Below, one piece after another: positions 1 to 55,216 of a stretch of DNA of 55,216 nucleotides. The DNA is taken from assembly GCA_002841865.1 (NCBI GenBank), contig PHBD01000020.1, positions 1-55,216 on the forward strand, given 5' to 3'. Numbering within the stretch: position 1 is the stretch's first letter; every line of letters begins with the position of its first letter. The position numbers were made by a program, and so were the translations under genes. This DNA is from Deltaproteobacteria bacterium HGW-Deltaproteobacteria-19 (GTDB taxonomy: Bacteria > Desulfobacterota > Syntrophia > Syntrophales > PHBD01). The notes beneath the pieces were generated by a model. That model had not been told where the DNA came from. It saw nothing but the letters and a program-made list of their open reading frames with translations, and searched no databases.

Positions 1-10
1 TGCCTCCCCC

Positions 11-337
11 TCAGGGAGTGGGTTTCCCCTTGAGCTGCCGGTAGAGTAGGTCCTGGATTCCCAATCCGTTTCCCCGCCGGGAAAGCTCTTCCGCCACCTT
101 CTGGTCCATCATCATATCATATGTTTCTTTTCCCGGGAACTTGCTGAGGGGGCTCAGGGAAGGAACCGTTTTGCGCATGGATTTGAGCATCTGGTACGTC
201 ATAACGGCTTCAAAATCCGCGCAGGCCTTGCGAAGCTTCTTGTCGCGTGCGGCCGCCGCGGCATCCGCCGCCGTGGCTCCGGTCTTCCCGCCCGTATTCC
301 CGGTGGTCTGAAGGGAGGCTCCCGTTATCTTGTCCAT
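11..337 (-). CDS. flgJ: FlgJ-like rod-binding protein (no muramidase domain)
   Basis: A 108-residue protein equivalent to only the N-terminal rod-binding half of enterobacterial FlgJ. The family core is clear: FEAVMTYQMLKSMRKTVP at about residues 42-59, followed by a helix ending in LGIQDLLYRQL. FlgJ of this kind caps the growing rod in the periplasm. The C-terminal peptidoglycan hydrolase domain of enterobacterial FlgJ is absent, as is usual in deltaproteobacteria, so a separate lytic enzyme is presumably needed. It is the last gene of the flgF-flgG-flgA-flgH-flgI-flgJ operon inside the window. The ATG has an AAGGA-type ribosome site about 9 bases upstream and lies 19 bases after flgI. Confidence 0.9.
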   Translation of the reverse strand: MDKITGASLQTTGNTGGKTGATAADAAAAARDKKLRKACADFEAVMTYQMLKSMRKTVPSLSPLSKFPGKETYDMMMDQKVAEELSRRGNGLGIQDLLYRQLKGKPTP

Positions 338-356
338 GGTCCCGCTTCCTTCCCGA

Positions 357-1538
357 TCAGATGAGCTTCAGCTCCGCCTGGAGCGCCCCGGCGGCCTTGA
401 TGGCCTGGAGAATCGTAATCAGGTCCCGCGGCGTGACGCCGATTGCATTGAGGGCCTGGACCATCTCCTGAATGGTGACGGCCTTCGGCACCAGCATCAA
501 CTGGTTTTTCTCCTCGGTTACGCCGATGGTTGTGTCCTTCGCCACGACGGTCTGCCCGCCCGGCGCAACGATCGTACCGTCCTTCCTGTTCACGAACGGT
601 TTGGTGCCCTGCCCGGGCTGCGGCGCGAACGGGAGCGGCTGGGAAATGACGGGGGTCTCCTTGATCTGGATGCTCAGATTTCCATGGGCCACCGCCACCG
701 TGGAAATCCGTACGTTTTCGCCCATGACGACGGTGCCGGTTTTCTCGTTCAGCACAACCACCGCCGGCGTATCGACGTTCACCTCGATGTTCTCGATGGC
801 CGTGGCCAGTCCCACAACGCTTCCGGCAAAGGGAGCGGGGACCTGGATCACGACGGTGGAGGCGTCCTTGAGTTTCGCATCAACCCCGCTGATGGCCCTG
901 TTCAGGGCCGCGGCTACGCGGCTGACCGTCGTGAAATCCGGCTGGTACAGATTCACGGTCAGCATTTTCGAGCGCTCGAAATCGAAGCGGACCTCCTTCT
1001 CCACAAAAGCCCCGTTGGAGATGATCCCGACGTTGGTCTGGTTCTTGACGGCCGAAGCGCCTCCCCCCGATGCACTGAATCCACCGATGGCCACAGCGCC
1101 CTGGGCCACGCCGTAGACCTCCCCGTCGGCTCCCTTCAGGGGAGTCATGAGCAGGGTTCCTCCCTGCAGGCTGGTGGCGTCGCCGAGAGACGAAACCGTT
1201 ACGTCCATCCGGCTTCCCGTTTTGGCAAATCGGGGCAGGTTGGCCGTCACCATGACGGCGGCGACGTTCTTCGCCTTCAGGGTGGCCGTCTTGTCCCGCA
1301 TGGCCAGCCCCTGGCGGCTCAGCAGGTTGGCGATCGTGTCCCGGGTGAAGCCGTTCTTCACGTCGTCCCCCGTTCCCATGAGTCCGACCACCAGGCCGTA
1401 ACCGAAGAGCTGGTTCTCCCTCACGCCGCCGATTGCCGCGATGTCCTTGAGACGGGCGGCCGATCCCGCAGCAGGAAGAAAAAGAACCGCCAGAAGGACG
1501 AGGGCGCCGATCCATTTCCATTTTCTATGATCCAGCAT
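357..1538 (-). CDS. flgI: Flagellar P-ring protein FlgI
   Basis: A 393-residue precursor of the peptidoglycan-level (P) ring that serves as a bushing for the rod. After the ATG there is a basic stretch, a hydrophobic core (WIGALVLLAVLFLP) and an AAGSAA region typical of Sec signal peptides. The mature protein begins RLKDIAAIGGVRENQLFGYG, a hallmark of FlgI, followed by LVVGLMGTGDD. A longer in-frame start at 1568 exists, but 1538 has AGGAG about 8 bases upstream and puts the signal peptide at the N-terminus, so I chose it. It follows flgH with a 13-base gap. Length matches the family. Confidence 0.95.
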   Translation of the reverse strand: MLDHRKWKWIGALVLLAVLFLPAAGSAARLKDIAAIGGVRENQLFGYGLVVGLMGTGDDVKNGFTRDTIANLLSRQGLAMRDKTATLKAKNVAAVMVTANLPRFAKTGSRMDVTVSSLGDATSLQGGTLLMTPLKGADGEVYGVAQGAVAIGGFSASGGGASAVKNQTNVGIISNGAFVEKEVRFDFERSKMLTVNLYQPDFTTVSRVAAALNRAISGVDAKLKDASTVVIQVPAPFAGSVVGLATAIENIEVNVDTPAVVVLNEKTGTVVMGENVRISTVAVAHGNLSIQIKETPVISQPLPFAPQPGQGTKPFVNRKDGTIVAPGGQTVVAKDTTIGVTEEKNQLMLVPKAVTIQEMVQALNAIGVTPRDLITILQAIKAAGALQAELKLI

Positions 1539-1551
1539 GGTCTTTCTCCTG

Positions 1552-2277
1552 TCAGAAGGGCCAGACATAATCCAGGGTCCTGCTCAGCCAGCCCGGACGC
1601 ATCTTCTCGTCCACGACGCCCCGCCCTGTGTAGACGATCTTTGCATCGGCAATGTATTTGGAGGATATGGTGTTGTCCGACGTGATGTCCTCGGGCCGGA
1701 TGATGCCGCTCAGCACCAGGTACTGGTCTTCCGCGTTGACCGCCATCATCCTTCTTCCCTCAATGTAGAGGTTGCCGTTCTCATACACCTTGACGACCCG
1801 GGCCGTGATCCGGGCCTGGAGGCTCCCGCCGCGGGACGTGTCGCCCGTCCCCTTCATCGTATTGGAGCTGGTGCCGCCGACGGAGATGGACTCCCCCATG
1901 TTCGCATTCTTCTTGAGAATGGAGGTCTCGATCCCCAGGAGGGCGCTGGCCCCGAATTCGGCCTTGCCGTCCCGTGACGTGTTGGTTGTGCCCTTGTTTG
2001 CGCCGGTGGCGGATTCTTCCACAACGATGGTCACGATGTCGTTCACGTAACCGGCCTTCTTGTCCGTGAAAAGCATGTTGTGGCTGTTGGCCCCGGGCCA
2101 GATCGACCCCGGCGACGCGGGCTGTGCGGGCCGCGTCACGGTGTGAACCGGCGTCGGAATGGGTTCCGACAGGATCGCGTCCGGCTTGTTTATGAGCGAA
2201 CAGCCCGTCAGGATCAGCACGCAGAAAACTCCGGCCAGCAGGCATCCCTTCGTCCGACGTCCTGGAAGAAACCGCAT
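1552..2277 (-). CDS. flgH: Flagellar L-ring lipoprotein FlgH
   Basis: A 241-residue outer-membrane lipoprotein forming the L ring. The N-terminus has a basic segment, a hydrophobic stretch and the lipobox LTGCS, giving the acylated Cys. Family motifs include PGSIWPGANSHNMLFTDKKA and, later, SRGGSLQARITARVVKVYENG. The C-terminus ends in a Phe after YVWP, as in many FlgH proteins. The start at 2277 has AGGAGG six bases upstream; an upstream in-frame start at 2331 would add residues before the signal peptide and is rejected. Located between flgA and flgI, as expected for ring assembly genes. Confidence 0.95.
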   Translation of the reverse strand: MRFLPGRRTKGCLLAGVFCVLILTGCSLINKPDAILSEPIPTPVHTVTRPAQPASPGSIWPGANSHNMLFTDKKAGYVNDIVTIVVEESATGANKGTTNTSRDGKAEFGASALLGIETSILKKNANMGESISVGGTSSNTMKGTGDTSRGGSLQARITARVVKVYENGNLYIEGRRMMAVNAEDQYLVLSGIIRPEDITSDNTISSKYIADAKIVYTGRGVVDEKMRPGWLSRTLDYVWPF

Positions 2278-2287
2278 GGAGAACCTC

Positions 2288-3022
2288 CTAAAAAACCAGT
2301 TGAACCGTGGAATCCCCGATGACGCGCGCATGGAGGATCTTCCGGGAGGAGGTGTTCCTCACCCGGACGGTGCCTCCGTCCTGCCCGTCCTCCTCGCTCA
2401 CACCGAGGGTCACAATGCGCATCGGGCCGCTTTCGTACAAAATCCGGACCGGCGCTCCTTTGCGTACGACCGGAATCTCGCGAAGCATCGGCTGGGTAAT
2501 CTCGGTGTGCGGGGCCACGTTGACCCTCAGCATCTTGCCGACGGCGCCATCGGCATCCGTGACCGCCTGGGTCGGGATGCGCCGGACCCATCGCTTCACC
2601 ACCTGGATGTCCCCGGGGGCAAGCCGGCTGTTTCTACTGAGTGAACGGGCACTCATGACGACGTCCCGCTGGGTTTCGATCACGACCGACACCCTCTGCT
2701 CCGCCAGGAAAACCCCCCGATCGTAGATCCGGACGGCATACTGTCCGTGGCCGAGGAACGGATTTCCCTGTACGGGGACTACTTCCTGGGAAATTTTTTC
2801 CCCCTGTACCCGCATCTCCTGGGCGGGGCTGGAAAAGATTACCCGGACGGTCCCCTGAGGCGATGGGTTCTGGCTCATCGCGGCGCGATGGACGGCTTCC
2901 TGGATCTGTCCGGCACTGATCCGGACCGTCTGCAAGGCCGCATGGAGCGGCCCTGCGTTCACCAGAATGAAGACTACTGCGGCAACGAATGCGGCCGGAA
3001 AAAGTATCGTATGGTGTTTCAT
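2288..3022 (-). CDS. flgA: Flagellar P-ring chaperone FlgA
   Basis: A 244-residue periplasmic protein needed for P-ring assembly. An N-terminal signal peptide (hydrophobic ILFPAAFVAAVVFILV, then GPLHA) is followed by a long N-terminal domain and a C-terminal SAF-like domain. The SAF part includes the family pattern with LAPGDIQ, TEITQPMLREIPVVRKG and the terminal beta segment. The open frame extends upstream into flgG, but only the ATG at 3022, eight bases after the flgG stop, places the signal peptide first. The gene lies directly before flgH and flgI, the rings it helps build. Confidence 0.92.
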   Translation of the reverse strand: MKHHTILFPAAFVAAVVFILVNAGPLHAALQTVRISAGQIQEAVHRAAMSQNPSPQGTVRVIFSSPAQEMRVQGEKISQEVVPVQGNPFLGHGQYAVRIYDRGVFLAEQRVSVVIETQRDVVMSARSLSRNSRLAPGDIQVVKRWVRRIPTQAVTDADGAVGKMLRVNVAPHTEITQPMLREIPVVRKGAPVRILYESGPMRIVTLGVSEEDGQDGGTVRVRNTSSRKILHARVIGDSTVQLVF

Positions 3023-3030
3023 GTCGATCC

Positions 3031-3813
3031 CTACTGCTTGATGTTGTTGGCGACCTGCAGCATGTCGTCCGCCGTCTGGATGGCCTTGGAGTTGATCTCG
3101 TAGGCCCGCTGCCCGGCGATCATCTTCACCATCTCGTCGATGACGTTGACGTTCGACATTTCCAGGTACTGCTGCGTGATCGTTCCGCACCCCTCTTCTC
3201 CGGGATTGGTGACGATGGCGTCCCCCGAGCTGTTGGACGTGGTGAAGAGGTTGCGGCCCATGGCGGTGAGCCCCGCGGGATTGATGAACCGGGCGAGTTC
3301 GATCCGCCCTCCCGTCGTCGATGCCCCCGTGCTGTCCGAATAGGACCATGTCCCGCCGCTGTCGATGGTGAAACTGACGGCGGTCGACGGCACCTGGACG
3401 TTCGGAATAAGCCTCAACCCTTCAGGATTGCAGAGGTAACCGTCCTTGTCGAGTTTAAAATTCCCGCCCCGGGTATAGACCGTGGTGCCGTTGTTATCGA
3501 GCTGGAAAAAGCCGCTCCCCTCGATGGCCCAGTCGAAGGAATTGCCCGTCTGCTGGTAGTCGCCCTGGCTGAAGTTCTTGGACACCGAGACAACCTTGAC
3601 GCCCAGCCCGACCTGGATGCCCGAGGGCAGCTGCACCCCCGCCGAGGTCTCCGATCCCGACTGGGACGACACCTGGTACATCAGGTCCTGGAAGTCGATG
3701 CGGGACTTCTTGAAACCGGTTGTGTTTATGTTGGCCAGATTGTTGGCGATTACATCCTGCTCCAGCTGCTGGGCCCGCATGCCGGTGGCGGCGATCCACA
3801 GGGAACGAATCAT
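3031..3813 (-). CDS. flgG: Flagellar distal rod protein FlgG
   Basis: A 260-residue axial rod protein. The N-terminus MIRSLWIAATGMRAQQ with DVIANNLANINTTGFK is the rod/hook N-terminal motif. The C-terminus has YLEMSNVNVIDEMVKMIAGQ followed by RAYEINSKAIQTADDML, the matching helix that packs against it. Length is that of FlgG (about 260), and the central segment QLPSGIQVGLGVKV is typical. A GGAG sequence precedes the ATG. It is coupled to flgF upstream (17-base gap) and flgA downstream (8-base gap). Confidence 0.95.
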   Translation of the reverse strand: MIRSLWIAATGMRAQQLEQDVIANNLANINTTGFKKSRIDFQDLMYQVSSQSGSETSAGVQLPSGIQVGLGVKVVSVSKNFSQGDYQQTGNSFDWAIEGSGFFQLDNNGTTVYTRGGNFKLDKDGYLCNPEGLRLIPNVQVPSTAVSFTIDSGGTWSYSDSTGASTTGGRIELARFINPAGLTAMGRNLFTTSNSSGDAIVTNPGEEGCGTITQQYLEMSNVNVIDEMVKMIAGQRAYEINSKAIQTADDMLQVANNIKQ

Positions 3814-3830
3814 GTACTTTCTCCTTTTCC

Positions 3831-4571
3831 TTAGACCACTCTCCCGATCTGGGAAGTGGACTGCTTATCCTGGTCTGTCATCGTCCTGATGATTTTCTGA
3901 TAGGTTTCAAACGAGCGCTGCAGTTCGATCATGGCCACCATTTCCTTGATGGCGTTCACGTTGGACATTTCCAGGGTCTGCCCCTGGACCCGGGGATCCG
4001 TCATGACAGTCATCCCGGCGGTTCCCGGATCGATGTATTGATTGTCACCCTGTTTCTTGAGGTTCTGGGGCCGATCGAAGGTCACCACCTTCAGCTGGCC
4101 GACATTGGTGGATATCGTCCCGTCCCCACCGGGTTCGGTGACGGATATCGTCCCGTCCTGACCGATCTGGACATCATTGCCGTCAATCGTGATGGGCCCC
4201 GAGGTGCCGAGAACCCGCTCTCCCGTAGAAGTGACCAGTTCGCTGTTCTTGTTGATATGGAGACTGCCTCCCCGTATATAGGCCGTCCCCTGCTTGGTCT
4301 CGACCGCCAGGAATCCGTCCCCCTCGATGGCGACATCGAGCGCGCCGCCGGTTCTCTGGAGCGTTCCGGGAGAGAAATCGGTCAGCCCGTACGGAGCATA
4401 TTCCAATCCCGGGTCCGTCGTCCCGGAGACCGGGTCCGACTGGAGCGCGTAACTCAGGTGAATCGCCTTGAATCCCGGTGTGTTGGCGTGGGCGATGTTC
4501 TGGGTGACCATCTCGAGCTGCTGGATGCTGCGGGTTGCCGCCGCGGCGATATCACGGACATCGAGTGCCAT
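3831..4571 (-). CDS. flgF: Flagellar proximal rod protein FlgF
   Basis: A 246-residue rod protein and the first gene of its operon. The N-terminus is an unusual variant (RSIQQLEMVTQNIAHANTPG) of the axial-protein motif. The C-terminus keeps LEMSNVNAIKEMVAMIELQ and RSFETYQKIIRTMTDQD. Compared with FlgG the N-terminal motif is more divergent, and the central segment YAPYGLTDFSPGTLQRTG resembles FlgF. Location immediately before flgG supports FlgF. A GAGGA ribosome site lies 9 bases before the ATG, and a sigma-54-type promoter lies about 40 bases upstream. Confidence 0.88.
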   Translation of the reverse strand: MALDVRDIAAAATRSIQQLEMVTQNIAHANTPGFKAIHLSYALQSDPVSGTTDPGLEYAPYGLTDFSPGTLQRTGGALDVAIEGDGFLAVETKQGTAYIRGGSLHINKNSELVTSTGERVLGTSGPITIDGNDVQIGQDGTISVTEPGGDGTISTNVGQLKVVTFDRPQNLKKQGDNQYIDPGTAGMTVMTDPRVQGQTLEMSNVNAIKEMVAMIELQRSFETYQKIIRTMTDQDKQSTSQIGRVV

Positions 4572-4607
4572 GCTTTCTTTTCCTCACCGATTGATGCCCA
4601 TTCATGA

Positions 4608-4623
4608 AGCAAGGAGCATGCCT
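4608..4623 (-). promoter_or_regulatory. Sigma-54 promoter of the flgF-flgJ operon
   Basis: On the minus strand the sequence reads AGGCATGCTCCTTGCT, matching the -24/-12 consensus (TGGCACG, four bases, TTGCW) with the required GG-N10-GC spacing. Only the first base and one -24 base differ. The predicted start of transcription is near 4597, 26 bases before the flgF ATG. Confidence 0.75.
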
Positions 4624-4646
4624 GAAGGGGGATTGCAGGAGAGAGA

Positions 4647-4655
4647 GGGGGGGGG
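4647..4655. repeat. Nine-base G homopolymer preceded by GA repeats
   Basis: A run of nine G on the plus strand follows a short GA repeat (4641-4646), in the 91-base gap between the stop of the FlhB-like gene and the flgF promoter. It is the longest homopolymer I noticed in the window. It lies outside coding sequence. Confidence 0.8.
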
Positions 4656-4662
4656 TGCTTCG

Positions 4663-4962
4663 CTACCGCAATTCGCGCTTGCGCTCGTCCAGGGAGTACA
4701 CGAAGGCCAGGATCTCCGCGATGGCCCGGTAGAGTTCGACGGGGATTTCCTGATCGACGTCCAGGCGGTAGAGGAACTCGACCAGGGCGGAGTCCTCCTT
4801 CACCGGGACCCCGTGAAGGCGCGCCTTTTCGATGATCCGGCTTGCCACCTCGCCGCGCCCCTTTGCGGTTATCCGGGGCGCCGAATCCGGCTTCCCGTCG
4901 TATTTCAGCGCCGCCGCAAGGGGGGTCTTTTCCTTCTTATGGCCGGGGCGTTCCTGATTCAT
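4663..4962 (-). CDS. Stand-alone FlhB C-terminal-domain protein (FhlB/YlqH type)
   Basis: A 99-residue soluble protein matching only the C-terminal cytoplasmic part of FlhB downstream of the autocleavage site. Residues KGRGEVASRI and VPVELYRAIAEILAFVYSLD align closely with KGRGFLAATI and IPENLYRAVAEILAFVYRLR in the full FlhB at 15375-16445. No transmembrane segments and no NPTH motif are present. Such proteins (FhlB) can substitute for part of the FlhB export-switch domain; a role in substrate switching here is inference, strengthened by the FliK-like gene directly upstream. The ATG at 4962 has AAGGA five bases before it; a TTG at 4998 is a weaker alternative. Confidence 0.85.
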   Translation of the reverse strand: MNQERPGHKKEKTPLAAALKYDGKPDSAPRITAKGRGEVASRIIEKARLHGVPVKEDSALVEFLYRLDVDQEIPVELYRAIAEILAFVYSLDERKRELR

Positions 4963-5025
4963 AGGATCCTTCCGCGGCGGTTGCCCGCCCGTTTCCAAAA
5001 CCGGCCCGTTGCCGCTCGCAGGAGG

Positions 5026-6186
5026 TCAGGCGTAAACATTGACCGCGTCCCTCTGGAAAAGAGGCAGGGACAGTTTTTTTTCCTGGATGGTCCGGTTGAT
5101 GTCGTGGTCGGCCAGGCAGACAATCCCGGCCTCGGGGAAACCGGCGGCCGCCAGGCGTTCCTTGAGTTCGTCCATGCCGGACTGAAGAAACTGCCTGACC
5201 TCTTCCGTTCCGCAGCGCAGAGCTCCGCTCATTCGCCCCCCGGACAGCCGGGCATCCACCAGGATGTCCCCGAGCGCTTCCATGTTGAGGCAAAGGACCA
5301 CCCGAAAGGACTCCTCCGCTGAACCGTCTTCCCCGTCCTGCCCCCCCTCGGGATAGATGAACAGGTCCTGGACCCGGATCCCGCCGGGGAACGCTGCGGG
5401 CACCTGGACTACAAACGGTCCCCCTTCCCGGCGCGACAAAATATTGACATCCCGGTGGACGTCCAGGGTCTCCAGGGCCGACCGGGCAGTAGATGCCGCC
5501 TGCTCCAGGTCTTTCCGGCCGGGAGCACCTGCATCCATCGTCGCCAGTTCCCGCTCGGCCGCCTCGGCCAGACGGAGGAGCGATTCCCTGAGCGTGCCCG
5601 GAGAGGTTTTCACCGGGGCGTTTCCCTCGGCCAAACGGGCGTCGGGATTCCTGTCACCGTCGGCAGGCGCCGCCTGTTTCGCCGGGCTTCCGTCAACGCC
5701 GTCCGAGGCCTGCTTCCCGGAGCCGGAGAAGATCAGCGATGACAGGAGACCCTGCAGGCTGTTCCGCTCGGCCGCCACCAGGGGGAAACGATCTGCCGGG
5801 AGGGTTTCCGCCATCGACTCGACCAGGGCGGACAACTGCCGGAACATGTCACCCAGGAGACCGGGCCTGCTGCGGAAGATGCTGAGAGATTCCGGGAGCC
5901 GACCCTGTACGCCCGGCTGGTCGTCCGCCAGAACCTGGAGGACGATCTGCGGGGAGTTCCGGACGACCCGGGCGGCGAACCGCGCACCCTCGCCCAGGGG
6001 TTGCTTCGTCTCCGCCAGAACCCGGGTGTCTCCAAGATCCAGAAGGAGGAGCCCCCCCTCGCGGACTTCAAGAACCATCGCTTCCACGCGCTCGCCGACG
6101 GAGAGCGGGGGCAGGCTGCCCGCCCGCGTTCGATTCGTCGGAGAAAGAGGATGCGTTGAGGGATCGGAAAGGGATATGAGTTTCAT
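5026..6186 (-). CDS. Second FliK-like hook-length / export-switch protein
   Basis: A 386-residue, mostly hydrophilic protein. The C-terminal 130 residues resemble the FliK hook-length domain: a beta-rich stretch (FVVQVPAAFPGGIRVQDLFI), SFRVVLCLNMEALGDILVDA, then a helix (EEVRQFLQSGMDELKERLAA) and GFPEAGIVCL. The N-terminal part (VGERVEAMVLEVREGGLLLL) may be a small beta domain. It is distinct from the larger FliK at 25050-26951 in the hook operon. It lies 63 bases upstream of the detached FlhB C-terminal domain, the normal partner of FliK, so the two may act as a pair. Assignment rests on the C-terminal pattern and context, not on close similarity. Confidence 0.65.
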   Translation of the reverse strand: MKLISLSDPSTHPLSPTNRTRAGSLPPLSVGERVEAMVLEVREGGLLLLDLGDTRVLAETKQPLGEGARFAARVVRNSPQIVLQVLADDQPGVQGRLPESLSIFRSRPGLLGDMFRQLSALVESMAETLPADRFPLVAAERNSLQGLLSSLIFSGSGKQASDGVDGSPAKQAAPADGDRNPDARLAEGNAPVKTSPGTLRESLLRLAEAAERELATMDAGAPGRKDLEQAASTARSALETLDVHRDVNILSRREGGPFVVQVPAAFPGGIRVQDLFIYPEGGQDGEDGSAEESFRVVLCLNMEALGDILVDARLSGGRMSGALRCGTEEVRQFLQSGMDELKERLAAAGFPEAGIVCLADHDINRTIQEKKLSLPLFQRDAVNVYA

Positions 6187-6216
6187 GGGGGTGGCTCCGC
6201 CCTGCTCCGGCCGACG

Positions 6217-6681
6217 TTACCTCTTCCCGGTCAGATTCAGGATGAGGTTGACTTCCCCGTCCGGGATGCCGGTGTGCCTTGCGATCTCACGCTCCGAGAG
6301 ACCGCGGGCGGCCAGGGCCAGAACCTGTGCGGCCCTTGGATCCCCCGCCGGGGGAGGGTCGGCCTCCGGTTCCTTCCGTTCCGGGGCTTCCGGGCACAGG
6401 GTCAGGAGCTCGCGGATTCTTTTTTCCCGCTCATCCAGGGCACGGGCCAGCTCCTTGAGCGTATCCCGGCTCTCCTGGACGGCCGTCAAAAAATGGTCGG
6501 TCGCGCTGCGGGAATCCTCGACGAGCTGCCGAAGGTCCTGCATCTCTTTTTCCCCGGGGAGAACGTTTTTCCGGCTCATGGCCCTGCGGACCTGCCAGAG
6601 GAGGAAAAGAACGAGCAGCGCAAGGGCAACATCCATGCCAAGCTGCAGCAGCAGAAACTCCCGTGTCGTCATCGCAAGCAT
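6217..6681 (-). CDS. Membrane-anchored DUF2802-like flagellar operon protein
   Basis: A 154-residue protein with one N-terminal membrane segment (about residues 13-32, VALALLVLFLLWQVRRAM), a central coiled coil rich in Glu, Arg and Leu, and a C-terminal helix-turn-helix-like motif, LALAARGLSEREIARHTG followed by PDGEVNLILNL. That C-terminal motif is characteristic of the DUF2802 family, which is found in flagellar operons and has no settled function. I chose the ATG at 6681 because GGGAG lies 5 bases before it; an upstream ATG at 6693 is possible. A structural or regulatory role at the membrane is inference from topology. Confidence 0.7.
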   Translation of the reverse strand: MLAMTTREFLLLQLGMDVALALLVLFLLWQVRRAMSRKNVLPGEKEMQDLRQLVEDSRSATDHFLTAVQESRDTLKELARALDEREKRIRELLTLCPEAPERKEPEADPPPAGDPRAAQVLALAARGLSEREIARHTGIPDGEVNLILNLTGKR

Positions 6682-6701
6682 GTCGGCTCCCATCCGTTCC
6701 G

Positions 6702-6998
6702 TCAGGCAAGCACGTCCAGGCGGCTTCCCTGGATCCGTTCGTCTTCCGCGGCACTGCCGCCGTCAACCACGGTTTCGATGGCCTGCCCTTTCCGTCCGGA
6801 CTCCGGGGACGCATCCTCTTCGTCCTGTCCATGGGCGGCCTTTTCCTCCCGCTCTTCCCGCTCCGGGGAGGGAAAGGGCTTCTTTTTCTCCCGCTGCCGG
6901 TAGGGGACGGGCTGCCGTTTCCGGTCCGAAACCGGGGACTGGACCTGCGGGACCGCCTCGGCACCAAGAATCGGAAGCATCGGTCTTTTAATGTCCAT
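6702..6998 (-). CDS. Small, charged, probably disordered protein of unknown function
   Basis: A 98-residue protein that I do not recognise. The N-terminus is MDIKRPMLPILGAEAVPQ; the rest is dominated by Arg, Lys, Glu, Ser and Pro, as in intrinsically disordered linkers. No membrane segment or signal is visible. It sits between the pseudokinase at 7016 and the DUF2802-like gene at 6217 with gaps of 17 and 20 bases, in line with operon membership. No strong ribosome site is seen. It is supported mainly by its tight fit in the operon. Confidence 0.55.
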   Translation of the reverse strand: MDIKRPMLPILGAEAVPQVQSPVSDRKRQPVPYRQREKKKPFPSPEREEREEKAAHGQDEEDASPESGRKGQAIETVVDGGSAAEDERIQGSRLDVLA

Positions 6999-7015
6999 CG
7001 CTCATGACCACACGA

Positions 7016-7780
7016 TCAGCAGGCAGGAAACGATATCCAGATTTCCTGACCTTGTTCCACGGAAACGGCCGCCCCGTAATGTTTCCAGAGAAGCAGGGAC
7101 AGACAGAGTGCACAATGGGGACGATCCTGGATCCGCGGCTGCCGGCCCTCATCCAGCACTCCCTCCATATCCTCCCGCTCCTCGTCCGTCAACGGTGTTC
7201 CGGTATGGCGGATGCCGAGAAGAACCCGATCGTTCTCTTTCCCGATCGTCACGTTAAGCTCATGATCTCCCTGGGATCCCATGCGAACCGTCGCATGACG
7301 GAGCAACGCCCAGAGGGCCATGGCGAAATGGGCCTGGACGCCCCGCACGGGCGGAACCCCGTCGGAAAGGTTCAGGACCTTGCGGACCCGGTGCTTGAAG
7401 TCCAGGTAATGATCCGCAAAGCGAACTTCCCGACGCACCAGGCTCGGAAGATCAAACCGATCCTCCTTCTTGTGGGTGAGGATCCCGAACCGGGAGGCGA
7501 CATCCTGGAAGACATCGGCAAATCGCTCCGATTCAGTGTTCAACAACCGGACATCGGAATGAATCTTCAACCAGTCCTCCGCCAGCGTACCCGGCATCTG
7601 AACCGCGTTTTTCTCCATGGCCGCCTGCAGGTTCTCCAGGCGCCGTTCGAGAATCTTCGCCCTGCCCATGATCCCGTTCAGCGGGTTGGCAAAGTTGTGG
7701 AGAAGCCCCGGCACGAAAGCATACAGCATGGTTCCTGAAAAGGCCTCTTCCAAGGCACGCTCAAGCTCTTGTATTTCCAT
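7016..7780 (-). CDS. Degenerate histidine kinase (pseudokinase) of the flagellar operon
   Basis: A 254-residue soluble protein with a recognisable H-box, VPGLLHNFANPLNGIMGRAK, so His28 is a candidate phospho-acceptor. The ATP-binding half is damaged: where kinases have an N-box with Asn this protein has ALWALLRHATVRMG, and the G1 box (normally DxGxG) reads IRHTGTPL. No sensory or membrane segment is present. It overlaps the end of the intact kinase gene at 7761-8582 by 20 bases, so the two are probably co-translated. It may act as a phosphotransfer or regulatory partner of that kinase, which is inference. AGGA precedes the ATG by 6 bases. Confidence 0.75.
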   Translation of the reverse strand: MEIQELERALEEAFSGTMLYAFVPGLLHNFANPLNGIMGRAKILERRLENLQAAMEKNAVQMPGTLAEDWLKIHSDVRLLNTESERFADVFQDVASRFGILTHKKEDRFDLPSLVRREVRFADHYLDFKHRVRKVLNLSDGVPPVRGVQAHFAMALWALLRHATVRMGSQGDHELNVTIGKENDRVLLGIRHTGTPLTDEEREDMEGVLDEGRQPRIQDRPHCALCLSLLLWKHYGAAVSVEQGQEIWISFPAC

Positions 7781-8582
7781 GGTTATTCCTCATCAGATTC
7801 TCTTCCGGTCTATCCAGCAAACCGCTTCCGGAGGGTACAAGATCCGCCGGCAGCTCCACATGGACTACGGTCCCCCGCGCGGGCGCCCCTTCCGCCCAGA
7901 TCCTTCCCCCGTGAAGTTCACAGGCGAGACGGCAGAAGGCGAGCCCGATGCCGGATTCGCTCTTTCCGGTCCCGGGACCGGGAGCACAGCCGCTGCCGGG
8001 GCGGGGAGAACCCGTCACTTCATTGCCTGCCTTGCCGCCCGAAAAGGGACGAACCAGGGCCGCCTTGACCACCTCCGGCATCCCGGCGCCATTATCACAC
8101 ACGGAAATGCGGATCCGGCCCGTGGAGGCGTTCCATACCCGGATACCGATTCGCCCGCCCCGTTCTACCTGGGCGACGGCATTCAGCATCAGATTGCAAA
8201 GAACTCTTTCCAGCAGGGGCTCGTCCGCGACCAGCGTCACCGGGGCCTCCTCGATGTCGATCTCAAGGTGCACGTTTTTATCCCGGCACAGCACCACCCA
8301 CATTTTCTCCAGGCGATGGAAGAAGAGGCCGACACGGATAATGCACAGTTCGAGGGCAGGTCCATGCTCCCCCAGACGTGTGATCCGCAGGTACCCCTGG
8401 ATCATGAGCTGGAGATCCCGGCACCCCTTGAGCGCACTATGCAGGAGCTCCTCCTCCCGGGAGCGCAGGCGGCATCTTGAAAGCAGGTCCAGGTTCGCCA
8501 GGATAATCGTCAGAGGGTTTTTCATATCATGAACGATCATGCGTTGCCAATCGACGTGCAACAATCCCTTTGTGGATTCCAT
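7761..8582 (-). CDS. Soluble sensor histidine kinase in flagellar operon
   Basis: A 273-residue cytoplasmic histidine kinase without a visible input domain. It has all catalytic boxes: H-box RMIVHDMKNPLTIILANLDL with His18, N-box LERVLCNLMLNAVAQ, G1 box VCDNGAGMPE, and G2 region GKSESGIGLAFCRLACELHG. A Gly/Pro-rich insertion lies between G1 and G2. The start at 8582 is preceded by AAGG at 6 bases; an ATG at 8603 is an alternative. Its stop overlaps the start of the pseudokinase at 7016-7780, and the receiver-TPR protein at 9211-10461 is the nearest candidate substrate. Association with FlhF, FlhG and FliA suggests motility signalling. Confidence 0.85.
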   Translation of the reverse strand: MESTKGLLHVDWQRMIVHDMKNPLTIILANLDLLSRCRLRSREEELLHSALKGCRDLQLMIQGYLRITRLGEHGPALELCIIRVGLFFHRLEKMWVVLCRDKNVHLEIDIEEAPVTLVADEPLLERVLCNLMLNAVAQVERGGRIGIRVWNASTGRIRISVCDNGAGMPEVVKAALVRPFSGGKAGNEVTGSPRPGSGCAPGPGTGKSESGIGLAFCRLACELHGGRIWAEGAPARGTVVHVELPADLVPSGSGLLDRPEENLMRNNHGNTRA

Positions 8583-8627
8583 CTGCCGCCTTCCCTGTTC
8601 CATGCCCCGCCCCCAGCCGCTCCCCGC

Positions 8628-9197
8628 TCACCACACGTTGAGATCCGAAAACCAGACGGTTTTCACAGCCTCCCGCTTCAGGACCTGGTTGATTCCCTCG
8701 GTGATCTCCTTCCGGAGGGTTTCCCGTTCTTTAGGCGTTTTCAGTACCTCCGCGGTCTTCGCGGACAGAATCGTGTGGATTGTCCTCCGGACGTCCATTC
8801 CGTTCATCTCGGGAAGGACTTTCCGGTCCACCGGATCCAGCGCGACATTGACGACTGCCAGCCGCGGGGTTCCCGATGCATCCTTTACATCGACATAGAA
8901 TTCCTCGACCAGGGACGCCGCCGCGGATGCCTCGGCAGGGATCCGGGCATTGATGGGAACCACATTCCCGGTTGGTTGGCGGCCCATCGGACTCCAGAAG
9001 AGCAGGACAGCCGCGGCCAGGATCCCGAGAACCCCGATGCCGATCCCGCCCGCAATGACCCGCCGGTCCCTGAACCACGCCCGTTTGGCTTTTTCCGGCA
9101 CCTTTTCCCCCGCATCATCCGGTGGTGGATTTTCCACCACGGGACTGCTGTCCAGGGGAATGTCCAGGATGTCCAGTTTCGCCTTTTGCTGCGCCAT
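8628..9197 (-). CDS. Second FliL family protein
   Basis: A 189-residue protein with one membrane anchor (about residues 47-68, VIAGGIGIGVLGILAAAVLL) and a C-terminal periplasmic FliL domain. The domain runs from SLVEEFYVDVKDASG through TIHTILSAKTAEVL, RKEITEGINQVLKRE and a final VWFSDLNVW, the usual FliL ending. FliL surrounds the stator around MotB. The window also encodes a standard FliL at 20398-20886 between fliM and the motB-like genes, so this is a paralogue. Two different stators are encoded here too, so one FliL per stator is a reasonable inference. Confidence 0.85.
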   Translation of the reverse strand: MAQQKAKLDILDIPLDSSPVVENPPPDDAGEKVPEKAKRAWFRDRRVIAGGIGIGVLGILAAAVLLFWSPMGRQPTGNVVPINARIPAEASAAASLVEEFYVDVKDASGTPRLAVVNVALDPVDRKVLPEMNGMDVRRTIHTILSAKTAEVLKTPKERETLRKEITEGINQVLKREAVKTVWFSDLNVW

Positions 9198-9210
9198 GAC
9201 GACTCCTCGC

Positions 9211-10461
9211 TCAGCTCATGCTGCCACGTTCGCCCATCAGGTCGTCCGCAGCTTCGAATGTACGTTCCGGTGTTTTTCCAGGTCCCCGATCGAGGCGATC
9301 CAACAGGGCCTTCGCTTCCGGGAAATCCGGATACAGTACAAGGGCTTTCAGAACATGCTCCCTCGCCTCGCTCTCCCGTCCGGCCTCCATCAGGACCCTG
9401 GCCATATTGTACCGAAGATGGTCGTCATCGGGATCCATGAGGATCGCCTTCCCATACAGATCGATGGCTTCATGGAGGCGGCCCTGCTTCCGGCAGGCAA
9501 TGCCCAGGCGGTTGTAAAGGTGAAGGTCCGACGGATTCTCATTCAGGAGGACGCGAAAGATCTCCTCCGCCTCGCTGTTCAGGTTCCGGGCCAGCAGGGC
9601 CTCGCCGATCTCCCTGCGGATGGGCAGATCCGCCGGCGCCTCCCGGGCAGCCTGTTCGAAGGCTTTCCTGGCATCCTCGACGGCGTCGTTTTCCAGGAGG
9701 GCTTTGCCGAGGTTCAGCTGCCGGTTCGCATTCTTCGGACTGATGGCCGTCGCCTTCCGCATCGCAGCGATCATCCGCTCCCGGTCCCCCTTGCGGGCAA
9801 ACACCTCCGCCAGGCTGTCATAGGCGCGCGTGAACCGGGGCTCGCAATGGATCGCCTTCCGAAAGGCCTTTTCTGCATCCTCCAGCATGCCGCGGCACAC
9901 GTAAAGCTCCCCCAGGTGCTGGTAGACGCGGGGATTTTCCGGCTGCAGCGTCATGGCCGCCTTCAGTTCTCCCAGGGCCCGGTTGTATTCTCCTTCCCCG
10001 ATGAGCACCTGGACAAGCCGGAGACAGCCGTCCAGCGGGGACGGGTTCGCCCGCCGGTCCAGCACGGCATTGATCTTCTCTTCCAGTGTCTGGACCGCAA
10101 ACGGCTTGATGATGTAGGCGTCCACATCCGTCTCCGCGGCCTCCGCCACGATTTCCTCCGCCAGTTCCCCCGTTACCATGATGAACGGCAGGTTGCGGAG
10201 CCGTTCGTCCTTCCGGACGCGACGCAGAAGGCCGATACCGTCGAGCCCCGGCATGAAGAGGTCCACGATCGCCACGTCCACTGGATCGTCCAGAAGCCGC
10301 TGCCACGCATCGAGGCCGTCCTTTCCCTCCAGAACGCTGGTGTGACCGAGGGAGTTGAGCATTTTCCGGATGCTTTTCCGGACATCCCGATGGTCATCCG
10401 CCACCAGGAAGGTCAGGCTCCGGTCCGGAGGGTCGGTCATGGTCATTCCCTGTGAACCCAT
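9211..10461 (-). CDS. Response regulator with TPR output domain
   Basis: A 416-residue protein with an N-terminal receiver domain (about residues 16-135) and at least six tetratricopeptide repeats after it. Receiver residues are intact: acidic pocket VADDHRDV, phospho-acceptor in AIVDLFMPGLDG (Asp67), Thr in MVTGE and Lys in YIIKPFAV. The repeats show patterns such as YQHLGELYVCRGMLEDAEKA and YNRLGIACRKQGRLHEAIDL. There is no DNA-binding or enzymatic output domain, so the output is probably protein-protein binding. Two starts are plausible, 10461 (GGAGGAG upstream) and 10440 (AGGGA, 6 bases). It lies one base after fliA and near the kinase pair, its likely phosphodonors. Confidence 0.85.
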   Translation of the reverse strand: MGSQGMTMTDPPDRSLTFLVADDHRDVRKSIRKMLNSLGHTSVLEGKDGLDAWQRLLDDPVDVAIVDLFMPGLDGIGLLRRVRKDERLRNLPFIMVTGELAEEIVAEAAETDVDAYIIKPFAVQTLEEKINAVLDRRANPSPLDGCLRLVQVLIGEGEYNRALGELKAAMTLQPENPRVYQHLGELYVCRGMLEDAEKAFRKAIHCEPRFTRAYDSLAEVFARKGDRERMIAAMRKATAISPKNANRQLNLGKALLENDAVEDARKAFEQAAREAPADLPIRREIGEALLARNLNSEAEEIFRVLLNENPSDLHLYNRLGIACRKQGRLHEAIDLYGKAILMDPDDDHLRYNMARVLMEAGRESEAREHVLKALVLYPDFPEAKALLDRLDRGPGKTPERTFEAADDLMGERGSMS

Positions 10462-10462
10462 G

Positions 10463-11173
10463 TCAGCTCACTCCTCCCAGAAGACCCCGCAGCCGGAGCA
10501 CCGCCTGGGTATGGATCTGGCAGATCCGCGATTCCGTCAGATTCAGCACCCGTCCAATCTCCTTGAGGTTCAGTTCCTCGTAATAATAGAGGGCCAGGAC
10601 CGTCCGCTCCTTCTCGGGGAGCCGGTCGATGGCCTTCTTGATCCCGTCCTTGAGTTCCTCGTCTTCCAGAAGCGAGAGAGGATCCCCGTGGTCGATTTCC
10701 TCCTGCAGCCGCCCGCATCCGTACCGTTCGAGAAAGTCAGGGGGAAGATCCTCTGTGCTGATCACCTTGACCAGTTTCGCCTCATCGAGGAGCTCGAAAT
10801 ATTCCTCCAGCGGAATGCCCAGATGATCCGCCATCTCCTGCTCATCGGGGGGCCTGCCGAACCGTTTCTGCAGGGTTGCAAAGGCTTTCTCGATCTTTGT
10901 ATCCTTGGTGCGAACGGACCGGGGAACACGGTCGGCGGCCCGCATCTCGTCCAGCACGGCTCCGCGGATCCGGATCTTTGCGTAGGTCTCGAACCGGACG
11001 TTCTTCGTCTCGTCAAACTTCTCCAGCGCGGCCATGAGGCCGATCACGCCCGCCTGCACCAGGGCGTCCCGATCCGCCGGCGCCATCATCAAGCGGCCGG
11101 TCATACGGCTCACGACCTGCTTCACCAGGGGCGCATACTGCAGAATCTGCTCGTCTCTCCCGTTTCTATTCAC
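10463..11173 (-). CDS. fliA: Flagellar sigma factor FliA (sigma-28)
   Basis: A 236-residue sigma-70-family factor of the FliA/WhiG class. It contains region 2 (ILQYAPLVKQVVSRMTGRL, VIGLMAALEKFDETKNVRFE, TYAKIRIRGAVLDEMRAAD), region 3 (EKAFATLQKRFGRPPDEQEM) and region 4 (RLPEKERTVLALYYYEELNL, then KEIGRVLNLTESRICQIHTQ). It directs late flagellar and chemotaxis promoters in characterised species. No convincing sigma-28 promoter was found in this window, fitting the absence of filament genes. The start is GTG at 11173, overlapping the flhG stop by 8 bases. No anti-sigma factor FlgM is visible here. Confidence 0.95.
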   Translation of the reverse strand: MNRNGRDEQILQYAPLVKQVVSRMTGRLMMAPADRDALVQAGVIGLMAALEKFDETKNVRFETYAKIRIRGAVLDEMRAADRVPRSVRTKDTKIEKAFATLQKRFGRPPDEQEMADHLGIPLEEYFELLDEAKLVKVISTEDLPPDFLERYGCGRLQEEIDHGDPLSLLEDEELKDGIKKAIDRLPEKERTVLALYYYEELNLKEIGRVLNLTESRICQIHTQAVLRLRGLLGGVS

Positions 11174-12107
11174 GGCTGGATCGAATGGTCCTGCTGCTGA
11201 AAAAGCGAATACTTCCCCCCTCCGCCCCTCCGGGCATCTCTCCGCACAGTCTCGATGCGATGTCCTGCAGGCATCGGCTGGCAGGAGACGAAGGGTACAG
11301 TTCCGCCAGGGCTTTCTGCTTTTTCACGGCCTCGGGAAGCCTCGGGTCATGGAGGATGAAGCCCAGGTAGTCGAGCGCAACGGTCAGGAAATGGTCCGTC
11401 GCATGCCGAAGCCGCTCATAGGCCTCCCGGGCCTCCGTCGGGTGGTTGACCATGTTGACGATGAGGCGGAACTTTTTCCGATCGTATCCCTGGTAGAGAA
11501 CTTTCATCAGCGCATAGGCATCGGTCAGCGCCGTCGGCTCGGCGGATGTGACCACGATGATTTCATGGGCGGAGGAATTGAAATACGTGACGTTCCCCGA
11601 GATGCCCGCCGCCGTGTCGATCAGCAGGAACTCCGGCCTGTCTTCAAGCGAATTGACCGCGTCCAGAAGGGTCAGTTTCTGCCCGCGCGAAAGTTCCGTC
11701 ATCTCTGCAATGCCGGAGGAGGAGGGCAGGACCTGCATCCCGCCGGGTCCCGTCACCAGCGTCTCCGCCAGGCTCTTTTCCCCCTTCAGGACGTGGTACA
11801 GGTTGTACTTCGGCGTAAGGCCCAGGAGCAGATCGATGTTGGCGAGCCCCATGTCCGCGTCCAGGACGAGGGTCTTCCGGTTGCGCTGGGAGAAGATGTA
11901 GGCGATGTTGGCGGCAATGTTCGTCTTTCCGACGCCTCCCTTGCCGCTCGTAAAGGCAAGGACGCGGACGGGCTTGTCCCGTACGTCCGCACCTTCGCCT
12001 TCATTGTGGAGCCCGCCCTTGCCGGGGATATTCGCTCCGCCGCGTTCCCGTTCCCGCTCCATGGCCTGCCTGAGTGTTGCTGCCTGGTCCAAACTGTCCC
12101 CCGTCAA
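11166..12107 (-). CDS. flhG: Flagellar number regulator FlhG (MinD-like ATPase)
   Basis: A MinD/ParA-type ATPase of about 310 residues. It has the FlhG N-terminal signature DQAATLRQAMERE, the deviant Walker A TSGKGGVGKTNIAAN, the switch LVLDADMGLANIDLLLGL, and LLIDTAAGISGNVTYF. FlhG limits flagellar number by acting on FlhF and, in some species, on the master regulator. The start is uncertain: TTG at 12107 overlaps the flhF stop (TTGA), while TTG at 12092 has GGGGGA just before it and starts nearer the conserved motif. The open frame continues upstream into flhF but only as a shadow. The C-terminal tail overlaps fliA. Confidence 0.92.
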   Translation of the reverse strand: MTGDSLDQAATLRQAMERERERGGANIPGKGGLHNEGEGADVRDKPVRVLAFTSGKGGVGKTNIAANIAYIFSQRNRKTLVLDADMGLANIDLLLGLTPKYNLYHVLKGEKSLAETLVTGPGGMQVLPSSSGIAEMTELSRGQKLTLLDAVNSLEDRPEFLLIDTAAGISGNVTYFNSSAHEIIVVTSAEPTALTDAYALMKVLYQGYDRKKFRLIVNMVNHPTEAREAYERLRHATDHFLTVALDYLGFILHDPRLPEAVKKQKALAELYPSSPASRCLQDIASRLCGEMPGGAEGGSIRFFSSRTIRSSRE

Positions 12108-13273
12108 TGAATCGAATGCCCCAGAATCAGTGAAGCCAATGATCCCGGGGTGACTTCCTTGATATCCTGCGGCACGTTCTGTCCGCAGGTCACATACCGG
12201 ACGGGCCGTCCCGCCTGCTCCAGGATGTCGAAAACCACGCCGAAGCGCTGACATTCATCGAGCTTGGTCAGGATGAGCGAGTCATAATCCAGGAGCCGGA
12301 AACGGTCCGCCGTCACCTGGAGGCCCTCCCTGTTCATCGCCGGCGTCAGGAGCAGGCTCACCTCCAGGTCCGGCGACTCGCCAAACTGCCGTTTCAACTC
12401 GCTCAGATATTCCGTGTCTTCGGGATTCCTCCCCGGCGTATCCACAAGGATGACGTCGCGGTCCGTAAAGCTCCGGAGGGACTCCCGGAACCCCTCGCCG
12501 TCCCCGGCCACCAGAAGGGGAAGCTTCATGATGTCCGCATAGGTCTGGAGCTGGTCCACCGAGGCAATGCGGTAGGTATCCATCGTGATCAGGCCTACCT
12601 TTTGTTTCTGTTCCAGGGCAAAGCGGGCGGCCAGTTTTGCCAGGGTTGTGGTCTTCCCGACACCGGTCGGCCCGACGAGCGCTTTCACGCGCTTCCCCTC
12701 GGCGGATACCGCTTCCTGGGGAAAAGAGCGGAGAATCGCTTCCCGGGCGCGGCGGACGGAAGACTCGTAGGTGTCCCCCTCCGTGTCGCCGCCTTCCTGC
12801 CGGACCCCGTCGACGATCCGCAGGGCCCGTGCCCGGGAGACCCCGTTGGCCAGCAGCCGGTGATACAGGCGTCCATAGGGAGACTGCTCGCGGCTGCCTT
12901 GACGAAATCCCAGCATGTCGAAGAGCGTAAAGAGGGCTTCCTTGACTTCCGACAGTTCCTCCCGGAGAAGCTGATCCGGCCGGTCGTTCCCGAGCAGTCC
13001 CTTCAGTTCCCGGAGCTCTCCCGAAATGGAGCGGGCCCAGTCGGGCATCCCGTCACCGCCCGGATGGGCGGAGGAGGCCGGGGGTTGCTGGCATAAGGAG
13101 GAGGGAAGCACTTCATCCTGTTTCCGATCCAGCGCGGCCACCACCTCCAGGAGGGGCGGATTCGAATCCCTCAGGGTCTTCGTGGACAGAATGATCGCCT
13201 CCGGCCCAAGGTCCTTCTTGACCCGGCGCATCGCCTCCTGAAGGCTGGAAACCTCATACCGTTTCATTTGCAT
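12104..13273 (-). CDS. flhF: Flagellar placement GTPase FlhF
   Basis: A 389-residue SRP-family GTPase setting the polar position of the flagellum. The N-terminal basic domain begins MQMKRYEVSSLQEAMRRVKK with DLGPEAIILSTK. The NG domain contains the P-loop GPTGVGKTTTLAKLAARF (residues 201-218), ITMDTYRIASVDQLQTYA, the G3 motif VDTPGRNPEDTEY and the specificity motif LTKLDE. The ATG at 13273 has GGAG 7 bases upstream and overlaps the end of flhA by 20 bases. The flhA-flhF-flhG-fliA order is typical for polar flagellates. Confidence 0.95.
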   Translation of the reverse strand: MQMKRYEVSSLQEAMRRVKKDLGPEAIILSTKTLRDSNPPLLEVVAALDRKQDEVLPSSLCQQPPASSAHPGGDGMPDWARSISGELRELKGLLGNDRPDQLLREELSEVKEALFTLFDMLGFRQGSREQSPYGRLYHRLLANGVSRARALRIVDGVRQEGGDTEGDTYESSVRRAREAILRSFPQEAVSAEGKRVKALVGPTGVGKTTTLAKLAARFALEQKQKVGLITMDTYRIASVDQLQTYADIMKLPLLVAGDGEGFRESLRSFTDRDVILVDTPGRNPEDTEYLSELKRQFGESPDLEVSLLLTPAMNREGLQVTADRFRLLDYDSLILTKLDECQRFGVVFDILEQAGRPVRYVTCGQNVPQDIKEVTPGSLASLILGHSIH

Positions 13274-15359
13274 GTTGCAACTCCAACAGACCAAGAGAGG
13301 TCAGTTTTGCGTCCCGGCTGATTTCATTATGGGCCAGGACGACCAGGTTGGGCACAAACCGCTCCAGGATCCGGCGCAGATGGATTCGAACAGTGGGAGA
13401 GCACAGAAGGATCGGCTGCAAACCGCGGGCGGTGAAGAGCGGAACAAACCGTTTCATGTTTGTGACAAGTTTCCTGACCATCTGCGGATCCGGAGAGGCG
13501 AACGATTCGAACTCCGTGTGCTGGAGTGTCTGCTGAATGCCCTCCTCGATTTCCGGGGAGATCATGATCACATGGATCCCGCCCCGCTCGTCCGTGTGCT
13601 GGCGCGTAATGACCCGGGACAGGGCCTGCCGCACATAACCTGTCAGGACATCTACATTTTTCGTCAGGGGAACATAGTCCGCCAGCGTCTCCAGAATCGT
13701 CTGCAGATCGCGGACGGGAATTCGCTCCCCGAGAAGCCGCTGCAATACTTTCTGCAAGGTCCCCACGGGAATGACCTTCGGGACCAGATCCTCCACGAGC
13801 CGGGGGGCAGAGGTGGCCAGACTGTCCAGAAGCACCTGGATTTCCTGGCGCCCCAGGAGCGAGTCCACATTGGACTTGATCAGTTCCGTCAAATGCGTGG
13901 TGATCACCGTCGCCGGATCGACCACGACGATGCCCTGGGCCTGCAGGGTTTCCCGTTCGCGGTCCGGAACCCAGACCGCCGGGAGACCGAAGGCGGGTTC
14001 CTTCGTCTCGATCCCCTTGACGCGAATCTTCATGCCTTCCTGAACGATGGCGAGCTGGTGCCCTGCCAGGATTTCTCCGCGGGCGACCTCGACCCCCTTG
14101 ACCAGGAACGCGTACTCGTACGGTTTGAGCTGCAGGTTGTCACGGATATGAATGGACGGAACGACGAATCCCATATCCTGGGCGATCTGCTTGCGGAACA
14201 TGCGGATCCTGCGCAGCAGTTCTCCTCCCTGGGAGGCGTCGACGAAGGGAATCAGCCCGTATCCCACCTCGAGCCCGAGTGCATCCAGCGGATCCAGGAG
14301 GGGCGCTGCCTCCGCCGGCGGAGCCGCCGGTTCCTCTTCCTTCAGTTTGGCCTCTTCCCGGACCCGGATGCGGGAGAGCTGCCAGGCGATCACCCCAACA
14401 GCCGCGGCGATGGTCAGAAACGCCTGTTTCGGCATTCCCGGAATGAGAGCGAAAATAAGGATCACGATCGCCGCCGCGGCAATCGCCTTCGGCTGGGCGA
14501 AAAGCTGCATCCGCATTTCCTGGCCCAGCTCCGTGGAGCCGGCGGTCCGGGTCACCAGCATGCCTGCCGCGGTGGACACGATGAGCGCCGGCACCTGCGT
14601 CACCAGCCCGTCCCCGATGCTGAGCAGTGTATAGGTCCGAGCGGCGTCCGCGATGGGCATTCCCTGCTGCAGCGCGCCGATGATCAGGCCGCCGACGATG
14701 TTCACCAGTACGATAATGATCCCCGCGACGGCGTCACCGCGCACGAACTTGCTGGCGCCGTCCATGGACCCGTAGAAATTGGCCTCGCTCTCCAGGTCCC
14801 GGCGTCGCTTGCGCGCTTCGTTGTCGTTGATCAGGCCCGTGTTCAGATCGGCGTCGATGCTCATCTGCTTGCCCGGCATGGAATCCAGGGTAAAGCGGGC
14901 GGCCACCTCGGCGATCCGTGTAGCCCCCTTGGTGATGACCACGAAGTTGATCAGCACGAGGACGGAAAAGACGATGATGCCGACGACGTAGTTTCCCCCC
15001 ACGACGAAGGTCCCGAAGGCTTTGATGACCTGGCCGGCCGCCTCGGTTCCCTCGCTCCCGTGGAGCAGGATGAGCCTCGTGGAGGCGACATTGAGGGACA
15101 GCCGCAGGAGGGTCACCACCAGCAGGACCGAAGGGAACACGGAAAAGTCCAGGGGACGCAGGACGTACAGGGACATCAGGAGGATGATGAGGGATATCGC
15201 GATATTCATGGACAGCAGGATGTCCAGGAGCAGGGTCGGAAGGGGCACCATCATGACGAGCAGAATGCCCACAACACCGAAGGCCAGGACGGCGCTGGAG
15301 CTCTTCATGAACCCGGCCATCGAGATGCCTGAATCCGCTGCAGCGACTCTTGCTTCCAT
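13254..15359 (-). CDS. flhA: Flagellar export gate protein FlhA
   Basis: A 701-residue integral membrane component of the type III export gate. The N-terminal half has about eight transmembrane segments and the FHIPEP family signatures RLSLNVASTRLIL, GNYVVGIIVFSVLVLINFVV and ITKGATRIAEVAARFTLDSM, followed by PGKQMSIDADLNTG. The C-terminal half is the soluble nonameric ring domain, with LELEVGYGLIP-type and DNLQLKPYEYAFLVKGVEVA segments. Full family length. It lies between flhB and flhF with a 15-base gap to flhB. The start at ATG 15359 is preceded by AGGGG. Confidence 0.97.
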   Translation of the reverse strand: MEARVAAADSGISMAGFMKSSSAVLAFGVVGILLVMMVPLPTLLLDILLSMNIAISLIILLMSLYVLRPLDFSVFPSVLLVVTLLRLSLNVASTRLILLHGSEGTEAAGQVIKAFGTFVVGGNYVVGIIVFSVLVLINFVVITKGATRIAEVAARFTLDSMPGKQMSIDADLNTGLINDNEARKRRRDLESEANFYGSMDGASKFVRGDAVAGIIIVLVNIVGGLIIGALQQGMPIADAARTYTLLSIGDGLVTQVPALIVSTAAGMLVTRTAGSTELGQEMRMQLFAQPKAIAAAAIVILIFALIPGMPKQAFLTIAAAVGVIAWQLSRIRVREEAKLKEEEPAAPPAEAAPLLDPLDALGLEVGYGLIPFVDASQGGELLRRIRMFRKQIAQDMGFVVPSIHIRDNLQLKPYEYAFLVKGVEVARGEILAGHQLAIVQEGMKIRVKGIETKEPAFGLPAVWVPDRERETLQAQGIVVVDPATVITTHLTELIKSNVDSLLGRQEIQVLLDSLATSAPRLVEDLVPKVIPVGTLQKVLQRLLGERIPVRDLQTILETLADYVPLTKNVDVLTGYVRQALSRVITRQHTDERGGIHVIMISPEIEEGIQQTLQHTEFESFASPDPQMVRKLVTNMKRFVPLFTARGLQPILLCSPTVRIHLRRILERFVPNLVVLAHNEISRDAKLTSLGLLELQHANETV

Positions 15360-15374
15360 GAATCTGTCTTCCCC

Positions 15375-16445
15375 TTATGATGCGTTCTCGCGGAGCCTGT
15401 ATACGAATGCGAGGATCTCGGCGACGGCCCGGTACAGATTTTCGGGGATGATCCCGCTCACCTCAACCATCTTATACAATACTTGTGCCACCGGCTTGTT
15501 CTCGACCACCGGCACCCTGTGTCGCTCGGCAACCTGCCGGATGGTCGCTGCCAGGAACCCTCTCCCCTTGGCGACGACCGTCGGGGCGGCCATGCGCTCC
15601 GGGTCATACCGGATGGCCACGGCAAGGTGGGTCGGGTTCGTGATGACCACGTCGGCTTTCGGCACGGCGGCCATCATCCTTTTGCGGGCCATCTCCTGCT
15701 GGATTCTCCGGATCCGGCTCTTGATCAGGGGATCCCCCTCCGTCTCCTTGGTCTCATCCTTGATTTCCTGTCGGGACATGCGAAGGGTTCGTTCGAGCTC
15801 CCAACGCTGGTAGGCGTAATCGAGGACCGCCAGGAACGCCAGGATGATGCACGTCGTGCCGAGAATCCGGAATGAAACCCGCCCCATGAACACGAGGATT
15901 TCGGGCACGCTCCGATCCATCAGCGGGATCAGATGGGGCAGCTCCGACCGCACGGCCAGATACGCCACGAAACCGACGATGGCCAACTTCATGACGCTTT
16001 TCACCAGCTCCATGACAGACTGGAGGGAGAACAGGCGCTTGAACCCCTCAAGGGGGTTGATTTTGGACAGTTTCGGCGTCACGCTCTCCGCTGTGATCTG
16101 AAAACCCACCTGGAAGGTGTTGGAGGCCAGGCCGGCCAGGACGACGGTCAGGAAAAGAGGACCCAGGAGGATCAGCATATCCAGGACGGTCTGGGCGAAA
16201 AGCGCCGGCACCGTGTCCGTACTGAGCGTGACGGCGATGCTGCGGCGGAACGAAGAGCGCATCATGTTCATCATGCGTTCCATCGCTCCGGAGCTCTGAA
16301 AGTACAGGCAGATCAGGCAGGCCGACAGGACCGCCGCGGAGACCACTTCCCGGCTCCGGGCGACCTGTCCTTTTTTGCGCGCTTCTTCCCGCTTGCGCGG
16401 AGTTGCGCGTTCTGTTCTCTCCTGGTCGTCCCTGTTTCCCGGCAC
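15375..16445 (-). CDS. flhB: Flagellar export switch protein FlhB
   Basis: A 356-residue export-gate protein. The N-terminus is basic and hydrophilic (ERATPRKREEARKKGQVARS), followed by four membrane segments and a cytoplasmic domain. The autocleavage motif NPTH is at about residues 270-273 in VVITNPTHLAVAIRYDP; cleavage between Asn and Pro permits the hook-to-filament substrate switch triggered by FliK. The C-terminal segment is closely matched by the stand-alone protein at 4663-4962. The start is GTG at 16445 with AGGAGG 7 bases upstream. Confidence 0.97.
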   Translation of the reverse strand: MPGNRDDQERTERATPRKREEARKKGQVARSREVVSAAVLSACLICLYFQSSGAMERMMNMMRSSFRRSIAVTLSTDTVPALFAQTVLDMLILLGPLFLTVVLAGLASNTFQVGFQITAESVTPKLSKINPLEGFKRLFSLQSVMELVKSVMKLAIVGFVAYLAVRSELPHLIPLMDRSVPEILVFMGRVSFRILGTTCIILAFLAVLDYAYQRWELERTLRMSRQEIKDETKETEGDPLIKSRIRRIQQEMARKRMMAAVPKADVVITNPTHLAVAIRYDPERMAAPTVVAKGRGFLAATIRQVAERHRVPVVENKPVAQVLYKMVEVSGIIPENLYRAVAEILAFVYRLRENAS

Positions 16446-16496
16446 AGTCGTGCCTCCTATCGATCAATTGACGGTAGCGTCAAAGAAGCTGCGCAT

Positions 16497-17276
16497 CTAC
16501 ATCAGCCGGAGAACCGCCCCCAACTCCCCCGGGATGCGGGAGATGAGCCGCGCCACAAGGGCCACGAAAAGCGGGACGGACAGGCCGAAAAAGAGGAATC
16601 CCACGGCAATCTGAAGGGGAAAACCGACGATGAACACGTTGATCTGCGGTACGGTCCGGGCCACGATGCCGAGGGCCACGTTGGTGAAAATCAGGGCGGC
16701 CATGATGGGGGCGCCGATCTTGAGGGCAATGACAAACACCCCGCGGGTCCATTCGAAGATCGTCTGCACGAGCGGCCCCGAGATGTGAAGCCCTCCCAGG
16801 GGGACGATCCGGAAGCTCTCGGTGACGGCCTGGAGAAGAGCATGGTGGCCGTCCACAATCAGAAAGATCACCAGGGCCATCAGGTACTGGATCTCGGCGA
16901 TGACGGACACCTGGCCGTTCGAGACGGGATCGAGCACGTTGGCAATGAAGAAGCCCATCTGGAGACCCGCCATTTCCCCTGCGTACTGGATCCCAGCAAA
17001 GACGCAGCGGACGGCGAACCCCAGGATGACGCCGACCAGCACCTCTCCCGCCATGGTCACGATCATGGAGCCGACGTTCCCCGTCAGGGCCTGGACGTTT
17101 GCCGGATCAGTGAACGGAAAAACGAGAAACGAGAGGATCAGGGAGAGACCGGCCCTCACCCGAAGCAGGACCGGACGGTCTCCGAAAATCGGCATCAGCG
17201 CAATCATCGAGCCCATGCGCAGGAAGACCAGGAGGAAGGCTCCGATCTGCTCGGGAGTGACCATCGGGATATTCAT
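16497..17276 (-). CDS. fliR: Flagellar export gate protein FliR
   Basis: A 259-residue membrane protein of the FliP5-FliQ4-FliR1 export gate. It has about six hydrophobic segments and family features: FLLVFLRMGSMIALMPIFGD near the N-terminus, LGFAVRCVFAGIQYAGEMAG, and QMGFFIANVLDPVSNGQVSV. It starts at ATG 17276 with a second in-frame ATG four codons later. It follows fliQ by 30 bases and precedes flhB by 51 bases, the usual fliP-fliQ-fliR-flhB order. Confidence 0.95.
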   Translation of the reverse strand: MNIPMVTPEQIGAFLLVFLRMGSMIALMPIFGDRPVLLRVRAGLSLILSFLVFPFTDPANVQALTGNVGSMIVTMAGEVLVGVILGFAVRCVFAGIQYAGEMAGLQMGFFIANVLDPVSNGQVSVIAEIQYLMALVIFLIVDGHHALLQAVTESFRIVPLGGLHISGPLVQTIFEWTRGVFVIALKIGAPIMAALIFTNVALGIVARTVPQINVFIVGFPLQIAVGFLFFGLSVPLFVALVARLISRIPGELGAVLRLM

Positions 17277-17306
17277 GGCGGATGCCCCCGGCCTCTATGA
17301 TCCACG

Positions 17307-17576
17307 CTACCCGATGTAGAGCGGGATTCCCTTGAAAATCTTTTCGGTGAAGGTGATCAGGCTGTTCAGCATCCAGGGCAGGGCCACCACCATGGCGACC
17401 AGACTGGCGACGATCTTGGGTACGAACGAAAGAGTCATTTCCTGGATCTGGGTGAGCGCTTGGAAAAGGCTGATCGCAACCCCCACCACCAGGCTGACCA
17501 GCAGGACCGGCGCCGCCACGAGCAGCGTCACCTTCACGGTTTCCGCCATGACCCCCACAACAAAGTCGACATTCAT
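17307..17576 (-). CDS. fliQ: Flagellar export gate protein FliQ
   Basis: An 89-residue protein with two transmembrane hairpin helices, the normal size for FliQ. Recognisable segments are VLLVSLVVGVAISLFQALTQ, which leads into IQEMTLSFVPKIVA, and MVVALPWMLNSLITFTEKIF. GGAG lies 5 bases before the ATG. The 75 bases upstream, up to the fliP stop, contain no gene and no obvious signal. Confidence 0.95.
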   Translation of the reverse strand: MNVDFVVGVMAETVKVTLLVAAPVLLVSLVVGVAISLFQALTQIQEMTLSFVPKIVASLVAMVVALPWMLNSLITFTEKIFKGIPLYIG

Positions 17577-17651
17577 AATTTCTCCATTCCTTCGCGGCCT
17601 CCCCAGGAGGCGGCTGTTGTTATGAATCGGACCGGCCCTCCATGGAAGGCA

Positions 17652-18431
17652 TCACCGGAAACTCTGCGCCAGGGAACCCACGACCAGGTACCACCCGTCC
17701 ACCAGCACGAAGAGCAGCAGCTTGAAGGGCAGGCTCATCATGATGGGCGGCAGCATCATCATCCCCATGGAGAGGAGGATGCTGGCGATCACCATGTCGA
17801 TGACGAAAAACGGGAGATAGATCATGAACCCGATCTGGAACGCCGTCTTCAATTCGCTGATGATGAACGCCGGGATCAGCGTCGTCAGGGATACTTCCTG
17901 GGGATTGGCGGGCCGCTTCTCCTTGGAAATGGAAACGAAAAGGGCCAGGTCCTTTTCCCGGGTCTGTTTCATCATGAAGTCCTTCACCGGGGCGATCGCC
18001 TTCTCCATGGCCTGCTCCCCGGAGATGGTTTCCTGGTAGTAGGGCTGCAGGGCCTCCGTGTTGACCTTCTGCCAGACGGGGGCCATGATGAAAAACGTCA
18101 GGAACAGGGCCAGCCCGATCAGGACCTGGTTCGGCGGCATCTGCTGCGTCCCCAGGGCGTTCCGCAGGAGCGACAGCACGACGATGATGCGCGTGAAGGA
18201 CGTGAGCATCAGCAGGATCGCAGGCGCCAGCGACAGGACCGTCAGCAGGAAAAGCAGCTGCAGGGCCGTCCCCGTCTTGCCGGGAGTATCGGCGGCGCCT
18301 CCGATCTGGAGGTTGACGTTCGGCAGGGAAAGCGACTGGGCCGCTCCCGACGATGCCAGGAGCAGGATGACCGCCGGAATCACGACCAGGGCCAGGAGGA
18401 TGCAGGCCTTTCGACTACTCCGCCCGTTCAC
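17652..18431 (-). CDS. fliP: Flagellar export gate protein FliP
   Basis: A 259-residue export-gate protein with a cleavable signal-like N-terminus (hydrophobic run, then [14 protein letters not shown]). Family motifs are [60 protein letters not shown] and the C-terminal [20 protein letters not shown]. The start is GTG at 18431, sharing a GTGA overlap with the fliO stop, so translation is probably coupled. Full length for the family. Confidence 0.97.
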
Positions 18432-18820
18432 GGTTTCCCGCCTTTCCTGGAAGAAGCGAACGACTTGAGCATCTTGCGGTACCGGTCCAGGGTCATTGGA
18501 AGCGGGGACGCCGGGGCTCCGCCTTGCGGTCGAAGCCGATCGAGTGTGGAGGGATCGTCCAGGTCGGTAAGCACGGAGATCTGGGCGCCCGTGACGCCCA
18601 GTGCCACGACCTTGCCCAGGATATCCACCACCAGGATGCTGCTCTTCGGGCCCAGGGAACGGGTTGCCAGGATTCGGATCGCCTGTCCTTCATCGCCCCC
18701 GCCTGCGGGTGCCATGAATTTTTTCAGGAAGTAGACGGATCCGATCAGCAGGCCCAGTACGATCGCCAGGGCGAAGAGCATTTTCAGGAGTGCCGAAAAA
18801 AAGCTGAAGTCCACGGTCAC
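18428..18820 (-). CDS. fliO: Flagellar biosynthesis protein FliO
   Basis: A 130-residue bitopic membrane protein that assists FliP ring assembly. One N-terminal membrane segment (about residues 10-32, [20 protein letters not shown]) is followed by a small cytoplasmic domain with the FliO pattern [20 protein letters not shown] and a conserved-like segment ([13 protein letters not shown]). It starts at GTG 18820 or GTG 18814; the second has better spacing from AGG. Position between fliN and fliP is diagnostic for this poorly conserved gene. Confidence 0.9.
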
Positions 18821-18823
18821 ACC

Positions 18824-19297
18824 TCAACGAAGGTTGTTGATCCGATCCACGGGGGAGACGATATCCGTCAGCCGGATCCCGAATTTCTCGTTCACGACGA
18901 CCACTTCCCCCCGGGCGATGAGACGCTGGTTCACATACACGTCCATCGGCTCCCCGGCGAGCTTGGCCAGCTCGACCACCGACCCCTGGCCCAGCTGGAG
19001 CAGGTCGCTGATCAGCATCCGGTTTCTTCCCAGTTCGACGTTCAGCGTCAGCGGAATGTCGAGGATGAAATCCAGGTCGAGAGATTTTCTCGCGTCCGCA
19101 CTCGGCGGGGCACTCGGCGGGATCTCCCGGAAGTTGACCTCACTGACATCCGTCGGCGGTTTTTTTGTCTGCGAGAGGGCCATCTCCTCCTGGACGTCGT
19201 CCCAGGTGAGATCTTCCTCCGGCTTTGCCGCTTCGGCGCCGCCTTCCTCTCCCAGATCGATTCCTTTCAGCAGATCGTCAATTTCCTTCTGCTCCAT
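18824..19297 (-). CDS. fliN: Flagellar switch protein FliN
   Basis: A 157-residue C-ring protein. The N-terminal 75 residues are an acidic, variable extension (KEIDDLLKGIDLGEEGG). The C-terminal 80 form the SpoA-type domain: ILDIPLTLNVELGRNRMLIS, DLLQLGQGSVVELAKLAGEP, DVYVNQRLIARGEVVVVNEK and FGIRLTDIVSP. The start overlaps the fliM stop by 20 bases. FliN with FliM binds CheY-P and FliH at the base of the motor. Confidence 0.96.
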   Translation of the reverse strand: MEQKEIDDLLKGIDLGEEGGAEAAKPEEDLTWDDVQEEMALSQTKKPPTDVSEVNFREIPPSAPPSADARKSLDLDFILDIPLTLNVELGRNRMLISDLLQLGQGSVVELAKLAGEPMDVYVNQRLIARGEVVVVNEKFGIRLTDIVSPVDRINNLR

Positions 19298-20285
19298 CGT
19301 CCTCTCCCCCTTTCGACAGGATCACCTCGGAAATCCTGACGGCTTGGTTGCCCTTGTAAATCCCGGGGTAACCCCGGTACTTGGGAATGCCTTCCACGTA
19401 CACCGTGATGGCGTCGGAAGCGTACTGGTCCAGGGGAATGACGTCCCCCGGCTTCATGTTCACAACATCGCGGGCGGAGATCTCCGTGCTGCCCAGCTCC
19501 ACACCGACCTCGGCCTGAGCCTTGGCGATGTTTTTCCGGAGCCGGTCTACCCAGCCCCGGTCGGCCTCGAGCTGTTCGCTCTGAAAGCCCGCCTGCAGCC
19601 TTTCCCGAACGGGTTCTAGGGTCGAATAGGGCATGCAGAGGGTGAGGATCCCCGACGAGTATTCCACCTCGATCTCGAACTGGATCACCACGACGACATC
19701 CGTCGGCGAGACGATCTGAACGAATTGCGGGTTGATCTCCGACCGCTGGTAGACGATCGACACGTCCAGGAGGGCTCGCCAGGCCTTTTCCAGGTCCTCC
19801 AGGGCATTGATGACGACCTTCCGGATGACGCTGCTCTCGATGGCGGTGAATTCGCGGCCCTCGATCTTGAAGAAATCCTTCCCCGTTCCTCCGAAGATGA
19901 TGTCCACCAGCATGAAGATGACCTTGGCCTCCACGACGCAGAGGGCGTTTCCCCGCAGGGGATCCATCCGGAACAGGTGCAGGCTGGTGGGAACGGGCAG
20001 GGTCTTGAGGAACTCGCCGAACTTGATCATGTCCACGGAGACGGCAGTCACGCTGGCAACTCGGCGGAGCAGCGACGACATGGTCGCCCGGAACATCCGG
20101 GCGAACTTCTCGTTGATCATCTCCAGGGTCGGCATCCGGCCGCGGATGATCCGGTCCTGGCTGGTCAGATCGTAGGGAATCGCGTCGTTGGGATCGAAGG
20201 AGACCGCTACATCCGTCTCGATTTCCCCGCCGGAGATTCCCCTCAGGAGGGCGTCCACCTCTTCCTGTGTCAGGATATGCGACAT
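19278..20285 (-). CDS. fliM: Flagellar switch protein FliM
   Basis: A 335-residue C-ring protein. The N-terminal CheY-binding peptide is present as ILTQEEVDALLRG. The middle domain includes PYDLTSQDRIIRGRMPTLEM followed by INEKFARMFRATMSSLL, and the C-terminal SpoA domain ends near VILSKGG. It has full family length. Its presence with an intact CheY-binding motif fits the chemotaxis genes later in the window. The 112 bases between this start and the fliL stop hold no gene; I see no convincing promoter there. Confidence 0.97.
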   Translation of the reverse strand: MSHILTQEEVDALLRGISGGEIETDVAVSFDPNDAIPYDLTSQDRIIRGRMPTLEMINEKFARMFRATMSSLLRRVASVTAVSVDMIKFGEFLKTLPVPTSLHLFRMDPLRGNALCVVEAKVIFMLVDIIFGGTGKDFFKIEGREFTAIESSVIRKVVINALEDLEKAWRALLDVSIVYQRSEINPQFVQIVSPTDVVVVIQFEIEVEYSSGILTLCMPYSTLEPVRERLQAGFQSEQLEADRGWVDRLRKNIAKAQAEVGVELGSTEISARDVVNMKPGDVIPLDQYASDAITVYVEGIPKYRGYPGIYKGNQAVRISEVILSKGGEDDGAEGN

Positions 20286-20397
20286 GGCTCACTGTGCCTT
20301 GACATGGATTGCACGATCTCTCTTCGACGTCCCTTCGGGATCGTCACACTCGCCTGTTCGGGCCGGCCCCGGAAGGGACAGACCCCGGTCCGCTTCC

Positions 20398-20886
20398 TTA
20401 CTGGATCACAAACTCGGTGAAATATACCTTGGACACCTTCGCGGTGGTCAGGAAGGTGTTCAGCCGCATGGCGATTTCCTCCCGGAGACGCTGTTTGCCC
20501 GCCATGTCCATCAGTTCCTTGACGGACTTGGCAGACAGGAGATCCAGCACGTTGTCCCGGAGCCTGGGCTTCATCTGATCCAGCTCGGCCACGCCCTTCG
20601 CGTCCGAGATCTCCAGCTGGATGGCCAGCTTCAGGTAGCGCTCCCCGTTGTTGTCCATCAGGTTGACGATGAACGGATCCATCGCCCACATCACGGCAAC
20701 AACCGGCTTCGGCGCCGCCTCCTTCTTCGCGGTGGCCTGGGTATAGAACCAGAAGCCGCCGCCCCCGGCTGCGCCCAGCAAAACCAGCACCACGATACCG
20801 ATGACGATCGCCTTGACGGGAAAGGATTTCTTCTTTTCCCCGTCCTTCTTCTCTTCCGTTTCTTCCTGCTTTTTTTCCGCTGCCAT
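20398..20886 (-). CDS. fliL: Flagellar basal body protein FliL
   Basis: A 162-residue stator-associated protein. A Lys/Glu-rich cytoplasmic N-terminus precedes one membrane anchor (about residues 25-50, AIVIGIVVLVLLGAAGGGGF). The periplasmic FliL domain contains FIVNLMDNNGERYLKLAIQL, then RDNVLDLLSAKSVKEL, RLREEIAMRLNTFL and the ending VYFTEFVIQ. This is the canonical fliL position, just before fliM. A paralogue lies at 8628-9197. Confidence 0.95.
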   Translation of the reverse strand: MAAEKKQEETEEKKDGEKKKSFPVKAIVIGIVVLVLLGAAGGGGFWFYTQATAKKEAAPKPVVAVMWAMDPFIVNLMDNNGERYLKLAIQLEISDAKGVAELDQMKPRLRDNVLDLLSAKSVKELMDMAGKQRLREEIAMRLNTFLTTAKVSKVYFTEFVIQ

Positions 20887-20937
20887 GTATCCTCCAGAAG
20901 CGTTTCTTTTTCTTCCTGTGCTGCCGGTTAACCGGAT

Positions 20938-21666
20938 CTATCCGGGAAATGCGACTGCCAGCCGGATCCATCCGGCGGCCGGGCCGGATCGCCGGGCCGT
21001 CCCTTCACCGGGCGTCCCCGCCCAGGCGATGGAGATCTTTTCCGCGGGGATCCCTCCCGTTTCGTTCAGGTATCGAGCCACCGCATCGGACCGGAGGATC
21101 GACTGTTCCCGTTCCGTTTCTCCGGCTTCCCCGGGCCCGTGATGTTCCTCCTCGCCCGTTACGGTAATCCTCGCCCCGCCGCCCCTTGATACGGCCGCCA
21201 GTTGATCGAGGACCATCCTCAAGGCCGGTCCCGGCCGGAGGGACTCTCCCTCGAACAGGCCGGGCAGCGGAAGATGGACGGTGAATCCTCCGGTTGCGGC
21301 GTCGATGCGCGCTCCCGGAACGGAAGCCAGAGAGGCTGCGACGGCGGCCTGCCGGTCCCGGACGATGTCGCCGGGCCGCCCGGAATTCTTTCGAGACCTC
21401 TGTTCCTCAACGTCCCGGTCCGAATAGGGCCGCACAATCGGAAGGAGAAACCGTTCCACCGCGTTTCCGCCCATCCGTTCCGCCCCGAGGGCCGAAACGG
21501 CGGAGGCAGCCGCCCGGGAGGCCTTCTCCGGCTGGAGTGTGGAGAAAGCCAGGAGCAGAACGAAAAACGTCAGGAGCAGCGTCATGAGATCATTGAACGT
21601 CAGCATCCAGTTCGGCCGGTTCCCGGAATCACCTGTCTTCGGATGTCTGTACGCCTGTCCGGTCAA
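20938..21666 (-). CDS. MotB/PomB-like stator protein with ion-binding Asp
   Basis: A 242-residue protein with the MotB-type N-terminal membrane helix, NWMLTFNDLMTLLLTFFVLL, in which Asp26 aligns with the ion-carrying Asp of MotB/PomB. The C-terminal half is an OmpA-like domain that is recognisable (FEGESLRPGPALRMVLDQLA; later SDAVARYLNETGGIPAEKIS) but lacks the usual GHTD peptidoglycan-binding motif, reading VTGEEEHHG instead. Translation starts at TTG 21666, in a TTGA overlap with the preceding MotB-like gene. The best reading is the active B subunit of the stator whose A subunit is at 22348-23115. Confidence 0.85.
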   Translation of the reverse strand: MTGQAYRHPKTGDSGNRPNWMLTFNDLMTLLLTFFVLLLAFSTLQPEKASRAAASAVSALGAERMGGNAVERFLLPIVRPYSDRDVEEQRSRKNSGRPGDIVRDRQAAVAASLASVPGARIDAATGGFTVHLPLPGLFEGESLRPGPALRMVLDQLAAVSRGGGARITVTGEEEHHGPGEAGETEREQSILRSDAVARYLNETGGIPAEKISIAWAGTPGEGTARRSGPAAGWIRLAVAFPG

Positions 21667-22355
21667 CGTTCCACCCCCGGCATAGAAACGGAAATGACAA
21701 GGTCTCCGCGGGGATCCGCGGGTAATCCCGCGGCCGGCCGCGACGCTGCGCTCCCCCGGATGGACAGTGGGGTACGGGCTCCGTCCCGCTCCAGAAATTC
21801 AATCACGCTAGCGGCCCGCAGGGCGGGCGTCGCCCAGGAAGCGCGGGGGTCGCCTGTCCCGGCGGCGGGACCGAAGGCCGCGACGCGGACGGCCAGATTC
21901 CCCTTTGCCGCGGCATTCCGAATCTCCCGAAGGAAAGGATGCATCGACTCCCGGATCGTGTCCCGCCCCTCCGCAAAGAGGGCATTCATGCCCAGGACCA
22001 TCCTCCATCCCGAGCGGGTCTTTTCCAGGGCAACGTCCCGGCTCAGATTCGCGTTTTCAAGGGCACCCCGCAGGATGCCTCCCGCCTCCGCCAGGAACTG
22101 CGATTCGGCAGCGGCGTGTTCGCCGGTCGTCACCAGGGTTGCAGAGGCGCCGGGTCCTCCCGTCCGGGTGGTCAGGTCGACCTTGCCCCCCAGGGCGGCC
22201 CGGATCTGGAGCGCCGACCGCCCGGAGACCTGGGAATAGGAGACAAGCATGGCGAAGAAGACCACCAGGATCATCGCGAGGGATGCATACGTGGTCTGCC
22301 AGATTGCCACCGGCTCTTCCGGCGGGATTGTTCGCCACTGTCCGTTCCTAGTCAT
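21663..22355 (-). CDS. MotB-like stator protein lacking the ion-binding Asp
   Basis: A 230-residue protein between motA and the Asp-bearing MotB homologue. Its membrane helix, TTYASLAMILVVFFAMLVSY, aligns without gaps to FNDLMTLLLTFFVLLLAF of the next gene, but the catalytic Asp is Ser25 (codon TCC at 22281-22283, two changes from any Asp codon). The C-terminal half is a degenerate OmpA-like domain (LFAEGRDTIRESMHPFLREI and LRAASVIEFLERDG). It starts at ATG 22355, overlapping the motA stop by 8 bases, so it is translated with MotA. A heterodimeric B subunit or a regulatory plug is possible; neither is shown by sequence alone. Confidence 0.8.
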   Translation of the reverse strand: MTRNGQWRTIPPEEPVAIWQTTYASLAMILVVFFAMLVSYSQVSGRSALQIRAALGGKVDLTTRTGGPGASATLVTTGEHAAAESQFLAEAGGILRGALENANLSRDVALEKTRSGWRMVLGMNALFAEGRDTIRESMHPFLREIRNAAAKGNLAVRVAAFGPAAGTGDPRASWATPALRAASVIEFLERDGARTPLSIRGSAASRPAAGLPADPRGDLVISVSMPGVER

Positions 22356-23115
22356 CGTAGCGGGATCTCCGTTCCCGGGGGGCGATAAAGGCATGCAGTT
22401 TCTGTTCGACGATCCGCGGGTTATCGCCCAGCTGAATGGCATGAACCCCTTGAATAATGAGCTGTTTCACGAGCATTTCCTCACCGCTCCTCGTCCTGAG
22501 CTTGCCCGCAATGGGCAGGAAAACCAGGTTGGCAAGGATCAGGCCGTAAAACGTCGTTACCAGTGCAATCGCCATGGACGGCCCGATAGAGGAGGGATCG
22601 TTCATCTTCATGAGCATCTGAACCAGCCCGATGAGCGTTCCCATCATGCCCATGGCCGGTGCGAAATGCCCCATGCTCGTCATGACCTCCGCCCCTTTCC
22701 GATGCCGCTCCGCCAGCCAGTCCAGTTCGGTCTCCAGGATACCGGAGACCTTGTCCGGTTCAAGGCCGTCCACCATCAGGCGGATCGCCTTCGCCAGGAA
22801 AGGATCCCGCTGGCGACTCGCCAGGCCTTCCAGGGACAGGAGGCCATCCCGCCGTGCGGTGCGCGACATCTCCACGATCAGGTGGATCATCTCCTGCGGT
22901 CGGGTGTTTCGCCGCAGGAAGGCGTTTTTCATCACCCGGAAGACGCCGAGCATGTCCGACATCCGGTAGTGGATCAGCGCGGCGCCGAAGGTGCCGCCGA
23001 GAACGATCATGGCGGAGGGACCGTCAAGAAACCACGTCACCCCGCCGCCGGTGGCCATTGCCAGGATGACCAGACCGAAAGCGCCGATAATGCCGATGAT
23101 GGTTGCAAAATCCAC
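22348..23115 (-). CDS. MotA/PomA-type stator ion channel protein
   Basis: A 255-residue protein with four membrane helices and the large cytoplasmic loop of MotA. RRDGLLSLE in the loop supplies the conserved Arg and Glu that contact FliG. The pore helices contain PAMGMMGTLIGLVQML and MAIALVTTFYGLILANLVFL followed by the conserved Pro in LPIAGKL. The Thr residues in GTLIG and ALVTTF are the pattern of sodium-type PomA rather than of E. coli MotA, so sodium use is a reasonable inference. It is the first gene of the long operon, behind a sigma-54 promoter. The canonical MotA at 39547-40404 is a different subtype. Confidence 0.9.
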   Translation of the reverse strand: MDFATIIGIIGAFGLVILAMATGGGVTWFLDGPSAMIVLGGTFGAALIHYRMSDMLGVFRVMKNAFLRRNTRPQEMIHLIVEMSRTARRDGLLSLEGLASRQRDPFLAKAIRLMVDGLEPDKVSGILETELDWLAERHRKGAEVMTSMGHFAPAMGMMGTLIGLVQMLMKMNDPSSIGPSMAIALVTTFYGLILANLVFLPIAGKLRTRSGEEMLVKQLIIQGVHAIQLGDNPRIVEQKLHAFIAPRERRSRYDD

Positions 23116-23174
23116 AGGCTGCCTACCCGAAATCCACGATTGATGCCGCTCCCGGCGTTACATGCAGGACTTTA

Positions 23175-23190
23175 AGCAAGCCATGTACCA
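23175..23190 (-). promoter_or_regulatory. Sigma-54 promoter of the motA-to-FlhB-domain operon
   Basis: The minus strand reads TGGTACATGGCTTGCT, matching TGG...TTGCW with GG-N10-GC spacing. The predicted transcript start is near 23164, about 48 bases before the motA ATG. A FleQ-box-like dyad lies roughly 130 bases upstream, a normal distance for an enhancer. Confidence 0.8.
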
Positions 23191-23279
23191 ACACGGGGAA
23201 AGGGTGGCGGAACCTGGGAAGGATGCGATGGATGCAATAGGAAGCGGGGGGGAGGGGAATCGCAGACGGCAAGGCGGGC

Positions 23280-23303
23280 TGACGAATCGTCAATGCCTTG
23301 ACG
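23280..23303. promoter_or_regulatory. Overlapping dyads including a FleQ-box-like site
   Basis: The 13-mer TGACGAATCGTCA (palindromic around its central A) overlaps GTCAATGCCTTGAC at 23289-23302. The second matches the published FleQ consensus form GTCaNT...tTGAC at both arms. The site is upstream of the motA sigma-54 promoter in the 236-base gap between flgE and motA. The rest of that gap holds no gene that I can support. Confidence 0.55.
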
Positions 23304-23312
23304 CATCTTCTC

Positions 23313-23341
23313 CCCGGGGCCGGCGAAGCCCCGGCCCCGGG
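23313..23341 (-). terminator. GC-rich hairpin directly after flgE
   Basis: Perfect 11-base arms (CCCGGGGCCGG and its complement) flank a 7-base loop, starting 11 bases after the flgE stop. No U-tract follows, so it may be a partial or Rho-assisted terminator or an RNA-stabilising hairpin that ends the fliK-flgD-flgE transcript. Confidence 0.6.
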
Positions 23342-23351
23342 AGGGAGATGA

Positions 23352-24566
23352 TTACTGCTTGATGTTCATGAGGAGCTGCTGCAGGTCATTGGCGGTGGAA
23401 ACGACCTTGGCGCAGGACTGGTAGGCCCGCTGAGCCGTGATCATGTTGATGAATTCGGCAGCCACGTCCGTGTTGGAGACTTCCAGGGAATTGGACATGA
23501 TGCCTCCCAGGCTCCCGGAGCCGGGCTGGTTGATCAGCGGCGCCCCCGACTTGTCGGTCTCCGTGAAGTAGGTTCCGACCTTGCTCAGGCCACCGTAGTT
23601 CGCGAAGTCCGCCATCATGAACCTGGCCAGTTGCTCGGTCTGCCCGTTGCTGAAGGAGCCCGTGATCACTCCGTCCGTCCCGATGGATATGCTCTGGAGT
23701 GACCCGGCCGAGTACCCGTTGGCGTTTACGGTCGTGATGGTCGAGTCGCTGGCGAACCCGGTGAGGGTCGCGGCGTCAGCGGACGTTACATCCCAGTTGA
23801 TGACCCCGGCCGTGCCGATATTGGCGCCGGCAAAGGTGAAGGCGACGTTCGCCGCGGGGGTGAGCATGGCGCCGTTGGCGTCAAAGGTGACCAGGGTTGC
23901 GATGGCGGCGGCATTCGTAATATTCCCGTTTGCATCCTCCAGGCTGCCGGAGATGCTCCACTCCCGGGCATTGGCCGTTTTCGTGAAGGTGGTTGTCATG
24001 GTGTACTCTGCGCCGTCGTTGCCGTAGACCGTCTGGCTGGCGCTGAAGATGTCGCCCGTCGCCGCCTGGGCATTGAGGTTGGCGCCGAGGTGGACGGTCG
24101 TGGTCGTCATCGGCTGCGACTGGATGTTTGCGAGGTTGATGTCCCCCAGGTTGTAGACTTCCGCCCCGCCGACAAACATGTTTCCCTGGATCCGGTAACC
24201 GCTCCCATCCACCATGTAACCGTCCTCGTCGATCGCGAACGAACCGTTCCGCGTGTAATACGTCAGGCCGGCCCCGTCCTTGGCGATGAAGAGTCCCTCG
24301 CCGTCGATCGCCAGATCCGTGACGCTGGAGGTGGTCTGGAAGGACCCCTGGGCGAAATTGGTGGCGATGGATGACACGCTCACGCCCTGGCCGACCTGCA
24401 TGTTGCCGGAGCCGCCGGAGAGGGTCTGGCTCAGCATGCTCGAGAACTGGGCGTTGCTCGCCTTGTATCCGACGGTGCTTGAGTTGGCCAGGTTGTTCCC
24501 GATGACGTCCAGCTGCTTGTCCACAGCCGTCATTCCAGTGGCCCCGATCCATAATGAACTTGACAT
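23352..24566 (-). CDS. flgE: Flagellar hook protein FlgE
   Basis: A 404-residue hook subunit. N-terminal axial motif: SLWIGATGMTAVDKQLDVIG followed by NNLANSSTVGYKASNAQFSS. C-terminal motif: SLEVSNTDVAAEFINMITAQ with RAYQSCAKVVSTANDLQQLL. The central region carries the surface-exposed Ala/Thr/Gly-rich domains typical of FlgE. The last residues NIKQ match FlgG. GGAGG lies before the ATG. It is the third gene after fliK and flgD and is followed by a strong hairpin. Confidence 0.96.
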   Translation of the reverse strand: MSSSLWIGATGMTAVDKQLDVIGNNLANSSTVGYKASNAQFSSMLSQTLSGGSGNMQVGQGVSVSSIATNFAQGSFQTTSSVTDLAIDGEGLFIAKDGAGLTYYTRNGSFAIDEDGYMVDGSGYRIQGNMFVGGAEVYNLGDINLANIQSQPMTTTTVHLGANLNAQAATGDIFSASQTVYGNDGAEYTMTTTFTKTANAREWSISGSLEDANGNITNAAAIATLVTFDANGAMLTPAANVAFTFAGANIGTAGVINWDVTSADAATLTGFASDSTITTVNANGYSAGSLQSISIGTDGVITGSFSNGQTEQLARFMMADFANYGGLSKVGTYFTETDKSGAPLINQPGSGSLGGIMSNSLEVSNTDVAAEFINMITAQRAYQSCAKVVSTANDLQQLLMNIKQ

Positions 24567-24614
24567 GATAAAACCTCCTCCAAATATTCTATATGATTGA
24601 TGATTGTCCTTCTT

Positions 24615-25016
24615 CTACGAGACGGAGGTCACGTCGCTGAAGGCCACTTCCTGCCCGCCATCCAGTGTCAGGTAGACGGAACCTTCACTGAAACTGACCG
24701 CCGTCACGGTTCCCGTCACCAGACTGTCCCCTTCGCCCGCCGAGACGGCCTTCCCGATGAGATTGACCGCCTGCAGGCTGTTTGTATCCACGGCAAGACT
24801 CTCGATGCTGTCATTCAGGTTGGTGAGCTGTTCCAGGCTGGAGAACTGGGCGAGCTGGGACGCGAACTCGGTCCCGTCCGCCGGATTCATGGGGTCCTGG
24901 TACTTCAGCTGGGCCACCAGCATCTGGAGAAACGCTTCCTTCCCCAGGGTTGTCGCCGCGGTGGTCGATGTCGTCGACGTGGTATTGCCCGTTCCGCTGA
25001 TGCCTGTTACGCTCAT
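24615..25016 (-). CDS. flgD: Hook-capping protein FlgD (short form)
   Basis: A 133-residue protein containing the FlgD N-terminal core: TLGKEAFLQMLVAQLKYQDP, then MNPADGTEFASQLAQFSSLE and QLTNLNDSIESL. The N-terminus is rich in Thr and Ser. It is much shorter than enterobacterial FlgD (about 230 residues): the C-terminal Ig-like and tudor-like portion is reduced to about 50 residues ending LDGGQEVAFSDVTSVS. Short FlgD forms are known. It sits between fliK and flgE, 48 bases before flgE. Confidence 0.93.
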   Translation of the reverse strand: MSVTGISGTGNTTSTTSTTAATTLGKEAFLQMLVAQLKYQDPMNPADGTEFASQLAQFSSLEQLTNLNDSIESLAVDTNSLQAVNLIGKAVSAGEGDSLVTGTVTAVSFSEGSVYLTLDGGQEVAFSDVTSVS

Positions 25017-25049
25017 GGTGTATCCCTCTCGTTTGGTGTCAGTGCCTGT

Positions 25050-26951
25050 TCAGGCAAATACGCTGATCCCGTCCGTGGTTATCCGTCGCGGAGCCGTCCC
25101 CGCGGCGGGCTGCCGTGCCTCGGTGCCGGACTCTCCGTTCCGGCGGCCCGACCCCGATCCGTGGCTGTTTGACTCATTCATGTTCCTGCCGTCGTTGAGA
25201 CCGCCGTATCCCCCGGAAGGTCCGCCGTTCGACTGGAAATCCCGTCCCGATGTCTGCATGGAAAGCGACTCCACCCGCAGTCCCTGGTCGGAGAGCGCCG
25301 TCCGCAGCTCCGCCGCGTGTCCACGGAGGGTATGAAGCGACTCCTCCCGCTGGACGGACATCATGATCTCCACCGATTCCTTCCGGACCCTCACGTCCAT
25401 ATCGAGGTTCCCGAGATGCTCCGGGGAGAGAACAATGCGGACCCGGCCCCCGTCCGTTCCCGCCTTTTCGGCCGCCGTCGCCCAGGCATCCGAAGCCTGC
25501 TTCAGGACGGCGGATGGATCGCGAAGGGACTCCGAAGAGGTTTCATGGGACGGGAAGGGCGTTTTTGCGGCCGCCAGCGCTCCCTGCGCTTCACCACCGG
25601 AGTTTCCGGAAGCGGCTCTCTCGACGCCGGGCTGCGACGCCTGCTCGACGGTGTCGCGGAACGTTGTGGCATCTGCTGCGGCAGCCTGTTTCGCCTGAAT
25701 CTCCGTTGCGGGCTTGTTCTCCTGTCCTTTCGCCGCCACCCGCTCAGGGCCTGATTCCGTCCGGCGCACGTCGAAGGGTGCGGATGAGGAGATTTTTTTC
25801 GTTCGGATATCGACTTTCACTACGCCCGCACCTGCGGCTTCCTGGCCCGTATCCTGCCGGGCCTGCCCGGACTGCTTCCGGACTGCCGTGCCGGCCGCGG
25901 AGGTGGATAACGCCTGCCGGCCCGGATCGATGGCGGAGTTCCCGCCTTCCGGCGCACTGTCCGGCGTCCGGGAAAGGGAAGCGGTTGGTTGTTCCGTGTT
26001 ATTCGAAGACGTGCGGGCGGGCTGATTCTTTTGCCCGGCATCGGCGATGATTTCCCCGTTCACGGGAACCGTGTTCTTTTCGCCGGCCGCGGACTTGAGA
26101 ATTTCTGCCGTTCCCTCGCTTTCAGCGGGGCTTGCCACCCGGGCTGAAGGGGAGTTCGGGGCCGATGTGTTTTTCACTGTTTCGGAATCGGCGGCCGGGG
26201 CGTTCCCGGTGCTCTGGCGGCTGACGGGGCGATCGTTCGGCCGGGAAAGCGAATCGGCGGAAGAGGAATCCGTCTCTGTGCGCATCGCGTTTGCCTGTTC
26301 CAGGGCATCCATCCCCGCGCCTTCCCCGTCAATGCCGTAAGATGAACCGGTGTGCCGGGTGTCCGCGTTTGTGATCGGTTGTTCCGTTATGCTGCCTGTT
26401 TCCAATGTATCGCCCAGGGAAGGCATCCCTTCGACGGCCGGCGGAGCAGGAAAAATTTTCCCGGTAGCATCCGCACCAGAAGCGGCCGGAGCATTTACGA
26501 GTTCAACCGACCCTTTCATTGACGTATCGATTCCTGAAGCGGCCAGGATTTCGACCTGTTCGACGGAAACCGGCGCGGGAGGCAGATCGGGCGGTACAAG
26601 GGGAAGGGGAAGAGAAAGACCCGCCGGCAGGCCGGAATCGGTGCTTTCCGCGCCGGAGGCCGTCCCGGTGTTTTCAATTCTTTCGGGCTCCCGTGGGTCG
26701 GCATATCCCGGGCCGGTCACAACGGCCGGATTTTCTCCGGTGGCCGCCTTCTGCGGTTCCGCCGCCTGCTCGGCGAGGATCTGGGAAAACACAGGTTCCC
26801 CGGAGGTAACCGGACGCGAAGCCTGATTCATTCCGCTCGCAGAAAAGCCGTCCGGTGATTTCGCGGGGGTGCCCACCGGCGCGGAACCCTCTCTGAAGAG
26901 GGGAATCTCGCTGATCGGGGGTGGCATCATTTGTATTGCTGAAGGAGTCAT
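25050..26951 (-). CDS. fliK: Flagellar hook-length control protein FliK
   Basis: A 633-residue secreted molecular ruler. The first 480 residues are low-complexity, rich in Ala, Ser, Pro, Gly and Glu, as in other FliK proteins. The conserved C-terminal hook domain contains RVRIVLSPEHLGNLDMDVRV, then RKESVEIMMSVQREESLHTL and HAAELRTALSDQGLRVESLS. A Ser/Gly/Asn-rich tail follows. The frame is open upstream to 27008, but the sigma-54 promoter at 26983-26998 lies inside that extension and its predicted transcript starts near 26972, so ATG 26951 is the only reasonable start. Confidence 0.92.
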   Translation of the reverse strand: MTPSAIQMMPPPISEIPLFREGSAPVGTPAKSPDGFSASGMNQASRPVTSGEPVFSQILAEQAAEPQKAATGENPAVVTGPGYADPREPERIENTGTASGAESTDSGLPAGLSLPLPLVPPDLPPAPVSVEQVEILAASGIDTSMKGSVELVNAPAASGADATGKIFPAPPAVEGMPSLGDTLETGSITEQPITNADTRHTGSSYGIDGEGAGMDALEQANAMRTETDSSSADSLSRPNDRPVSRQSTGNAPAADSETVKNTSAPNSPSARVASPAESEGTAEILKSAAGEKNTVPVNGEIIADAGQKNQPARTSSNNTEQPTASLSRTPDSAPEGGNSAIDPGRQALSTSAAGTAVRKQSGQARQDTGQEAAGAGVVKVDIRTKKISSSAPFDVRRTESGPERVAAKGQENKPATEIQAKQAAAADATTFRDTVEQASQPGVERAASGNSGGEAQGALAAAKTPFPSHETSSESLRDPSAVLKQASDAWATAAEKAGTDGGRVRIVLSPEHLGNLDMDVRVRKESVEIMMSVQREESLHTLRGHAAELRTALSDQGLRVESLSMQTSGRDFQSNGGPSGGYGGLNDGRNMNESNSHGSGSGRRNGESGTEARQPAAGTAPRRITTDGISVFA

Positions 26952-26982
26952 CGTTCCATTTTTTCCTTTGCCAAGACGCATT

Positions 26983-26998
26983 TGCAACTGCCGTGCCA
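26983..26998 (-). promoter_or_regulatory. Sigma-54 promoter of fliK-flgD-flgE
   Basis: The minus strand reads TGGCACGGCAGTTGCA, an exact match to the consensus TGGCACG-N4-TTGCA. The predicted transcript start is near 26972, 21 bases before the fliK ATG. This is the best sigma-54 promoter in the window. Confidence 0.93.
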
Positions 26999-27049
26999 GA
27001 CCCTGCACTCTTTATTGTTCTGCAAATACAGCATGTTGCAATTAGCGAA

Positions 27050-27068
27050 TCCGGGGTGCGCCCCCGGA
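27050..27068. promoter_or_regulatory. Palindrome upstream of the fliK promoter
   Basis: Seven-base perfect arms (TCCGGGG and CCCCGGA) flank a 5-base spacer, 52-70 bases upstream of the -24 element of the fliK promoter. A smaller dyad (GGAAA, AAC, TTTCC) lies at 27071-27083. Either could be an activator site; no function can be read directly. Confidence 0.35.
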
Positions 27069-27121
27069 AGGGAAAAACTTTCCGAGCTGCAAAAAGGCAA
27101 AATAATCCCCCGTCCGATGGG

Positions 27122-27157
27122 AAAAAAAGGGGGACAGATTTGAAATCTGTCCCCCTT
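27122..27157 (-). terminator. Strong Rho-independent terminator after the flgB-motE operon
   Basis: Two 15-base perfect arms (AAGGGGGACAGATTT and its complement) are separated by a single G at 27142. On the minus strand the hairpin is followed by seven T (27128-27122), the intrinsic terminator form. It begins 32 bases after the stop of the MotE-like gene. The palindrome also resembles dispersed GGGGGACAGAT repeats seen in some deltaproteobacterial genomes. Confidence 0.85.
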
Positions 27158-27188
27158 AAGCGAAAAATAAATCTGACCTGTTTCCTGA

Positions 27189-27782
27189 TCAGTCTTTCTG
27201 CGGGGAAGGCGCCGCGTTGGTGACCTCTTTCGTGATCTGGACGGCTCTGTCGACGTTGACGTGCTTCATCACGGCGCCGGCCTTGTCCTTCTTCATGTAC
27301 ATCGTGATCGCCGCCGCGGTCTTCGTATCCAGTTTCTCGAGCATGGCGCCCGCTTTGTCCGGGGCTGTCGCATCATAAACCTTCGCCAGGTCCTTGAGCC
27401 GTTTCACGTCCTGGTTCTTTTCGGCCTCCAGGCGCGTATCGAGCCGCTTTTCCAGGGCGCCTAGGGCGGCAATCTTTTCCAGGATTTCTTTTTTAAGGAC
27501 CAGGAGCCTGTCCTCGTCGGCGCGAACCAGCGCCTCCCGTTTATCCAGTTCACCCTTCCGCTTGTCCAGGGCTGTCACGAGGTCCCTCTCCCGCTGCAGT
27601 TCGTCATCCAGCACGTCCCTGACACCGGTCCCCCCCTGTGTCGTCTGGGCGCCGGCTTCGGACAGGATCGACCGGTCCGACCCGGTCGCCCCGGCGCTCG
27701 ACAGGGCGCCGCCCATGGCCGCGAGTTTGATGACCAGGACGACGACCACGAGGACCTGTAGAATCCAGAAGGCTTTTTTCAT
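27189..27782 (-). CDS. MotE-like / MgtE N-domain flagellar protein
   Basis: A 197-residue protein with an N-terminal membrane segment or signal (FWILQVLVVVVLVIKLAA), a long coiled coil (about residues 55-130, rich in Asp, Glu, Lys, Arg) and a C-terminal MgtE-N-like helical domain (KVYDATAPDKAGAMLEKLDT, AAAITMYMKKDKAGAVMKHV). This architecture is the MotE type found next to fliJ in many flagellar operons; the family is implicated in motor assembly or stator function in some species. It overlaps fliJ by four bases and is the last gene before the terminator. Confidence 0.8.
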   Translation of the reverse strand: MKKAFWILQVLVVVVLVIKLAAMGGALSSAGATGSDRSILSEAGAQTTQGGTGVRDVLDDELQRERDLVTALDKRKGELDKREALVRADEDRLLVLKKEILEKIAALGALEKRLDTRLEAEKNQDVKRLKDLAKVYDATAPDKAGAMLEKLDTKTAAAITMYMKKDKAGAVMKHVNVDRAVQITKEVTNAAPSPQKD

Positions 27783-28219
27783 TTTTTCTTCCTCCGGGCG
27801 CCGATGATGGCCCGCTCATCCATGGCGGCCTGCTCCCGCGTTTCTTCTTTCTTTTTCTGCTCTCCGTCATGATGGTCCCGGAGGGTTTCCATGACCTTCC
27901 GTTCCTTCATCGCATGCACAAGCCGTTCCCGCCTTGCCCGCACCTCTTCTTCCCGCTGCTCGACCACGGATCTCTGCTCCTGGACCAGCCGACGGCAACA
28001 CCGGACATGAACGAGGTGCATCTCCATCTCCATTACCTCGACCGTTTTCTCCTGCAGGTTCCTGAGCAGGCCCAAGGCGTCGTTCACCTGCCTCTGAAGG
28101 CCGCCGAGGCGTTCCTTTTCTTCTTTCAGGCACCGGACCTCTTCCACGAAGTCCATCAGGGAACGCTCTTCCTGGCGTTTGCGGACATCGAGGACGGTCT
28201 GAAGCGGAAATGGCATCAT
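27779..28219 (-). CDS. fliJ: Flagellar export chaperone FliJ
   Basis: A 146-residue, almost entirely helical coiled-coil protein beginning with the FliJ signature PFPLQTVLDVRKRQEERSLM. FliJ links the FliI ATPase ring to FlhA. The C-terminus is very basic (RRKKK). Two adjacent Met codons start the protein (28219 and 28216). It lies directly downstream of fliI with a 4-base gap and upstream of the MotE-like gene, the common order. Confidence 0.9.
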   Translation of the reverse strand: MMPFPLQTVLDVRKRQEERSLMDFVEEVRCLKEEKERLGGLQRQVNDALGLLRNLQEKTVEVMEMEMHLVHVRCCRRLVQEQRSVVEQREEEVRARRERLVHAMKERKVMETLRDHHDGEQKKKEETREQAAMDERAIIGARRKKK

Positions 28220-28223
28220 GGCG

Positions 28224-29555
28224 TCAGTTTGCGAGCAGGGTCATGAGTTCGTGCCGCGCCTGGGCAAAACCGATCTTTTCCTCCATCCCCTGACACAGGT
28301 AGGCATCGACCCGGCCGATCATGGCAATGGAGCGGTCAATCTCCGGATTGCTGCCGTTCACGTAGGCCCCGATGTTGATCAGGTCCTCCGCCTTCCGGTA
28401 GGTCGCGACAATGTTCTGCAGCTGTCCGGCGCATTTGCGGTGCGGATCGTCCGTCACGTCGATCATCACGCGGCTGATGCTCTGCAGAACGTCCACCGCG
28501 GGATAATGGTTGCGGCTCGCCAGGGTCCTGGTAAGTGTAATGTGTCCGTCCAGGATGGAGCGGGCCGCGTCGGAGACGGGTTCGTTGAAATCGTCCCCCT
28601 CCACGAGAATGGTGTACAGGCCGGTGATGCACCCCTTCCCCTCCACGGGACCGCACCGCTCCAGAAGCTTGGGCAGCATGCTGAACACGGACGGGGTATA
28701 TCCCTTCGTGGCAGGCGGCTCGCCCACCGAAAGCCCGACTTCCCGCTGGGCCATGGCATAACGGGTGAGGGAATCGATCATGAGCAGGACGTTCTTCCCC
28801 TGATCCCGGAAATACTCGGCAATGGACGTGGCAAGGGAGGCCGCCCGCATGCGGATCAGGGGGTGGCGGTCGGAGGTCGCCACGACCACGACGGACCGTT
28901 CCAGCCCTTCCCGTCCGAGGTTTTTCTCCAGGAATTCACGCACTTCCCGTCCCCGCTCGCCGATCAGTCCGATCACGTTGACATCCGCCTCGGTGCTCCG
29001 GGCGATCATCCCCAGAAGCACGCTCTTCCCCACGCCCGATCCGGCGAAGATCCCAAGCCGCTGCCCCTTTCCGCAGGTAAAGAGACCGTTGATGACCCGG
29101 ACGCCCAGGTCCATGGGCTCCCGGATCCGTCCCCGCAGAAGGGGGTTGATCGGATCCGCGTACAGCGGGTAGGAGGCCGTACCCTGAATGGGTCCCCCGA
29201 CGTCCATGGGATTTCCCAGGCCGTCGATCACGCGTCCCAGCAGGCTGCTCCCGACCCGGACGGAGGCCTTGCGGCCCAGCGACTGGATCTGGCATCCGGG
29301 ACTGAGTCCCTGCATTCCCTCCAGCGGCATCAGGAGGACCTTGCCCTGCCGGAATCCAACCACCTCGGCATGGACGGTCTCATCCGGACCGGAATGGATG
29401 GTGCAGACCTCGCCGATGGAGACGGCGGGACCGTGCCCTTCCACTACCAGGCCGACGATCTCGCTGATCTTGCCGTAGACCTTGATGGGCTGGATGCCGT
29501 CCAACTGCTGCCGGAGGTGGGACAGGTCAAGTCGCACGGATTCCGTCCCCTCCAT
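28224..29555 (-). CDS. fliI: Flagellum-specific ATPase FliI
   Basis: A 443-residue ATPase of the F1-beta-like export family. It has Walker A GIFAGSGVGKSVLLGMIARS, the hydrophobic strand and acidic residue of Walker B in VLLMIDSLTRYAMAQREVGL, and GYTPSVFSMLPKLLERCG, the FliI/YscN catalytic pattern. The N-terminal beta domain begins GKISEIVGLVVEGHGPAVSI. It overlaps fliH by 29 bases, as expected for a partner made in fixed ratio. Full family length. Confidence 0.97.
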   Translation of the reverse strand: MEGTESVRLDLSHLRQQLDGIQPIKVYGKISEIVGLVVEGHGPAVSIGEVCTIHSGPDETVHAEVVGFRQGKVLLMPLEGMQGLSPGCQIQSLGRKASVRVGSSLLGRVIDGLGNPMDVGGPIQGTASYPLYADPINPLLRGRIREPMDLGVRVINGLFTCGKGQRLGIFAGSGVGKSVLLGMIARSTEADVNVIGLIGERGREVREFLEKNLGREGLERSVVVVATSDRHPLIRMRAASLATSIAEYFRDQGKNVLLMIDSLTRYAMAQREVGLSVGEPPATKGYTPSVFSMLPKLLERCGPVEGKGCITGLYTILVEGDDFNEPVSDAARSILDGHITLTRTLASRNHYPAVDVLQSISRVMIDVTDDPHRKCAGQLQNIVATYRKAEDLINIGAYVNGSNPEIDRSIAMIGRVDAYLCQGMEEKIGFAQARHELMTLLAN

Positions 29556-30267
29556 TTTCTTCCTGCGGCCAATTCTCCGCCGGTCCGGAGGGTTTTCCCC
29601 TCTTCATCTGCGACTTCAGTTCTCCGAGCTGATGATCCAGGCGGGCGTCCACGTCGCCGAAACGCGTCTCAATGAAGACACCCCCCCGCCGGAGGGTCTC
29701 GTCCTGCTCAAAAACAACGTTCCGGAGACCGTCCGTCTGCCGCAGGAAATCCTCCCGAATTTCCTGCAGGTGCTGATAATCCTGCGGGTGCATCCGGATC
29801 TTCACTCCGTCGCGGTCCATGACGTTCTTCATCGCCGCCTTGAGGACTGGAACGACCGAATCGGGCTGCTGCGCCACTTCCCGATGCAGGACCTTTTCCG
29901 CCACGGCAAAGACCAGCTCGAGGATATCCGGTTCGGAGTCCTCCAGGATCTTCCGTTTCAGCGAAGCCACTTCCGCCAGAAGCCCGGCAAGCGTATCGAG
30001 CGACTTGCGTGCTTCGGCCTGCTGCGCCGCCCGGCCCCGCTTCACACCTTCCCGGAGCCCTTTTTCATAGTTTTCCGCGACGGAGTGGCGGAGCTTCTCC
30101 TCGAACTCCAGTTGGAGACGTTCTCCGCCGGACGCCTTCGGTCCCTGTCCGGAATGGCCGTTTTCCGTCTCATTCCCGTAAAGTCCATCCAGGGGCGAGA
30201 GGGAGTCCGGCCTTTCCACCATCCGGATGTCCGAGGGGCGAAGGATCTTCGATTTAGACGAACTCAT
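29527..30267 (-). CDS. fliH: Flagellar export ATPase regulator FliH
   Basis: A 246-residue protein with a charged, variable N-terminus, a central helix with small-residue periodicity (ENYEKGLREGVKRGRAAQQA), and a C-terminal domain resembling the V/F-type ATPase E/delta stalk (DILELVFAVAEKVLHREVAQ, FIETRFGDVDARLDHQLGEL). It inhibits and anchors FliI to FliN. Start: ATG 30267 has GGAG 9 bases upstream; ATG 30273 is in the same frame. It overlaps the fliG end by 14 bases and fliI by 29. Confidence 0.93.
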   Translation of the reverse strand: MSSSKSKILRPSDIRMVERPDSLSPLDGLYGNETENGHSGQGPKASGGERLQLEFEEKLRHSVAENYEKGLREGVKRGRAAQQAEARKSLDTLAGLLAEVASLKRKILEDSEPDILELVFAVAEKVLHREVAQQPDSVVPVLKAAMKNVMDRDGVKIRMHPQDYQHLQEIREDFLRQTDGLRNVVFEQDETLRRGGVFIETRFGDVDARLDHQLGELKSQMKRGKPSGPAENWPQEENGGDGIRAT

Positions 30268-31249
30268 CCGCATCCTCTCCCCGGAGGATCACGATCCGCC
30301 CTTCCGTCTCCAGGCGCTTGGTGGTGTCCAGAATGCTCCGCTGGCTCGACTCTACCTCGGATACCCGCACGGGAGGCATCATCTCGATTTCCTCCTGGAG
30401 CATCTCCGCGCCACGCTTCGACATGTTCTTGTAGACCTTCTGGCGGAGGCTCTCATCCACCATCTTCATGGCCTTCGCGAGTTCCTCCGAGCTGACCTCC
30501 CGGAGCAGTTCCTGCAGGCTCCGGTCGTCCAGCTTCAATACGTCTTCGAAGGTGAACATCAGGCCGCGGATCTCGCCCGCCAGGTCCGGATCCTGTCCCT
30601 CGATCGATGTCAGGATGGCGCCCTCGGTGGAGCGGTTCATCCGGGTCAGGATTTCCGATGCGGTCCGGACGCCGCCGATCACCTGGTCGTTCATCGACCC
30701 GGTCACGATCTCCTGCTCCAGCGTCCGAGCCACCTCTTCGATGAATTCCTGGGGGACGCTCTTGAGGGTTGCGATCCGCCGGACCACTTCGGTCTGCATT
30801 TCCGGCGTGAAACTCTCCAGGATCATGGCGGCCTGGTCCGATTTGATGTTGGCCAGGATGAGCGCGATCGTCTGGGGGTGTTCATACCGGGTGAAATCCA
30901 TGAGCAGCTTCGGATCGATGTCCCGGAGCTTGTCGATGATGGGATTGTCCGTGCTCCGGGAGGTTCCGACGTCGGAAAGGATGTCCTGGGCATCCTTCTC
31001 GCCCAGCGCCTTGGTCACGATGTTCTTCGTCACCCCTTCCTGGACGATGACGGTCCCGCCACCCTCCTGGGCCATGATGAGGAATTCCTTGGCAACGCCC
31101 TGAATGACATCGGCCGGGATGCTGCTGATGCGGTTCATGTACTTGCCCACTCTCCGGATCTCCGACGGCCGCAGGTTTCGAATTACCTCCGCCGCCAGAT
31201 CCTCATCGAGGGCCAAGAGCACGATCGCTGCCTTTTCCTCGCCCGTCAT
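30254..31249 (-). CDS. fliG: Flagellar switch protein FliG
   Basis: A 331-residue rotor protein. N-terminal FliF-binding domain (EEKAAIVLLALDEDLAAEVI), middle domain with the EHPQ motif (TRYEHPQTIALILANIKSDQ) and C-terminal stator-facing domain (RGLMFTFEDVLKLDDRSLQE, KAMKMVDESLRQKVYKNMSK). The charged residues that contact MotA are retained in the C-terminal helix region. Ends EDADEFV. It lies between fliF and fliH, with a 20-residue-free gap of 40 bases to fliF. Confidence 0.97.
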   Translation of the reverse strand: MTGEEKAAIVLLALDEDLAAEVIRNLRPSEIRRVGKYMNRISSIPADVIQGVAKEFLIMAQEGGGTVIVQEGVTKNIVTKALGEKDAQDILSDVGTSRSTDNPIIDKLRDIDPKLLMDFTRYEHPQTIALILANIKSDQAAMILESFTPEMQTEVVRRIATLKSVPQEFIEEVARTLEQEIVTGSMNDQVIGGVRTASEILTRMNRSTEGAILTSIEGQDPDLAGEIRGLMFTFEDVLKLDDRSLQELLREVSSEELAKAMKMVDESLRQKVYKNMSKRGAEMLQEEIEMMPPVRVSEVESSQRSILDTTKRLETEGRIVILRGEDADEFV

Positions 31250-31289
31250 GACCTCTATCCTTCCTTTTCCAAACGCTTGGCTTCCATTC

Positions 31290-32858
31290 CTACTTCAGCC
31301 AGTTTCTGAGCAGTTCCGCAAACTTCTTTGCATCCGCCCCGGCGAGTTGCTGCACCATCCCATCATGGGACAGTGCCGTCATGTCCGTCCTTCCCTCCGG
31401 CAGCGACGGTGCGCCTTCCCTTCTCACACCGGAAATCTCCCGCGAAGCGGACAGGGACAGGGATTGAGGCTCCATGCTGACGGACGACGTCGCGGCAAGC
31501 AGGCCCCTGAGAAAGGGCCGGACGATGAAGAGAACCACGAGGGCAAGCGCGGCAAGAATCACGATGTAGCGCACGAAGGGCAGGAACGGGGTCAGGCTGT
31601 CCTGCCAGCGGGCGGAGCTGCCGCTGCCGTCCGCATCGGCATGGCTGAACGGCATGCTGGTCACGGCCACCTGGTCTCCACGGGTCGTATTTAAACCGGC
31701 AGACTTGCGAACCAGGTCTTCCAGTTGCTCGATCTCCTTCTTGGGACGCTCCTGGAACGCCTCCTCCCCCTTGTCGTTCTTCGTATAGACTCCGTCCACC
31801 ACGACGGCGATGGAGAGTTTGCGGATCTCTCCCGCCGGCAGGATGGTCTTGTTCACCACGCGGTTGATTTCGTAGTTGACGGTTTCGTCCGACTTTTCCC
31901 GCTCCGAACCGGAGCCCGCCGTCGCGGCCCCTGCTGCTGTTCCCGTTCCGCCACCGGCGGTGTTCCGCTCCGTCTGTTTTTGCGTGCTGCGAACCACGGC
32001 CGATTCCGGATCGTAGGTTTCTTCCGTCTTCTCGGTCACCCGGAAATCGAGGTCCGCCGATACGCGGACGACGGCCTTTCCCTTGCCCACCACGTTTTCC
32101 AGCATGCTCTGGACCTGGCCGGCAAGGTCTTTCTCCATGTTTCTCTGGTACTCGACCTGGGAGGTCGACATCTTGGCCATCTTTGTGTCGCCTGGAGGCC
32201 GAGACAGGATGTTCCCCTTGCTGTCGACCACGAGAACGTCGTCGGGACTCATCCCCTCGATGCTGCTGGCGACCAGGTAGGCCACCCCGTCCACCTGGTT
32301 CTGCCGGAGCGAGCGCCCCGATTTCAGTTTCAAGGTTATCGAGGCCGTCGGCTTCTTCTGCTGGTCGATGAAAAGGGATTCCTTGGGAATGGCGATGTGG
32401 ACACGGCTCTGCTGGATCTCGTCGAGGCTGTTGATCGTCCTCGCCAGCTCTCCCTGCAGGGCCCGGCGATAGTTGAGCTGCTGTTCGAACTCCGTCGCCC
32501 CCAGGGACTTCTGATCGAAAATCTCGTAGCCGACGTGCCCTCCCCGAGGCAGGCCGGCGGAGGCAAGCTCCATCCTCAGTTCCGGCACCCGGTCGGCCGG
32601 CGCCGACACGGTGTCTCCGGACGGGGAGATCTTGTAGGGGATCTTCTTCTCCTGGAGGCGCTTCACCACCGCCCCGGCGTCCTCGCTGGAAAGCCCGGAA
32701 TAGACCACCCCGTAATCCACCTGGTTGGACCAGAAGACGAGCCCGACAACGAGAGCGATGGACAACAGACCCGTCGCCAGCAGGGCCATCCGCCGTCCAG
32801 GCGGGAGGGCCGTCAGATTCTGTTGAAGGGAGGAAAAAATGGCTGAAAACGGTTGCAT
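31290..32858 (-). CDS. fliF: Flagellar MS-ring protein FliF
   Basis: A 522-residue inner-membrane ring protein. The first membrane segment is MALLATGLLSIALVVGLVFW; ring-building motifs include YGVVYSGLSSEDAGAVVKRL, LNYRRALQGELARTINSLDE and SRVHIAIPKESLFIDQQKKP. The second membrane segment is VRYIVILAALALVVLFIVRP. The C-terminal tail that binds FliG reads QQLAGADAKKFAELLRNWLK. A Gly/Ala/Thr-rich linker is present around residue 310. Full family length. Confidence 0.97.
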   Translation of the reverse strand: MQPFSAIFSSLQQNLTALPPGRRMALLATGLLSIALVVGLVFWSNQVDYGVVYSGLSSEDAGAVVKRLQEKKIPYKISPSGDTVSAPADRVPELRMELASAGLPRGGHVGYEIFDQKSLGATEFEQQLNYRRALQGELARTINSLDEIQQSRVHIAIPKESLFIDQQKKPTASITLKLKSGRSLRQNQVDGVAYLVASSIEGMSPDDVLVVDSKGNILSRPPGDTKMAKMSTSQVEYQRNMEKDLAGQVQSMLENVVGKGKAVVRVSADLDFRVTEKTEETYDPESAVVRSTQKQTERNTAGGGTGTAAGAATAGSGSEREKSDETVNYEINRVVNKTILPAGEIRKLSIAVVVDGVYTKNDKGEEAFQERPKKEIEQLEDLVRKSAGLNTTRGDQVAVTSMPFSHADADGSGSSARWQDSLTPFLPFVRYIVILAALALVVLFIVRPFLRGLLAATSSVSMEPQSLSLSASREISGVRREGAPSLPEGRTDMTALSHDGMVQQLAGADAKKFAELLRNWLK

Positions 32859-32937
32859 GGGTCCGTATTTCCTCTTGTGTCAGCGGCAGGGGCCACCCTG
32901 CCGGAGCAATTGCATCATGAATAAAGGGAGAGGCCGC

Positions 32938-33234
32938 CTACACCGACATGCGCATGACTTCCTGGTAGGCTTCCAGGACCTTGTTGCGCACCTGGATCAT
33001 GGTTCTGAGGGAGAGGTCCGCCTTCTCCAGGGCAATGATGGCGGAATGAATGCTGCCGTTGTCCTGGAGCTGGACGCGGTTTATTTCCTGATCGGCCTGC
33101 TTCTGGAGCAAATCGATGTCCTGAACGGCCTTTTTCAGCGCCTCTCCGAATCCTTTGCCGGCCGCCGTCCCCAGGCTTTTTCCTGCCCCTGCCGGGGAAA
33201 TGCCCGCCCCGCCGGTAATCCGAATATCATCCAT
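32938..33234 (-). CDS. fliE: MS-ring/rod junction protein FliE
   Basis: A 98-residue protein linking MS ring to rod. The C-terminal core VQLQDNGSIHSAIIALEKAD followed by LSLRTMIQVRNKVLEAYQEV and MRMSV is diagnostic of FliE. The N-terminus is Gly-rich. The open frame begins at 33261, but ATG 33234 is preceded by AGGAG at 8-9 bases and was chosen. It lies between flgC and fliF as usual. Confidence 0.95.
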   Translation of the reverse strand: MDDIRITGGAGISPAGAGKSLGTAAGKGFGEALKKAVQDIDLLQKQADQEINRVQLQDNGSIHSAIIALEKADLSLRTMIQVRNKVLEAYQEVMRMSV

Positions 33235-33299
33235 GACGGTTTCTCCTCCTGCCCGGTTCACCGGGCGGCATCCGTCGGCCCCAAGGAACCGACCCGGAA

Positions 33300-33725
33300 T
33301 TACTTGCCGATCTCCAGGGTCTTCAGGGCCATGTTCTTCGCTGCGTCAAAAGCGGTGACCGTGGCCTCGAAGGACCGGTTCACTGCGATCAGCTCCGCCA
33401 TCTCGACGATCGGCTGCACATTCGACATCGTGACGACACCCTTGTTGTCCGCATCCGGATGGGAGGGGTCGTACACCTTGCGGAATCCCTGCGTATCCTC
33501 ACGGATATTATCAATTTTTACGGATCGGACCGAGTCCTTCAGGGCATCGTCGAAGCTTCCCATGACCTCCTGGGACGACACGGACACGACCTTGCGGCGG
33601 TAGGGTCCCCCTTCCGGGGTCTTGGTCGTGGAGGCGTTCGCCAGGTTGCTGGCCACCACGTCCATCCGCGCCCGCTGCGTCGCCAGCGCGTCTCCACAGA
33701 TTTTGAACGATGTCAGAAAATCCAT
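33300..33725 (-). CDS. flgC: Flagellar proximal rod protein FlgC
   Basis: A 141-residue rod protein. N-terminal FlgC motif: DALATQRARMDVVASNLANA, then TTKTPEGGPYRRKVV, a strong FlgC signature. C-terminal motif: VTMSNVQPIVEMAELIAVNR, then SFEATVTAFDAAKNMALKTL. It starts one base after the flgB stop. Typical length. Confidence 0.96.
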   Translation of the reverse strand: MDFLTSFKICGDALATQRARMDVVASNLANASTTKTPEGGPYRRKVVSVSSQEVMGSFDDALKDSVRSVKIDNIREDTQGFRKVYDPSHPDADNKGVVTMSNVQPIVEMAELIAVNRSFEATVTAFDAAKNMALKTLEIGK

Positions 33726-33726
33726 C

Positions 33727-34110
33727 TTACTTCGTCTCCTTCACAACATTGCCGATCCCTCGGAATTTGCGGGCCAGCATTTCCACCGTCATGTTGTACT
33801 GCAGCTGATTCTCCGCCAGGCGGGCCATTTCCTTGTCGAGGCCGGCCCTGCCCTCTTCCCGGCGGACCGCGTAGGATGCGTCCTTCCCTCCGGTCCGGCC
33901 GTCCATGTGCCTGGGGTGATCCGTCGTCAACGGCAACGTCCCGGAAGAATGGACCGCCTGCTGAAGGCTTTTGTTGAACTCGAGATCGGACGACCGGTAC
34001 CCTGGCGTGTCCAGGTTCGCGATGTTGGACGTGAGAAGCTGGTGGCGCTTTGACCGATAGTCGAGCATTTTCGATAGCATATCGATCGTTTTGCCGAAAA
34101 GTGCTTCCAT
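33727..34110 (-). CDS. flgB: Flagellar proximal rod protein FlgB
   Basis: A 127-residue rod protein and first gene of its operon. Key segments: LDYRSKRHQLLTSNIANLDT, PGYRSSDLEFNKSLQ and the C-terminal ENQLQYNMTVEMLARKFRGI. The frame is open four codons further to a GTG at 34122, but that GTG abuts the GGGAGG ribosome site, so the ATG at 34110 (11 bases after it) is preferred. The predicted sigma-54 transcript start is about 22 bases upstream. Confidence 0.94.
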   Translation of the reverse strand: MEALFGKTIDMLSKMLDYRSKRHQLLTSNIANLDTPGYRSSDLEFNKSLQQAVHSSGTLPLTTDHPRHMDGRTGGKDASYAVRREEGRAGLDKEMARLAENQLQYNMTVEMLARKFRGIGNVVKETK

Positions 34111-34142
34111 GTCTCCGCTCACCTCCCTATGGCTGTCAGTCT

Positions 34143-34158
34143 TGCAAACCCTGTACCA
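34143..34158 (-). promoter_or_regulatory. Sigma-54 promoter of the flgB-to-motE operon
   Basis: The minus strand reads TGGTACAGGGTTTGCA, with GG-N10-GC spacing and an intact TTGC -12 element. The predicted transcript start is near 34132. It lies in the 72-base gap between the NtrC-type regulator and flgB. Confidence 0.82.
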
Positions 34159-34182
34159 CTCGCCTGCAGTTTCGCAGGGCCA

Positions 34183-35574
34183 TCAGGATCGGCGATCCTC
34201 CTCTTCATATTCATGAAGCTTGTTCCGCATGGTGCGGACGCTGATCCCCAGGATCTTCGAGGCGGTGGTCCGGTTTCCGTTCACTTCTTTTAAAGTCTTG
34301 AATATCATGGCTTTTTCCGCGTCGCGCAGCGTCATGCCCGGGGTCGGGGGAGCCTTTCCCGGAGGTTGTACGGGCAGGACGGGAGCGGGAGATGCCGTCC
34401 GCTCGTCCTGGAATCCCTCCAGGTGAAGATGCTCCGGGCGGACGATCCCTTCCTCACAGAGGAGCACGGCCCTCTCCATGACGTTTTCCAGCTCCCGCAC
34501 GTTTCCCGGCCAGTCGTACCGGAGCAGGAGGTCCTGAGACTCCCTGTCCAGGGCCGGCGCGGGCCTTCCGTTCACCTGGCTGTATTTTTGAAGGAAGTGG
34601 GCGGCGAGGAGCGGAACGTCATTCCTCCGCTCCCGGAGGGCAGGAATTTTGACGGGGATGACACTGAGCCGCCAGTAAAGGTCCCGGCGGAATTTCATGT
34701 CCTCCGCCGCCTTTTTCAGGTCCACGTTCGTCGTGACGATGATGCGGACGTCGACGGGAACGGGCTCCCGGCCGCCGACCCGGTCCACCTTCGACTCCTG
34801 GATGACCCTGAGCAGCTTGGCCTGCAGGTTGACATCCATGTCCCCGATTTCGTCCAGAAGGAGGGTTCCGCCGTGGGCCAGCTCGAATTTCCCGATTTTT
34901 CGCTGGACCGCCCCCGTGAACGCCCCCTTTTCATAACCGAACATCTCGCTTTCCAGGAGCTGCTGCGGGATGGCGGCGCAGTTGACGGCTACAAAGGGTT
35001 TCCCGTTCCGGCCGCTGTTCAGGTAGACGAAGCGGGCGAACAGTTCCTTTCCCGTGCCGCTCTCACCCTGGATCAGGACGGTGGAGCGGCTGTCGGCGAC
35101 GCGCCTGAGAAGATTGAGCATCTCCAGGATGGTGGGGTCCGCCGTGATGATTCCCGCCTGGCCGGCCGGGCCGACGGCAGGATCGAATTCCACCTTTCCC
35201 GGCGCCTCATGGGACGCAAGAACGTTCCGGATGATGAACTCCAGGTCATCCAGGGTGAACGGTTTCGTGATGAACTCCGAGGCGCCTTCCTTCATTGCCT
35301 CGACGGCTGTGTTCACGGTTCCGTATGCCGTGGCGAGAATTACCGGCGTGCCGGGGGACTGTCGCTTGATCTCCCTCAGGACGTCCATCCCCCCCACCCG
35401 GGGCATTCTCATGTCCGTCACGACGACGTCGTACTTCCCCTCCGCGAACATTTTCAGGGCGACGGCGCCATCCTCCGCCGTATCCACCTCGAAGCCGCAG
35501 ATCTCCAGGGACTCCGACAGGGCGTCCCGCATGGAGGGATCGTCATCGACGACCAGTACGTGCGTTGCTTCCAT
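34183..35574 (-). CDS. NtrC-type sigma-54 activator, FlrC/FleR-like
   Basis: A 463-residue response regulator of three domains: receiver (residues 1-120; VVDDDPSMRDALSESLEICG, phospho-Asp in VVVTDMRMPRVGG, Lys in FITKPFTL), AAA+ domain (Walker A IQGESGTGKELFARFVY, sigma-54 contact loop GAFTGA in GYEKGAFTGAVQRKIGKFEL, Walker B GGTLLLDEIGDMD) and Fis-type DNA-binding domain (NRTTASKILGISVRTMRNKL). It is placed immediately upstream of flgB and follows a kinase gene, matching flrB-flrC/fleS-fleR. It is the natural activator for the sigma-54 promoters of this island. The kinase partner next door is degenerate, so the phosphodonor is unclear. Confidence 0.92.
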   Translation of the reverse strand: MEATHVLVVDDDPSMRDALSESLEICGFEVDTAEDGAVALKMFAEGKYDVVVTDMRMPRVGGMDVLREIKRQSPGTPVILATAYGTVNTAVEAMKEGASEFITKPFTLDDLEFIIRNVLASHEAPGKVEFDPAVGPAGQAGIITADPTILEMLNLLRRVADSRSTVLIQGESGTGKELFARFVYLNSGRNGKPFVAVNCAAIPQQLLESEMFGYEKGAFTGAVQRKIGKFELAHGGTLLLDEIGDMDVNLQAKLLRVIQESKVDRVGGREPVPVDVRIIVTTNVDLKKAAEDMKFRRDLYWRLSVIPVKIPALRERRNDVPLLAAHFLQKYSQVNGRPAPALDRESQDLLLRYDWPGNVRELENVMERAVLLCEEGIVRPEHLHLEGFQDERTASPAPVLPVQPPGKAPPTPGMTLRDAEKAMIFKTLKEVNGNRTTASKILGISVRTMRNKLHEYEEEDRRS

Positions 35575-35607
35575 TCCTCTTCCTCACGTTGTTGCGTTTC
35601 TCCGCTT

Positions 35608-36429
35608 TCACCGGGAAGCCGCGCCGATCCTCCAGGGACCGTCCGCCTCCTGGGCGCAGGGCAGATAAAGAACCATGGAGAGACCCGAGGCTTCGTCATC
35701 GACGAAGCGGATGATCCCCCGATGGGCCTCGACAATGTTTCGAATCACCGCCAGGAAAACCCCCTGTTCGCTTTTTTTCTCCTGGAAAATTCCCCGGATC
35801 CCGGCATTGGACGGGTTTGTTTCATCCAGCCCGAGGAGCCGGAACCGGATGGCCGCCCAGGACATCTCGCCGTCCCGGGAAAGGGCTACGGGGGAAGCCG
35901 TCTCGATGACAAGCCGTCCACCCGCGGTCGAGGCGGTAATCACTTTCAGAACCATCTGGACCAGGAGATGCTTCAGCATCGGGCGATCTCCCCGGATCAC
36001 CGGGTCTCCCGAACCGTAACGGATTTCGAGAAACGTCTCGTCGCCGTCCATGAATGCCTCGGAGGATTGAAAGATCTCCCCCAGAAGCTCGTGGATGCGG
36101 ATCGGCCGGAGACTGAACCCGTAGACCCAGCTCGCGGAAAGCAAGCTGGAGATCCGCCCCTCGATCTCCCGTACACAGGACAGGATGCGCTTCAGCCGGC
36201 GCTGGTCTCTCTCCCCCTGTCCATCCCTGAGCAGGAGGGTGGTCGTCAGTTCGATCGACCCTAGCGGGTTCCGGATTTGATGGGCGACTTCTTCCGCCAT
36301 TCCCCCGAGCGCCGTTAGGGTTTCCCGGCGCCAGAAGGCCTCGTCCTGCTCCCGGGACCGGCGGACGGCATGGTCGTCCGGCGTTCCCGGCTCGTTCAGC
36401 GGATGATGTCCTTGAATTTTCGGGACCAC
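35608..36429 (-). CDS. FleS/FlrB-like kinase with degenerate ATP-binding domain
   Basis: A 273-residue soluble protein. The H-box is canonical (ALGGMAEEVAHQIRNPLGSI, His50) and the dimerisation helix is intact. The ATPase half keeps the fold pattern (RNIVEAHRGIIRFVDDEASG, SMVLYLP) but lost key residues: the N-box position reads QMVLKVITAS without Asn, and the DxGxG and GTGLGL motifs are replaced by LGLDETNPS and SEQGVFLAVI. It cannot be expected to bind ATP normally. The GTG at 36429 has GGAGG 7 bases upstream and overlaps the TPR gene by 34 bases. Context (between TPR protein and NtrC regulator) identifies it as the FleS/FlrB position. Confidence 0.8.
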   Translation of the reverse strand: MVPKIQGHHPLNEPGTPDDHAVRRSREQDEAFWRRETLTALGGMAEEVAHQIRNPLGSIELTTTLLLRDGQGERDQRRLKRILSCVREIEGRISSLLSASWVYGFSLRPIRIHELLGEIFQSSEAFMDGDETFLEIRYGSGDPVIRGDRPMLKHLLVQMVLKVITASTAGGRLVIETASPVALSRDGEMSWAAIRFRLLGLDETNPSNAGIRGIFQEKKSEQGVFLAVIRNIVEAHRGIIRFVDDEASGLSMVLYLPCAQEADGPWRIGAASR

Positions 36430-38765
36430 TGCGCGTCCTCCCTGGAAAAGTCGGCCACTTTCCCCCAGAATTCGTCCTCTCCCGCACCCTTCACCTGGGC
36501 AAACGCCTTGTCCGCCCCCGTCATGTTTCCCTGACTCTCCAGGGCCCGCCCCATGCGGTACCAGGACCACCGACGCAGAGACGCATCCGGCGCCGTATTC
36601 GAAACATCCTGCAACAGCTTCATGCCCTCCTGGGTCGTGCCATCCTTCAGATATGAGTCCGCCAGCCGGATTCGTCCGTCCGCCAGGACGGTCGCCAGCC
36701 GCTCCGGATCGGCGGAAAATCCCTGGAGCGCTTTCCGGTACTGGTCGATTGCCTGGGGAGTCCGGCCCTCCGCATCCAGGAGCATTGCCAGCTCCCGATG
36801 CAGGAAAGGATCTCCCGCCTGGTCGGCATGAACATTCAGGGCCTCTCCATACCTCAGGATCGCATCGCTTCTTCGCCCGGCGATACGGTCGATGCCTGCC
36901 CTGAGCGCAGCAACCTCTCTCTGCAGACCGGTGTCTTTGGACTGCCGGACATCCTGAAGAACCCTCGACGCCTCCGCTGCATCCCGGCGTTCGAGATCCA
37001 GCCGGGCAATGGACACCGCCAGGAGATCCCTGGCCCGGTCATCCGGGGCCTGGCGGCGGATCGCCTTCCACAGGGATTTCGCATCCGCATCGAGGCCGAT
37101 TGCGGCCAGGCTCTTGCCGATTCCGTAAAGGCGCTCAAAATTCAGACTTTCCCGGAGGTCCCGGACAGGAATCTGGAAATACAGGGCGGCCACTACGGTG
37201 TGGTCATTCTTCTGGAAAGACTCATCCAGGACCTTCTCTACGGAGGCCATCATCCAGGTGCGGCTGGAGGCGGCAAACGCTCCGAGCGGATAGGTCGCCG
37301 CCACATACTGAAATTCCCGGAAGGATTCCCTGTAACGCCCCTTCATCCACAGACCGTAGGCTCTCTGAAACCGCACCCGTTCAATCAGGCCGTGGTTCCG
37401 GGTCGTCTGAAGGATCTGGTTGTAGGCCTCCAGGGGATCCCGGAAAGCCTGTGCGAGTGAGAGGAAAAACGGCACCTTCAGCTCCGGCCTGACCAGCCCG
37501 ATATTGGCCGCGGCGAGGGTGCTTTCCGCACCTTCCCAGGAGTCGGGCTTCATTTCCTTGACGCGGCTGAATACCGCCAGGGCGGCTGTCGGCCGATCCG
37601 CATGGAATAGAGAACATCCCAGGACGTAAAGTGTCACCGCGGTCTGCTCACCCGCCGGATAGAGGCTGGCGGCGACGGAGAGGATCCGGGTGGCATCGGT
37701 GTACTGCTTCGACCAGTAGTGAGCCAGGCCCAGATTCAACAGGGCATCCGCGGGCAGTTCCGACAGGTTCGGCCAGCGGTTCAGGACGGTTTTTGCGCTT
37801 TGCAGGGCGGCATCGATCCGCCCCCCGGCGAGGTGGATCGCAACCATTTGCAGGGTCGCCGCCTTGGCCTTCGGGTGATCCGGATGGCGGGAAAGGAAGT
37901 CTTCCAGGCGCGCGGCTGCCAGTTCTGTTTTCCCCGTCTTCATGTTCATTTCACCGAGGAAGTAGGGGGCATCCACAGCCAGGGGTGAACCAGGGTAGCG
38001 GATCAGCAGTTTTTCCATCGCCGCTGCGGCCTCGTAGTAGAATTTCAGTTTCTCGTAAGTATGGGCCAGATTGAAATAGGCCCGGTCGTTTCCGGCGGAT
38101 GGATCCTTATACTGCTCCAGGATCTGCTTGTAGGCATCCACCGTCTCCAGGAGTTTTTTGTTGTTCCCCTCTGCCAGATGGAAGGAGCAGTCCGCCAGGA
38201 GACGTTTCGCCTGTTCCTGCGCCGTCGCCTCGACATTATTTTGACGCAAGAGCTCGGAAAGCATCTCGGCGGCACGGCCATAGCGGCCGCCGTCATATTC
38301 CGCCTTGGCCGGCTGAACGAGCGGGTGGACGGGAACGGCGGCCGGCTTCGAGCCGTCGGACGCCGGCGGCGGCGGCACGGAGCCTCCGCGCTCCGCTTCC
38401 CCGGGGACATTTTCCGCTTTGTCAATATCTTGACGTGCCGGCGGTTTTGACTCCGGGGCGGGCGCCGCCGGGGAGGCTAACCGGCTCTCCGCGGGAGGGG
38501 CAGCGGTTTTCCCGGGGCCGCTCCCGACTGCATACCAGATCACAAGGGAGATGGACGCAAGCACGAGAACGCCAAGGGAAAGGAGGATCGACGCCATCTT
38601 AATCCCGCGGCTCTTGATGGCCCCGGTAAGCATTTCGATCATTCGAAACCGACGACCCTTGATGGCCCCGGTCATTTTCTCGATCATTTGAAGCCCGCGA
38701 CCCTTGAAGGCCCTGGCAAATGCTTCCATCATCCGGAACCCGCGCCCGAACAGACTGAACGACAC
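36396..38765 (-). CDS. Membrane-anchored TPR protein upstream of flagellar two-component genes
   Basis: A 789-residue protein. Residues 10-56 form three 15-residue repeats of the type MIExxTGAIKxRxF; one membrane helix follows (about 58-79, ILLSLGVLVLASISLVIWY), then a Pro/Ala/Glu-rich linker and about 600 residues of TPR-like helical repeats (YFNLAHTYEKLKFYYEAAAA, LLNLGLAHYWSKQYTDATRI, LADSYLKDGTTQEGMKLLQD). The C-terminal part is probably periplasmic. The GTG at 38765 is chosen because GGGAGG lies 4-5 bases before it and the sigma-54 promoter at 38860 excludes the upstream starts. It overlaps the degenerate kinase, so a sensory or scaffold role with that kinase is plausible; I do not recognise a named family. 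Confidence 0.82.
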   Translation of the reverse strand: MSFSLFGRGFRMMEAFARAFKGRGLQMIEKMTGAIKGRRFRMIEMLTGAIKSRGIKMASILLSLGVLVLASISLVIWYAVGSGPGKTAAPPAESRLASPAAPAPESKPPARQDIDKAENVPGEAERGGSVPPPPASDGSKPAAVPVHPLVQPAKAEYDGGRYGRAAEMLSELLRQNNVEATAQEQAKRLLADCSFHLAEGNNKKLLETVDAYKQILEQYKDPSAGNDRAYFNLAHTYEKLKFYYEAAAAMEKLLIRYPGSPLAVDAPYFLGEMNMKTGKTELAAARLEDFLSRHPDHPKAKAATLQMVAIHLAGGRIDAALQSAKTVLNRWPNLSELPADALLNLGLAHYWSKQYTDATRILSVAASLYPAGEQTAVTLYVLGCSLFHADRPTAALAVFSRVKEMKPDSWEGAESTLAAANIGLVRPELKVPFFLSLAQAFRDPLEAYNQILQTTRNHGLIERVRFQRAYGLWMKGRYRESFREFQYVAATYPLGAFAASSRTWMMASVEKVLDESFQKNDHTVVAALYFQIPVRDLRESLNFERLYGIGKSLAAIGLDADAKSLWKAIRRQAPDDRARDLLAVSIARLDLERRDAAEASRVLQDVRQSKDTGLQREVAALRAGIDRIAGRRSDAILRYGEALNVHADQAGDPFLHRELAMLLDAEGRTPQAIDQYRKALQGFSADPERLATVLADGRIRLADSYLKDGTTQEGMKLLQDVSNTAPDASLRRWSWYRMGRALESQGNMTGADKAFAQVKGAGEDEFWGKVADFSREDAQWSRKFKDIIR
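38604..38738 (-). repeat. Three imperfect 45-base tandem repeats in the TPR gene
   Basis: Three in-frame units encode residues 10-24, 25-39 and 40-54 of the TPR protein. The last two units are very similar (MIEKMTGAIKGRRFR against MIEMLTGAIKSRGIK); the first has diverged (MMEAFARAFKGRGLQ). The repeat is amphipathic and basic, just before the membrane helix. Confidence 0.8.
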
Positions 38766-38785
38766 CGTTACCTCCCATGATGATC

Positions 38786-38806
38786 CGCCTCCGGTTTCCG
38801 GAGGCG
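38786..38806 (-). promoter_or_regulatory. Hairpin in the 5' leader of the TPR gene
   Basis: Nine-base perfect arms (CGCCTCCGG and its complement) flank a TTT loop (AAA in the transcript). It ends about 10 bases before the GGGAGG ribosome site of the TPR gene, close enough to affect translation. Function is inference. Confidence 0.5.
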
Positions 38807-38859
38807 AGCGGCTGAATGCAGATTGGAAGAAGATCCGCAAGGATCCTGACGCTGGAAAT

Positions 38860-38875
38860 AGCAAGTTGCATACCA
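38860..38875 (-). promoter_or_regulatory. Sigma-54 promoter of the TPR-kinase-NtrC operon
   Basis: The minus strand reads TGGTATGCAACTTGCT with GG-N10-GC spacing. The predicted transcript start is near 38849, giving an 84-base leader. It is back to back with the plus-strand promoter at 38912-38928. Confidence 0.72.
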
Positions 38876-38911
38876 TTCCGTCACGGGCGGTGGGCTCTCC
38901 GTTCGGCTTCC

Positions 38912-38928
38912 TGGCACTTCCCTTGCAT
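38912..38928 (+). promoter_or_regulatory. Sigma-54 promoter of PilZ-motA-motB
   Basis: The plus strand reads TGGCACTTCCCTTGCAT. The -24 hexamer TGGCAC and the -12 TTGCA are exact, with GG-N10-GC spacing. The predicted transcript start is near 38938. Confidence 0.87.
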
Positions 38929-38994
38929 TAGATCCCGGTCGAAACAACGTTGGTTTCAGCCGGAGAAAAACGCCGAATAAAGTGTAAGGATGAG

Positions 38995-39543
38995 ATGACG
39001 CCAATGGAAAAGGAATCACCGACGAATCGCAGAGAATATTCCAGAGTTTATGCGTATATTCCTCTTTCTTTCCGCAAGGTCCTGCCTGAAGAGCGGCCCG
39101 TCATCCGAGCCCGGCTGGCGGGGGATGCCATTTTCCCGGGATCCAACGTCGCCGTCCCGGAGATCGGGGACCGGATCCTTTATGAATGGCTGAAGATGCT
39201 CAACAACAAGCTGGACGGCATCGTCCGTTTATTGACCATCCACGCCGAAGGCTTCCATGCCCTGCCGTCCAAAGCGGTCCAGATCAGCGGCAGTGGAATG
39301 AACTTTTCCTCGGCGGAACCGTTCGAGCAGGGGGATATGGTGGAGTTGAAGATGATCCTCACCGTCAACCAGCCGACAGCCCTCTTCGCTTACGGGGAGG
39401 TCGTCAAGGTGGAGAAGCAGACCAGCGGATACATCGCGGCCGTTACCTTTGTGAAGATGGACGACCATATCCGCGACGAGATCGTCCGCTTCGTGTTCGA
39501 GCGGGAGAGGGAAATCCTCCGTGAAAAAAGGCTGACGGAGTAG
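38995..39543 (+). CDS. PilZ-domain protein (YcgR-like c-di-GMP effector) upstream of motAB
   Basis: A 182-residue soluble protein. RREYSRVYAY near the N-terminus resembles the PilZ RxxxR motif, and QISGSGMNFSS about 90 residues on resembles the second PilZ motif ([D/N]xSxxG), with Ile-Ser-Gly replacing the first acidic or Asn position. The C-terminal beta-rich part (VELKMILTVNQPTALFAYGE, YIAAVTFVKM) fits a PilZ barrel. It is first in a three-gene operon with motA and motB and 3 bases from motA, so a c-di-GMP brake on this stator is a plausible role. ATG 38995 has AAGGA close before it; ATG 39004 and TTG 38950 are alternatives. Confidence 0.72.
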   Translation: MTPMEKESPTNRREYSRVYAYIPLSFRKVLPEERPVIRARLAGDAIFPGSNVAVPEIGDRILYEWLKMLNNKLDGIVRLLTIHAEGFHALPSKAVQISGSGMNFSSAEPFEQGDMVELKMILTVNQPTALFAYGEVVKVEKQTSGYIAAVTFVKMDDHIRDEIVRFVFEREREILREKRLTE

Positions 39544-39546
39544 TCC

Positions 39547-40404
39547 ATGATTGTCATTATCGGGTGCGTCATCGTTCTGGTCGCCGTTATCGGCGGCTAC
39601 CTCATGGAGCATGGGAACCTCTCGGTTCTCATCCAGCCCGCCGAGCTCGTCATCATCGGAGGGGCGGCCCTCGGCGGCCTGATCATCGCAACACCGATGA
39701 AACTGCTGAAGAGCATCATCCGTTCCTTCCTCGGCCTCTTCACGGCAAAATCCCTGGGAACAGCAGATTATCTTGAGGCCCTGATGCTCCTCAACGGCCT
39801 CTTTTACAAGATCCGCCAGGAGGGGCTGGTCTCCGTCGAATCGGACGTGGATCAGCCGGAGAAGAGCGCCCTGTTCAACAAGTATCCGAAAATCCTGAAG
39901 AACCCGCGAGCCATCGGCCTGGTCACCGACACATTGCGGATGGTCATGACCACGACCATCGCCCCCCATGAACTGGAAGCCCTCATCGACACGGAAATTG
40001 ACGGCCATTACGAAGAGATGATCAACCCCTCCAAGACCGTGACGTTCGTAGCCGACGGTCTGCCCGGACTCGGGATCGTCGCCGCCGTCCTGGGCGTCGT
40101 CCTGACCATGGGAAAAATCGGCGCCCCGCCGGAGGTCCTCGGGCACAGCATCGGGGCGGCCCTGGTGGGAACCTTTCTCGGCGTCCTCCTCTGTTACGGC
40201 TTCGTGGGACCCATGGGACGGAACATGGAGCACACCGCCACGGAGGAGATCCAGTACCTCCAGGTCTACAAGGCCGCGCTGATCGCCTTCATCGGCGGGG
40301 CGGCGCCGAAAGTGGCGATTGAATTCGGCCGGAGGGTCATCCCCTCCCACGACAAGCCGAGCTTCCTTGACGTCGAGGCGGCCCTGCGGAAAGCGAAACG
40401 CTGA
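39547..40404 (+). CDS. motA: Canonical flagellar stator protein MotA
   Basis: A 285-residue stator protein of the E. coli type. N-terminal helices include VIIGCVIVLVAVIGGYLMEH and VIIGGAALGGLIIATPMKLL. The long cytoplasmic loop contains the FliG-contact residues, and the third and fourth helices contain LPGLGIVAAVLGVVLTMGKI and GAALVGTFLGVLLCYGFVGP with the functional prolines. The pore residues (VAAVLG, LVGTFLG) are those of proton-type MotA. It is co-transcribed with PilZ and motB and is clearly a different subtype from the MotA/PomA at 22348-23115. Confidence 0.95.
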   Translation: MIVIIGCVIVLVAVIGGYLMEHGNLSVLIQPAELVIIGGAALGGLIIATPMKLLKSIIRSFLGLFTAKSLGTADYLEALMLLNGLFYKIRQEGLVSVESDVDQPEKSALFNKYPKILKNPRAIGLVTDTLRMVMTTTIAPHELEALIDTEIDGHYEEMINPSKTVTFVADGLPGLGIVAAVLGVVLTMGKIGAPPEVLGHSIGAALVGTFLGVLLCYGFVGPMGRNMEHTATEEIQYLQVYKAALIAFIGGAAPKVAIEFGRRVIPSHDKPSFLDVEAALRKAKR

Positions 40405-40424
40405 CCGCGGCAGAAGGAACCGGG

Positions 40425-41321
40425 ATGGAAGAACGCACCCCCATTGTCATCCGCAGGATCAAGAAAAAGAGGCACGACGAGCACCACGGCGGCTCCTGGA
40501 AAGTCGCTTATGCCGATTTCGTCACGGCCATGATGGCGTTCTTTCTTCTCCTGTGGCTGATCTCCATGGTTGCCCCCGACAAGAAGATCGCCGTTTCAGA
40601 ATACTTCAAGAATTTCGATGTATTCAAGCAGGAGTCCAGCAGTGGCGGCCGCTCCTTCATGGACAAGAACGCCGCGGTCCTGACCCTGACCAACCAGGCC
40701 ATTCGCCTGGGGCCCCAGGACCTGGCGGCCAAGCTCAAGAAAGCCGTCGACGAGAAACTGGGGAATCTGAAGGATCAGGTGCAGGTGGACATTCTGGAAG
40801 GAGGAGTCCGCATCCAGATCATCGACCTGGAAGGCAGCACGATGTTCCAGAGCGGCAGTTCCGAATTGACGGACAAGGCCCGCACGATCCTGAGCCTGGT
40901 GGCGGAAAATATCCGCAACCTGCCGAACCGGATCGCCGTCGAGGGACACACGGACTCGGCCCCATTCAGGGGATCCCAGATCACGAACTGGGAACTTTCC
41001 ACAGCCCGGGCGTCAGCCGCCCGCCGGGAAATGGAGAACGACGGCATCGATCCCGGCAAGGTCGCACGGGTCGTCGGATATGCGGACCAGGAGCTCTACA
41101 TCAAGGAAAATCCCAAGGATCCCAGGAACCGCCGCATCAGCGTGATCGTTCTTCAGCAGAAGGAAGGAGCCGCAGCTTCTTCACCGGCGGCGGCGCCCGC
41201 GCCTGCCGGGGCCGCCGTGCCGATCCCGGCGGCTACCGAAGTCGGAACGGGAACGCCGACAAACACGGGGAGTCCTTCACAGGGCCCGGCCCAAAGCAGC
41301 GCAACTCCCTCGACCCGCTGA
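40425..41321 (+). CDS. motB: Canonical flagellar stator protein MotB
   Basis: A 298-residue stator protein. The membrane helix SWKVAYADFVTAMMAFFLLL carries the proton-binding Asp31. The C-terminal OmpA-like domain is intact, with peptidoglycan-binding motif VEGHTDSAPF and NWELSTARASAARREMENDG. It ends with an Ala/Pro-rich tail of about 55 residues. It follows motA by 20 bases. Unlike the two MotB-like proteins at 20938-22355, all key residues are present. The 91 bases to the convergent kinase gene contain no clear terminator. Confidence 0.96.
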   Translation: MEERTPIVIRRIKKKRHDEHHGGSWKVAYADFVTAMMAFFLLLWLISMVAPDKKIAVSEYFKNFDVFKQESSSGGRSFMDKNAAVLTLTNQAIRLGPQDLAAKLKKAVDEKLGNLKDQVQVDILEGGVRIQIIDLEGSTMFQSGSSELTDKARTILSLVAENIRNLPNRIAVEGHTDSAPFRGSQITNWELSTARASAARREMENDGIDPGKVARVVGYADQELYIKENPKDPRNRRISVIVLQQKEGAAASSPAAAPAPAGAAVPIPAATEVGTGTPTNTGSPSQGPAQSSATPSTR

Positions 41322-41412
41322 AAGCCTCTGCACCCGGCTCCACTCCCCTCCGGCGGAGATCCATCCGGCCGCGGATCGATGCCCGGTCCGGGCGTCTTCA
41401 TGAGCGCCCCGG

Positions 41413-44400
41413 TCAGGACTCCATGGCATCCCGGATTTTCCGGGACAGGTCTTCCAGGCGGAACGGCTTCTGCAGAAAACCCCGGACCCCTTTCTCCAGG
41501 ATCTCCGACGCCCGGCCGTCCAGGCTGTAACCGCTCGACAGCAGCACACGCACCGACGGGTTCAGCGCCTGCAGCGCCCGGTTCACCTCGTCCCCACCCA
41601 TCCCCGGCATGATCATGTCCAGGACCACAACGTCGATCTCCGTTCCCCGCGACCCGTAAACCTCCAGCGCCTCCGCCCCGCTTGCCGCCGTCAGCACCGT
41701 ATAGCCAAGGCCCAAAAGCATCTCCCGCGTCACTTCCCGCACCATCGGCTCGTCGTCCACCACCAGAACCGTCCCCCGGCCCGGCTCGATCCTGCCGGTC
41801 GACGCCGCCTCCCGGACAACTTCCTCCCCCGATGCGGGAAGGTAAATCTCGAACGTCGTCCCCCGGCCCGGCTCGCTCGACACCGTGACGATCCCGCCAT
41901 GACCCTTCAGGATCCCGTAAGCCGACGCCAGACCCAGGCCCGTCCCCCGACCCATCTCCTTCGTCGTGAAAAACGGATCGAAGATCCGCTGACGCGTCCG
42001 CTCGTCCATCCCCACTCCCGTGTCCGATACCGACACCTTCACGTAGGACCCCGGCCTGATCCCGTATATCCGGCAGAAGCCCTCGTCCAGGTCCACGTTC
42101 GACGTCGCCAGGCTCAGGTCGCCCCCACCCGGCATCGCCTGCCAGGCGTTCACGAACAGGTTCAGAAACACCTGCTCCAGCTGTCCCCGGTCAGCCTCCA
42201 CGCTCCACAGCGACGTCTCATACCTTTCGTCGATCCGGATCTCCTTCTTCGTCCGGCCGAACATCCGCGCCGTCTTCCCCACCAGCTCGTTCAGGTCCGT
42301 CGGCTTCACCTCGTAACGACCGCCCCGTGCAAATCCCAGCAACTGGCGCGTTAAGTCCGATCCGCTCTGAACCTGCGACTCGATTGCCTTCAGCCTCTCG
42401 TAATGCGGATGCCTCTCCTCCAGGTCCAGCATCATCAGGGATGCGTACCCCTGGATCCCCATCAATAAATTATTGAAGTCGTGCGCTACACCCCCCGCCA
42501 GCGTCCCCAGAGACTCCAGCTTCTGCGCCTGCAGCAGCTGCTCCTGCATTTGCTCCAGCTTCTCCCGGGCCTCCCGGATCTCCGTCACGTCCATGTTGTT
42601 CCCCAGCACCGCAGGCCGACCCTCGTACGTGATCATGGTGACCGACTCGAGGATCCATCGGAGATCCCCGTTCTTCTTCACAATCCGGTACTCATAGGGC
42701 GAGGCCAGCGTCCCTTCCCTCATCTGCCAGGCCTTCTCCCTCACCATGGCCCGATCCTCGGGATGCACGATCTCGAGGGTGGAGGTCCCGATCATGTCCG
42801 CCTCCGTGCGTCCCGTATATTGCAGGATGTGGTGGTTTACGAACCGGAACTTCCCGTCGATGGCGATAAACTCGCCCGCCTGGGAATTGTTCGCCATGAT
42901 GCGGTACTGCTCCTCCGCCCGGATCCGCTCCGTGATGTCGCGGAAGACTCCCCGGAACCCCGTGGGACGGCCTTCCGCGTCCCGCATGAGCGACGCGGAG
43001 TGCTCAACGGTTCGCCGCTCCCCCGTCCTGGTGAGCAGGTCCAGTTCGTACATCCGGATGGGCGTTTCCATGCGGAACATCTCACCGTAGGCCCGGGCGA
43101 TGTCCCTGCGCACATCGTCGTCCGCCGTGAAGCGTTTGTAGCTGGAACCCATGATCTGATTCTTTTCATAACCCATGGCCTTCCGGAAGGACTCGTTGCA
43201 GAAGGTGATGCGGCCGGCGGGGTCGAACTCCACGTACCCTTCCTCGATCTCCTCCAGGATCGTGCTGTACCGCTGCTCGGTCCGCCGCAGGGCTTCTTCC
43301 GCCGCCCTGCGGGCCGAGAGATCGCGGATCGCGAGGACCCGAGCCCGGGTGTTCCGGTAGGTGATCGGTCTCCCGAAAATTTCCATCGGAAAGACCGTCC
43401 CATTCTTCCGGAGTCCCAAGGCCTCCAGGTAGAGTTCCGGGGCGTCGGCCTCGGCAAGCTTCGCGACCGCCGGCGCCACCGATTCTGGGGCCAGGAAATC
43501 CAGAACGCTTTTTCCGATCGCCTCCCGGGATTCGTATCCGAACATCCTGAAGGCCGACTCATTGGCATCGAAAATTATGCCGTCCCTGTGGATGAGAATG
43601 CCCTCCCAAGCCGCATCGGCGAGAACCCGGAACCGGTTTTCGCTCTCCCGGAGCGCTTCCTCGGCCTGCCTGCGGTCCGTCACGTCCAAGAGGATTCCGT
43701 TGAAGACGGCTTCATCCCCACGCCGCACCGGGACGGACAGGCCGCGGAACCAGATCACGTCACCCGATTCTTTCACGAACCGGCCCTCGAAATCCCATCG
43801 GCGGAAGGCCGCAACCGACTCTGCGATAGAATCCATGAACCGCCCGTAATCATCGGCGTGCAACCTGGATGCAAAAACCTCGAAGAAGGCCGCGGCTTCC
43901 CTGTCTATTCCAAATATCTCCGCGGCCCGGTCGCTTACAAAATAAACCCCCATGTCGCCGTTCGGACGGGCATAGAACTGATAGACCAAACCGGGCAGGC
44001 TGGAAGTGACGGCGGACATCTGCTCGCTCCTGTGGCGCAGCGCCTCCTCCGCCTTCTTGCGCTCCCGGAGCTGCGCCCGTGCGGACTGCAGCAGCTCCCG
44101 CTGCATCCGGAAGGACTCATTCAACGTCGCTGCCAAAAGAACGATGCCGAAGGCGATGGTGACCCACCGGGCCATGGGCGGTTGGGGAAAGAAATACAGG
44201 GGCAGGACTCCGTAGAGCTCCAGAATGGCCAGGGAAAGGCAGGTCAGGACGGCAAGTGCGATTGTGACAATGGCGGCCCCCCGGCCGAGGATCAGTCCCG
44301 CCACGGCCGGCAGGACGACGAACTGGACCAGGTTCGTGTCTTTCATGCCGCTGCCGAGGATGACGACCACGAGGAAGTGGATCCAGAGCCCGGCGATGAC

Positions 44401-44667
44401 AACTGCGCCGGCCATACGGATCCGCCTGCGATGCATCAACAGGTAGCCGGCCAGGACGACGGCCAGGGCAAAAAAGCTGGTCACGGCACTGGCCGCCTTT
44501 TCGCTGAAGAAGAAGGGGACGCCGATGAGGAGAGAAGAAAGCGCCAGTACGATCATGAACGCCAGCATGGTGCCAAGCACCCTGGCGGCGCCGGTCTTTG
44601 ACTCGTCATCCGGGAAAACGGGGGGACGGAACCAGGCGCGGAGAATCGTGAAAGCGTCCTTTCCCAT
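41413..44667 (-). CDS. Hybrid histidine kinase, six-helix membrane domain and four PAS domains
   Basis: A 1084-residue hybrid kinase. About six membrane helices (residues 30-205) precede four PAS-type domains (about 225-350, 350-475, 475-600, 600-715), a HisKA domain with [20 protein letters not shown], a HATPase domain ([56 protein letters not shown]) and a C-terminal receiver (VVDDEPMVREVTREMLLGLG, VVLDMIMPGMGG, GFLQKPFRLEDL). ATG 44667 has AGGAGG 7 bases upstream; an in-frame start at 44703 is less likely. It is strongly similar to the kinase at 46618-49119 from the last PAS domain onward, so a duplication is likely. Its target is unknown. Confidence 0.93.
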   Translation of the reverse strand: MGKDAFTILRAWFRPPVFPDDESKTGAARVLGTMLAFMIVLALSSLLIGVPFFFSEKAASAVTSFFALAVVLAGYLLMHRRRIRMAGAVVIAGLWIHFLVVVILGSGMKDTNLVQFVVLPAVAGLILGRGAAIVTIALAVLTCLSLAILELYGVLPLYFFPQPPMARWVTIAFGIVLLAATLNESFRMQRELLQSARAQLRERKKAEEALRHRSEQMSAVTSSLPGLVYQFYARPNGDMGVYFVSDRAAEIFGIDREAAAFFEVFASRLHADDYGRFMDSIAESVAAFRRWDFEGRFVKESGDVIWFRGLSVPVRRGDEAVFNGILLDVTDRRQAEEALRESENRFRVLADAAWEGILIHRDGIIFDANESAFRMFGYESREAIGKSVLDFLAPESVAPAVAKLAEADAPELYLEALGLRKNGTVFPMEIFGRPITYRNTRARVLAIRDLSARRAAEEALRRTEQRYSTILEEIEEGYVEFDPAGRITFCNESFRKAMGYEKNQIMGSSYKRFTADDDVRRDIARAYGEMFRMETPIRMYELDLLTRTGERRTVEHSASLMRDAEGRPTGFRGVFRDITERIRAEEQYRIMANNSQAGEFIAIDGKFRFVNHHILQYTGRTEADMIGTSTLEIVHPEDRAMVREKAWQMREGTLASPYEYRIVKKNGDLRWILESVTMITYEGRPAVLGNNMDVTEIREAREKLEQMQEQLLQAQKLESLGTLAGGVAHDFNNLLMGIQGYASLMMLDLEERHPHYERLKAIESQVQSGSDLTRQLLGFARGGRYEVKPTDLNELVGKTARMFGRTKKEIRIDERYETSLWSVEADRGQLEQVFLNLFVNAWQAMPGGGDLSLATSNVDLDEGFCRIYGIRPGSYVKVSVSDTGVGMDERTRQRIFDPFFTTKEMGRGTGLGLASAYGILKGHGGIVTVSSEPGRGTTFEIYLPASGEEVVREAASTGRIEPGRGTVLVVDDEPMVREVTREMLLGLGYTVLTAASGAEALEVYGSRGTEIDVVVLDMIMPGMGGDEVNRALQALNPSVRVLLSSGYSLDGRASEILEKGVRGFLQKPFRLEDLSRKIRDAMES

Positions 44668-44778
44668 CGACAGGCCTCCTTTGCCGCCCAGTTGTCCGTC
44701 CACATTCCGGAAGAGGAATCAAGGACATGGAGACAGGGCTTCCGCAGGGTCGGTTCCCAGGTCAAAATTGCCCGAGCG

Positions 44779-45699
44779 TTACCCGATACTCATCTCCATT
44801 CCTTCGCGGGCAAACACGACCTCCGGTGCGCCTTCCGTCCCGGGCGGACAGAGCGTTGCAGACAGGGCGTTCAGCTCGGCGTCGGTCCGCATCGGGTCAT
44901 GATGGAAGAGGACCAGTTTTTTGACGCCTGCCCTTCCGGCGGCCTCGATGGCATGCTCCATCGGCGAATGTCCCCAGCCGATTTTGCCGTGAACATATTC
45001 CTCCCGGGTGTACTGGGCGTCATGGATCAGGCAATCCGCACCACGGAAAAACTCCTCCAGGCGTTCGTTCCGTTCCCTTGCAACGGCCTCTCCTTCCGCG
45101 GCCATCTCCTCGCTGTAGGAGGGATCCAGGGGATCCGTGGAGAAGATGTTCCGGAACGGTTCCGTGTCGAAGACGGTGCAGAGAACCGCGCCGGCCCGTT
45201 CGAACCGGTACCCCAGGCTCAGGACCGGGTGATTGAGGTAGATGGACGAAACCAGAAGGCCCTCTCCCAGGTCGAGGCGTCCTTCCTTGAGGTCGAAATA
45301 CCGGATTTCCGCGGCGAGATCCGTCCAGCGGACCGGGAAATACCGGTAGGCCATCTGTCCGCCCATCACGTCCCGTATCGTTTCCGCTTCATAAGTTGCC
45401 GGTCCGTAGATGTTGAGCCTCGTCCCGGGAACATAGACGGGCGTGAAAAAGGGAAAGCCCATGATATGATCCCAATGGGTGTGGGTGAGAAAGAGGTCGG
45501 CCCGGATCGGCCCCCCGGAGAGATCGCGGGCCATCATGCGGTTGCCCAGGTCCCGGATGCCCGAGCCGGCGTCGATGATGACGGCCCGCCGGGAGCCCTC
45601 AAGCCGAAGCTCGATGCAAGGCGTGTTTCCCCCGTATTCTACGGTATCGGGTCCCGGACAGGGGATGGATCCCCGGACCCCCCAGAACCGGATCTTCAT
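44779..45699 (-). CDS. Metallo-beta-lactamase-fold hydrolase
   Basis: A 306-residue protein of the MBL fold, beginning MKIRFWGVRGSIPCPGPDTV, with a metal-binding motif HTHWDH in LFLTHTHWDHIMGFPFFTPV and further ligands in LNHPVLSLGYRFE, CLIHDAQYTREEY and LVLFHHDPMRTD. Residues GGNTPC near the N-terminus are typical of the PhnP/phosphodiesterase-like branch. Similar proteins occur next to HDOD and hybrid-kinase genes in deltaproteobacteria. A phosphodiesterase activity is inference. The frame is open upstream but the ATG at 45699, 4 bases after the HDOD gene, gives the correct N-terminus. Confidence 0.88.
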   Translation of the reverse strand: MKIRFWGVRGSIPCPGPDTVEYGGNTPCIELRLEGSRRAVIIDAGSGIRDLGNRMMARDLSGGPIRADLFLTHTHWDHIMGFPFFTPVYVPGTRLNIYGPATYEAETIRDVMGGQMAYRYFPVRWTDLAAEIRYFDLKEGRLDLGEGLLVSSIYLNHPVLSLGYRFERAGAVLCTVFDTEPFRNIFSTDPLDPSYSEEMAAEGEAVARERNERLEEFFRGADCLIHDAQYTREEYVHGKIGWGHSPMEHAIEAAGRAGVKKLVLFHHDPMRTDAELNALSATLCPPGTEGAPEVVFAREGMEMSIG

Positions 45700-45703
45700 C
45701 ACG

Positions 45704-46621
45704 TCACGCCTTCCCCGCAATGGACAGGAAGATCTTCGCCCTCTCGATCTCATCCGACACGGCATCCCGGAGTGCCGCAATCGCAGGCGCATCCATCCCG
45801 GTCTCTTCCCGCAGGCGAACGATCTGGAGATCGCCGGAGGAAAGATCCTGACTTCCTCTTTGCCGGAAGAGATGATCGCAGTCATCCGCCAGGCTGACGA
45901 TCGTCACCATCAGCCTCCATTCGTCCTTCGCCGCCGAGGGATCATGATGACAACGCATCACCTCCCGCATGGCCTCCGTCTGCTTCCATTTGTCGGCGAT
46001 CAGGACGCCGATCCGTCCGTGATTCAGTCCCAGGACCCGTTCCTCTGCCGCGGTACTGGATTCGGCCGCCCCCTCCTCCAGCAATGCCATCACCCGGCAG
46101 TAATCATCCGGAAAAACGCCGTTCAGGGGAATCTTTCCCAGGTCATGGAGAAGACCGGCCACGAAATATTCCTCCCGCCGGATCGCAGGGATGCCTCGCA
46201 TGGCCGCCAGGGATTTGGCAATGACCCCAACCCCGATGGAGTGGGTCCAGAATTCATCCATGGACAGCGCCTTGTTGTTTCCGCCGTTGCCCAGGGCCTC
46301 CAGGATTGCCGTGCTGAGGGCCAGGTTCTTCACTGTGTTGACGCCCAGGACGATGATGGCCCGCGTGAGGGAAGTCACTTCGTCGGGCAGGGAGTAGTAG
46401 GCGGAATTGATCAGGTGGAGGACTTTTCCCGTCAGGACCGGATCGAGCGCGATCACCCGGTTCAGGTCATTGGGAGAGGTATCCGGCCGGTTGCAGATAT
46501 CCAGGACCTTCGCAACCGTCGTGGAGAGGCTCGGCATGCGGCCGATATAACTCTCAACCTGCTTCAGGCGATCATCCATCTGGGCCCCCGGCTCCGCTTC
46601 CCCGTTTCCATGATTGCTCAT
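45704..46621 (-). CDS. HDOD domain signalling protein
   Basis: A 305-residue protein consisting of an HDOD domain. Typical patterns are IGRMPSLSTTVAKVLDICNR, DPVLTGKVLHLINSAYYSLP, RAIIVLGVNTVKNLALSTAI and FVAGLLHDLGKIPLNGVFPD, with LNHGRIGVLIADKWK. HDOD proteins are HD-related but usually not catalytic and act as signalling scaffolds. The ATG overlaps the stop of the hybrid kinase at 46618-49119 in an ATGA arrangement, so the two proteins are probably made together. A second HDOD protein is at 50597-51442. Confidence 0.9.
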   Translation of the reverse strand: MSNHGNGEAEPGAQMDDRLKQVESYIGRMPSLSTTVAKVLDICNRPDTSPNDLNRVIALDPVLTGKVLHLINSAYYSLPDEVTSLTRAIIVLGVNTVKNLALSTAILEALGNGGNNKALSMDEFWTHSIGVGVIAKSLAAMRGIPAIRREEYFVAGLLHDLGKIPLNGVFPDDYCRVMALLEEGAAESSTAAEERVLGLNHGRIGVLIADKWKQTEAMREVMRCHHDPSAAKDEWRLMVTIVSLADDCDHLFRQRGSQDLSSGDLQIVRLREETGMDAPAIAALRDAVSDEIERAKIFLSIAGKA

Positions 46622-49119
46622 CCCGCCAGGACGCTGCGGACCTTTCCGGAGAGTTCCTCGATGCGAAAGGGTTTCTGGAGGAACTCGCGAATGCCGCGCT
46701 CCATGATTTCCCGCGCCTTCCCGTTGAGGCTGTACCCGCTGGAGAGGATCACGCGCACCCCCGGATCCATCGCCCGGAGATCATCATACACCTCTCCGCC
46801 TCCCTTTCCCGGCATGATCATGTCCAGGATCACCACGTCAATCCCCCCACCCTCGGAGCGGAACAGGGAAATGGCCTCCTCGCCGCTCCCCGCCGTGAGA
46901 ACCCGGTACCCCAGGCCTTCCAGCATCTCCTTCGTCACGTCGCAAATGACGATCTCGTCATCCACCACCAGGACCGTTTCACACCCTTTCTTCAACGCAT
47001 CGTCACCGGGTTGCGGTTCCTCCGCCGGCGACCGGTCCGAAGCGGGGAGGAAAACCCCGAACGTCGTCCCCCGGCCAGGCTCGCTCGACACCTGGATGAA
47101 TCCCCCGTGTCCCTTGACGATCCCGTAAGCGGAGGCCAGCCCCAGGCCGGTCCCCCGTCCCATCTCCCGGGTCGTGAAAAACGGGTCGAAGATCCGCTGA
47201 CGCGTCCGTTCGTCCATCCCCACGCCGGTATCCGCGATCACCGCCTTCACGTACCGGCCCGGGGCAACCAGGTGGACCCGGCCGCTCTCTTCATCCAGCA
47301 CTACACCGGACGTCTCCACGTGCAGCTCGCCGCCCCCGGGCATCGCCTGCCACGCATTGACGAACAGGTTCAGGAAGACCTGCTCCAACTGCCCCCGGTC
47401 CGCCTCGACCGCCCAGAGCCTTTCCGCATACTTCTCATACAGGCGGATCTCTTTCCTGGTCCGGCCGAAGAGGAGCACCGTTTTCCGAAGCAGCTCGTTC
47501 AGATCCGTCGGCTTCACCTCGTATCGGCCTCCCCGGGCAAAGCCGAGGAGCTGGCGGGTCAGGTCCGATCCGCTCCGGACCTGCGATTCGATCGCCTTCA
47601 GCTTTTCACGGTTCGGGTGGTTCTCTCCCGTATCCAGGAGCATCAGGGAGGCGTAGCCCTGGATGCCCATGAGCAGGTTGTTGAAATCGTGGGCGATGCC
47701 GCCGGCCAGCGTGCCCAGCGACTCCAGTTTCTGCGCCTGGAGGAGCTGTTCCTGAACCCGCTCAAGCTCTTCCCGGGCCTCCCGCAATTCCGTGACGTCC
47801 ATCATTTCGCCGAGAACGGCCCGCTGTCCCTGGTACATTGCCGGGGTGAACGTGCCCATGAGCCACCGGACACCGCCCGCCTTCGTCCGGATCCGGTATT
47901 CGCAGGGAGTGCTCCTCCTGCCCGCCAGCATTTCCCGGGCCTGCCGGCCGGCTCCCTCCCGGTCCTCCGGGTGAACATAGTTCAAGCTCGGAGTGCCCAG
48001 GAGTTCTTCCTCCGCGTATCCGGAAAGGAAGACGGCCTTGGGGTTTATGTAGCGGAGAAGTCCGCCCGTGGCAATAAAGATTCCCGACTGGGAATTGTGC
48101 AGCGTGATGCGGCGCTGCTCCTCCTCTCTCCTCCGGGCCGTGATGTCCCGGCAGACAAAGACGGCGCCGAAGGGCGAACCGTCCTCGCGGCGGAGGACGT
48201 CGCCGTTGACCTCCGCGGTGAGCCGCCCGCCACTCTTCAGGATGAACTCGTACTCGATCGGGCCCAACGGGGTCTCCTGCATCCGGATCGTGTTGACGAA
48301 GGCCCGTTCCCGGTCCTCGGATGCGATGAAGGACAGCATATTGGCCCCGACCATTTCCTCCCGCCGGTAGCCTCCTACCTCCAGCGCATGATCGTTCACG
48401 TATTCGATCGCGCCCTCCATGTCCATCCGGATCACAATGTCGGGAATCGTATTCACCGTGCGGCTGAACAGTTCCTGGCTCTCCCTGAGCGAATCTAGGG
48501 CCAGCAGGCGCTCCCGGCTCTCCCGGCGGGCCGACCGGAGAGACCGGTCCAGGGTCCTGAGGGCGTCGTTCAGCATGAGGACGGTAACCAGGATGGCGAA
48601 GGTGGCCTGGCTCCACTGCGAAAGCGGAAGCTGGGGGAAGTGGCGAAGAGGCAGGACATCACCGATTTCCAGCAGCGTCAGGGCCAGGAGCGCCACGATG
48701 GATGCGGCCGTGGCGCCCAGGGCGGCTCGCTGCCCCAGGAGGAGCCCCGTCATCACGATGAGGGCGATGACGAATGTGATGTTCGCGTCCCCGAGGCCCT
48801 TCCCGGCGATCATGACCAGGAAAACGACGATCCAGAGGGAGGAAAGAAGAAGGGCTGCGCCCCTGCGGACGGCTCCCCGGTGCAGGAGATGCCGGCAGAC
48901 GAGGGTGATGAGGAGGATGGCGGCCATGAATATGGTGCTGCTCCCCTTGCGCTCGTAGAAAAAGGGGATGACGATCAGGACGTCGAGCAGGCACAGGAAG
49001 ACGATGCCGTTCGTCAGGTGATGGAGAAGGACGGCCGCGCGGCGGACATCGTCCTCCCCGGATATTCGGGGACGCTGGAAAAAGGAGTGGAGACGCGAGA
49101 GTGCTTCCCGGCTCGCCAT
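46618..49119 (-). CDS. Hybrid histidine kinase with membrane domain and two PAS domains
   Basis: An 833-residue hybrid kinase. About six membrane helices (residues 30-200) are followed by two PAS domains (about 215-335 and 335-450), HisKA with [20 protein letters not shown], a HATPase domain ([60 protein letters not shown]) and a receiver ([32 protein letters not shown]). GGAGG lies 7 bases before the ATG. It shares the membrane-domain layout and near-identical catalytic segments with the 1084-residue kinase at 41413-44667, which has two extra PAS domains. The HDOD gene overlaps its stop. Confidence 0.93.
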
Positions 49120-49207
49120 GACGGTTCCTCCGATATCAGCGTTCCGGCCCGGCCTGGAGATGACCGGCGATCCGGCCCGGCGAAATCCTTCCGGAACGGA
49201 TTCTGCT

Positions 49208-49681
49208 TCAGGACCCGTTGGTGAGAATCAGACAGACATCCACGAAAAAGGGACCGTCGTCCGTCTCAAAGGGAATGATGATGGAAGGACCGCCGAGAAC
49301 GTGCCGGATGGAATGCCCGCTGCCCGATACCACCGTGGGGATGGCCGCCGTGACGCTCAGGCCTTCCGACTCCAGCTTCTTGCGGGCGGATCCGGAGACC
49401 ATGTTGGTGAGTTCCCCCACGGCGTCCTTGACATCGCCGTTGATGGAGGCCTGTTCTTCGCCCAGCATGTTCGAAACGACCTTCAGGATGCAGGGCTCGC
49501 TGAACGTCAGGGCCAGCGAACCGCGGGCGGCACCGGTGAGGCCGATGACGCCGGAGACATCTCCTTTGGCTGCATTGTCTTTTTTCAGAAAGGCCTTTCC
49601 CGCCCTGGGCTCCACGAAAGCCATCATCCTGAGAACATCCGTGGTGCCGGCCAGAAATGCATTGATAAAGCGAACGTCCAT
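49208..49681 (-). CDS. cheX: Chemotaxis phosphatase CheX
   Basis: A 157-residue protein of the CheC/CheX/FliY superfamily, CheX branch. The catalytic helix is DVKDAVGELTNMVSGSARKK, containing the ExxN motif (Glu-Leu-Thr-Asn) used to remove phosphate from CheY. The first residues MDVRFINAFLAGTTDVLRMM and the middle GDVSGVIGLTGAARGSLALT are typical. It is a few bases downstream of cheY. A second CheX-like gene lies on the other side of cheY at 50114-50569. Confidence 0.9.
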   Translation of the reverse strand: MDVRFINAFLAGTTDVLRMMAFVEPRAGKAFLKKDNAAKGDVSGVIGLTGAARGSLALTFSEPCILKVVSNMLGEEQASINGDVKDAVGELTNMVSGSARKKLESEGLSVTAAIPTVVSGSGHSIRHVLGGPSIIIPFETDDGPFFVDVCLILTNGS

Positions 49682-49713
49682 AGGTTTCTCCCTACCCGGG
49701 AATCCGGTCCTTC

Positions 49714-50088
49714 CTACCCCAGGATCTTCTGAAGCTTTTCGTTCATCGCCTCCGCCGTGAAGGGCTTTACGATGTAATTGCTCACCCCCGCCTTGACGGC
49801 CGCCACGACGTTCTCCTGCAGGGCCTCGGCAGTGACCATGAGAAAGGGCGTTACCTTGAGCTCTTCGTCGGCACGGACGGCCTTGAGGAGTTCCAGGCCG
49901 GTCATGTTGGGCATGTTCCAGTCGCTGATGACCAGATCGATCTTCTGTGATTTGAGCACTCGGAGCGCGATCGATCCGTCTTCCGCCTCAACGATGTTCT
50001 CGTACCCGAGCTGCTTGAGGATGTTGCGAATCACCTTCCTCATGGTGGCAAAATCATCGACAATCAGAAGTTTTAATCCTTTATCCAT
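49714..50088 (-). CDS. cheY: Chemotaxis response regulator CheY
   Basis: A 124-residue single-domain receiver. It begins [20 protein letters not shown] and has the phospho-Asp in [20 protein letters not shown], Thr in LMVTAEA and Lys in [27 protein letters not shown] is highly characteristic of flagellar CheY that binds FliM. The frame is open upstream to 50265, but the ATG at 50088 gives the normal N-terminus. It is flanked on both sides by CheX-type phosphatases, with no cheA in the window. Confidence 0.95.
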
Positions 50089-50113
50089 ATAGATGCCCCT
50101 TTCTATCAATTCC

Positions 50114-50569
50114 TCATGAAATCTGTGCCCTGAACAAAACCTGCATCCCGTCGGCCTCGAACCGGAGACGGATCTCCCCGGCTTCCCCGCCCGCCCCCGG
50201 AGGAGGCACCGTCTTTGTCCTGCTGCAGGACGGCAGCGTGAGATGCGCAATGCGGTCAGAGTCAACCAGCCGGAGAAAACTCCCGCAGATCATGTTGACG
50301 CACTCCTTGAGGCAGTCTTCCCTCAGGGCGTCCGTCACATCATCCCCTTCCAGGAGCAGGCTGTTTTCAACCATCGCCGCGGCGATCTCTTCGCTGAACA
50401 GGGCCTCGAAGCATCCGGTCAGGACACCTGTGAACGAGATTGAGGCCAGCCACTCAGGGGCGCTCTCTTCCCCGTCCAGCGGTTCCAGGTACAGGTAGTA
50501 CATTTTTTCAAAGACATCGAAGATGGCCTTGACCAGTTTCTGCTCGATTTCTCCGTGTTGTTCCTTCAT
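50114..50569 (-). CDS. Second CheX-type phosphatase
   Basis: A 151-residue protein of the CheC/CheX type, more divergent than the one at 49208. It has the expected helix [20 protein letters not shown] with an ExxN motif (Glu-Cys-Val-Asn). The first part, [20 protein letters not shown], and [20 protein letters not shown] are like CheX. Presence of two CheX-like genes around one cheY is notable. It may act on a different CheY or on one of the receiver domains of the hybrid kinases; this is inference. Confidence 0.78.
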
Positions 50570-50596
50570 GGGATTTCCCTTCCAGAATCCAGTCTT

Positions 50597-51442
50597 TCAA
50601 TTGACCAGCTGCAGCACATCCGCCGCCTTGTCGAGCTCGTCGAGAAGCACGATCAGATTCCGCTCCAGGTCGACCTCGCGGAGCTGGAACTGCTTCATGA
50701 CCGAACCGATGCCCCGATGGGCAAGGCCGTCCAGGCCTCCGTCGATGCCCGCCATCAGACAGAACTGATCGGAAAGATAGATCAGGCCGGCGATGGAATC
50801 CTCGTCGTCGAGAAGGTCGGGGCGATGGTGGAACGCGATTCCGTCCCGGATCGCCGGGGGGAAGTTCCATTGATCGGCAATCCGTCCCCCCAGTTCCGCA
50901 TGGTTGATCCCCAGGATCTCCTCCTCCGCTTCCAGGAAAGAGCAGCTCCGCCGTTCCATCTGGATCTGAATCTTCTCATAGGCATCCTGAACGAATTCGC
51001 CCAGGATCAGTTTTCCGATGTCGTGCATCAGGGCCGCCGTATAGAGCTCCTGGTCCTCACGCTGGCGCAGATGCCGGGAGAGGATCTGGGACATCACGGC
51101 AACGGCGACGGAGTGTTCCCACAACGCCTTCCCCTTATCCACATAACCGCCCTTGGACGCCTGAAAGAAACGCGATGCGCCGGCGGTGAACACGGCGGAC
51201 TGAAGATGCCTTCGCCCCAGGAAAACAACGGCCTCGTGTATGGTCCGGATCTTTTGCCTGGACCCGAAGTAAGCGGAGTTGCTCATCTTCATGATGTTGG
51301 CGGTGATGGCCTGATCGTACTGAATGACCTTCACCAGCTCCTGGGTCGAATAATCGTCATCCCGCAACAGATCCGAGACCTTCTGTATGGAGGCCGGAAA
51401 CGCGGGGAGCTTGCGGATGGATTGCAGAATTTTCTCGACCAT
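50597..51442 (-). CDS. HDOD domain signalling protein
   Basis: A 281-residue HDOD protein: SIRKLPAFPASIQKVSDLLR, QYDQAITANIMKMSNSAYFG, EAVVFLGRRHLQSAVFTAGA and TAALMHDIGKLILGEFVQDA with ILGINHAELGGRIADQWNFP. Here HD is followed by IGK, as in catalytic HD-GYP-like sequences, but the GYP motif is absent. Two adjacent ATGs lie at 51445 and 51442; the second has the better spacing (6 bases) from AAGGA. It overlaps the cheD stop. It probably belongs to the cheD-to-cheX operon. Confidence 0.88.
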   Translation of the reverse strand: MVEKILQSIRKLPAFPASIQKVSDLLRDDDYSTQELVKVIQYDQAITANIMKMSNSAYFGSRQKIRTIHEAVVFLGRRHLQSAVFTAGASRFFQASKGGYVDKGKALWEHSVAVAVMSQILSRHLRQREDQELYTAALMHDIGKLILGEFVQDAYEKIQIQMERRSCSFLEAEEEILGINHAELGGRIADQWNFPPAIRDGIAFHHRPDLLDDEDSIAGLIYLSDQFCLMAGIDGGLDGLAHRGIGSVMKQFQLREVDLERNLIVLLDELDKAADVLQLVN

Positions 51443-51921
51443 CATATTTCCTTCAGGGTTCCGTTCGATACCTTGACGAGGCACTTTCCGTCAGCCACGC
51501 TGAGTCGAACCGTCCGGTTGAAGTTCAGCCCCGTGTCCTCTGCACCGATGAGGACGTTGTTCCGCCAGAAAATTTTCCTCATGGCCGTGATGTTCTTCTT
51601 TCCGATCCGGAAGTAATCCGTGTCGTTCAGAATGCTGGCCCCGCCGGCAACCTTCACCGTCATCCTCCTCTTTTCGGCGCCCAACTGGTAACAGGACTTG
51701 AACAGAAGAGGGATTCCCGTGTCGGCGAACATAGCCGGTGCCTGGGCGGCCTTTGACTGGTCGAGGGTGGAATCAGGGAGCATGAAGTGAAGAAGCCCCG
51801 CCACTCCGGCCACAGGGTCGTGCACGGCCACGGCAATGCAGGAGCCCAGCGCATAGGTCACGAGGACGTCCTCATTCTTGCTGCTGCACTTTATATCGGA
51901 AATACCAACGACGATATCCAC
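51442..51921 (-). CDS. cheD: Chemoreceptor glutamine deamidase CheD
   Basis: A 159-residue protein with the CheD active site: Cys in TYALGSCIAVAVHDPVAG, His in GLLHFMLPDS, and a Thr in the first segment. It deamidates receptor glutamines and in some species partners CheC/CheX. Further signatures are KVAGGASILND, RIGKKNITAMR and VLIGAEDTGLNFNRTVRLSV. The start is GTG at 51921 with AGGA 7 bases before it. It is the first gene of a chemotaxis adaptation operon and lies about 30 bases from a sigma-54 promoter. Confidence 0.94.
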   Translation of the reverse strand: MDIVVGISDIKCSSKNEDVLVTYALGSCIAVAVHDPVAGVAGLLHFMLPDSTLDQSKAAQAPAMFADTGIPLLFKSCYQLGAEKRRMTVKVAGGASILNDTDYFRIGKKNITAMRKIFWRNNVLIGAEDTGLNFNRTVRLSVADGKCLVKVSNGTLKEI

Positions 51922-51961
51922 CTTGTCATCCTGAGCGAGGAATTACTTCAGGATGCGTGAA

Positions 51962-51977
51962 TGCAAAATCGAGACCA
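51962..51977 (-). promoter_or_regulatory. Sigma-54 promoter of the cheD operon
   Basis: The minus strand reads TGGTCTCGATTTTGCA, with TGG and TTGCA in place and GG-N10-GC spacing. The predicted transcript start is near 51951. It overlaps the downstream arm of the terminator hairpin of the preceding regulator gene. Confidence 0.72.
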
Positions 51978-51994
51978 TTTTCAACGGTGTCTCG
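51970..51994 (-). terminator. Terminator-like hairpin after the second NtrC regulator
   Basis: On the minus strand, CGAGAC and its complement GTCTCG flank a 13-base loop and are followed by ATTTTGC. It lies about 50 bases after the stop of the 52045-53415 regulator. The stem is short, so termination may be incomplete. Confidence 0.45.
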
Positions 51995-52044
51995 ATGTCT
52001 GGCGGCAGAGGGGGTTCCGTCTTCGGATCATAAGAGGGAACAGC

Positions 52045-53415
52045 TTACAATCGTTTCAGTTTCTCGACAAGCGTAGTCCGATTGAGATTCAGGAGCTTGG
52101 CTGCCCGATTTTTGACCCCCCCCGATTTTTCCAGGGCCTTCAGGAGAAGATCCTTCTCGAACTGGATCACCATGTCGTTAAAATTGACGCCCTCGTCAGG
52201 AAAGTCGACCGAGTAGACCTGCTCGATCCGGTTCTTGCGCGTGGCGATCTTCTCCGGAAGATCCTCCATCAGGATATCCCCGGAATCCTTCATGACCACG
52301 AGCATTTCCACCAGGTTTTCCAGCTCCCGGACATTTCCCGGCCACGGATAGTCGATCAGGGCCTGAATCACATCGGAAGAAAACCGGTTGATCGTCTTCT
52401 TGTTCCGCTTGCTGAATTTCTTGAGAAAGAAGTTCGCCAGGATGGCGACGTCCAGGCCGCGCTCCCGGAGGGGGGGCAGGTAGATCGGAATCACGTTGAT
52501 GCGGTAAAAGAGGTCCTCCCGAAAGCGTTTTTCCGCAACGGCCAGTTCCAGATCCTGATTCGTGGCGGCAATGATTCGGACATCCGCATTGAATGTCCTG
52601 ACGCCGCCGATGCGTTCGTACTGTTTTTCCTGGATGACCCGGAGCACCTTGACCTGCAGCGCCTGGCTCATATCGCCGATTTCATCCAGGAAGATCGTTC
52701 CTCCCTGGGCCAGCTCAAACCGCCCGATTCGCGTCCGGATGGCCCCCGTGAAGGCCCCCTTCTCGTGACCGAACAACTCGCTCTCGAGGAGATCCTCGGG
52801 AATGGCGCCGCAGTTGACAGGCACCAGGGGCGCTTCCTTGCGGTCGCTGTTGAAATGGATCGCCCGGGCGGCCAGCTCCTTCCCCGTTCCGCTTTCTCCA
52901 TGAATAAGGATGGTGCTGTCGGTGGTAGACACCTTCTGGATCTTTTCAAAAACCTTCTTCATGGTCTCGCTGTAACCGATCAGTTTGCCCAGATCGAACC
53001 GCTCCTTCAGGTGATCCCGCAGAACCACGTTCTCTTCCTTCAGTTTGTGAAAGGACAGTGCCCGGTTGACGGAAATCTTGAGGCGGTCTTCCCGGATGGG
53101 CTTGGTGATGTAATCGAACGCACCCATTTTCATGGCGTCCACCGCCGTGTTCACTGTCCCGTAGCCGGTTATCAGGATGATCAGTGCATCCGGATTCATT
53201 TCCTTCACAAAGGAAAGAAGCTCCAGGCCGTCGACATGAGGCATCCGCAGATCCGTCAGGATCAGGTCATAGCGGTCCGTGACATAGGCATCCATAGCCT
53301 CCTTGCCGTCCTTGACGGCAACAACCTCGTAACCGCTCTCCTCCAGAAGGTCCTTCAGGTTCTGGCGGCTCATCTCTTCGTCTTCGGCAATCAGGATCCG
53401 GGGACGTTTTGCCAT
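52045..53415 (-). CDS. Second NtrC-type sigma-54 activator
   Basis: A 456-residue response regulator. Receiver: RILIAEDEEMSRQNLKDLLE, phospho-Asp in LILTDLRMPHVDG, Lys in YITKPIRED. AAA+ domain: Walker A IHGESGTGKELAARAIHF, sigma-54 loop GAFTGA in HEKGAFTGAIRTRIGRFELA, Walker B GTIFLDEIGDMSQALQV. Fis-type DNA-binding helix-turn-helix: NRAAKLLNLNRTTLVEKLKR. ATG 53415 has AAGGAG 8 bases upstream; a start at 53478 would add residues lying over the promoter. No kinase is adjacent. It is divergent from an mcp gene and upstream of the cheD operon, both with sigma-54 promoters, which suggests control of chemotaxis genes. Confidence 0.92.
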   Translation of the reverse strand: MAKRPRILIAEDEEMSRQNLKDLLEESGYEVVAVKDGKEAMDAYVTDRYDLILTDLRMPHVDGLELLSFVKEMNPDALIILITGYGTVNTAVDAMKMGAFDYITKPIREDRLKISVNRALSFHKLKEENVVLRDHLKERFDLGKLIGYSETMKKVFEKIQKVSTTDSTILIHGESGTGKELAARAIHFNSDRKEAPLVPVNCGAIPEDLLESELFGHEKGAFTGAIRTRIGRFELAQGGTIFLDEIGDMSQALQVKVLRVIQEKQYERIGGVRTFNADVRIIAATNQDLELAVAEKRFREDLFYRINVIPIYLPPLRERGLDVAILANFFLKKFSKRNKKTINRFSSDVIQALIDYPWPGNVRELENLVEMLVVMKDSGDILMEDLPEKIATRKNRIEQVYSVDFPDEGVNFNDMVIQFEKDLLLKALEKSGGVKNRAAKLLNLNRTTLVEKLKRL

Positions 53416-53449
53416 GAGGTTTTCTCCTTCGACTCCAATGGTTTGACGG

Positions 53450-53478
53450 ATTGTCAATTTCATGACAGGAATTGTCAA
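53450..53478 (-). promoter_or_regulatory. Sigma-70-type promoter of the NtrC regulator gene
   Basis: TTGACA (53473-53478, minus strand) is the exact -35 consensus, followed by a 17-base spacer and GACAAT (53450-53455), a 4 of 6 match to the -10 box. It lies in the 379-base region between the regulator and the mcp gene. Confidence 0.6.
53453..53466. promoter_or_regulatory. FleQ-box-like dyad between the -35 and -10 elements
   Basis: GTCAATTTCATGAC follows the form GTCaNT...TGAC. It is flanked by further half sites so that two larger dyads (TTGAC-N5-GTCAA centred at 53450 and TGACA-N5-TGTCA centred at 53470) are 20 bases apart. The position suggests repression or autoregulation of the regulator gene. 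Confidence 0.5.
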
Positions 53479-53706
53479 GTATTTTGTAGGGCTGGAATCA
53501 TTATCTTTTCACCCCTCCCGGTCGCTTGCTTCAGACGATCGATTCTCTCAACCCGTCCATGAGCGAACAAAACAGGCAGGCGCGGCGGCGCGGCCGTTCC
53601 GGATCGTTGCCCGCCGCTGCAGGCCGCACACCGACCACACACAGATCTAAGGATGTGAAGGATATAAATGCGTCCCAAGGTCGTCCCGGAAATACGGAAA
53701 AGGAAA
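53479..53706. other. Intergenic stretch between the regulator and mcp promoters
   Basis: This stretch is part of the 379-base divergent gap (53416-53794). Apart from the promoter and operator elements listed separately at its two ends, I see no gene or structured RNA here. Short open frames cross it but have no ribosome site or recognisable product. Confidence 0.5.
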
Positions 53707-53722
53707 TGGCCTCAAAATTGCT
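53707..53722 (+). promoter_or_regulatory. Sigma-54 promoter of the mcp gene
   Basis: The plus strand reads TGGCCTCAAAATTGCT, with TGG and TTGCT and GG-N10-GC spacing. The predicted transcript start is near 53733, about 62 bases before the mcp ATG. Confidence 0.75.
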
Positions 53723-53794
53723 TCGGACAGCCCGAACGCATAATTCCCATAACGAACCTGCGAAGGTCGAAAAGATGTCAGGAGGAGAAAAGCT

Positions 53795-55216
53795 ATGAAA
53801 AAAATGTCCCTGAATACCAAGCTGTTGACCGGCGGCGTCCTGGTTGTGCTGATCCCGCTGCTGGTGGTCGGTGTCTTCAGCGCCTGGAAATCTTCCGAGG
53901 CACTGTCCGACATCGCCGAAAACCAGGCCGAGATCGTCGCGAAGAACGTGGCCGGTCTCGTCGGCATGGCGCTCGCGGAGGAGATGAAACTCATCGCGGG
54001 CCTTACTGCTGATCCGGCCATCACCGAGGCGGCGTCCGGCAAGACCGACGGTGCGACCCAGCGCCTGACGGCGATGATGAAAAAGATCGGCCACGACTAC
54101 GAAGGCATCTTCGTCAGCGACGCTTCCGGCGTTGGCCGCGCAGACGGCATCGGGGGCGGCTACGTGGGCCTCAACGTCAGCGATAGGGATTACTTTTCTG
54201 CAGCGAAGGCAGGGAAGGTGAATGTGGGATCGGTCATCAAGTCCAAGAAGTCGGGCAGTCCCGTTGCGGTTGTCGCCGCTCCAATCCTGGGAAGCAACGG
54301 CGAGTTCCGGGGAATGGTAGCAGCCGTTCTGAAGATCGACTTCCTCGTTGAGAAGATCGTGGCCGTGAAGGTTGGCAAAACGGGCTATCCGTTCATGACC
54401 GACAAGACAGGACTCGTCATCGCCCACCCGAAGAAGGAATTCATCCTGGAACTGGACCTGGCGAAGCAGGCGGGGATGGAAAACATCATGAAAAGAATGC
54501 TGGCGCACGAATCGGGATCGGAACGTTACGTGTTCCAGGGTACCCCCAAGATTGCCGGCTTTGCTCCCGTTGAGCTCACCGGCTGGGGTGTCGGCTTCAC
54601 CCAGGACCAGAAGGAATTTCTCGCGCCGGCCCATCTGATCCGGAACTTCATCCTGATCATCGCCGTGGCGTTCCTGGTCCTGACCGTGGTCGGAGTTCTC
54701 TTCTTCGCCCGCGGCATCAGCCGTCCAATCACGAGGTCAGCCGACCAGTTGGGAGAAGCGGCGCAGCAGGTCTCCGCCGCAGCGGGTGAGGTGTCCGCTT
54801 CCAGCCAGTCCCTGGCGGAAGGCGCCTCCGAGCAGGCGGCGGCCCTCGAGGAAACCTCCTCCTCCCTGGAAGAGATGTCCTCCATGACCAAACAGAACGC
54901 AGGCAACGCCTCCCAGGCGGATGCCCTCATGAAACAGGCCAACACCGTCGTGAAGAAGGCCAACGACTCCATGGAGCACCTGACCAGTTCCATGCGGGAG
55001 ATCACCGCCGCAAGCGAGGAGACTTCCAAGATCATCAAGACGATCGACGAGATCGCCTTCCAGACCAACCTTCTGGCCCTGAACGCGGCCGTGGAAGCGG
55101 CACGGGCCGGGGAAGCGGGGGCGGGATTCGCCGTCGTGGCGGAGGAAGTCCGGAACCTGGCCATGCGGGCCGCAGAGGCCGCGAAGAACACCTCGGGCCT
55201 GATCGAGGGCACCGTC
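53795..55216 (+). CDS. Methyl-accepting chemotaxis protein, Cache sensor (partial, runs off window)
   Basis: The first 474 residues of a chemoreceptor; the 3' end is beyond the window. TM1 is at about residues 10-30. A periplasmic dCache-like domain follows ([59 protein letters not shown]). TM2 is at about 284-306. The conserved hairpin tip begins near residue 417 ([20 protein letters not shown], then [20 protein letters not shown]). The HAMP region after TM2 is short: only [16 protein letters not shown] is recognisable before methylation helices ([18 protein letters not shown]), so the second HAMP helix appears missing. GGAGG lies before the ATG. It needs CheA and CheW from elsewhere. Confidence 0.95.

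Follow-up and report, generated by a model that had tools for sequence, protein, structure and literature searches.

Gene content of the locus

The stretch of DNA analysed here, hereafter the window, comprises 55,216 nucleotides of contig PHBD01000020.1 from Deltaproteobacteria bacterium HGW-Deltaproteobacteria-19 (phylum Desulfobacterota, order Syntrophales). It carries two neighbouring genes, one encoding a second FliK-type protein (hereafter FliK2) and the other a free C-terminal domain of FlhB (hereafter FlhX), together with a canonical FliK (hereafter FliK1) and a canonical FlhB elsewhere in the window (Table 1). A preliminary description made from the sequence had already noted the adjoining FliK-like protein and stand-alone FlhB domain, as well as the full FliK and the full FlhB, and our profile searches bear out all four assignments; the PF01312 and PF02120 matches of these proteins are far beyond chance. 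Across the whole genome, no FlhB-type or FliK-type genes other than these, two of each, scored above cut-off.

The pair is followed by flgF, flgG, flgA, flgH and flgI, and is preceded by fliA and flhA. Judged from relatives, the ATG at 4962 is a likelier start of FlhX than the first possible start, the TTG at 4998. Rfam gave zero matches within the window, and promoter- or terminator-like sites near the pair were no more numerous than in shuffled sequence. The flagellar cluster also contains an adjacent pair of histidine-kinase-like genes (7016–8603), the first of which (7016–7780) has a weak HisKA match (E 0.0047).

Table 1. Positions of the FliK2–FlhX pair, its predicted parts and related flagellar genes in the window
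Feature	Position	Strand	Length or evidence
FlhX, free FlhB C-terminal domain	4663..4962	-	99 aa from ATG 4962; PF01312, C-domain only
FlhX, longest ORF	4663..4998	-	111 aa from first start, TTG 4998
FliK2, second FliK-type protein	5026..6186	-	386 aa; PF02120 44.2 bits
OB/S1-like N-domain (predicted), FliK2 residues 26–88	5923..6111	-	AlphaFold2 models, fold matches
Helical region with disordered loop (158–194), FliK2 residues 91–253	5428..5916	-	AlphaFold2 model
Switch (T3S4/SS) domain, FliK2 residues 257–360	5107..5418	-	PF02120, PscP SS fold match
FliK-type C-terminal tail VNVYA, FliK2 last five residues	5029..5043	-	Tail pattern
DUF6115-like HTH protein, upstream of FliK2	6217..6693	-	PF19610 31.5 bits
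flgF (rod), downstream of FlhX	3831..4571	-	FlgEFG subfamily above cut-off; NCBIfam FlgF models below theirs
flgG (distal rod)	3031..3813	-	TIGR02488 332.7 bits
Canonical FlhB with NPTH	15375..16445	-	TIGR00328 416.5 bits; PF01312 441.8 bits, full profile
Canonical FliK1, upstream of flgD-flgE	25050..27008	-	PF02120 56.7 bits; tail ISVFA

FlhX lacks the membrane domain and the self-cleavage site of FlhB

FlhX matched PF01312 with 75.9 bits (cut-off 24.4) over profile positions 260–335 of 335, that is, over the last quarter only. It does not qualify as a full FlhB (TIGR00328), as the N-terminal membrane domain is absent and only the C-domain of 99–111 residues is present. In an alignment of C-domains, the NPxH self-cleavage site was found in 37 of 38 FlhB sequences, a set that includes two repeated genomes, and in none of 116 FlhX sequences. 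The preliminary description had suggested that the pair might provide an additional export switch; because FlhX has neither the membrane domain nor the self-cleavage site, it cannot on its own constitute a second FlhB-type switch.

The residues A286, P287, A341 and L344 of Salmonella FlhB, which we take, numbering included, to form the substrate pocket, are largely retained in the 116 FlhX sequences (112, 115, 112 and 98 sequences, respectively, with M, F, I or Y as the other residues at position 344). Their counterparts A28, P29, A82 and L85 are invariant in 21 FlhX sequences of the order. A hydrophobic pocket on the FlhB C-domain is reported to dock the early subunits, in a paper whose main text does not give these residue numbers (PMC8983047).

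A further feature separates the two families: all 116 FlhX sequences have 15 residues between positions 318 and 333, as against 16 in 33 and 15 in 5 of the 38 FlhB sequences. All FlhX formed one clade in two trees, with node supports of 0.77 (16 other sequences) and 0.47 (111 distinct FlhX and 37 others); the FlhX of the window thus appears to group with those of other phyla and away from FlhB, at weak node support. We considered whether FlhX is a recent duplicate or a broken-off piece of the FlhB of its own genome, and rejected this reading because the FlhX of several phyla group together; the absence of NPxH and the 15-residue spacing agree with this.

Some full-length FlhB proteins carry unusual self-cleavage motifs in place of NPTH, namely NPEH, NPDH, NPLH, NPVH or NPTR (L033/L042, L178, L041, L048, L183, L078 and L075; numbers with L and G denote our loci and genomes). 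In the Kurthia genome of L067 (L187/L191), the FlhB gene lies in two frames with stops, reflecting either a frameshift or an assembly error.

FliK2 has a FliK-type switch domain and tail and does not look like a hook ruler

FliK2 matched PF02120 (Flg_hook) with 44.2 bits (cut-off 29.8) at residues 291–357. An AlphaFold2 model built with 37 sequences (pLDDT 82.7, pTM 0.72) predicts an N-terminal barrel, then helices, then a switch domain rich in beta structure, and finally the tail. The best Foldseek match of the modelled switch domain was the SS domain of PscP (PDB 5cuk; probability 1.00, E 0.024), on which FliK2 residues 273–360 could be superposed with a VIA Z of 6.0 and an rmsd of 2.9 over 77 aligned residues. 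Modelled alone, the N-domain was an OB barrel (pLDDT 74), and its fold matches were to IF1, S1, RuvA and RPA-type proteins, all with Z under 8; an OB/S1 fold is likely from these models, if not proven. A sequence search of the PDB gave only chance-level matches for FliK2 (E 0.067 and 0.29) and none for FliK1.

The last five residues followed the pattern [VILM][DNS][VILMFYRS]x[VIA] in 73 of 86 non-identical FliK2 sequences, compared with 7 of 797 control frames; the FliK2 count excludes identical C-termini and any frame whose start is no more than 5 bases from the end of its contig. FliK1 proteins have a similar tail, a slightly stricter pattern being met in 19 of 20 genomes.

Upstream of the switch domain, FliK2 and FliK1 differ. 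The open frames of FliK1 are longer (413–995 residues in 20 genomes) than those of FliK2 in the order (232–391 residues, of which the shortest is truncated where its contig stops). The hydrophobic fraction of this upstream part is 0.27 in FliK2 and 0.18 in FliK1 of the window, and the means are 0.30 for 84 FliK2 and 0.22 for 20 FliK1 sequences, the latter taken from loci with limited flanks and with the N-terminus cut in some genomes. FliK2 is predicted to be mostly folded, without a long disordered N-terminal region, and does not resemble a hook ruler in these models. Since it also lacks a long stretch of low hydrophobicity like that of FliK1, a second control of hook length is unlikely. N-terminal hydrophobicity, used as a test for an export signal, was about equal in FliK2 (44/64) and controls (233/428).

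The gene pair is conserved within the order and across phyla

We examined the conservation of the pair at two levels. Among 41 genomes of the order, 24 had a match in the FlhX search at E<=0.001; 23 of these have FlhX, 22 a full FlhB and 21 both, and the three that have only one of the two are drafts of 75–94% completeness. In 22 of the 23 loci the gene immediately upstream of FlhX is FliK2, the exception (L017) beginning at a contig end with a 228-aa partial frame in the place of FliK2. flgF lies downstream of FlhX in 22 loci as well (L023 runs off its contig), and a DUF6115-like HTH gene precedes FliK2 in 20. In 20 genomes of the order, chosen for having FlhX, PF02120 detected a strong canonical FliK in every case. 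In 19 of them it also picked up another FliK, with a weaker match, at the locus of FlhX; the missing one (G015) was found by phmmer (L007).

The multi-phylum set consisted of the best 80 of 560 loci from a scan of genome contigs plus three added records, and shares at least two genomes (L036 and L042) with the order set. By the titles of their records, its members include Desulfobacterota, Nitrospirota, Nitrospinota, Bacillota, Aquificota, Campylobacterota, Planctomycetota and Gammaproteobacteria. An iterated FliK2 profile placed FliK2 directly upstream of FlhX in 74 of these 83 loci. As for the others, L060 has a short FliK2, L113 a FliK-like protein of 816 aa recognised by eye, and L040 no upstream sequence, and six (L070, L083, L106, L109, L111 and L114), five of them Selenomonad-type, have no recognised FliK2 beside FlhX. 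In L106 and L109, both Selenomonad-type, FlhX without an upstream FliK2 stands directly before a FlgE-like hook gene.

The commonest spacing, seen in 41 of 65 scored pairs, was a 4-base overlap of the two genes, which suggests that they are translationally coupled. No natural fusion of FliK2 and FlhX was present among the loci examined, which we counted against the reading of the two as a pair. The fusion candidates L019 (469 aa), L039 (520 aa), L146, L147, L149 and L151 proved to be over-extended or overlapping frames with a separate FliK2 gene, and L148 and the long frame of G060 (L150) turned out to be separate genes.

To guard against chance matches of the FliK2 profile, we trained a profile without Bacillota, and it recovered 38 of 42 Bacillota FliK2 candidates. 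Outside the FliK2 set, it matched three ORFs at E<1e-3, of which the one in L060 is a short FliK2, and we read those in L080 and L081 as N-terminal halves of split FliK2 genes. It missed L115, L117 and L113; the iterated profile found the first two, and L113 was recognised by eye only.

The pair is also kept outside flagellar clusters. In Pseudomonas aeruginosa its neighbours are ccmA and a GNAT gene, and the two proteins bear the annotations FliK and 'EscU/YscU/HrcU family'; in Bacillus velezensis it lies between the RNase HII gene and sucC. The B. velezensis FliK2 (NZ_CP083716.1; L115, 2298–4001) is annotated as 'glycosyl transferase'. It matched the iterated FliK2 profile with E 3e-29 and Pfam only through a sub-threshold, unrelated Tex55 match. 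The cross-phylum pair also points to a function in the flagellum for this Bacillus gene, which bears the 'glycosyl transferase' annotation in at least one public record. NZ_CP154629.1 (L117), a chromosome-like replicon of 2.63 Mb listed as a plasmid, carries FliK2–FlhX too.

FliK2 and FlhX co-occur

As a separate assessment of the pairing, we asked whether the two proteins occur in the same genomes. Among 118 genomes of the phylum, 73 have a full FlhB, 51 a free C-domain and 49 both. FlhX is thus missing from 24 of the 73 FlhB-bearing genomes and is therefore dispensable for having FlhB. The FliK2 alignment served to search all of these 24 genomes and 24 of the 51 that carry FlhX. The FliK2 N-domain was detected in all 24 of the genomes that have FlhX, compared with 2 of the 24 that lack it (G070 and G138; Fisher p 2e-11, ignoring genome relatedness); two of the 24 matches (G061 and G089) are weak, and that of G083 starts only at model position 74. 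In six of the genomes with FlhX (G044, G052, G061, G073, G080 and G089), FliK2 lies away from FlhX, which we counted against the pairing; in G052 and G080, of the same genus, FlhX still lies directly upstream of flgF-flgG. G070 (L162, 1739–2668) has a frame with a FliK2-like N-domain in the usual place behind the DUF6115-like gene; there is no FlhX after it, and no switch domain was detected in it. A coupled loss of FlhX and the switch domain is possible there.

The evolutionary distances of 19 genomes were compared as well. Here, and in the tail count above, the FliK1 sequences again came from loci with limited flanks, and some are cut at the N-terminus. The partial distance correlation of FliK2 with FlhX, given FlgF, was 0.52 (p 0.0005), and that of FliK1 with FlhX was 0.21 (p 0.04). 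FliK2 and FliK1 also correlated (0.39, p 0.001), a value that we counted against the pairing. The correlations are supportive of a FliK2–FlhX pair, not decisive.

A possible role for FliK2 and FlhX in export control

These results, taken together, indicate that FliK2 and FlhX are very probably partners, as the preliminary description had supposed: their genes are adjacent across phyla, the proteins co-occur, and they match the two halves of the known FliK/FlhB contact. The pair looks like a functional module. The idea of an additional switch special to this genome did not hold, as the pair is widespread and FlhX alone is an already known protein.

What the partners might do can be considered in the light of the canonical switch. 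A 2026 study of Salmonella reports that loss of the FlhB C-domain depends on FliK and stops early export, proposes this domain as the target of the last five FliK residues, and presents the specificity switch as an irreversible step brought about by removal of the domain (PMC13344023). The account that we prefer, tentatively and with somewhat less than even confidence, is that FliK2 and FlhX form a cognate soluble pair in which FlhX replaces the FlhB C-domain ejected by FliK, while FliK2 holds or releases FlhX. They would be a co-translated, probably cytosolic pair derived from the switch couple of FliK and the FlhB C-domain. FlhX would serve as a ready-made FlhB C-domain that requires no self-cleavage and retains the pocket at which the early subunits, those of rod and hook, presumably dock. 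Seated at the site of the FlhB C-domain, it could start, prolong or restore early export, one occasion being the ejection of the original domain by FliK. The switch domain and C-terminal tail of FliK2 would grip FlhX so as to retain, deliver or remove it, making FliK2 a dedicated partner of FlhX rather than a hook ruler. We propose that FlhX occupies this site under the control of FliK2 because FliK2 has the FliK-type tail and FlhX is the very domain in question; we infer that FliK2 binds FlhX, that FlhX docks at FlhB or FlhA, and which way FliK2 acts.

HP1575 of Helicobacter pylori reportedly serves as a 'spare part' after deletion of the FlhB C-domain (a result attributed to Wand et al., 2006). 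This fits the stand-in role, and by analogy the FlhX of the window would be a putative spare part that restores export after loss of that domain. A stronger version, which we regard as quite improbable, makes the pair a reset cassette: FlhX, held or released by FliK2, would re-dock and return the same basal body to early export. If so, rods or hooks could be continued or repaired without a new export machine.

The chief rival of FlhX as a stand-in is a rod-stage switch, the reading closest to the two-step control raised in the preliminary description, with FliK2–FlhX controlling rod export or the rod-to-hook transition and FliK1–FlhB the hook-to-filament transition. The gene order speaks for it: in 22 of 23 loci of the order the pair is directly upstream of flgF-flgG, FliK1 is upstream of flgD-flgE, and in the two genomes of one genus mentioned above FlhX stays before the rod genes with FliK2 elsewhere. 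Moreover, Actinobacteria without FlgF and FlgG are reported to be without FlhX as well (PMC10746217). We nevertheless judge a rod-stage switch unlikely, as the Bacillus and Pseudomonas pairs lie away from rod genes, FlhX precedes a FlgE-like gene in two Selenomonad-type genomes, and FliK2 is unlike a ruler. Somewhat less likely still is that the complex stays outside the export machine and acts by titration or regulation. FlhX would then be a decoy for FliK1 or for early subunits, and FliK2 might bind RNA through its OB/S1-like domain and so tie the export state to the translation of flagellar mRNA. A soluble FlhX with its presumed pocket, the OB/S1-like domain and the occurrence of some pairs outside flagellar clusters would accord with such a role, but the OB fold is a prediction that says nothing on RNA binding, and the reported 'spare part' activity of H. 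pylori HP1575 speaks for FlhX being able to function in export.

We give least credence to the reading that the two are redundant old paralogues, a relic or back-up that in most conditions has no role of its own. The many FlhB-bearing genomes of the phylum without FlhX are in line with it, and so is Salmonella, whose flagella are functional and for which, to our knowledge, no FlhX has been described. However, the presumed pocket and the tail are strongly conserved, and the pair stays together across phyla with nearly complete co-occurrence; relics would not be expected to retain these features. For FlhX as a stand-in held by FliK2, as for the alternatives, the cross-phylum pair turns the question of whether the switch is reset, delayed or staged into a directly testable one.

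Relation to known systems

The pair shares with the canonical FliK–FlhB switch a switch domain, a C-terminal tail and an FlhB C-domain with a presumed pocket. FliK2 differs from canonical FliK in having an OB/S1-like N-domain and no ruler-like region, and FlhX differs from canonical FlhB in lacking the membrane part and the self-cleavage site. The fold of FliK2 residues 273–360 is like that of the SS domain of PscP, an injectisome switch protein, the N-terminal part of which differs from that of FliK2. H. pylori HP1575, like FlhX, is a free FlhB C-domain beside a complete FlhB; no FliK partner is described with it in the literature that we consulted, whereas the FlhX of the window has a FliK-type partner in the adjacent gene. 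The nearest NCBIfam model to FlhX is TIGR00789 flhB_rel, to which the B. subtilis gene name YlqH is presumably attached, yet the score of FlhX (100 bits) is under its curated cut-off (117.35).

A table of B. subtilis ylqG mutations, in the part available, includes no functional test of ylqG (PMC11523185), and we found no functional study of the FliK2–FlhX pair among the open-access papers searched. The Vibrio 'FliK2' is, from the text available, the FliK of a second flagellar system and thus a different use of the name (PMC10956519); in the text examined of PMC6123715 the term does not appear. In Nitratiruptor, the same two genes, flhX-fliK, lie together outside the main flagellar cluster; the available text cites them as an exception in gene layout and proposes no function (PMC9321776). 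Already known, then, are FlhX, which is named in several papers, and flhX-fliK as a pair, mentioned once, in that same source. New here are the recognition that the two genes form a conserved module, an architecture of FliK2 that likely includes an OB fold, the common tail and the re-assignment of the Bacillus 'glycosyl transferase'.

Follow-up and report, generated by a model that had tools for sequence, protein, structure and literature searches.

An order-wide degenerate histidine kinase of the Syntrophales flagellar operon that probably acts on the phosphate of a partner

The degenerate histidine kinase described here, PK, is encoded by an old gene that is found order-wide in the Syntrophales. 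It lies in the flagellar operon of the window, by which we mean the whole stretch of 55,216 nucleotides that was analysed, from contig PHBD01000020.1 of Deltaproteobacteria bacterium HGW-Deltaproteobacteria-19. Its ATP-binding half has decayed throughout the order, the helix carrying the histidine is almost fixed, and judging from these sequences the protein probably acts on the phosphate of a partner and makes none. Individual systems have each provided an example of a degenerate histidine kinase (DivL, ChpT, Spo0B and PhyT); here a whole order possesses a kinase that is decaying in place within the flagellar operon, and relatives in other orders, some of them in the same operon slot, retain the ATP-site residues. 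It can be regarded as a natural series of the residues that a histidine protein needs after it has ceased to be a kinase, and PK points to a control layer not previously described in flagellar or post-flagellar signalling. No earlier description of a flagellar pseudokinase of this type was found in the open-access papers searched.

Two overlapping kinase genes in the flagellar operon

The original prediction described an active kinase and an overlapping pseudokinase in the flagellar operon. The checked list of open reading frames agrees with it, both genes lying on the minus strand and sharing 20 bases. The relevant features of the window are as follows.

10463-11173, minus strand: FliA sigma factor, by profile
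9211-10461, minus strand: RR-TPR, a CheY-type receiver with TPR repeats, likely the cognate partner of HK, by profile
8628-9197, minus strand: FliL-like gene between RR-TPR and HK (PF03748, 47.4 bits)
7761-8582, minus strand: HK, an intact soluble histidine kinase of 273 aa without a sensor domain
7761-7780, minus strand: stretch of 20 bases shared by the 3' end of HK and the 5' end of PK
7016-7780, minus strand: PK, a degenerate soluble histidine kinase of 254 aa, with H28 kept and the N and G1/G2 boxes lost
7697-7699, minus strand: PK codon of His28, the conserved phospho-acceptor candidate, followed by Asn29 at H+1
7685-7687, minus strand: PK codon of Asn32, at H+4
7397-7399, minus strand: first codon of the PK FKH motif, common to the wider Desulfobacterota family
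7295-7297, minus strand: PK codon of His162, replacing the N-box Asn
7193-7207, minus strand: PK HTGTP, replacing the G1 box DxGxG
6702-6998, minus strand: gene of 98 aa directly downstream of PK, in the slot of a 106-aa gene in relatives
6217-6693, minus strand: DUF6115/DUF2802-like gene, neighbouring PK on its downstream side throughout the order, by profile
4663-4998: small separate gene with a profile match to the C-terminal region of FlhB, conserved throughout the order

The order of transcription is FlhA, FlhF, FlhG, FliA, RR-TPR, the FliL-like gene, HK, PK and the 98-aa gene, followed by the DUF2802-like gene, FliK, the gene like the FlhB C-terminus, FlgF, FlgG and FlgA. Profile matches supplied the names of FliA, RR-TPR, FliL, DUF2802, FliK and the FlhB-like gene, and PF00771 that of FlhA; FlhF, FlhG, FlgF, FlgG and FlgA were named by reading the translations together with their position. 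The kinases had been placed after FliA and a receiver-TPR protein, which is right as to the order, but the FliL-like gene that intervenes before HK had been omitted. The start of HK may be the upstream one at 8603 or the ATG at 8582, the two being equally possible.

HK is intact, as predicted, with H18 in HDMKNPL, N134 in NLMLNAV, D163 in DNGAG and G211 in GIGLAF, and it scores 33.0 bits with HisKA and 67.0 bits with HATPase_c, above the Pfam cut-off in both cases. PK has a sub-threshold HisKA match (17.4 bits against the Pfam cut-off of 26.9), and the Pfam profile search gave no HATPase_c match in it at E<=1. The description of PK as a pseudokinase that keeps its histidine was likewise accurate: H28 lies in HNFANPLNG, His162 occupies the position of the N-box Asn, and DxGxG is replaced by His192-Thr-Gly-Thr-Pro196. 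The GLGL box is also gone and, in addition to what had been noted earlier, the H box has no acidic residue following the histidine (Asn29). A sensor domain is absent from both proteins, as had been stated.

Decay of the ATP site and constraint on the histidine helix

In the 79 non-redundant PK sequences of the order, the His is invariant, and Asn is found in 77 at H+1 and in 77 at H+4, where the other 2 have Ser. The N-box Asn is retained in 2, the G1 Asp in 36, the second G1 Gly in 6 and the complete N plus G1 set in none. The loss of the boxes cannot be put down to chance, because every member of the order keeps the His and none the complete set. Since the G1 Asp persists in 36 sequences, some ATP binding may survive. 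Relatives sampled from elsewhere in the phylum have the complete set in 18 of 20 cases, and a GLGL-type box is also kept in 12 of the 20. The original prediction had named close homologues with intact N and G boxes as evidence against itself; homologues with intact N and G1 boxes exist at a distance, outside the order (18/20), and there are none among the close ones.

By its sequence, PK is a member of the Desulfobacterota family of sensorless HN/FKH histidine kinases, having HN in the H box, the FKH motif and a profile match. Measured against an active class I (HisKA/HATPase_c) kinase, it possesses the His and the DHp-CA fold and lacks the N-box Asn and the G1 DxGxG. The HN/FKH kinases L148-L164 and L166 belong by profile to the same family and differ from PK in that their N box and DxGxG are intact. 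Three of these outside relatives (L149, L150 and L151) share the flagellar slot after FlhA, FlhF, FlhG and FliA, and have kept N and G1, with GLGL absent. A 100/100 branch separates the order PKs from the outside family, and the six HK-bearing loci all fall inside one 48-row group of the tree, which leaves room for a single origin of HK in the order. As the tree was midpoint-rooted, the direction of box change rests on functional boxes being ancestral, as is generally accepted for histidine kinases.

Within the order, the His helix (residues 20-50) has a per-column entropy of 0.87 bits and the C-terminal ATP domain (residues 171-254) one of 2.69 bits, the alignment of the decayed ATP domain being less certain than that of the helix. 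Gly at H+11 and Arg at H+12 are found in 79/79 sequences, and the docking helix is equal in loci with and without HK, the six HK-bearing loci being no different. In HK853, residues 268, 271 and 275 (H260 +8, +11 and +15) are among those changed in the structures of rewired interfaces, so this face of the helix is the one on which a receiver docks. When the two species of the window genus are compared, PK has a dN/dS of 0.225 (DHp 0.181, CA 0.255), within the range of flagellar structural genes; the values for HK and RR-TPR are 0.346 and 0.378. The low value for PK indicates that it is under selection, ATP domain included. Because the helix is fixed regardless of HK and RR-TPR and PK is constrained, its docking partner is probably one common to genomes with and without RR-TPR.

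The AlphaFold model of PK (pLDDT 87.5, pTM 0.81) has the DHp-CA fold, with YycG as best structural match (4zki_B; VIA Z 18.0, rmsd 3.0, 191 aligned). DivL and RetS are also among its matches; ChpT and Spo0B are not among the structural matches listed, which we do not take as evidence against a likeness.

Distribution of PK and of the HK/RR-TPR pair

The matching genome contigs are mostly metagenome-assembled genomes titled Syntrophaceae, Smithella, Syntrophales or delta-proteobacterium, and a few differ (e.g. L086); deviating record titles are common for such assemblies. Neighbourhoods were compared in one representative per species, many of them metagenome-assembled, with open reading frames called by simple rules, and the phylum searches scored no more than a few top candidates in each genome. 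In 47 flagellar loci, PK has FliA on one side and DUF2802/FliK on the other. HK and RR-TPR are both found in 6 of these (the window, L026, L028, L031, L095, with its HK counted at 9133-9957, and L115), neither in 41, and one alone in none. This does not sustain the view of PK as an obligate partner of HK, since 41/47 loci do without HK and RR-TPR and PK persists in genomes where no FlhA was found.

PK goes with FlhA: of 60 genomes in the order, 30 have both, 4 have FlhA alone, 4 have PK alone and 22 have neither (Fisher p 1e-8), a weak PK match in G014 (E 5e-4) being left out of the count. The genomes with FlhA only (G015, G039, G055, G056) are each split into 320 to 580 contigs. PK is present in all 23 genomes where it lies outside the standard slot, and FlhA above the family cut-off was not found in 21 of these 23, whose completeness is mostly unstated. 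Among these 21, G013 has a completeness rating of 100%, and in G350 a remnant of FlhA, below the threshold, contains a stop codon. In L078, a short FlhG and split FliA fragments lie beside an intact PK (upstream, at 10001) and FlhA was not found; the flagellar genes of this locus look as if they were decaying around PK.

No receiver gene adjoins PK in the standard-slot loci that lack HK and RR-TPR. Near relocated PK genes there are CheY and CheX (L108) or a REC-GAF-HD-GYP protein (L126, L087, L078), and a CheY gene adjoins PK in L047. The REC-GAF-HD-GYP regulator was considered as a fixed partner and rejected: 22 of 26 genomes have one copy of it, and it was not found in 4 that keep PK. Many loci without HK and RR-TPR carry a small gene of some 112 codons in the space from FliL to PK, and its product is apparently secreted (ALTPEQIIQLKKAGVSDETI...YSTG...AWKMLQN; L032, L034, L040, L043, L049 and others). 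This product (112 aa) was discarded as a candidate receiver, as it resembles a small secreted protein.

The claim that HK and the receiver-TPR protein act as a cognate pair finds support in their 6/6 co-occurrence in the order and in their adjacency in other families. They form a portable pair, most likely separate from PK, that shares its operon in one sub-lineage. The receiver of RR-TPR is CheY-like by profile and by alignment with the CheY beside PK in L047. Outside the order, RR-TPR adjoins an HDxKGPL kinase in G146 and G175 (family f36) and in G331 (f112). The f36 cluster comprises a receiver protein, a kinase of the HN/FKH family (~241 aa) and a large putative HEAT-repeat protein, then a CheY-like protein, RR-TPR and an HK extended at its N-terminus; in this cluster, HEAT and PAS were assigned by reading the translations and are not profile matches. 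Clusters of the f36 type are non-flagellar in L239, L240 and L242, with HK present in L239 and L240. Since one family is concerned, the f36 cluster counts as one independent case. No other finding speaks as strongly for the view that one pathway can include both an HN-type kinase and HK/RR-TPR, to judge from gene neighbourhood, and a link of PK with the pair is possible.

Proposed role of PK and alternative readings

With the N, G1 and G2 boxes lost, PK would not be expected to phosphorylate itself. We propose, at about an even chance, that it is a non-autophosphorylating histidine protein, either phosphatase or phosphotransferase, whose substrate is a conserved receiver, HK and RR-TPR being a separate pair. 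PK would dimerise with itself and act on a conserved receiver of the CheY type or similar, with N32 as the receiver phosphatase residue or H28 as the site of phosphotransfer. HK would phosphorylate RR-TPR, and PK may or may not contact that pair. Of the two activities, a phosphatase role appears slightly ahead, because a His that has Asn at +4 and lacks an acidic neighbour at +1 has the look of a kinase-dead, phosphatase-competent HisKA domain. Mutation of four HisKA proteins showed that kinase activity requires the acidic residue following the His and phosphatase activity does not, the reverse being true of the Thr or Asn at H+4 (PMC3510030). PK has Asn at both H+1 and H+4, the latter being replaced only by Ser, in 2 of the 79 order sequences. 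Asn follows the His throughout the HN/FKH family, in members with intact ATP boxes too, and Asn at H+1 alone is therefore no sign of a dead kinase. In HK, H+4 is Gly in 4/6 and Asn in the window and L026; the difference between Asn in PK and Gly in HK would fit a division of kinase and phosphatase duties and is suggestive. It is conceivable, though on balance doubtful, that PK is a dedicated receiver phosphatase or phosphotransferase that outlives the flagellum and was joined in one sub-lineage by HK/RR-TPR, with the duties divided between adjacent genes.

The nearest precedent for the logic of PK, by analogy, is PhyT of Sphingomonas, a protein derived from a histidine kinase that has a degenerate ATPase domain and performs phosphotransfer via a conserved His (PMC5898713). 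PhyT/PhyP and PK have in common this origin, the retained DHp His and the degenerate ATPase domain; unlike PK, PhyT/PhyP are membrane anchored, with a sensor region and an HRxxN motif, and serve the stress response (PMC5898713). PhyT has been shown to carry phosphate between receivers (PMC5898713), whereas PK is known here from its sequence and predicted fold. ChpT and Spo0B are dimeric phosphotransferases that are regarded as degenerate histidine kinases (PMC5898713). PK has the conserved His on a DHp domain and the degenerate CA domain that mark the ChpT, Spo0B and PhyT type, and the ChpT and Spo0B Pfam families are absent among the 22 families matched at E<=0.1 by 35 scanned PK members. PK most likely works like a degenerate histidine kinase, and by the characters compared it belongs to none of the PhyT, DivL and FlgS systems.

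DivL, a pseudokinase, does no more than read a phosphorylated receiver (PMC4211667), and PK could in the same manner bind such a receiver and relay its state by contact, without phosphate chemistry. The two proteins share the DHp-CA fold, poor use of ATP and a high structural match, DivL being a solved precedent, and a CA domain that has decayed yet keeps its fold and its constraint (dN/dS 0.255) would suit this role. DivL, however, has Tyr in place of the His, as well as PAS domains and a role in the cell cycle (PMC4211667). In PK the His is kept in 79/79 and the H+4 Asn in 77/79, a retention not easily accounted for if both residues were without a chemical role, and we regard a purely reading role as unlikely. 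A smaller chance is given to a checkpoint in which PK would sense the export apparatus and its ATP domain would be reused as a contact surface, in the way that the cytoplasmic kinase FlgS reads assembly of the MS ring, rotor and export apparatus (PMC7064773). Like FlgS, FlrB and FleS, PK is cytoplasmic and linked to the flagellum (PMC7064773); it is sensorless and has a fixed slot by FlhA, FlhF, FlhG, FliA and FliL. Those proteins differ from it as kinases paired with a sigma-54 regulator (PMC7064773). No gene for such a regulator lies beside PK in the standard slot; the window has instead a separate FlrB-like/FlrC-like pair at 34183-36570, and the failure to find FlhA in 21/23 genomes with PK off the standard slot also argues against a checkpoint.

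The original prediction had favoured a heterodimer in which HK would phosphorylate H28 of PK in trans and PK would hand the phosphate to RR-TPR. The overlap of the two genes in the window and in the same-genus genome G001 is consistent with it, as are the position of HK, which where present in the order is always directly upstream of PK, and the f36 cluster, where an HN-type kinase, a CheY-like protein, RR-TPR and HK are joined outside the flagellar context. The overlap is absent, however, in G010 and G043, PK and HK differ at the docking positions H+7, H+8, H+11 and H+12, L241 has HK and RR-TPR without a nearby HN kinase, and the great majority of flagellar PK loci have neither gene of the pair. 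The heterodimer is possible, with a slim chance in our estimation, and no finding requires one. It is very improbable that PK is a passive remnant heading for loss: the progressive loss of ATP-site residues would agree with this, but its dN/dS resembles that of flagellar structural genes, and PK is kept in 30/34 FlhA-bearing genomes and also where FlhA was not found.

In the FlrB-like/FlrC-like pair of the window, the FlrB-like kinase (35608-36300, minus strand) adjoins the sigma-54 regulator (34183-35574) and is itself degenerate, HQIRNPLGSIE being kept and the N box and G1 lost. HK was considered as a substitute for this lost kinase and rejected for want of correlation, family f9 being without HK and G010 having both HK and an intact FlrB. 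Degeneration of the FlrB-like kinase is seen throughout the window genus and, variably, in family f9 (G009, G025, G050), and most other relatives have it intact.
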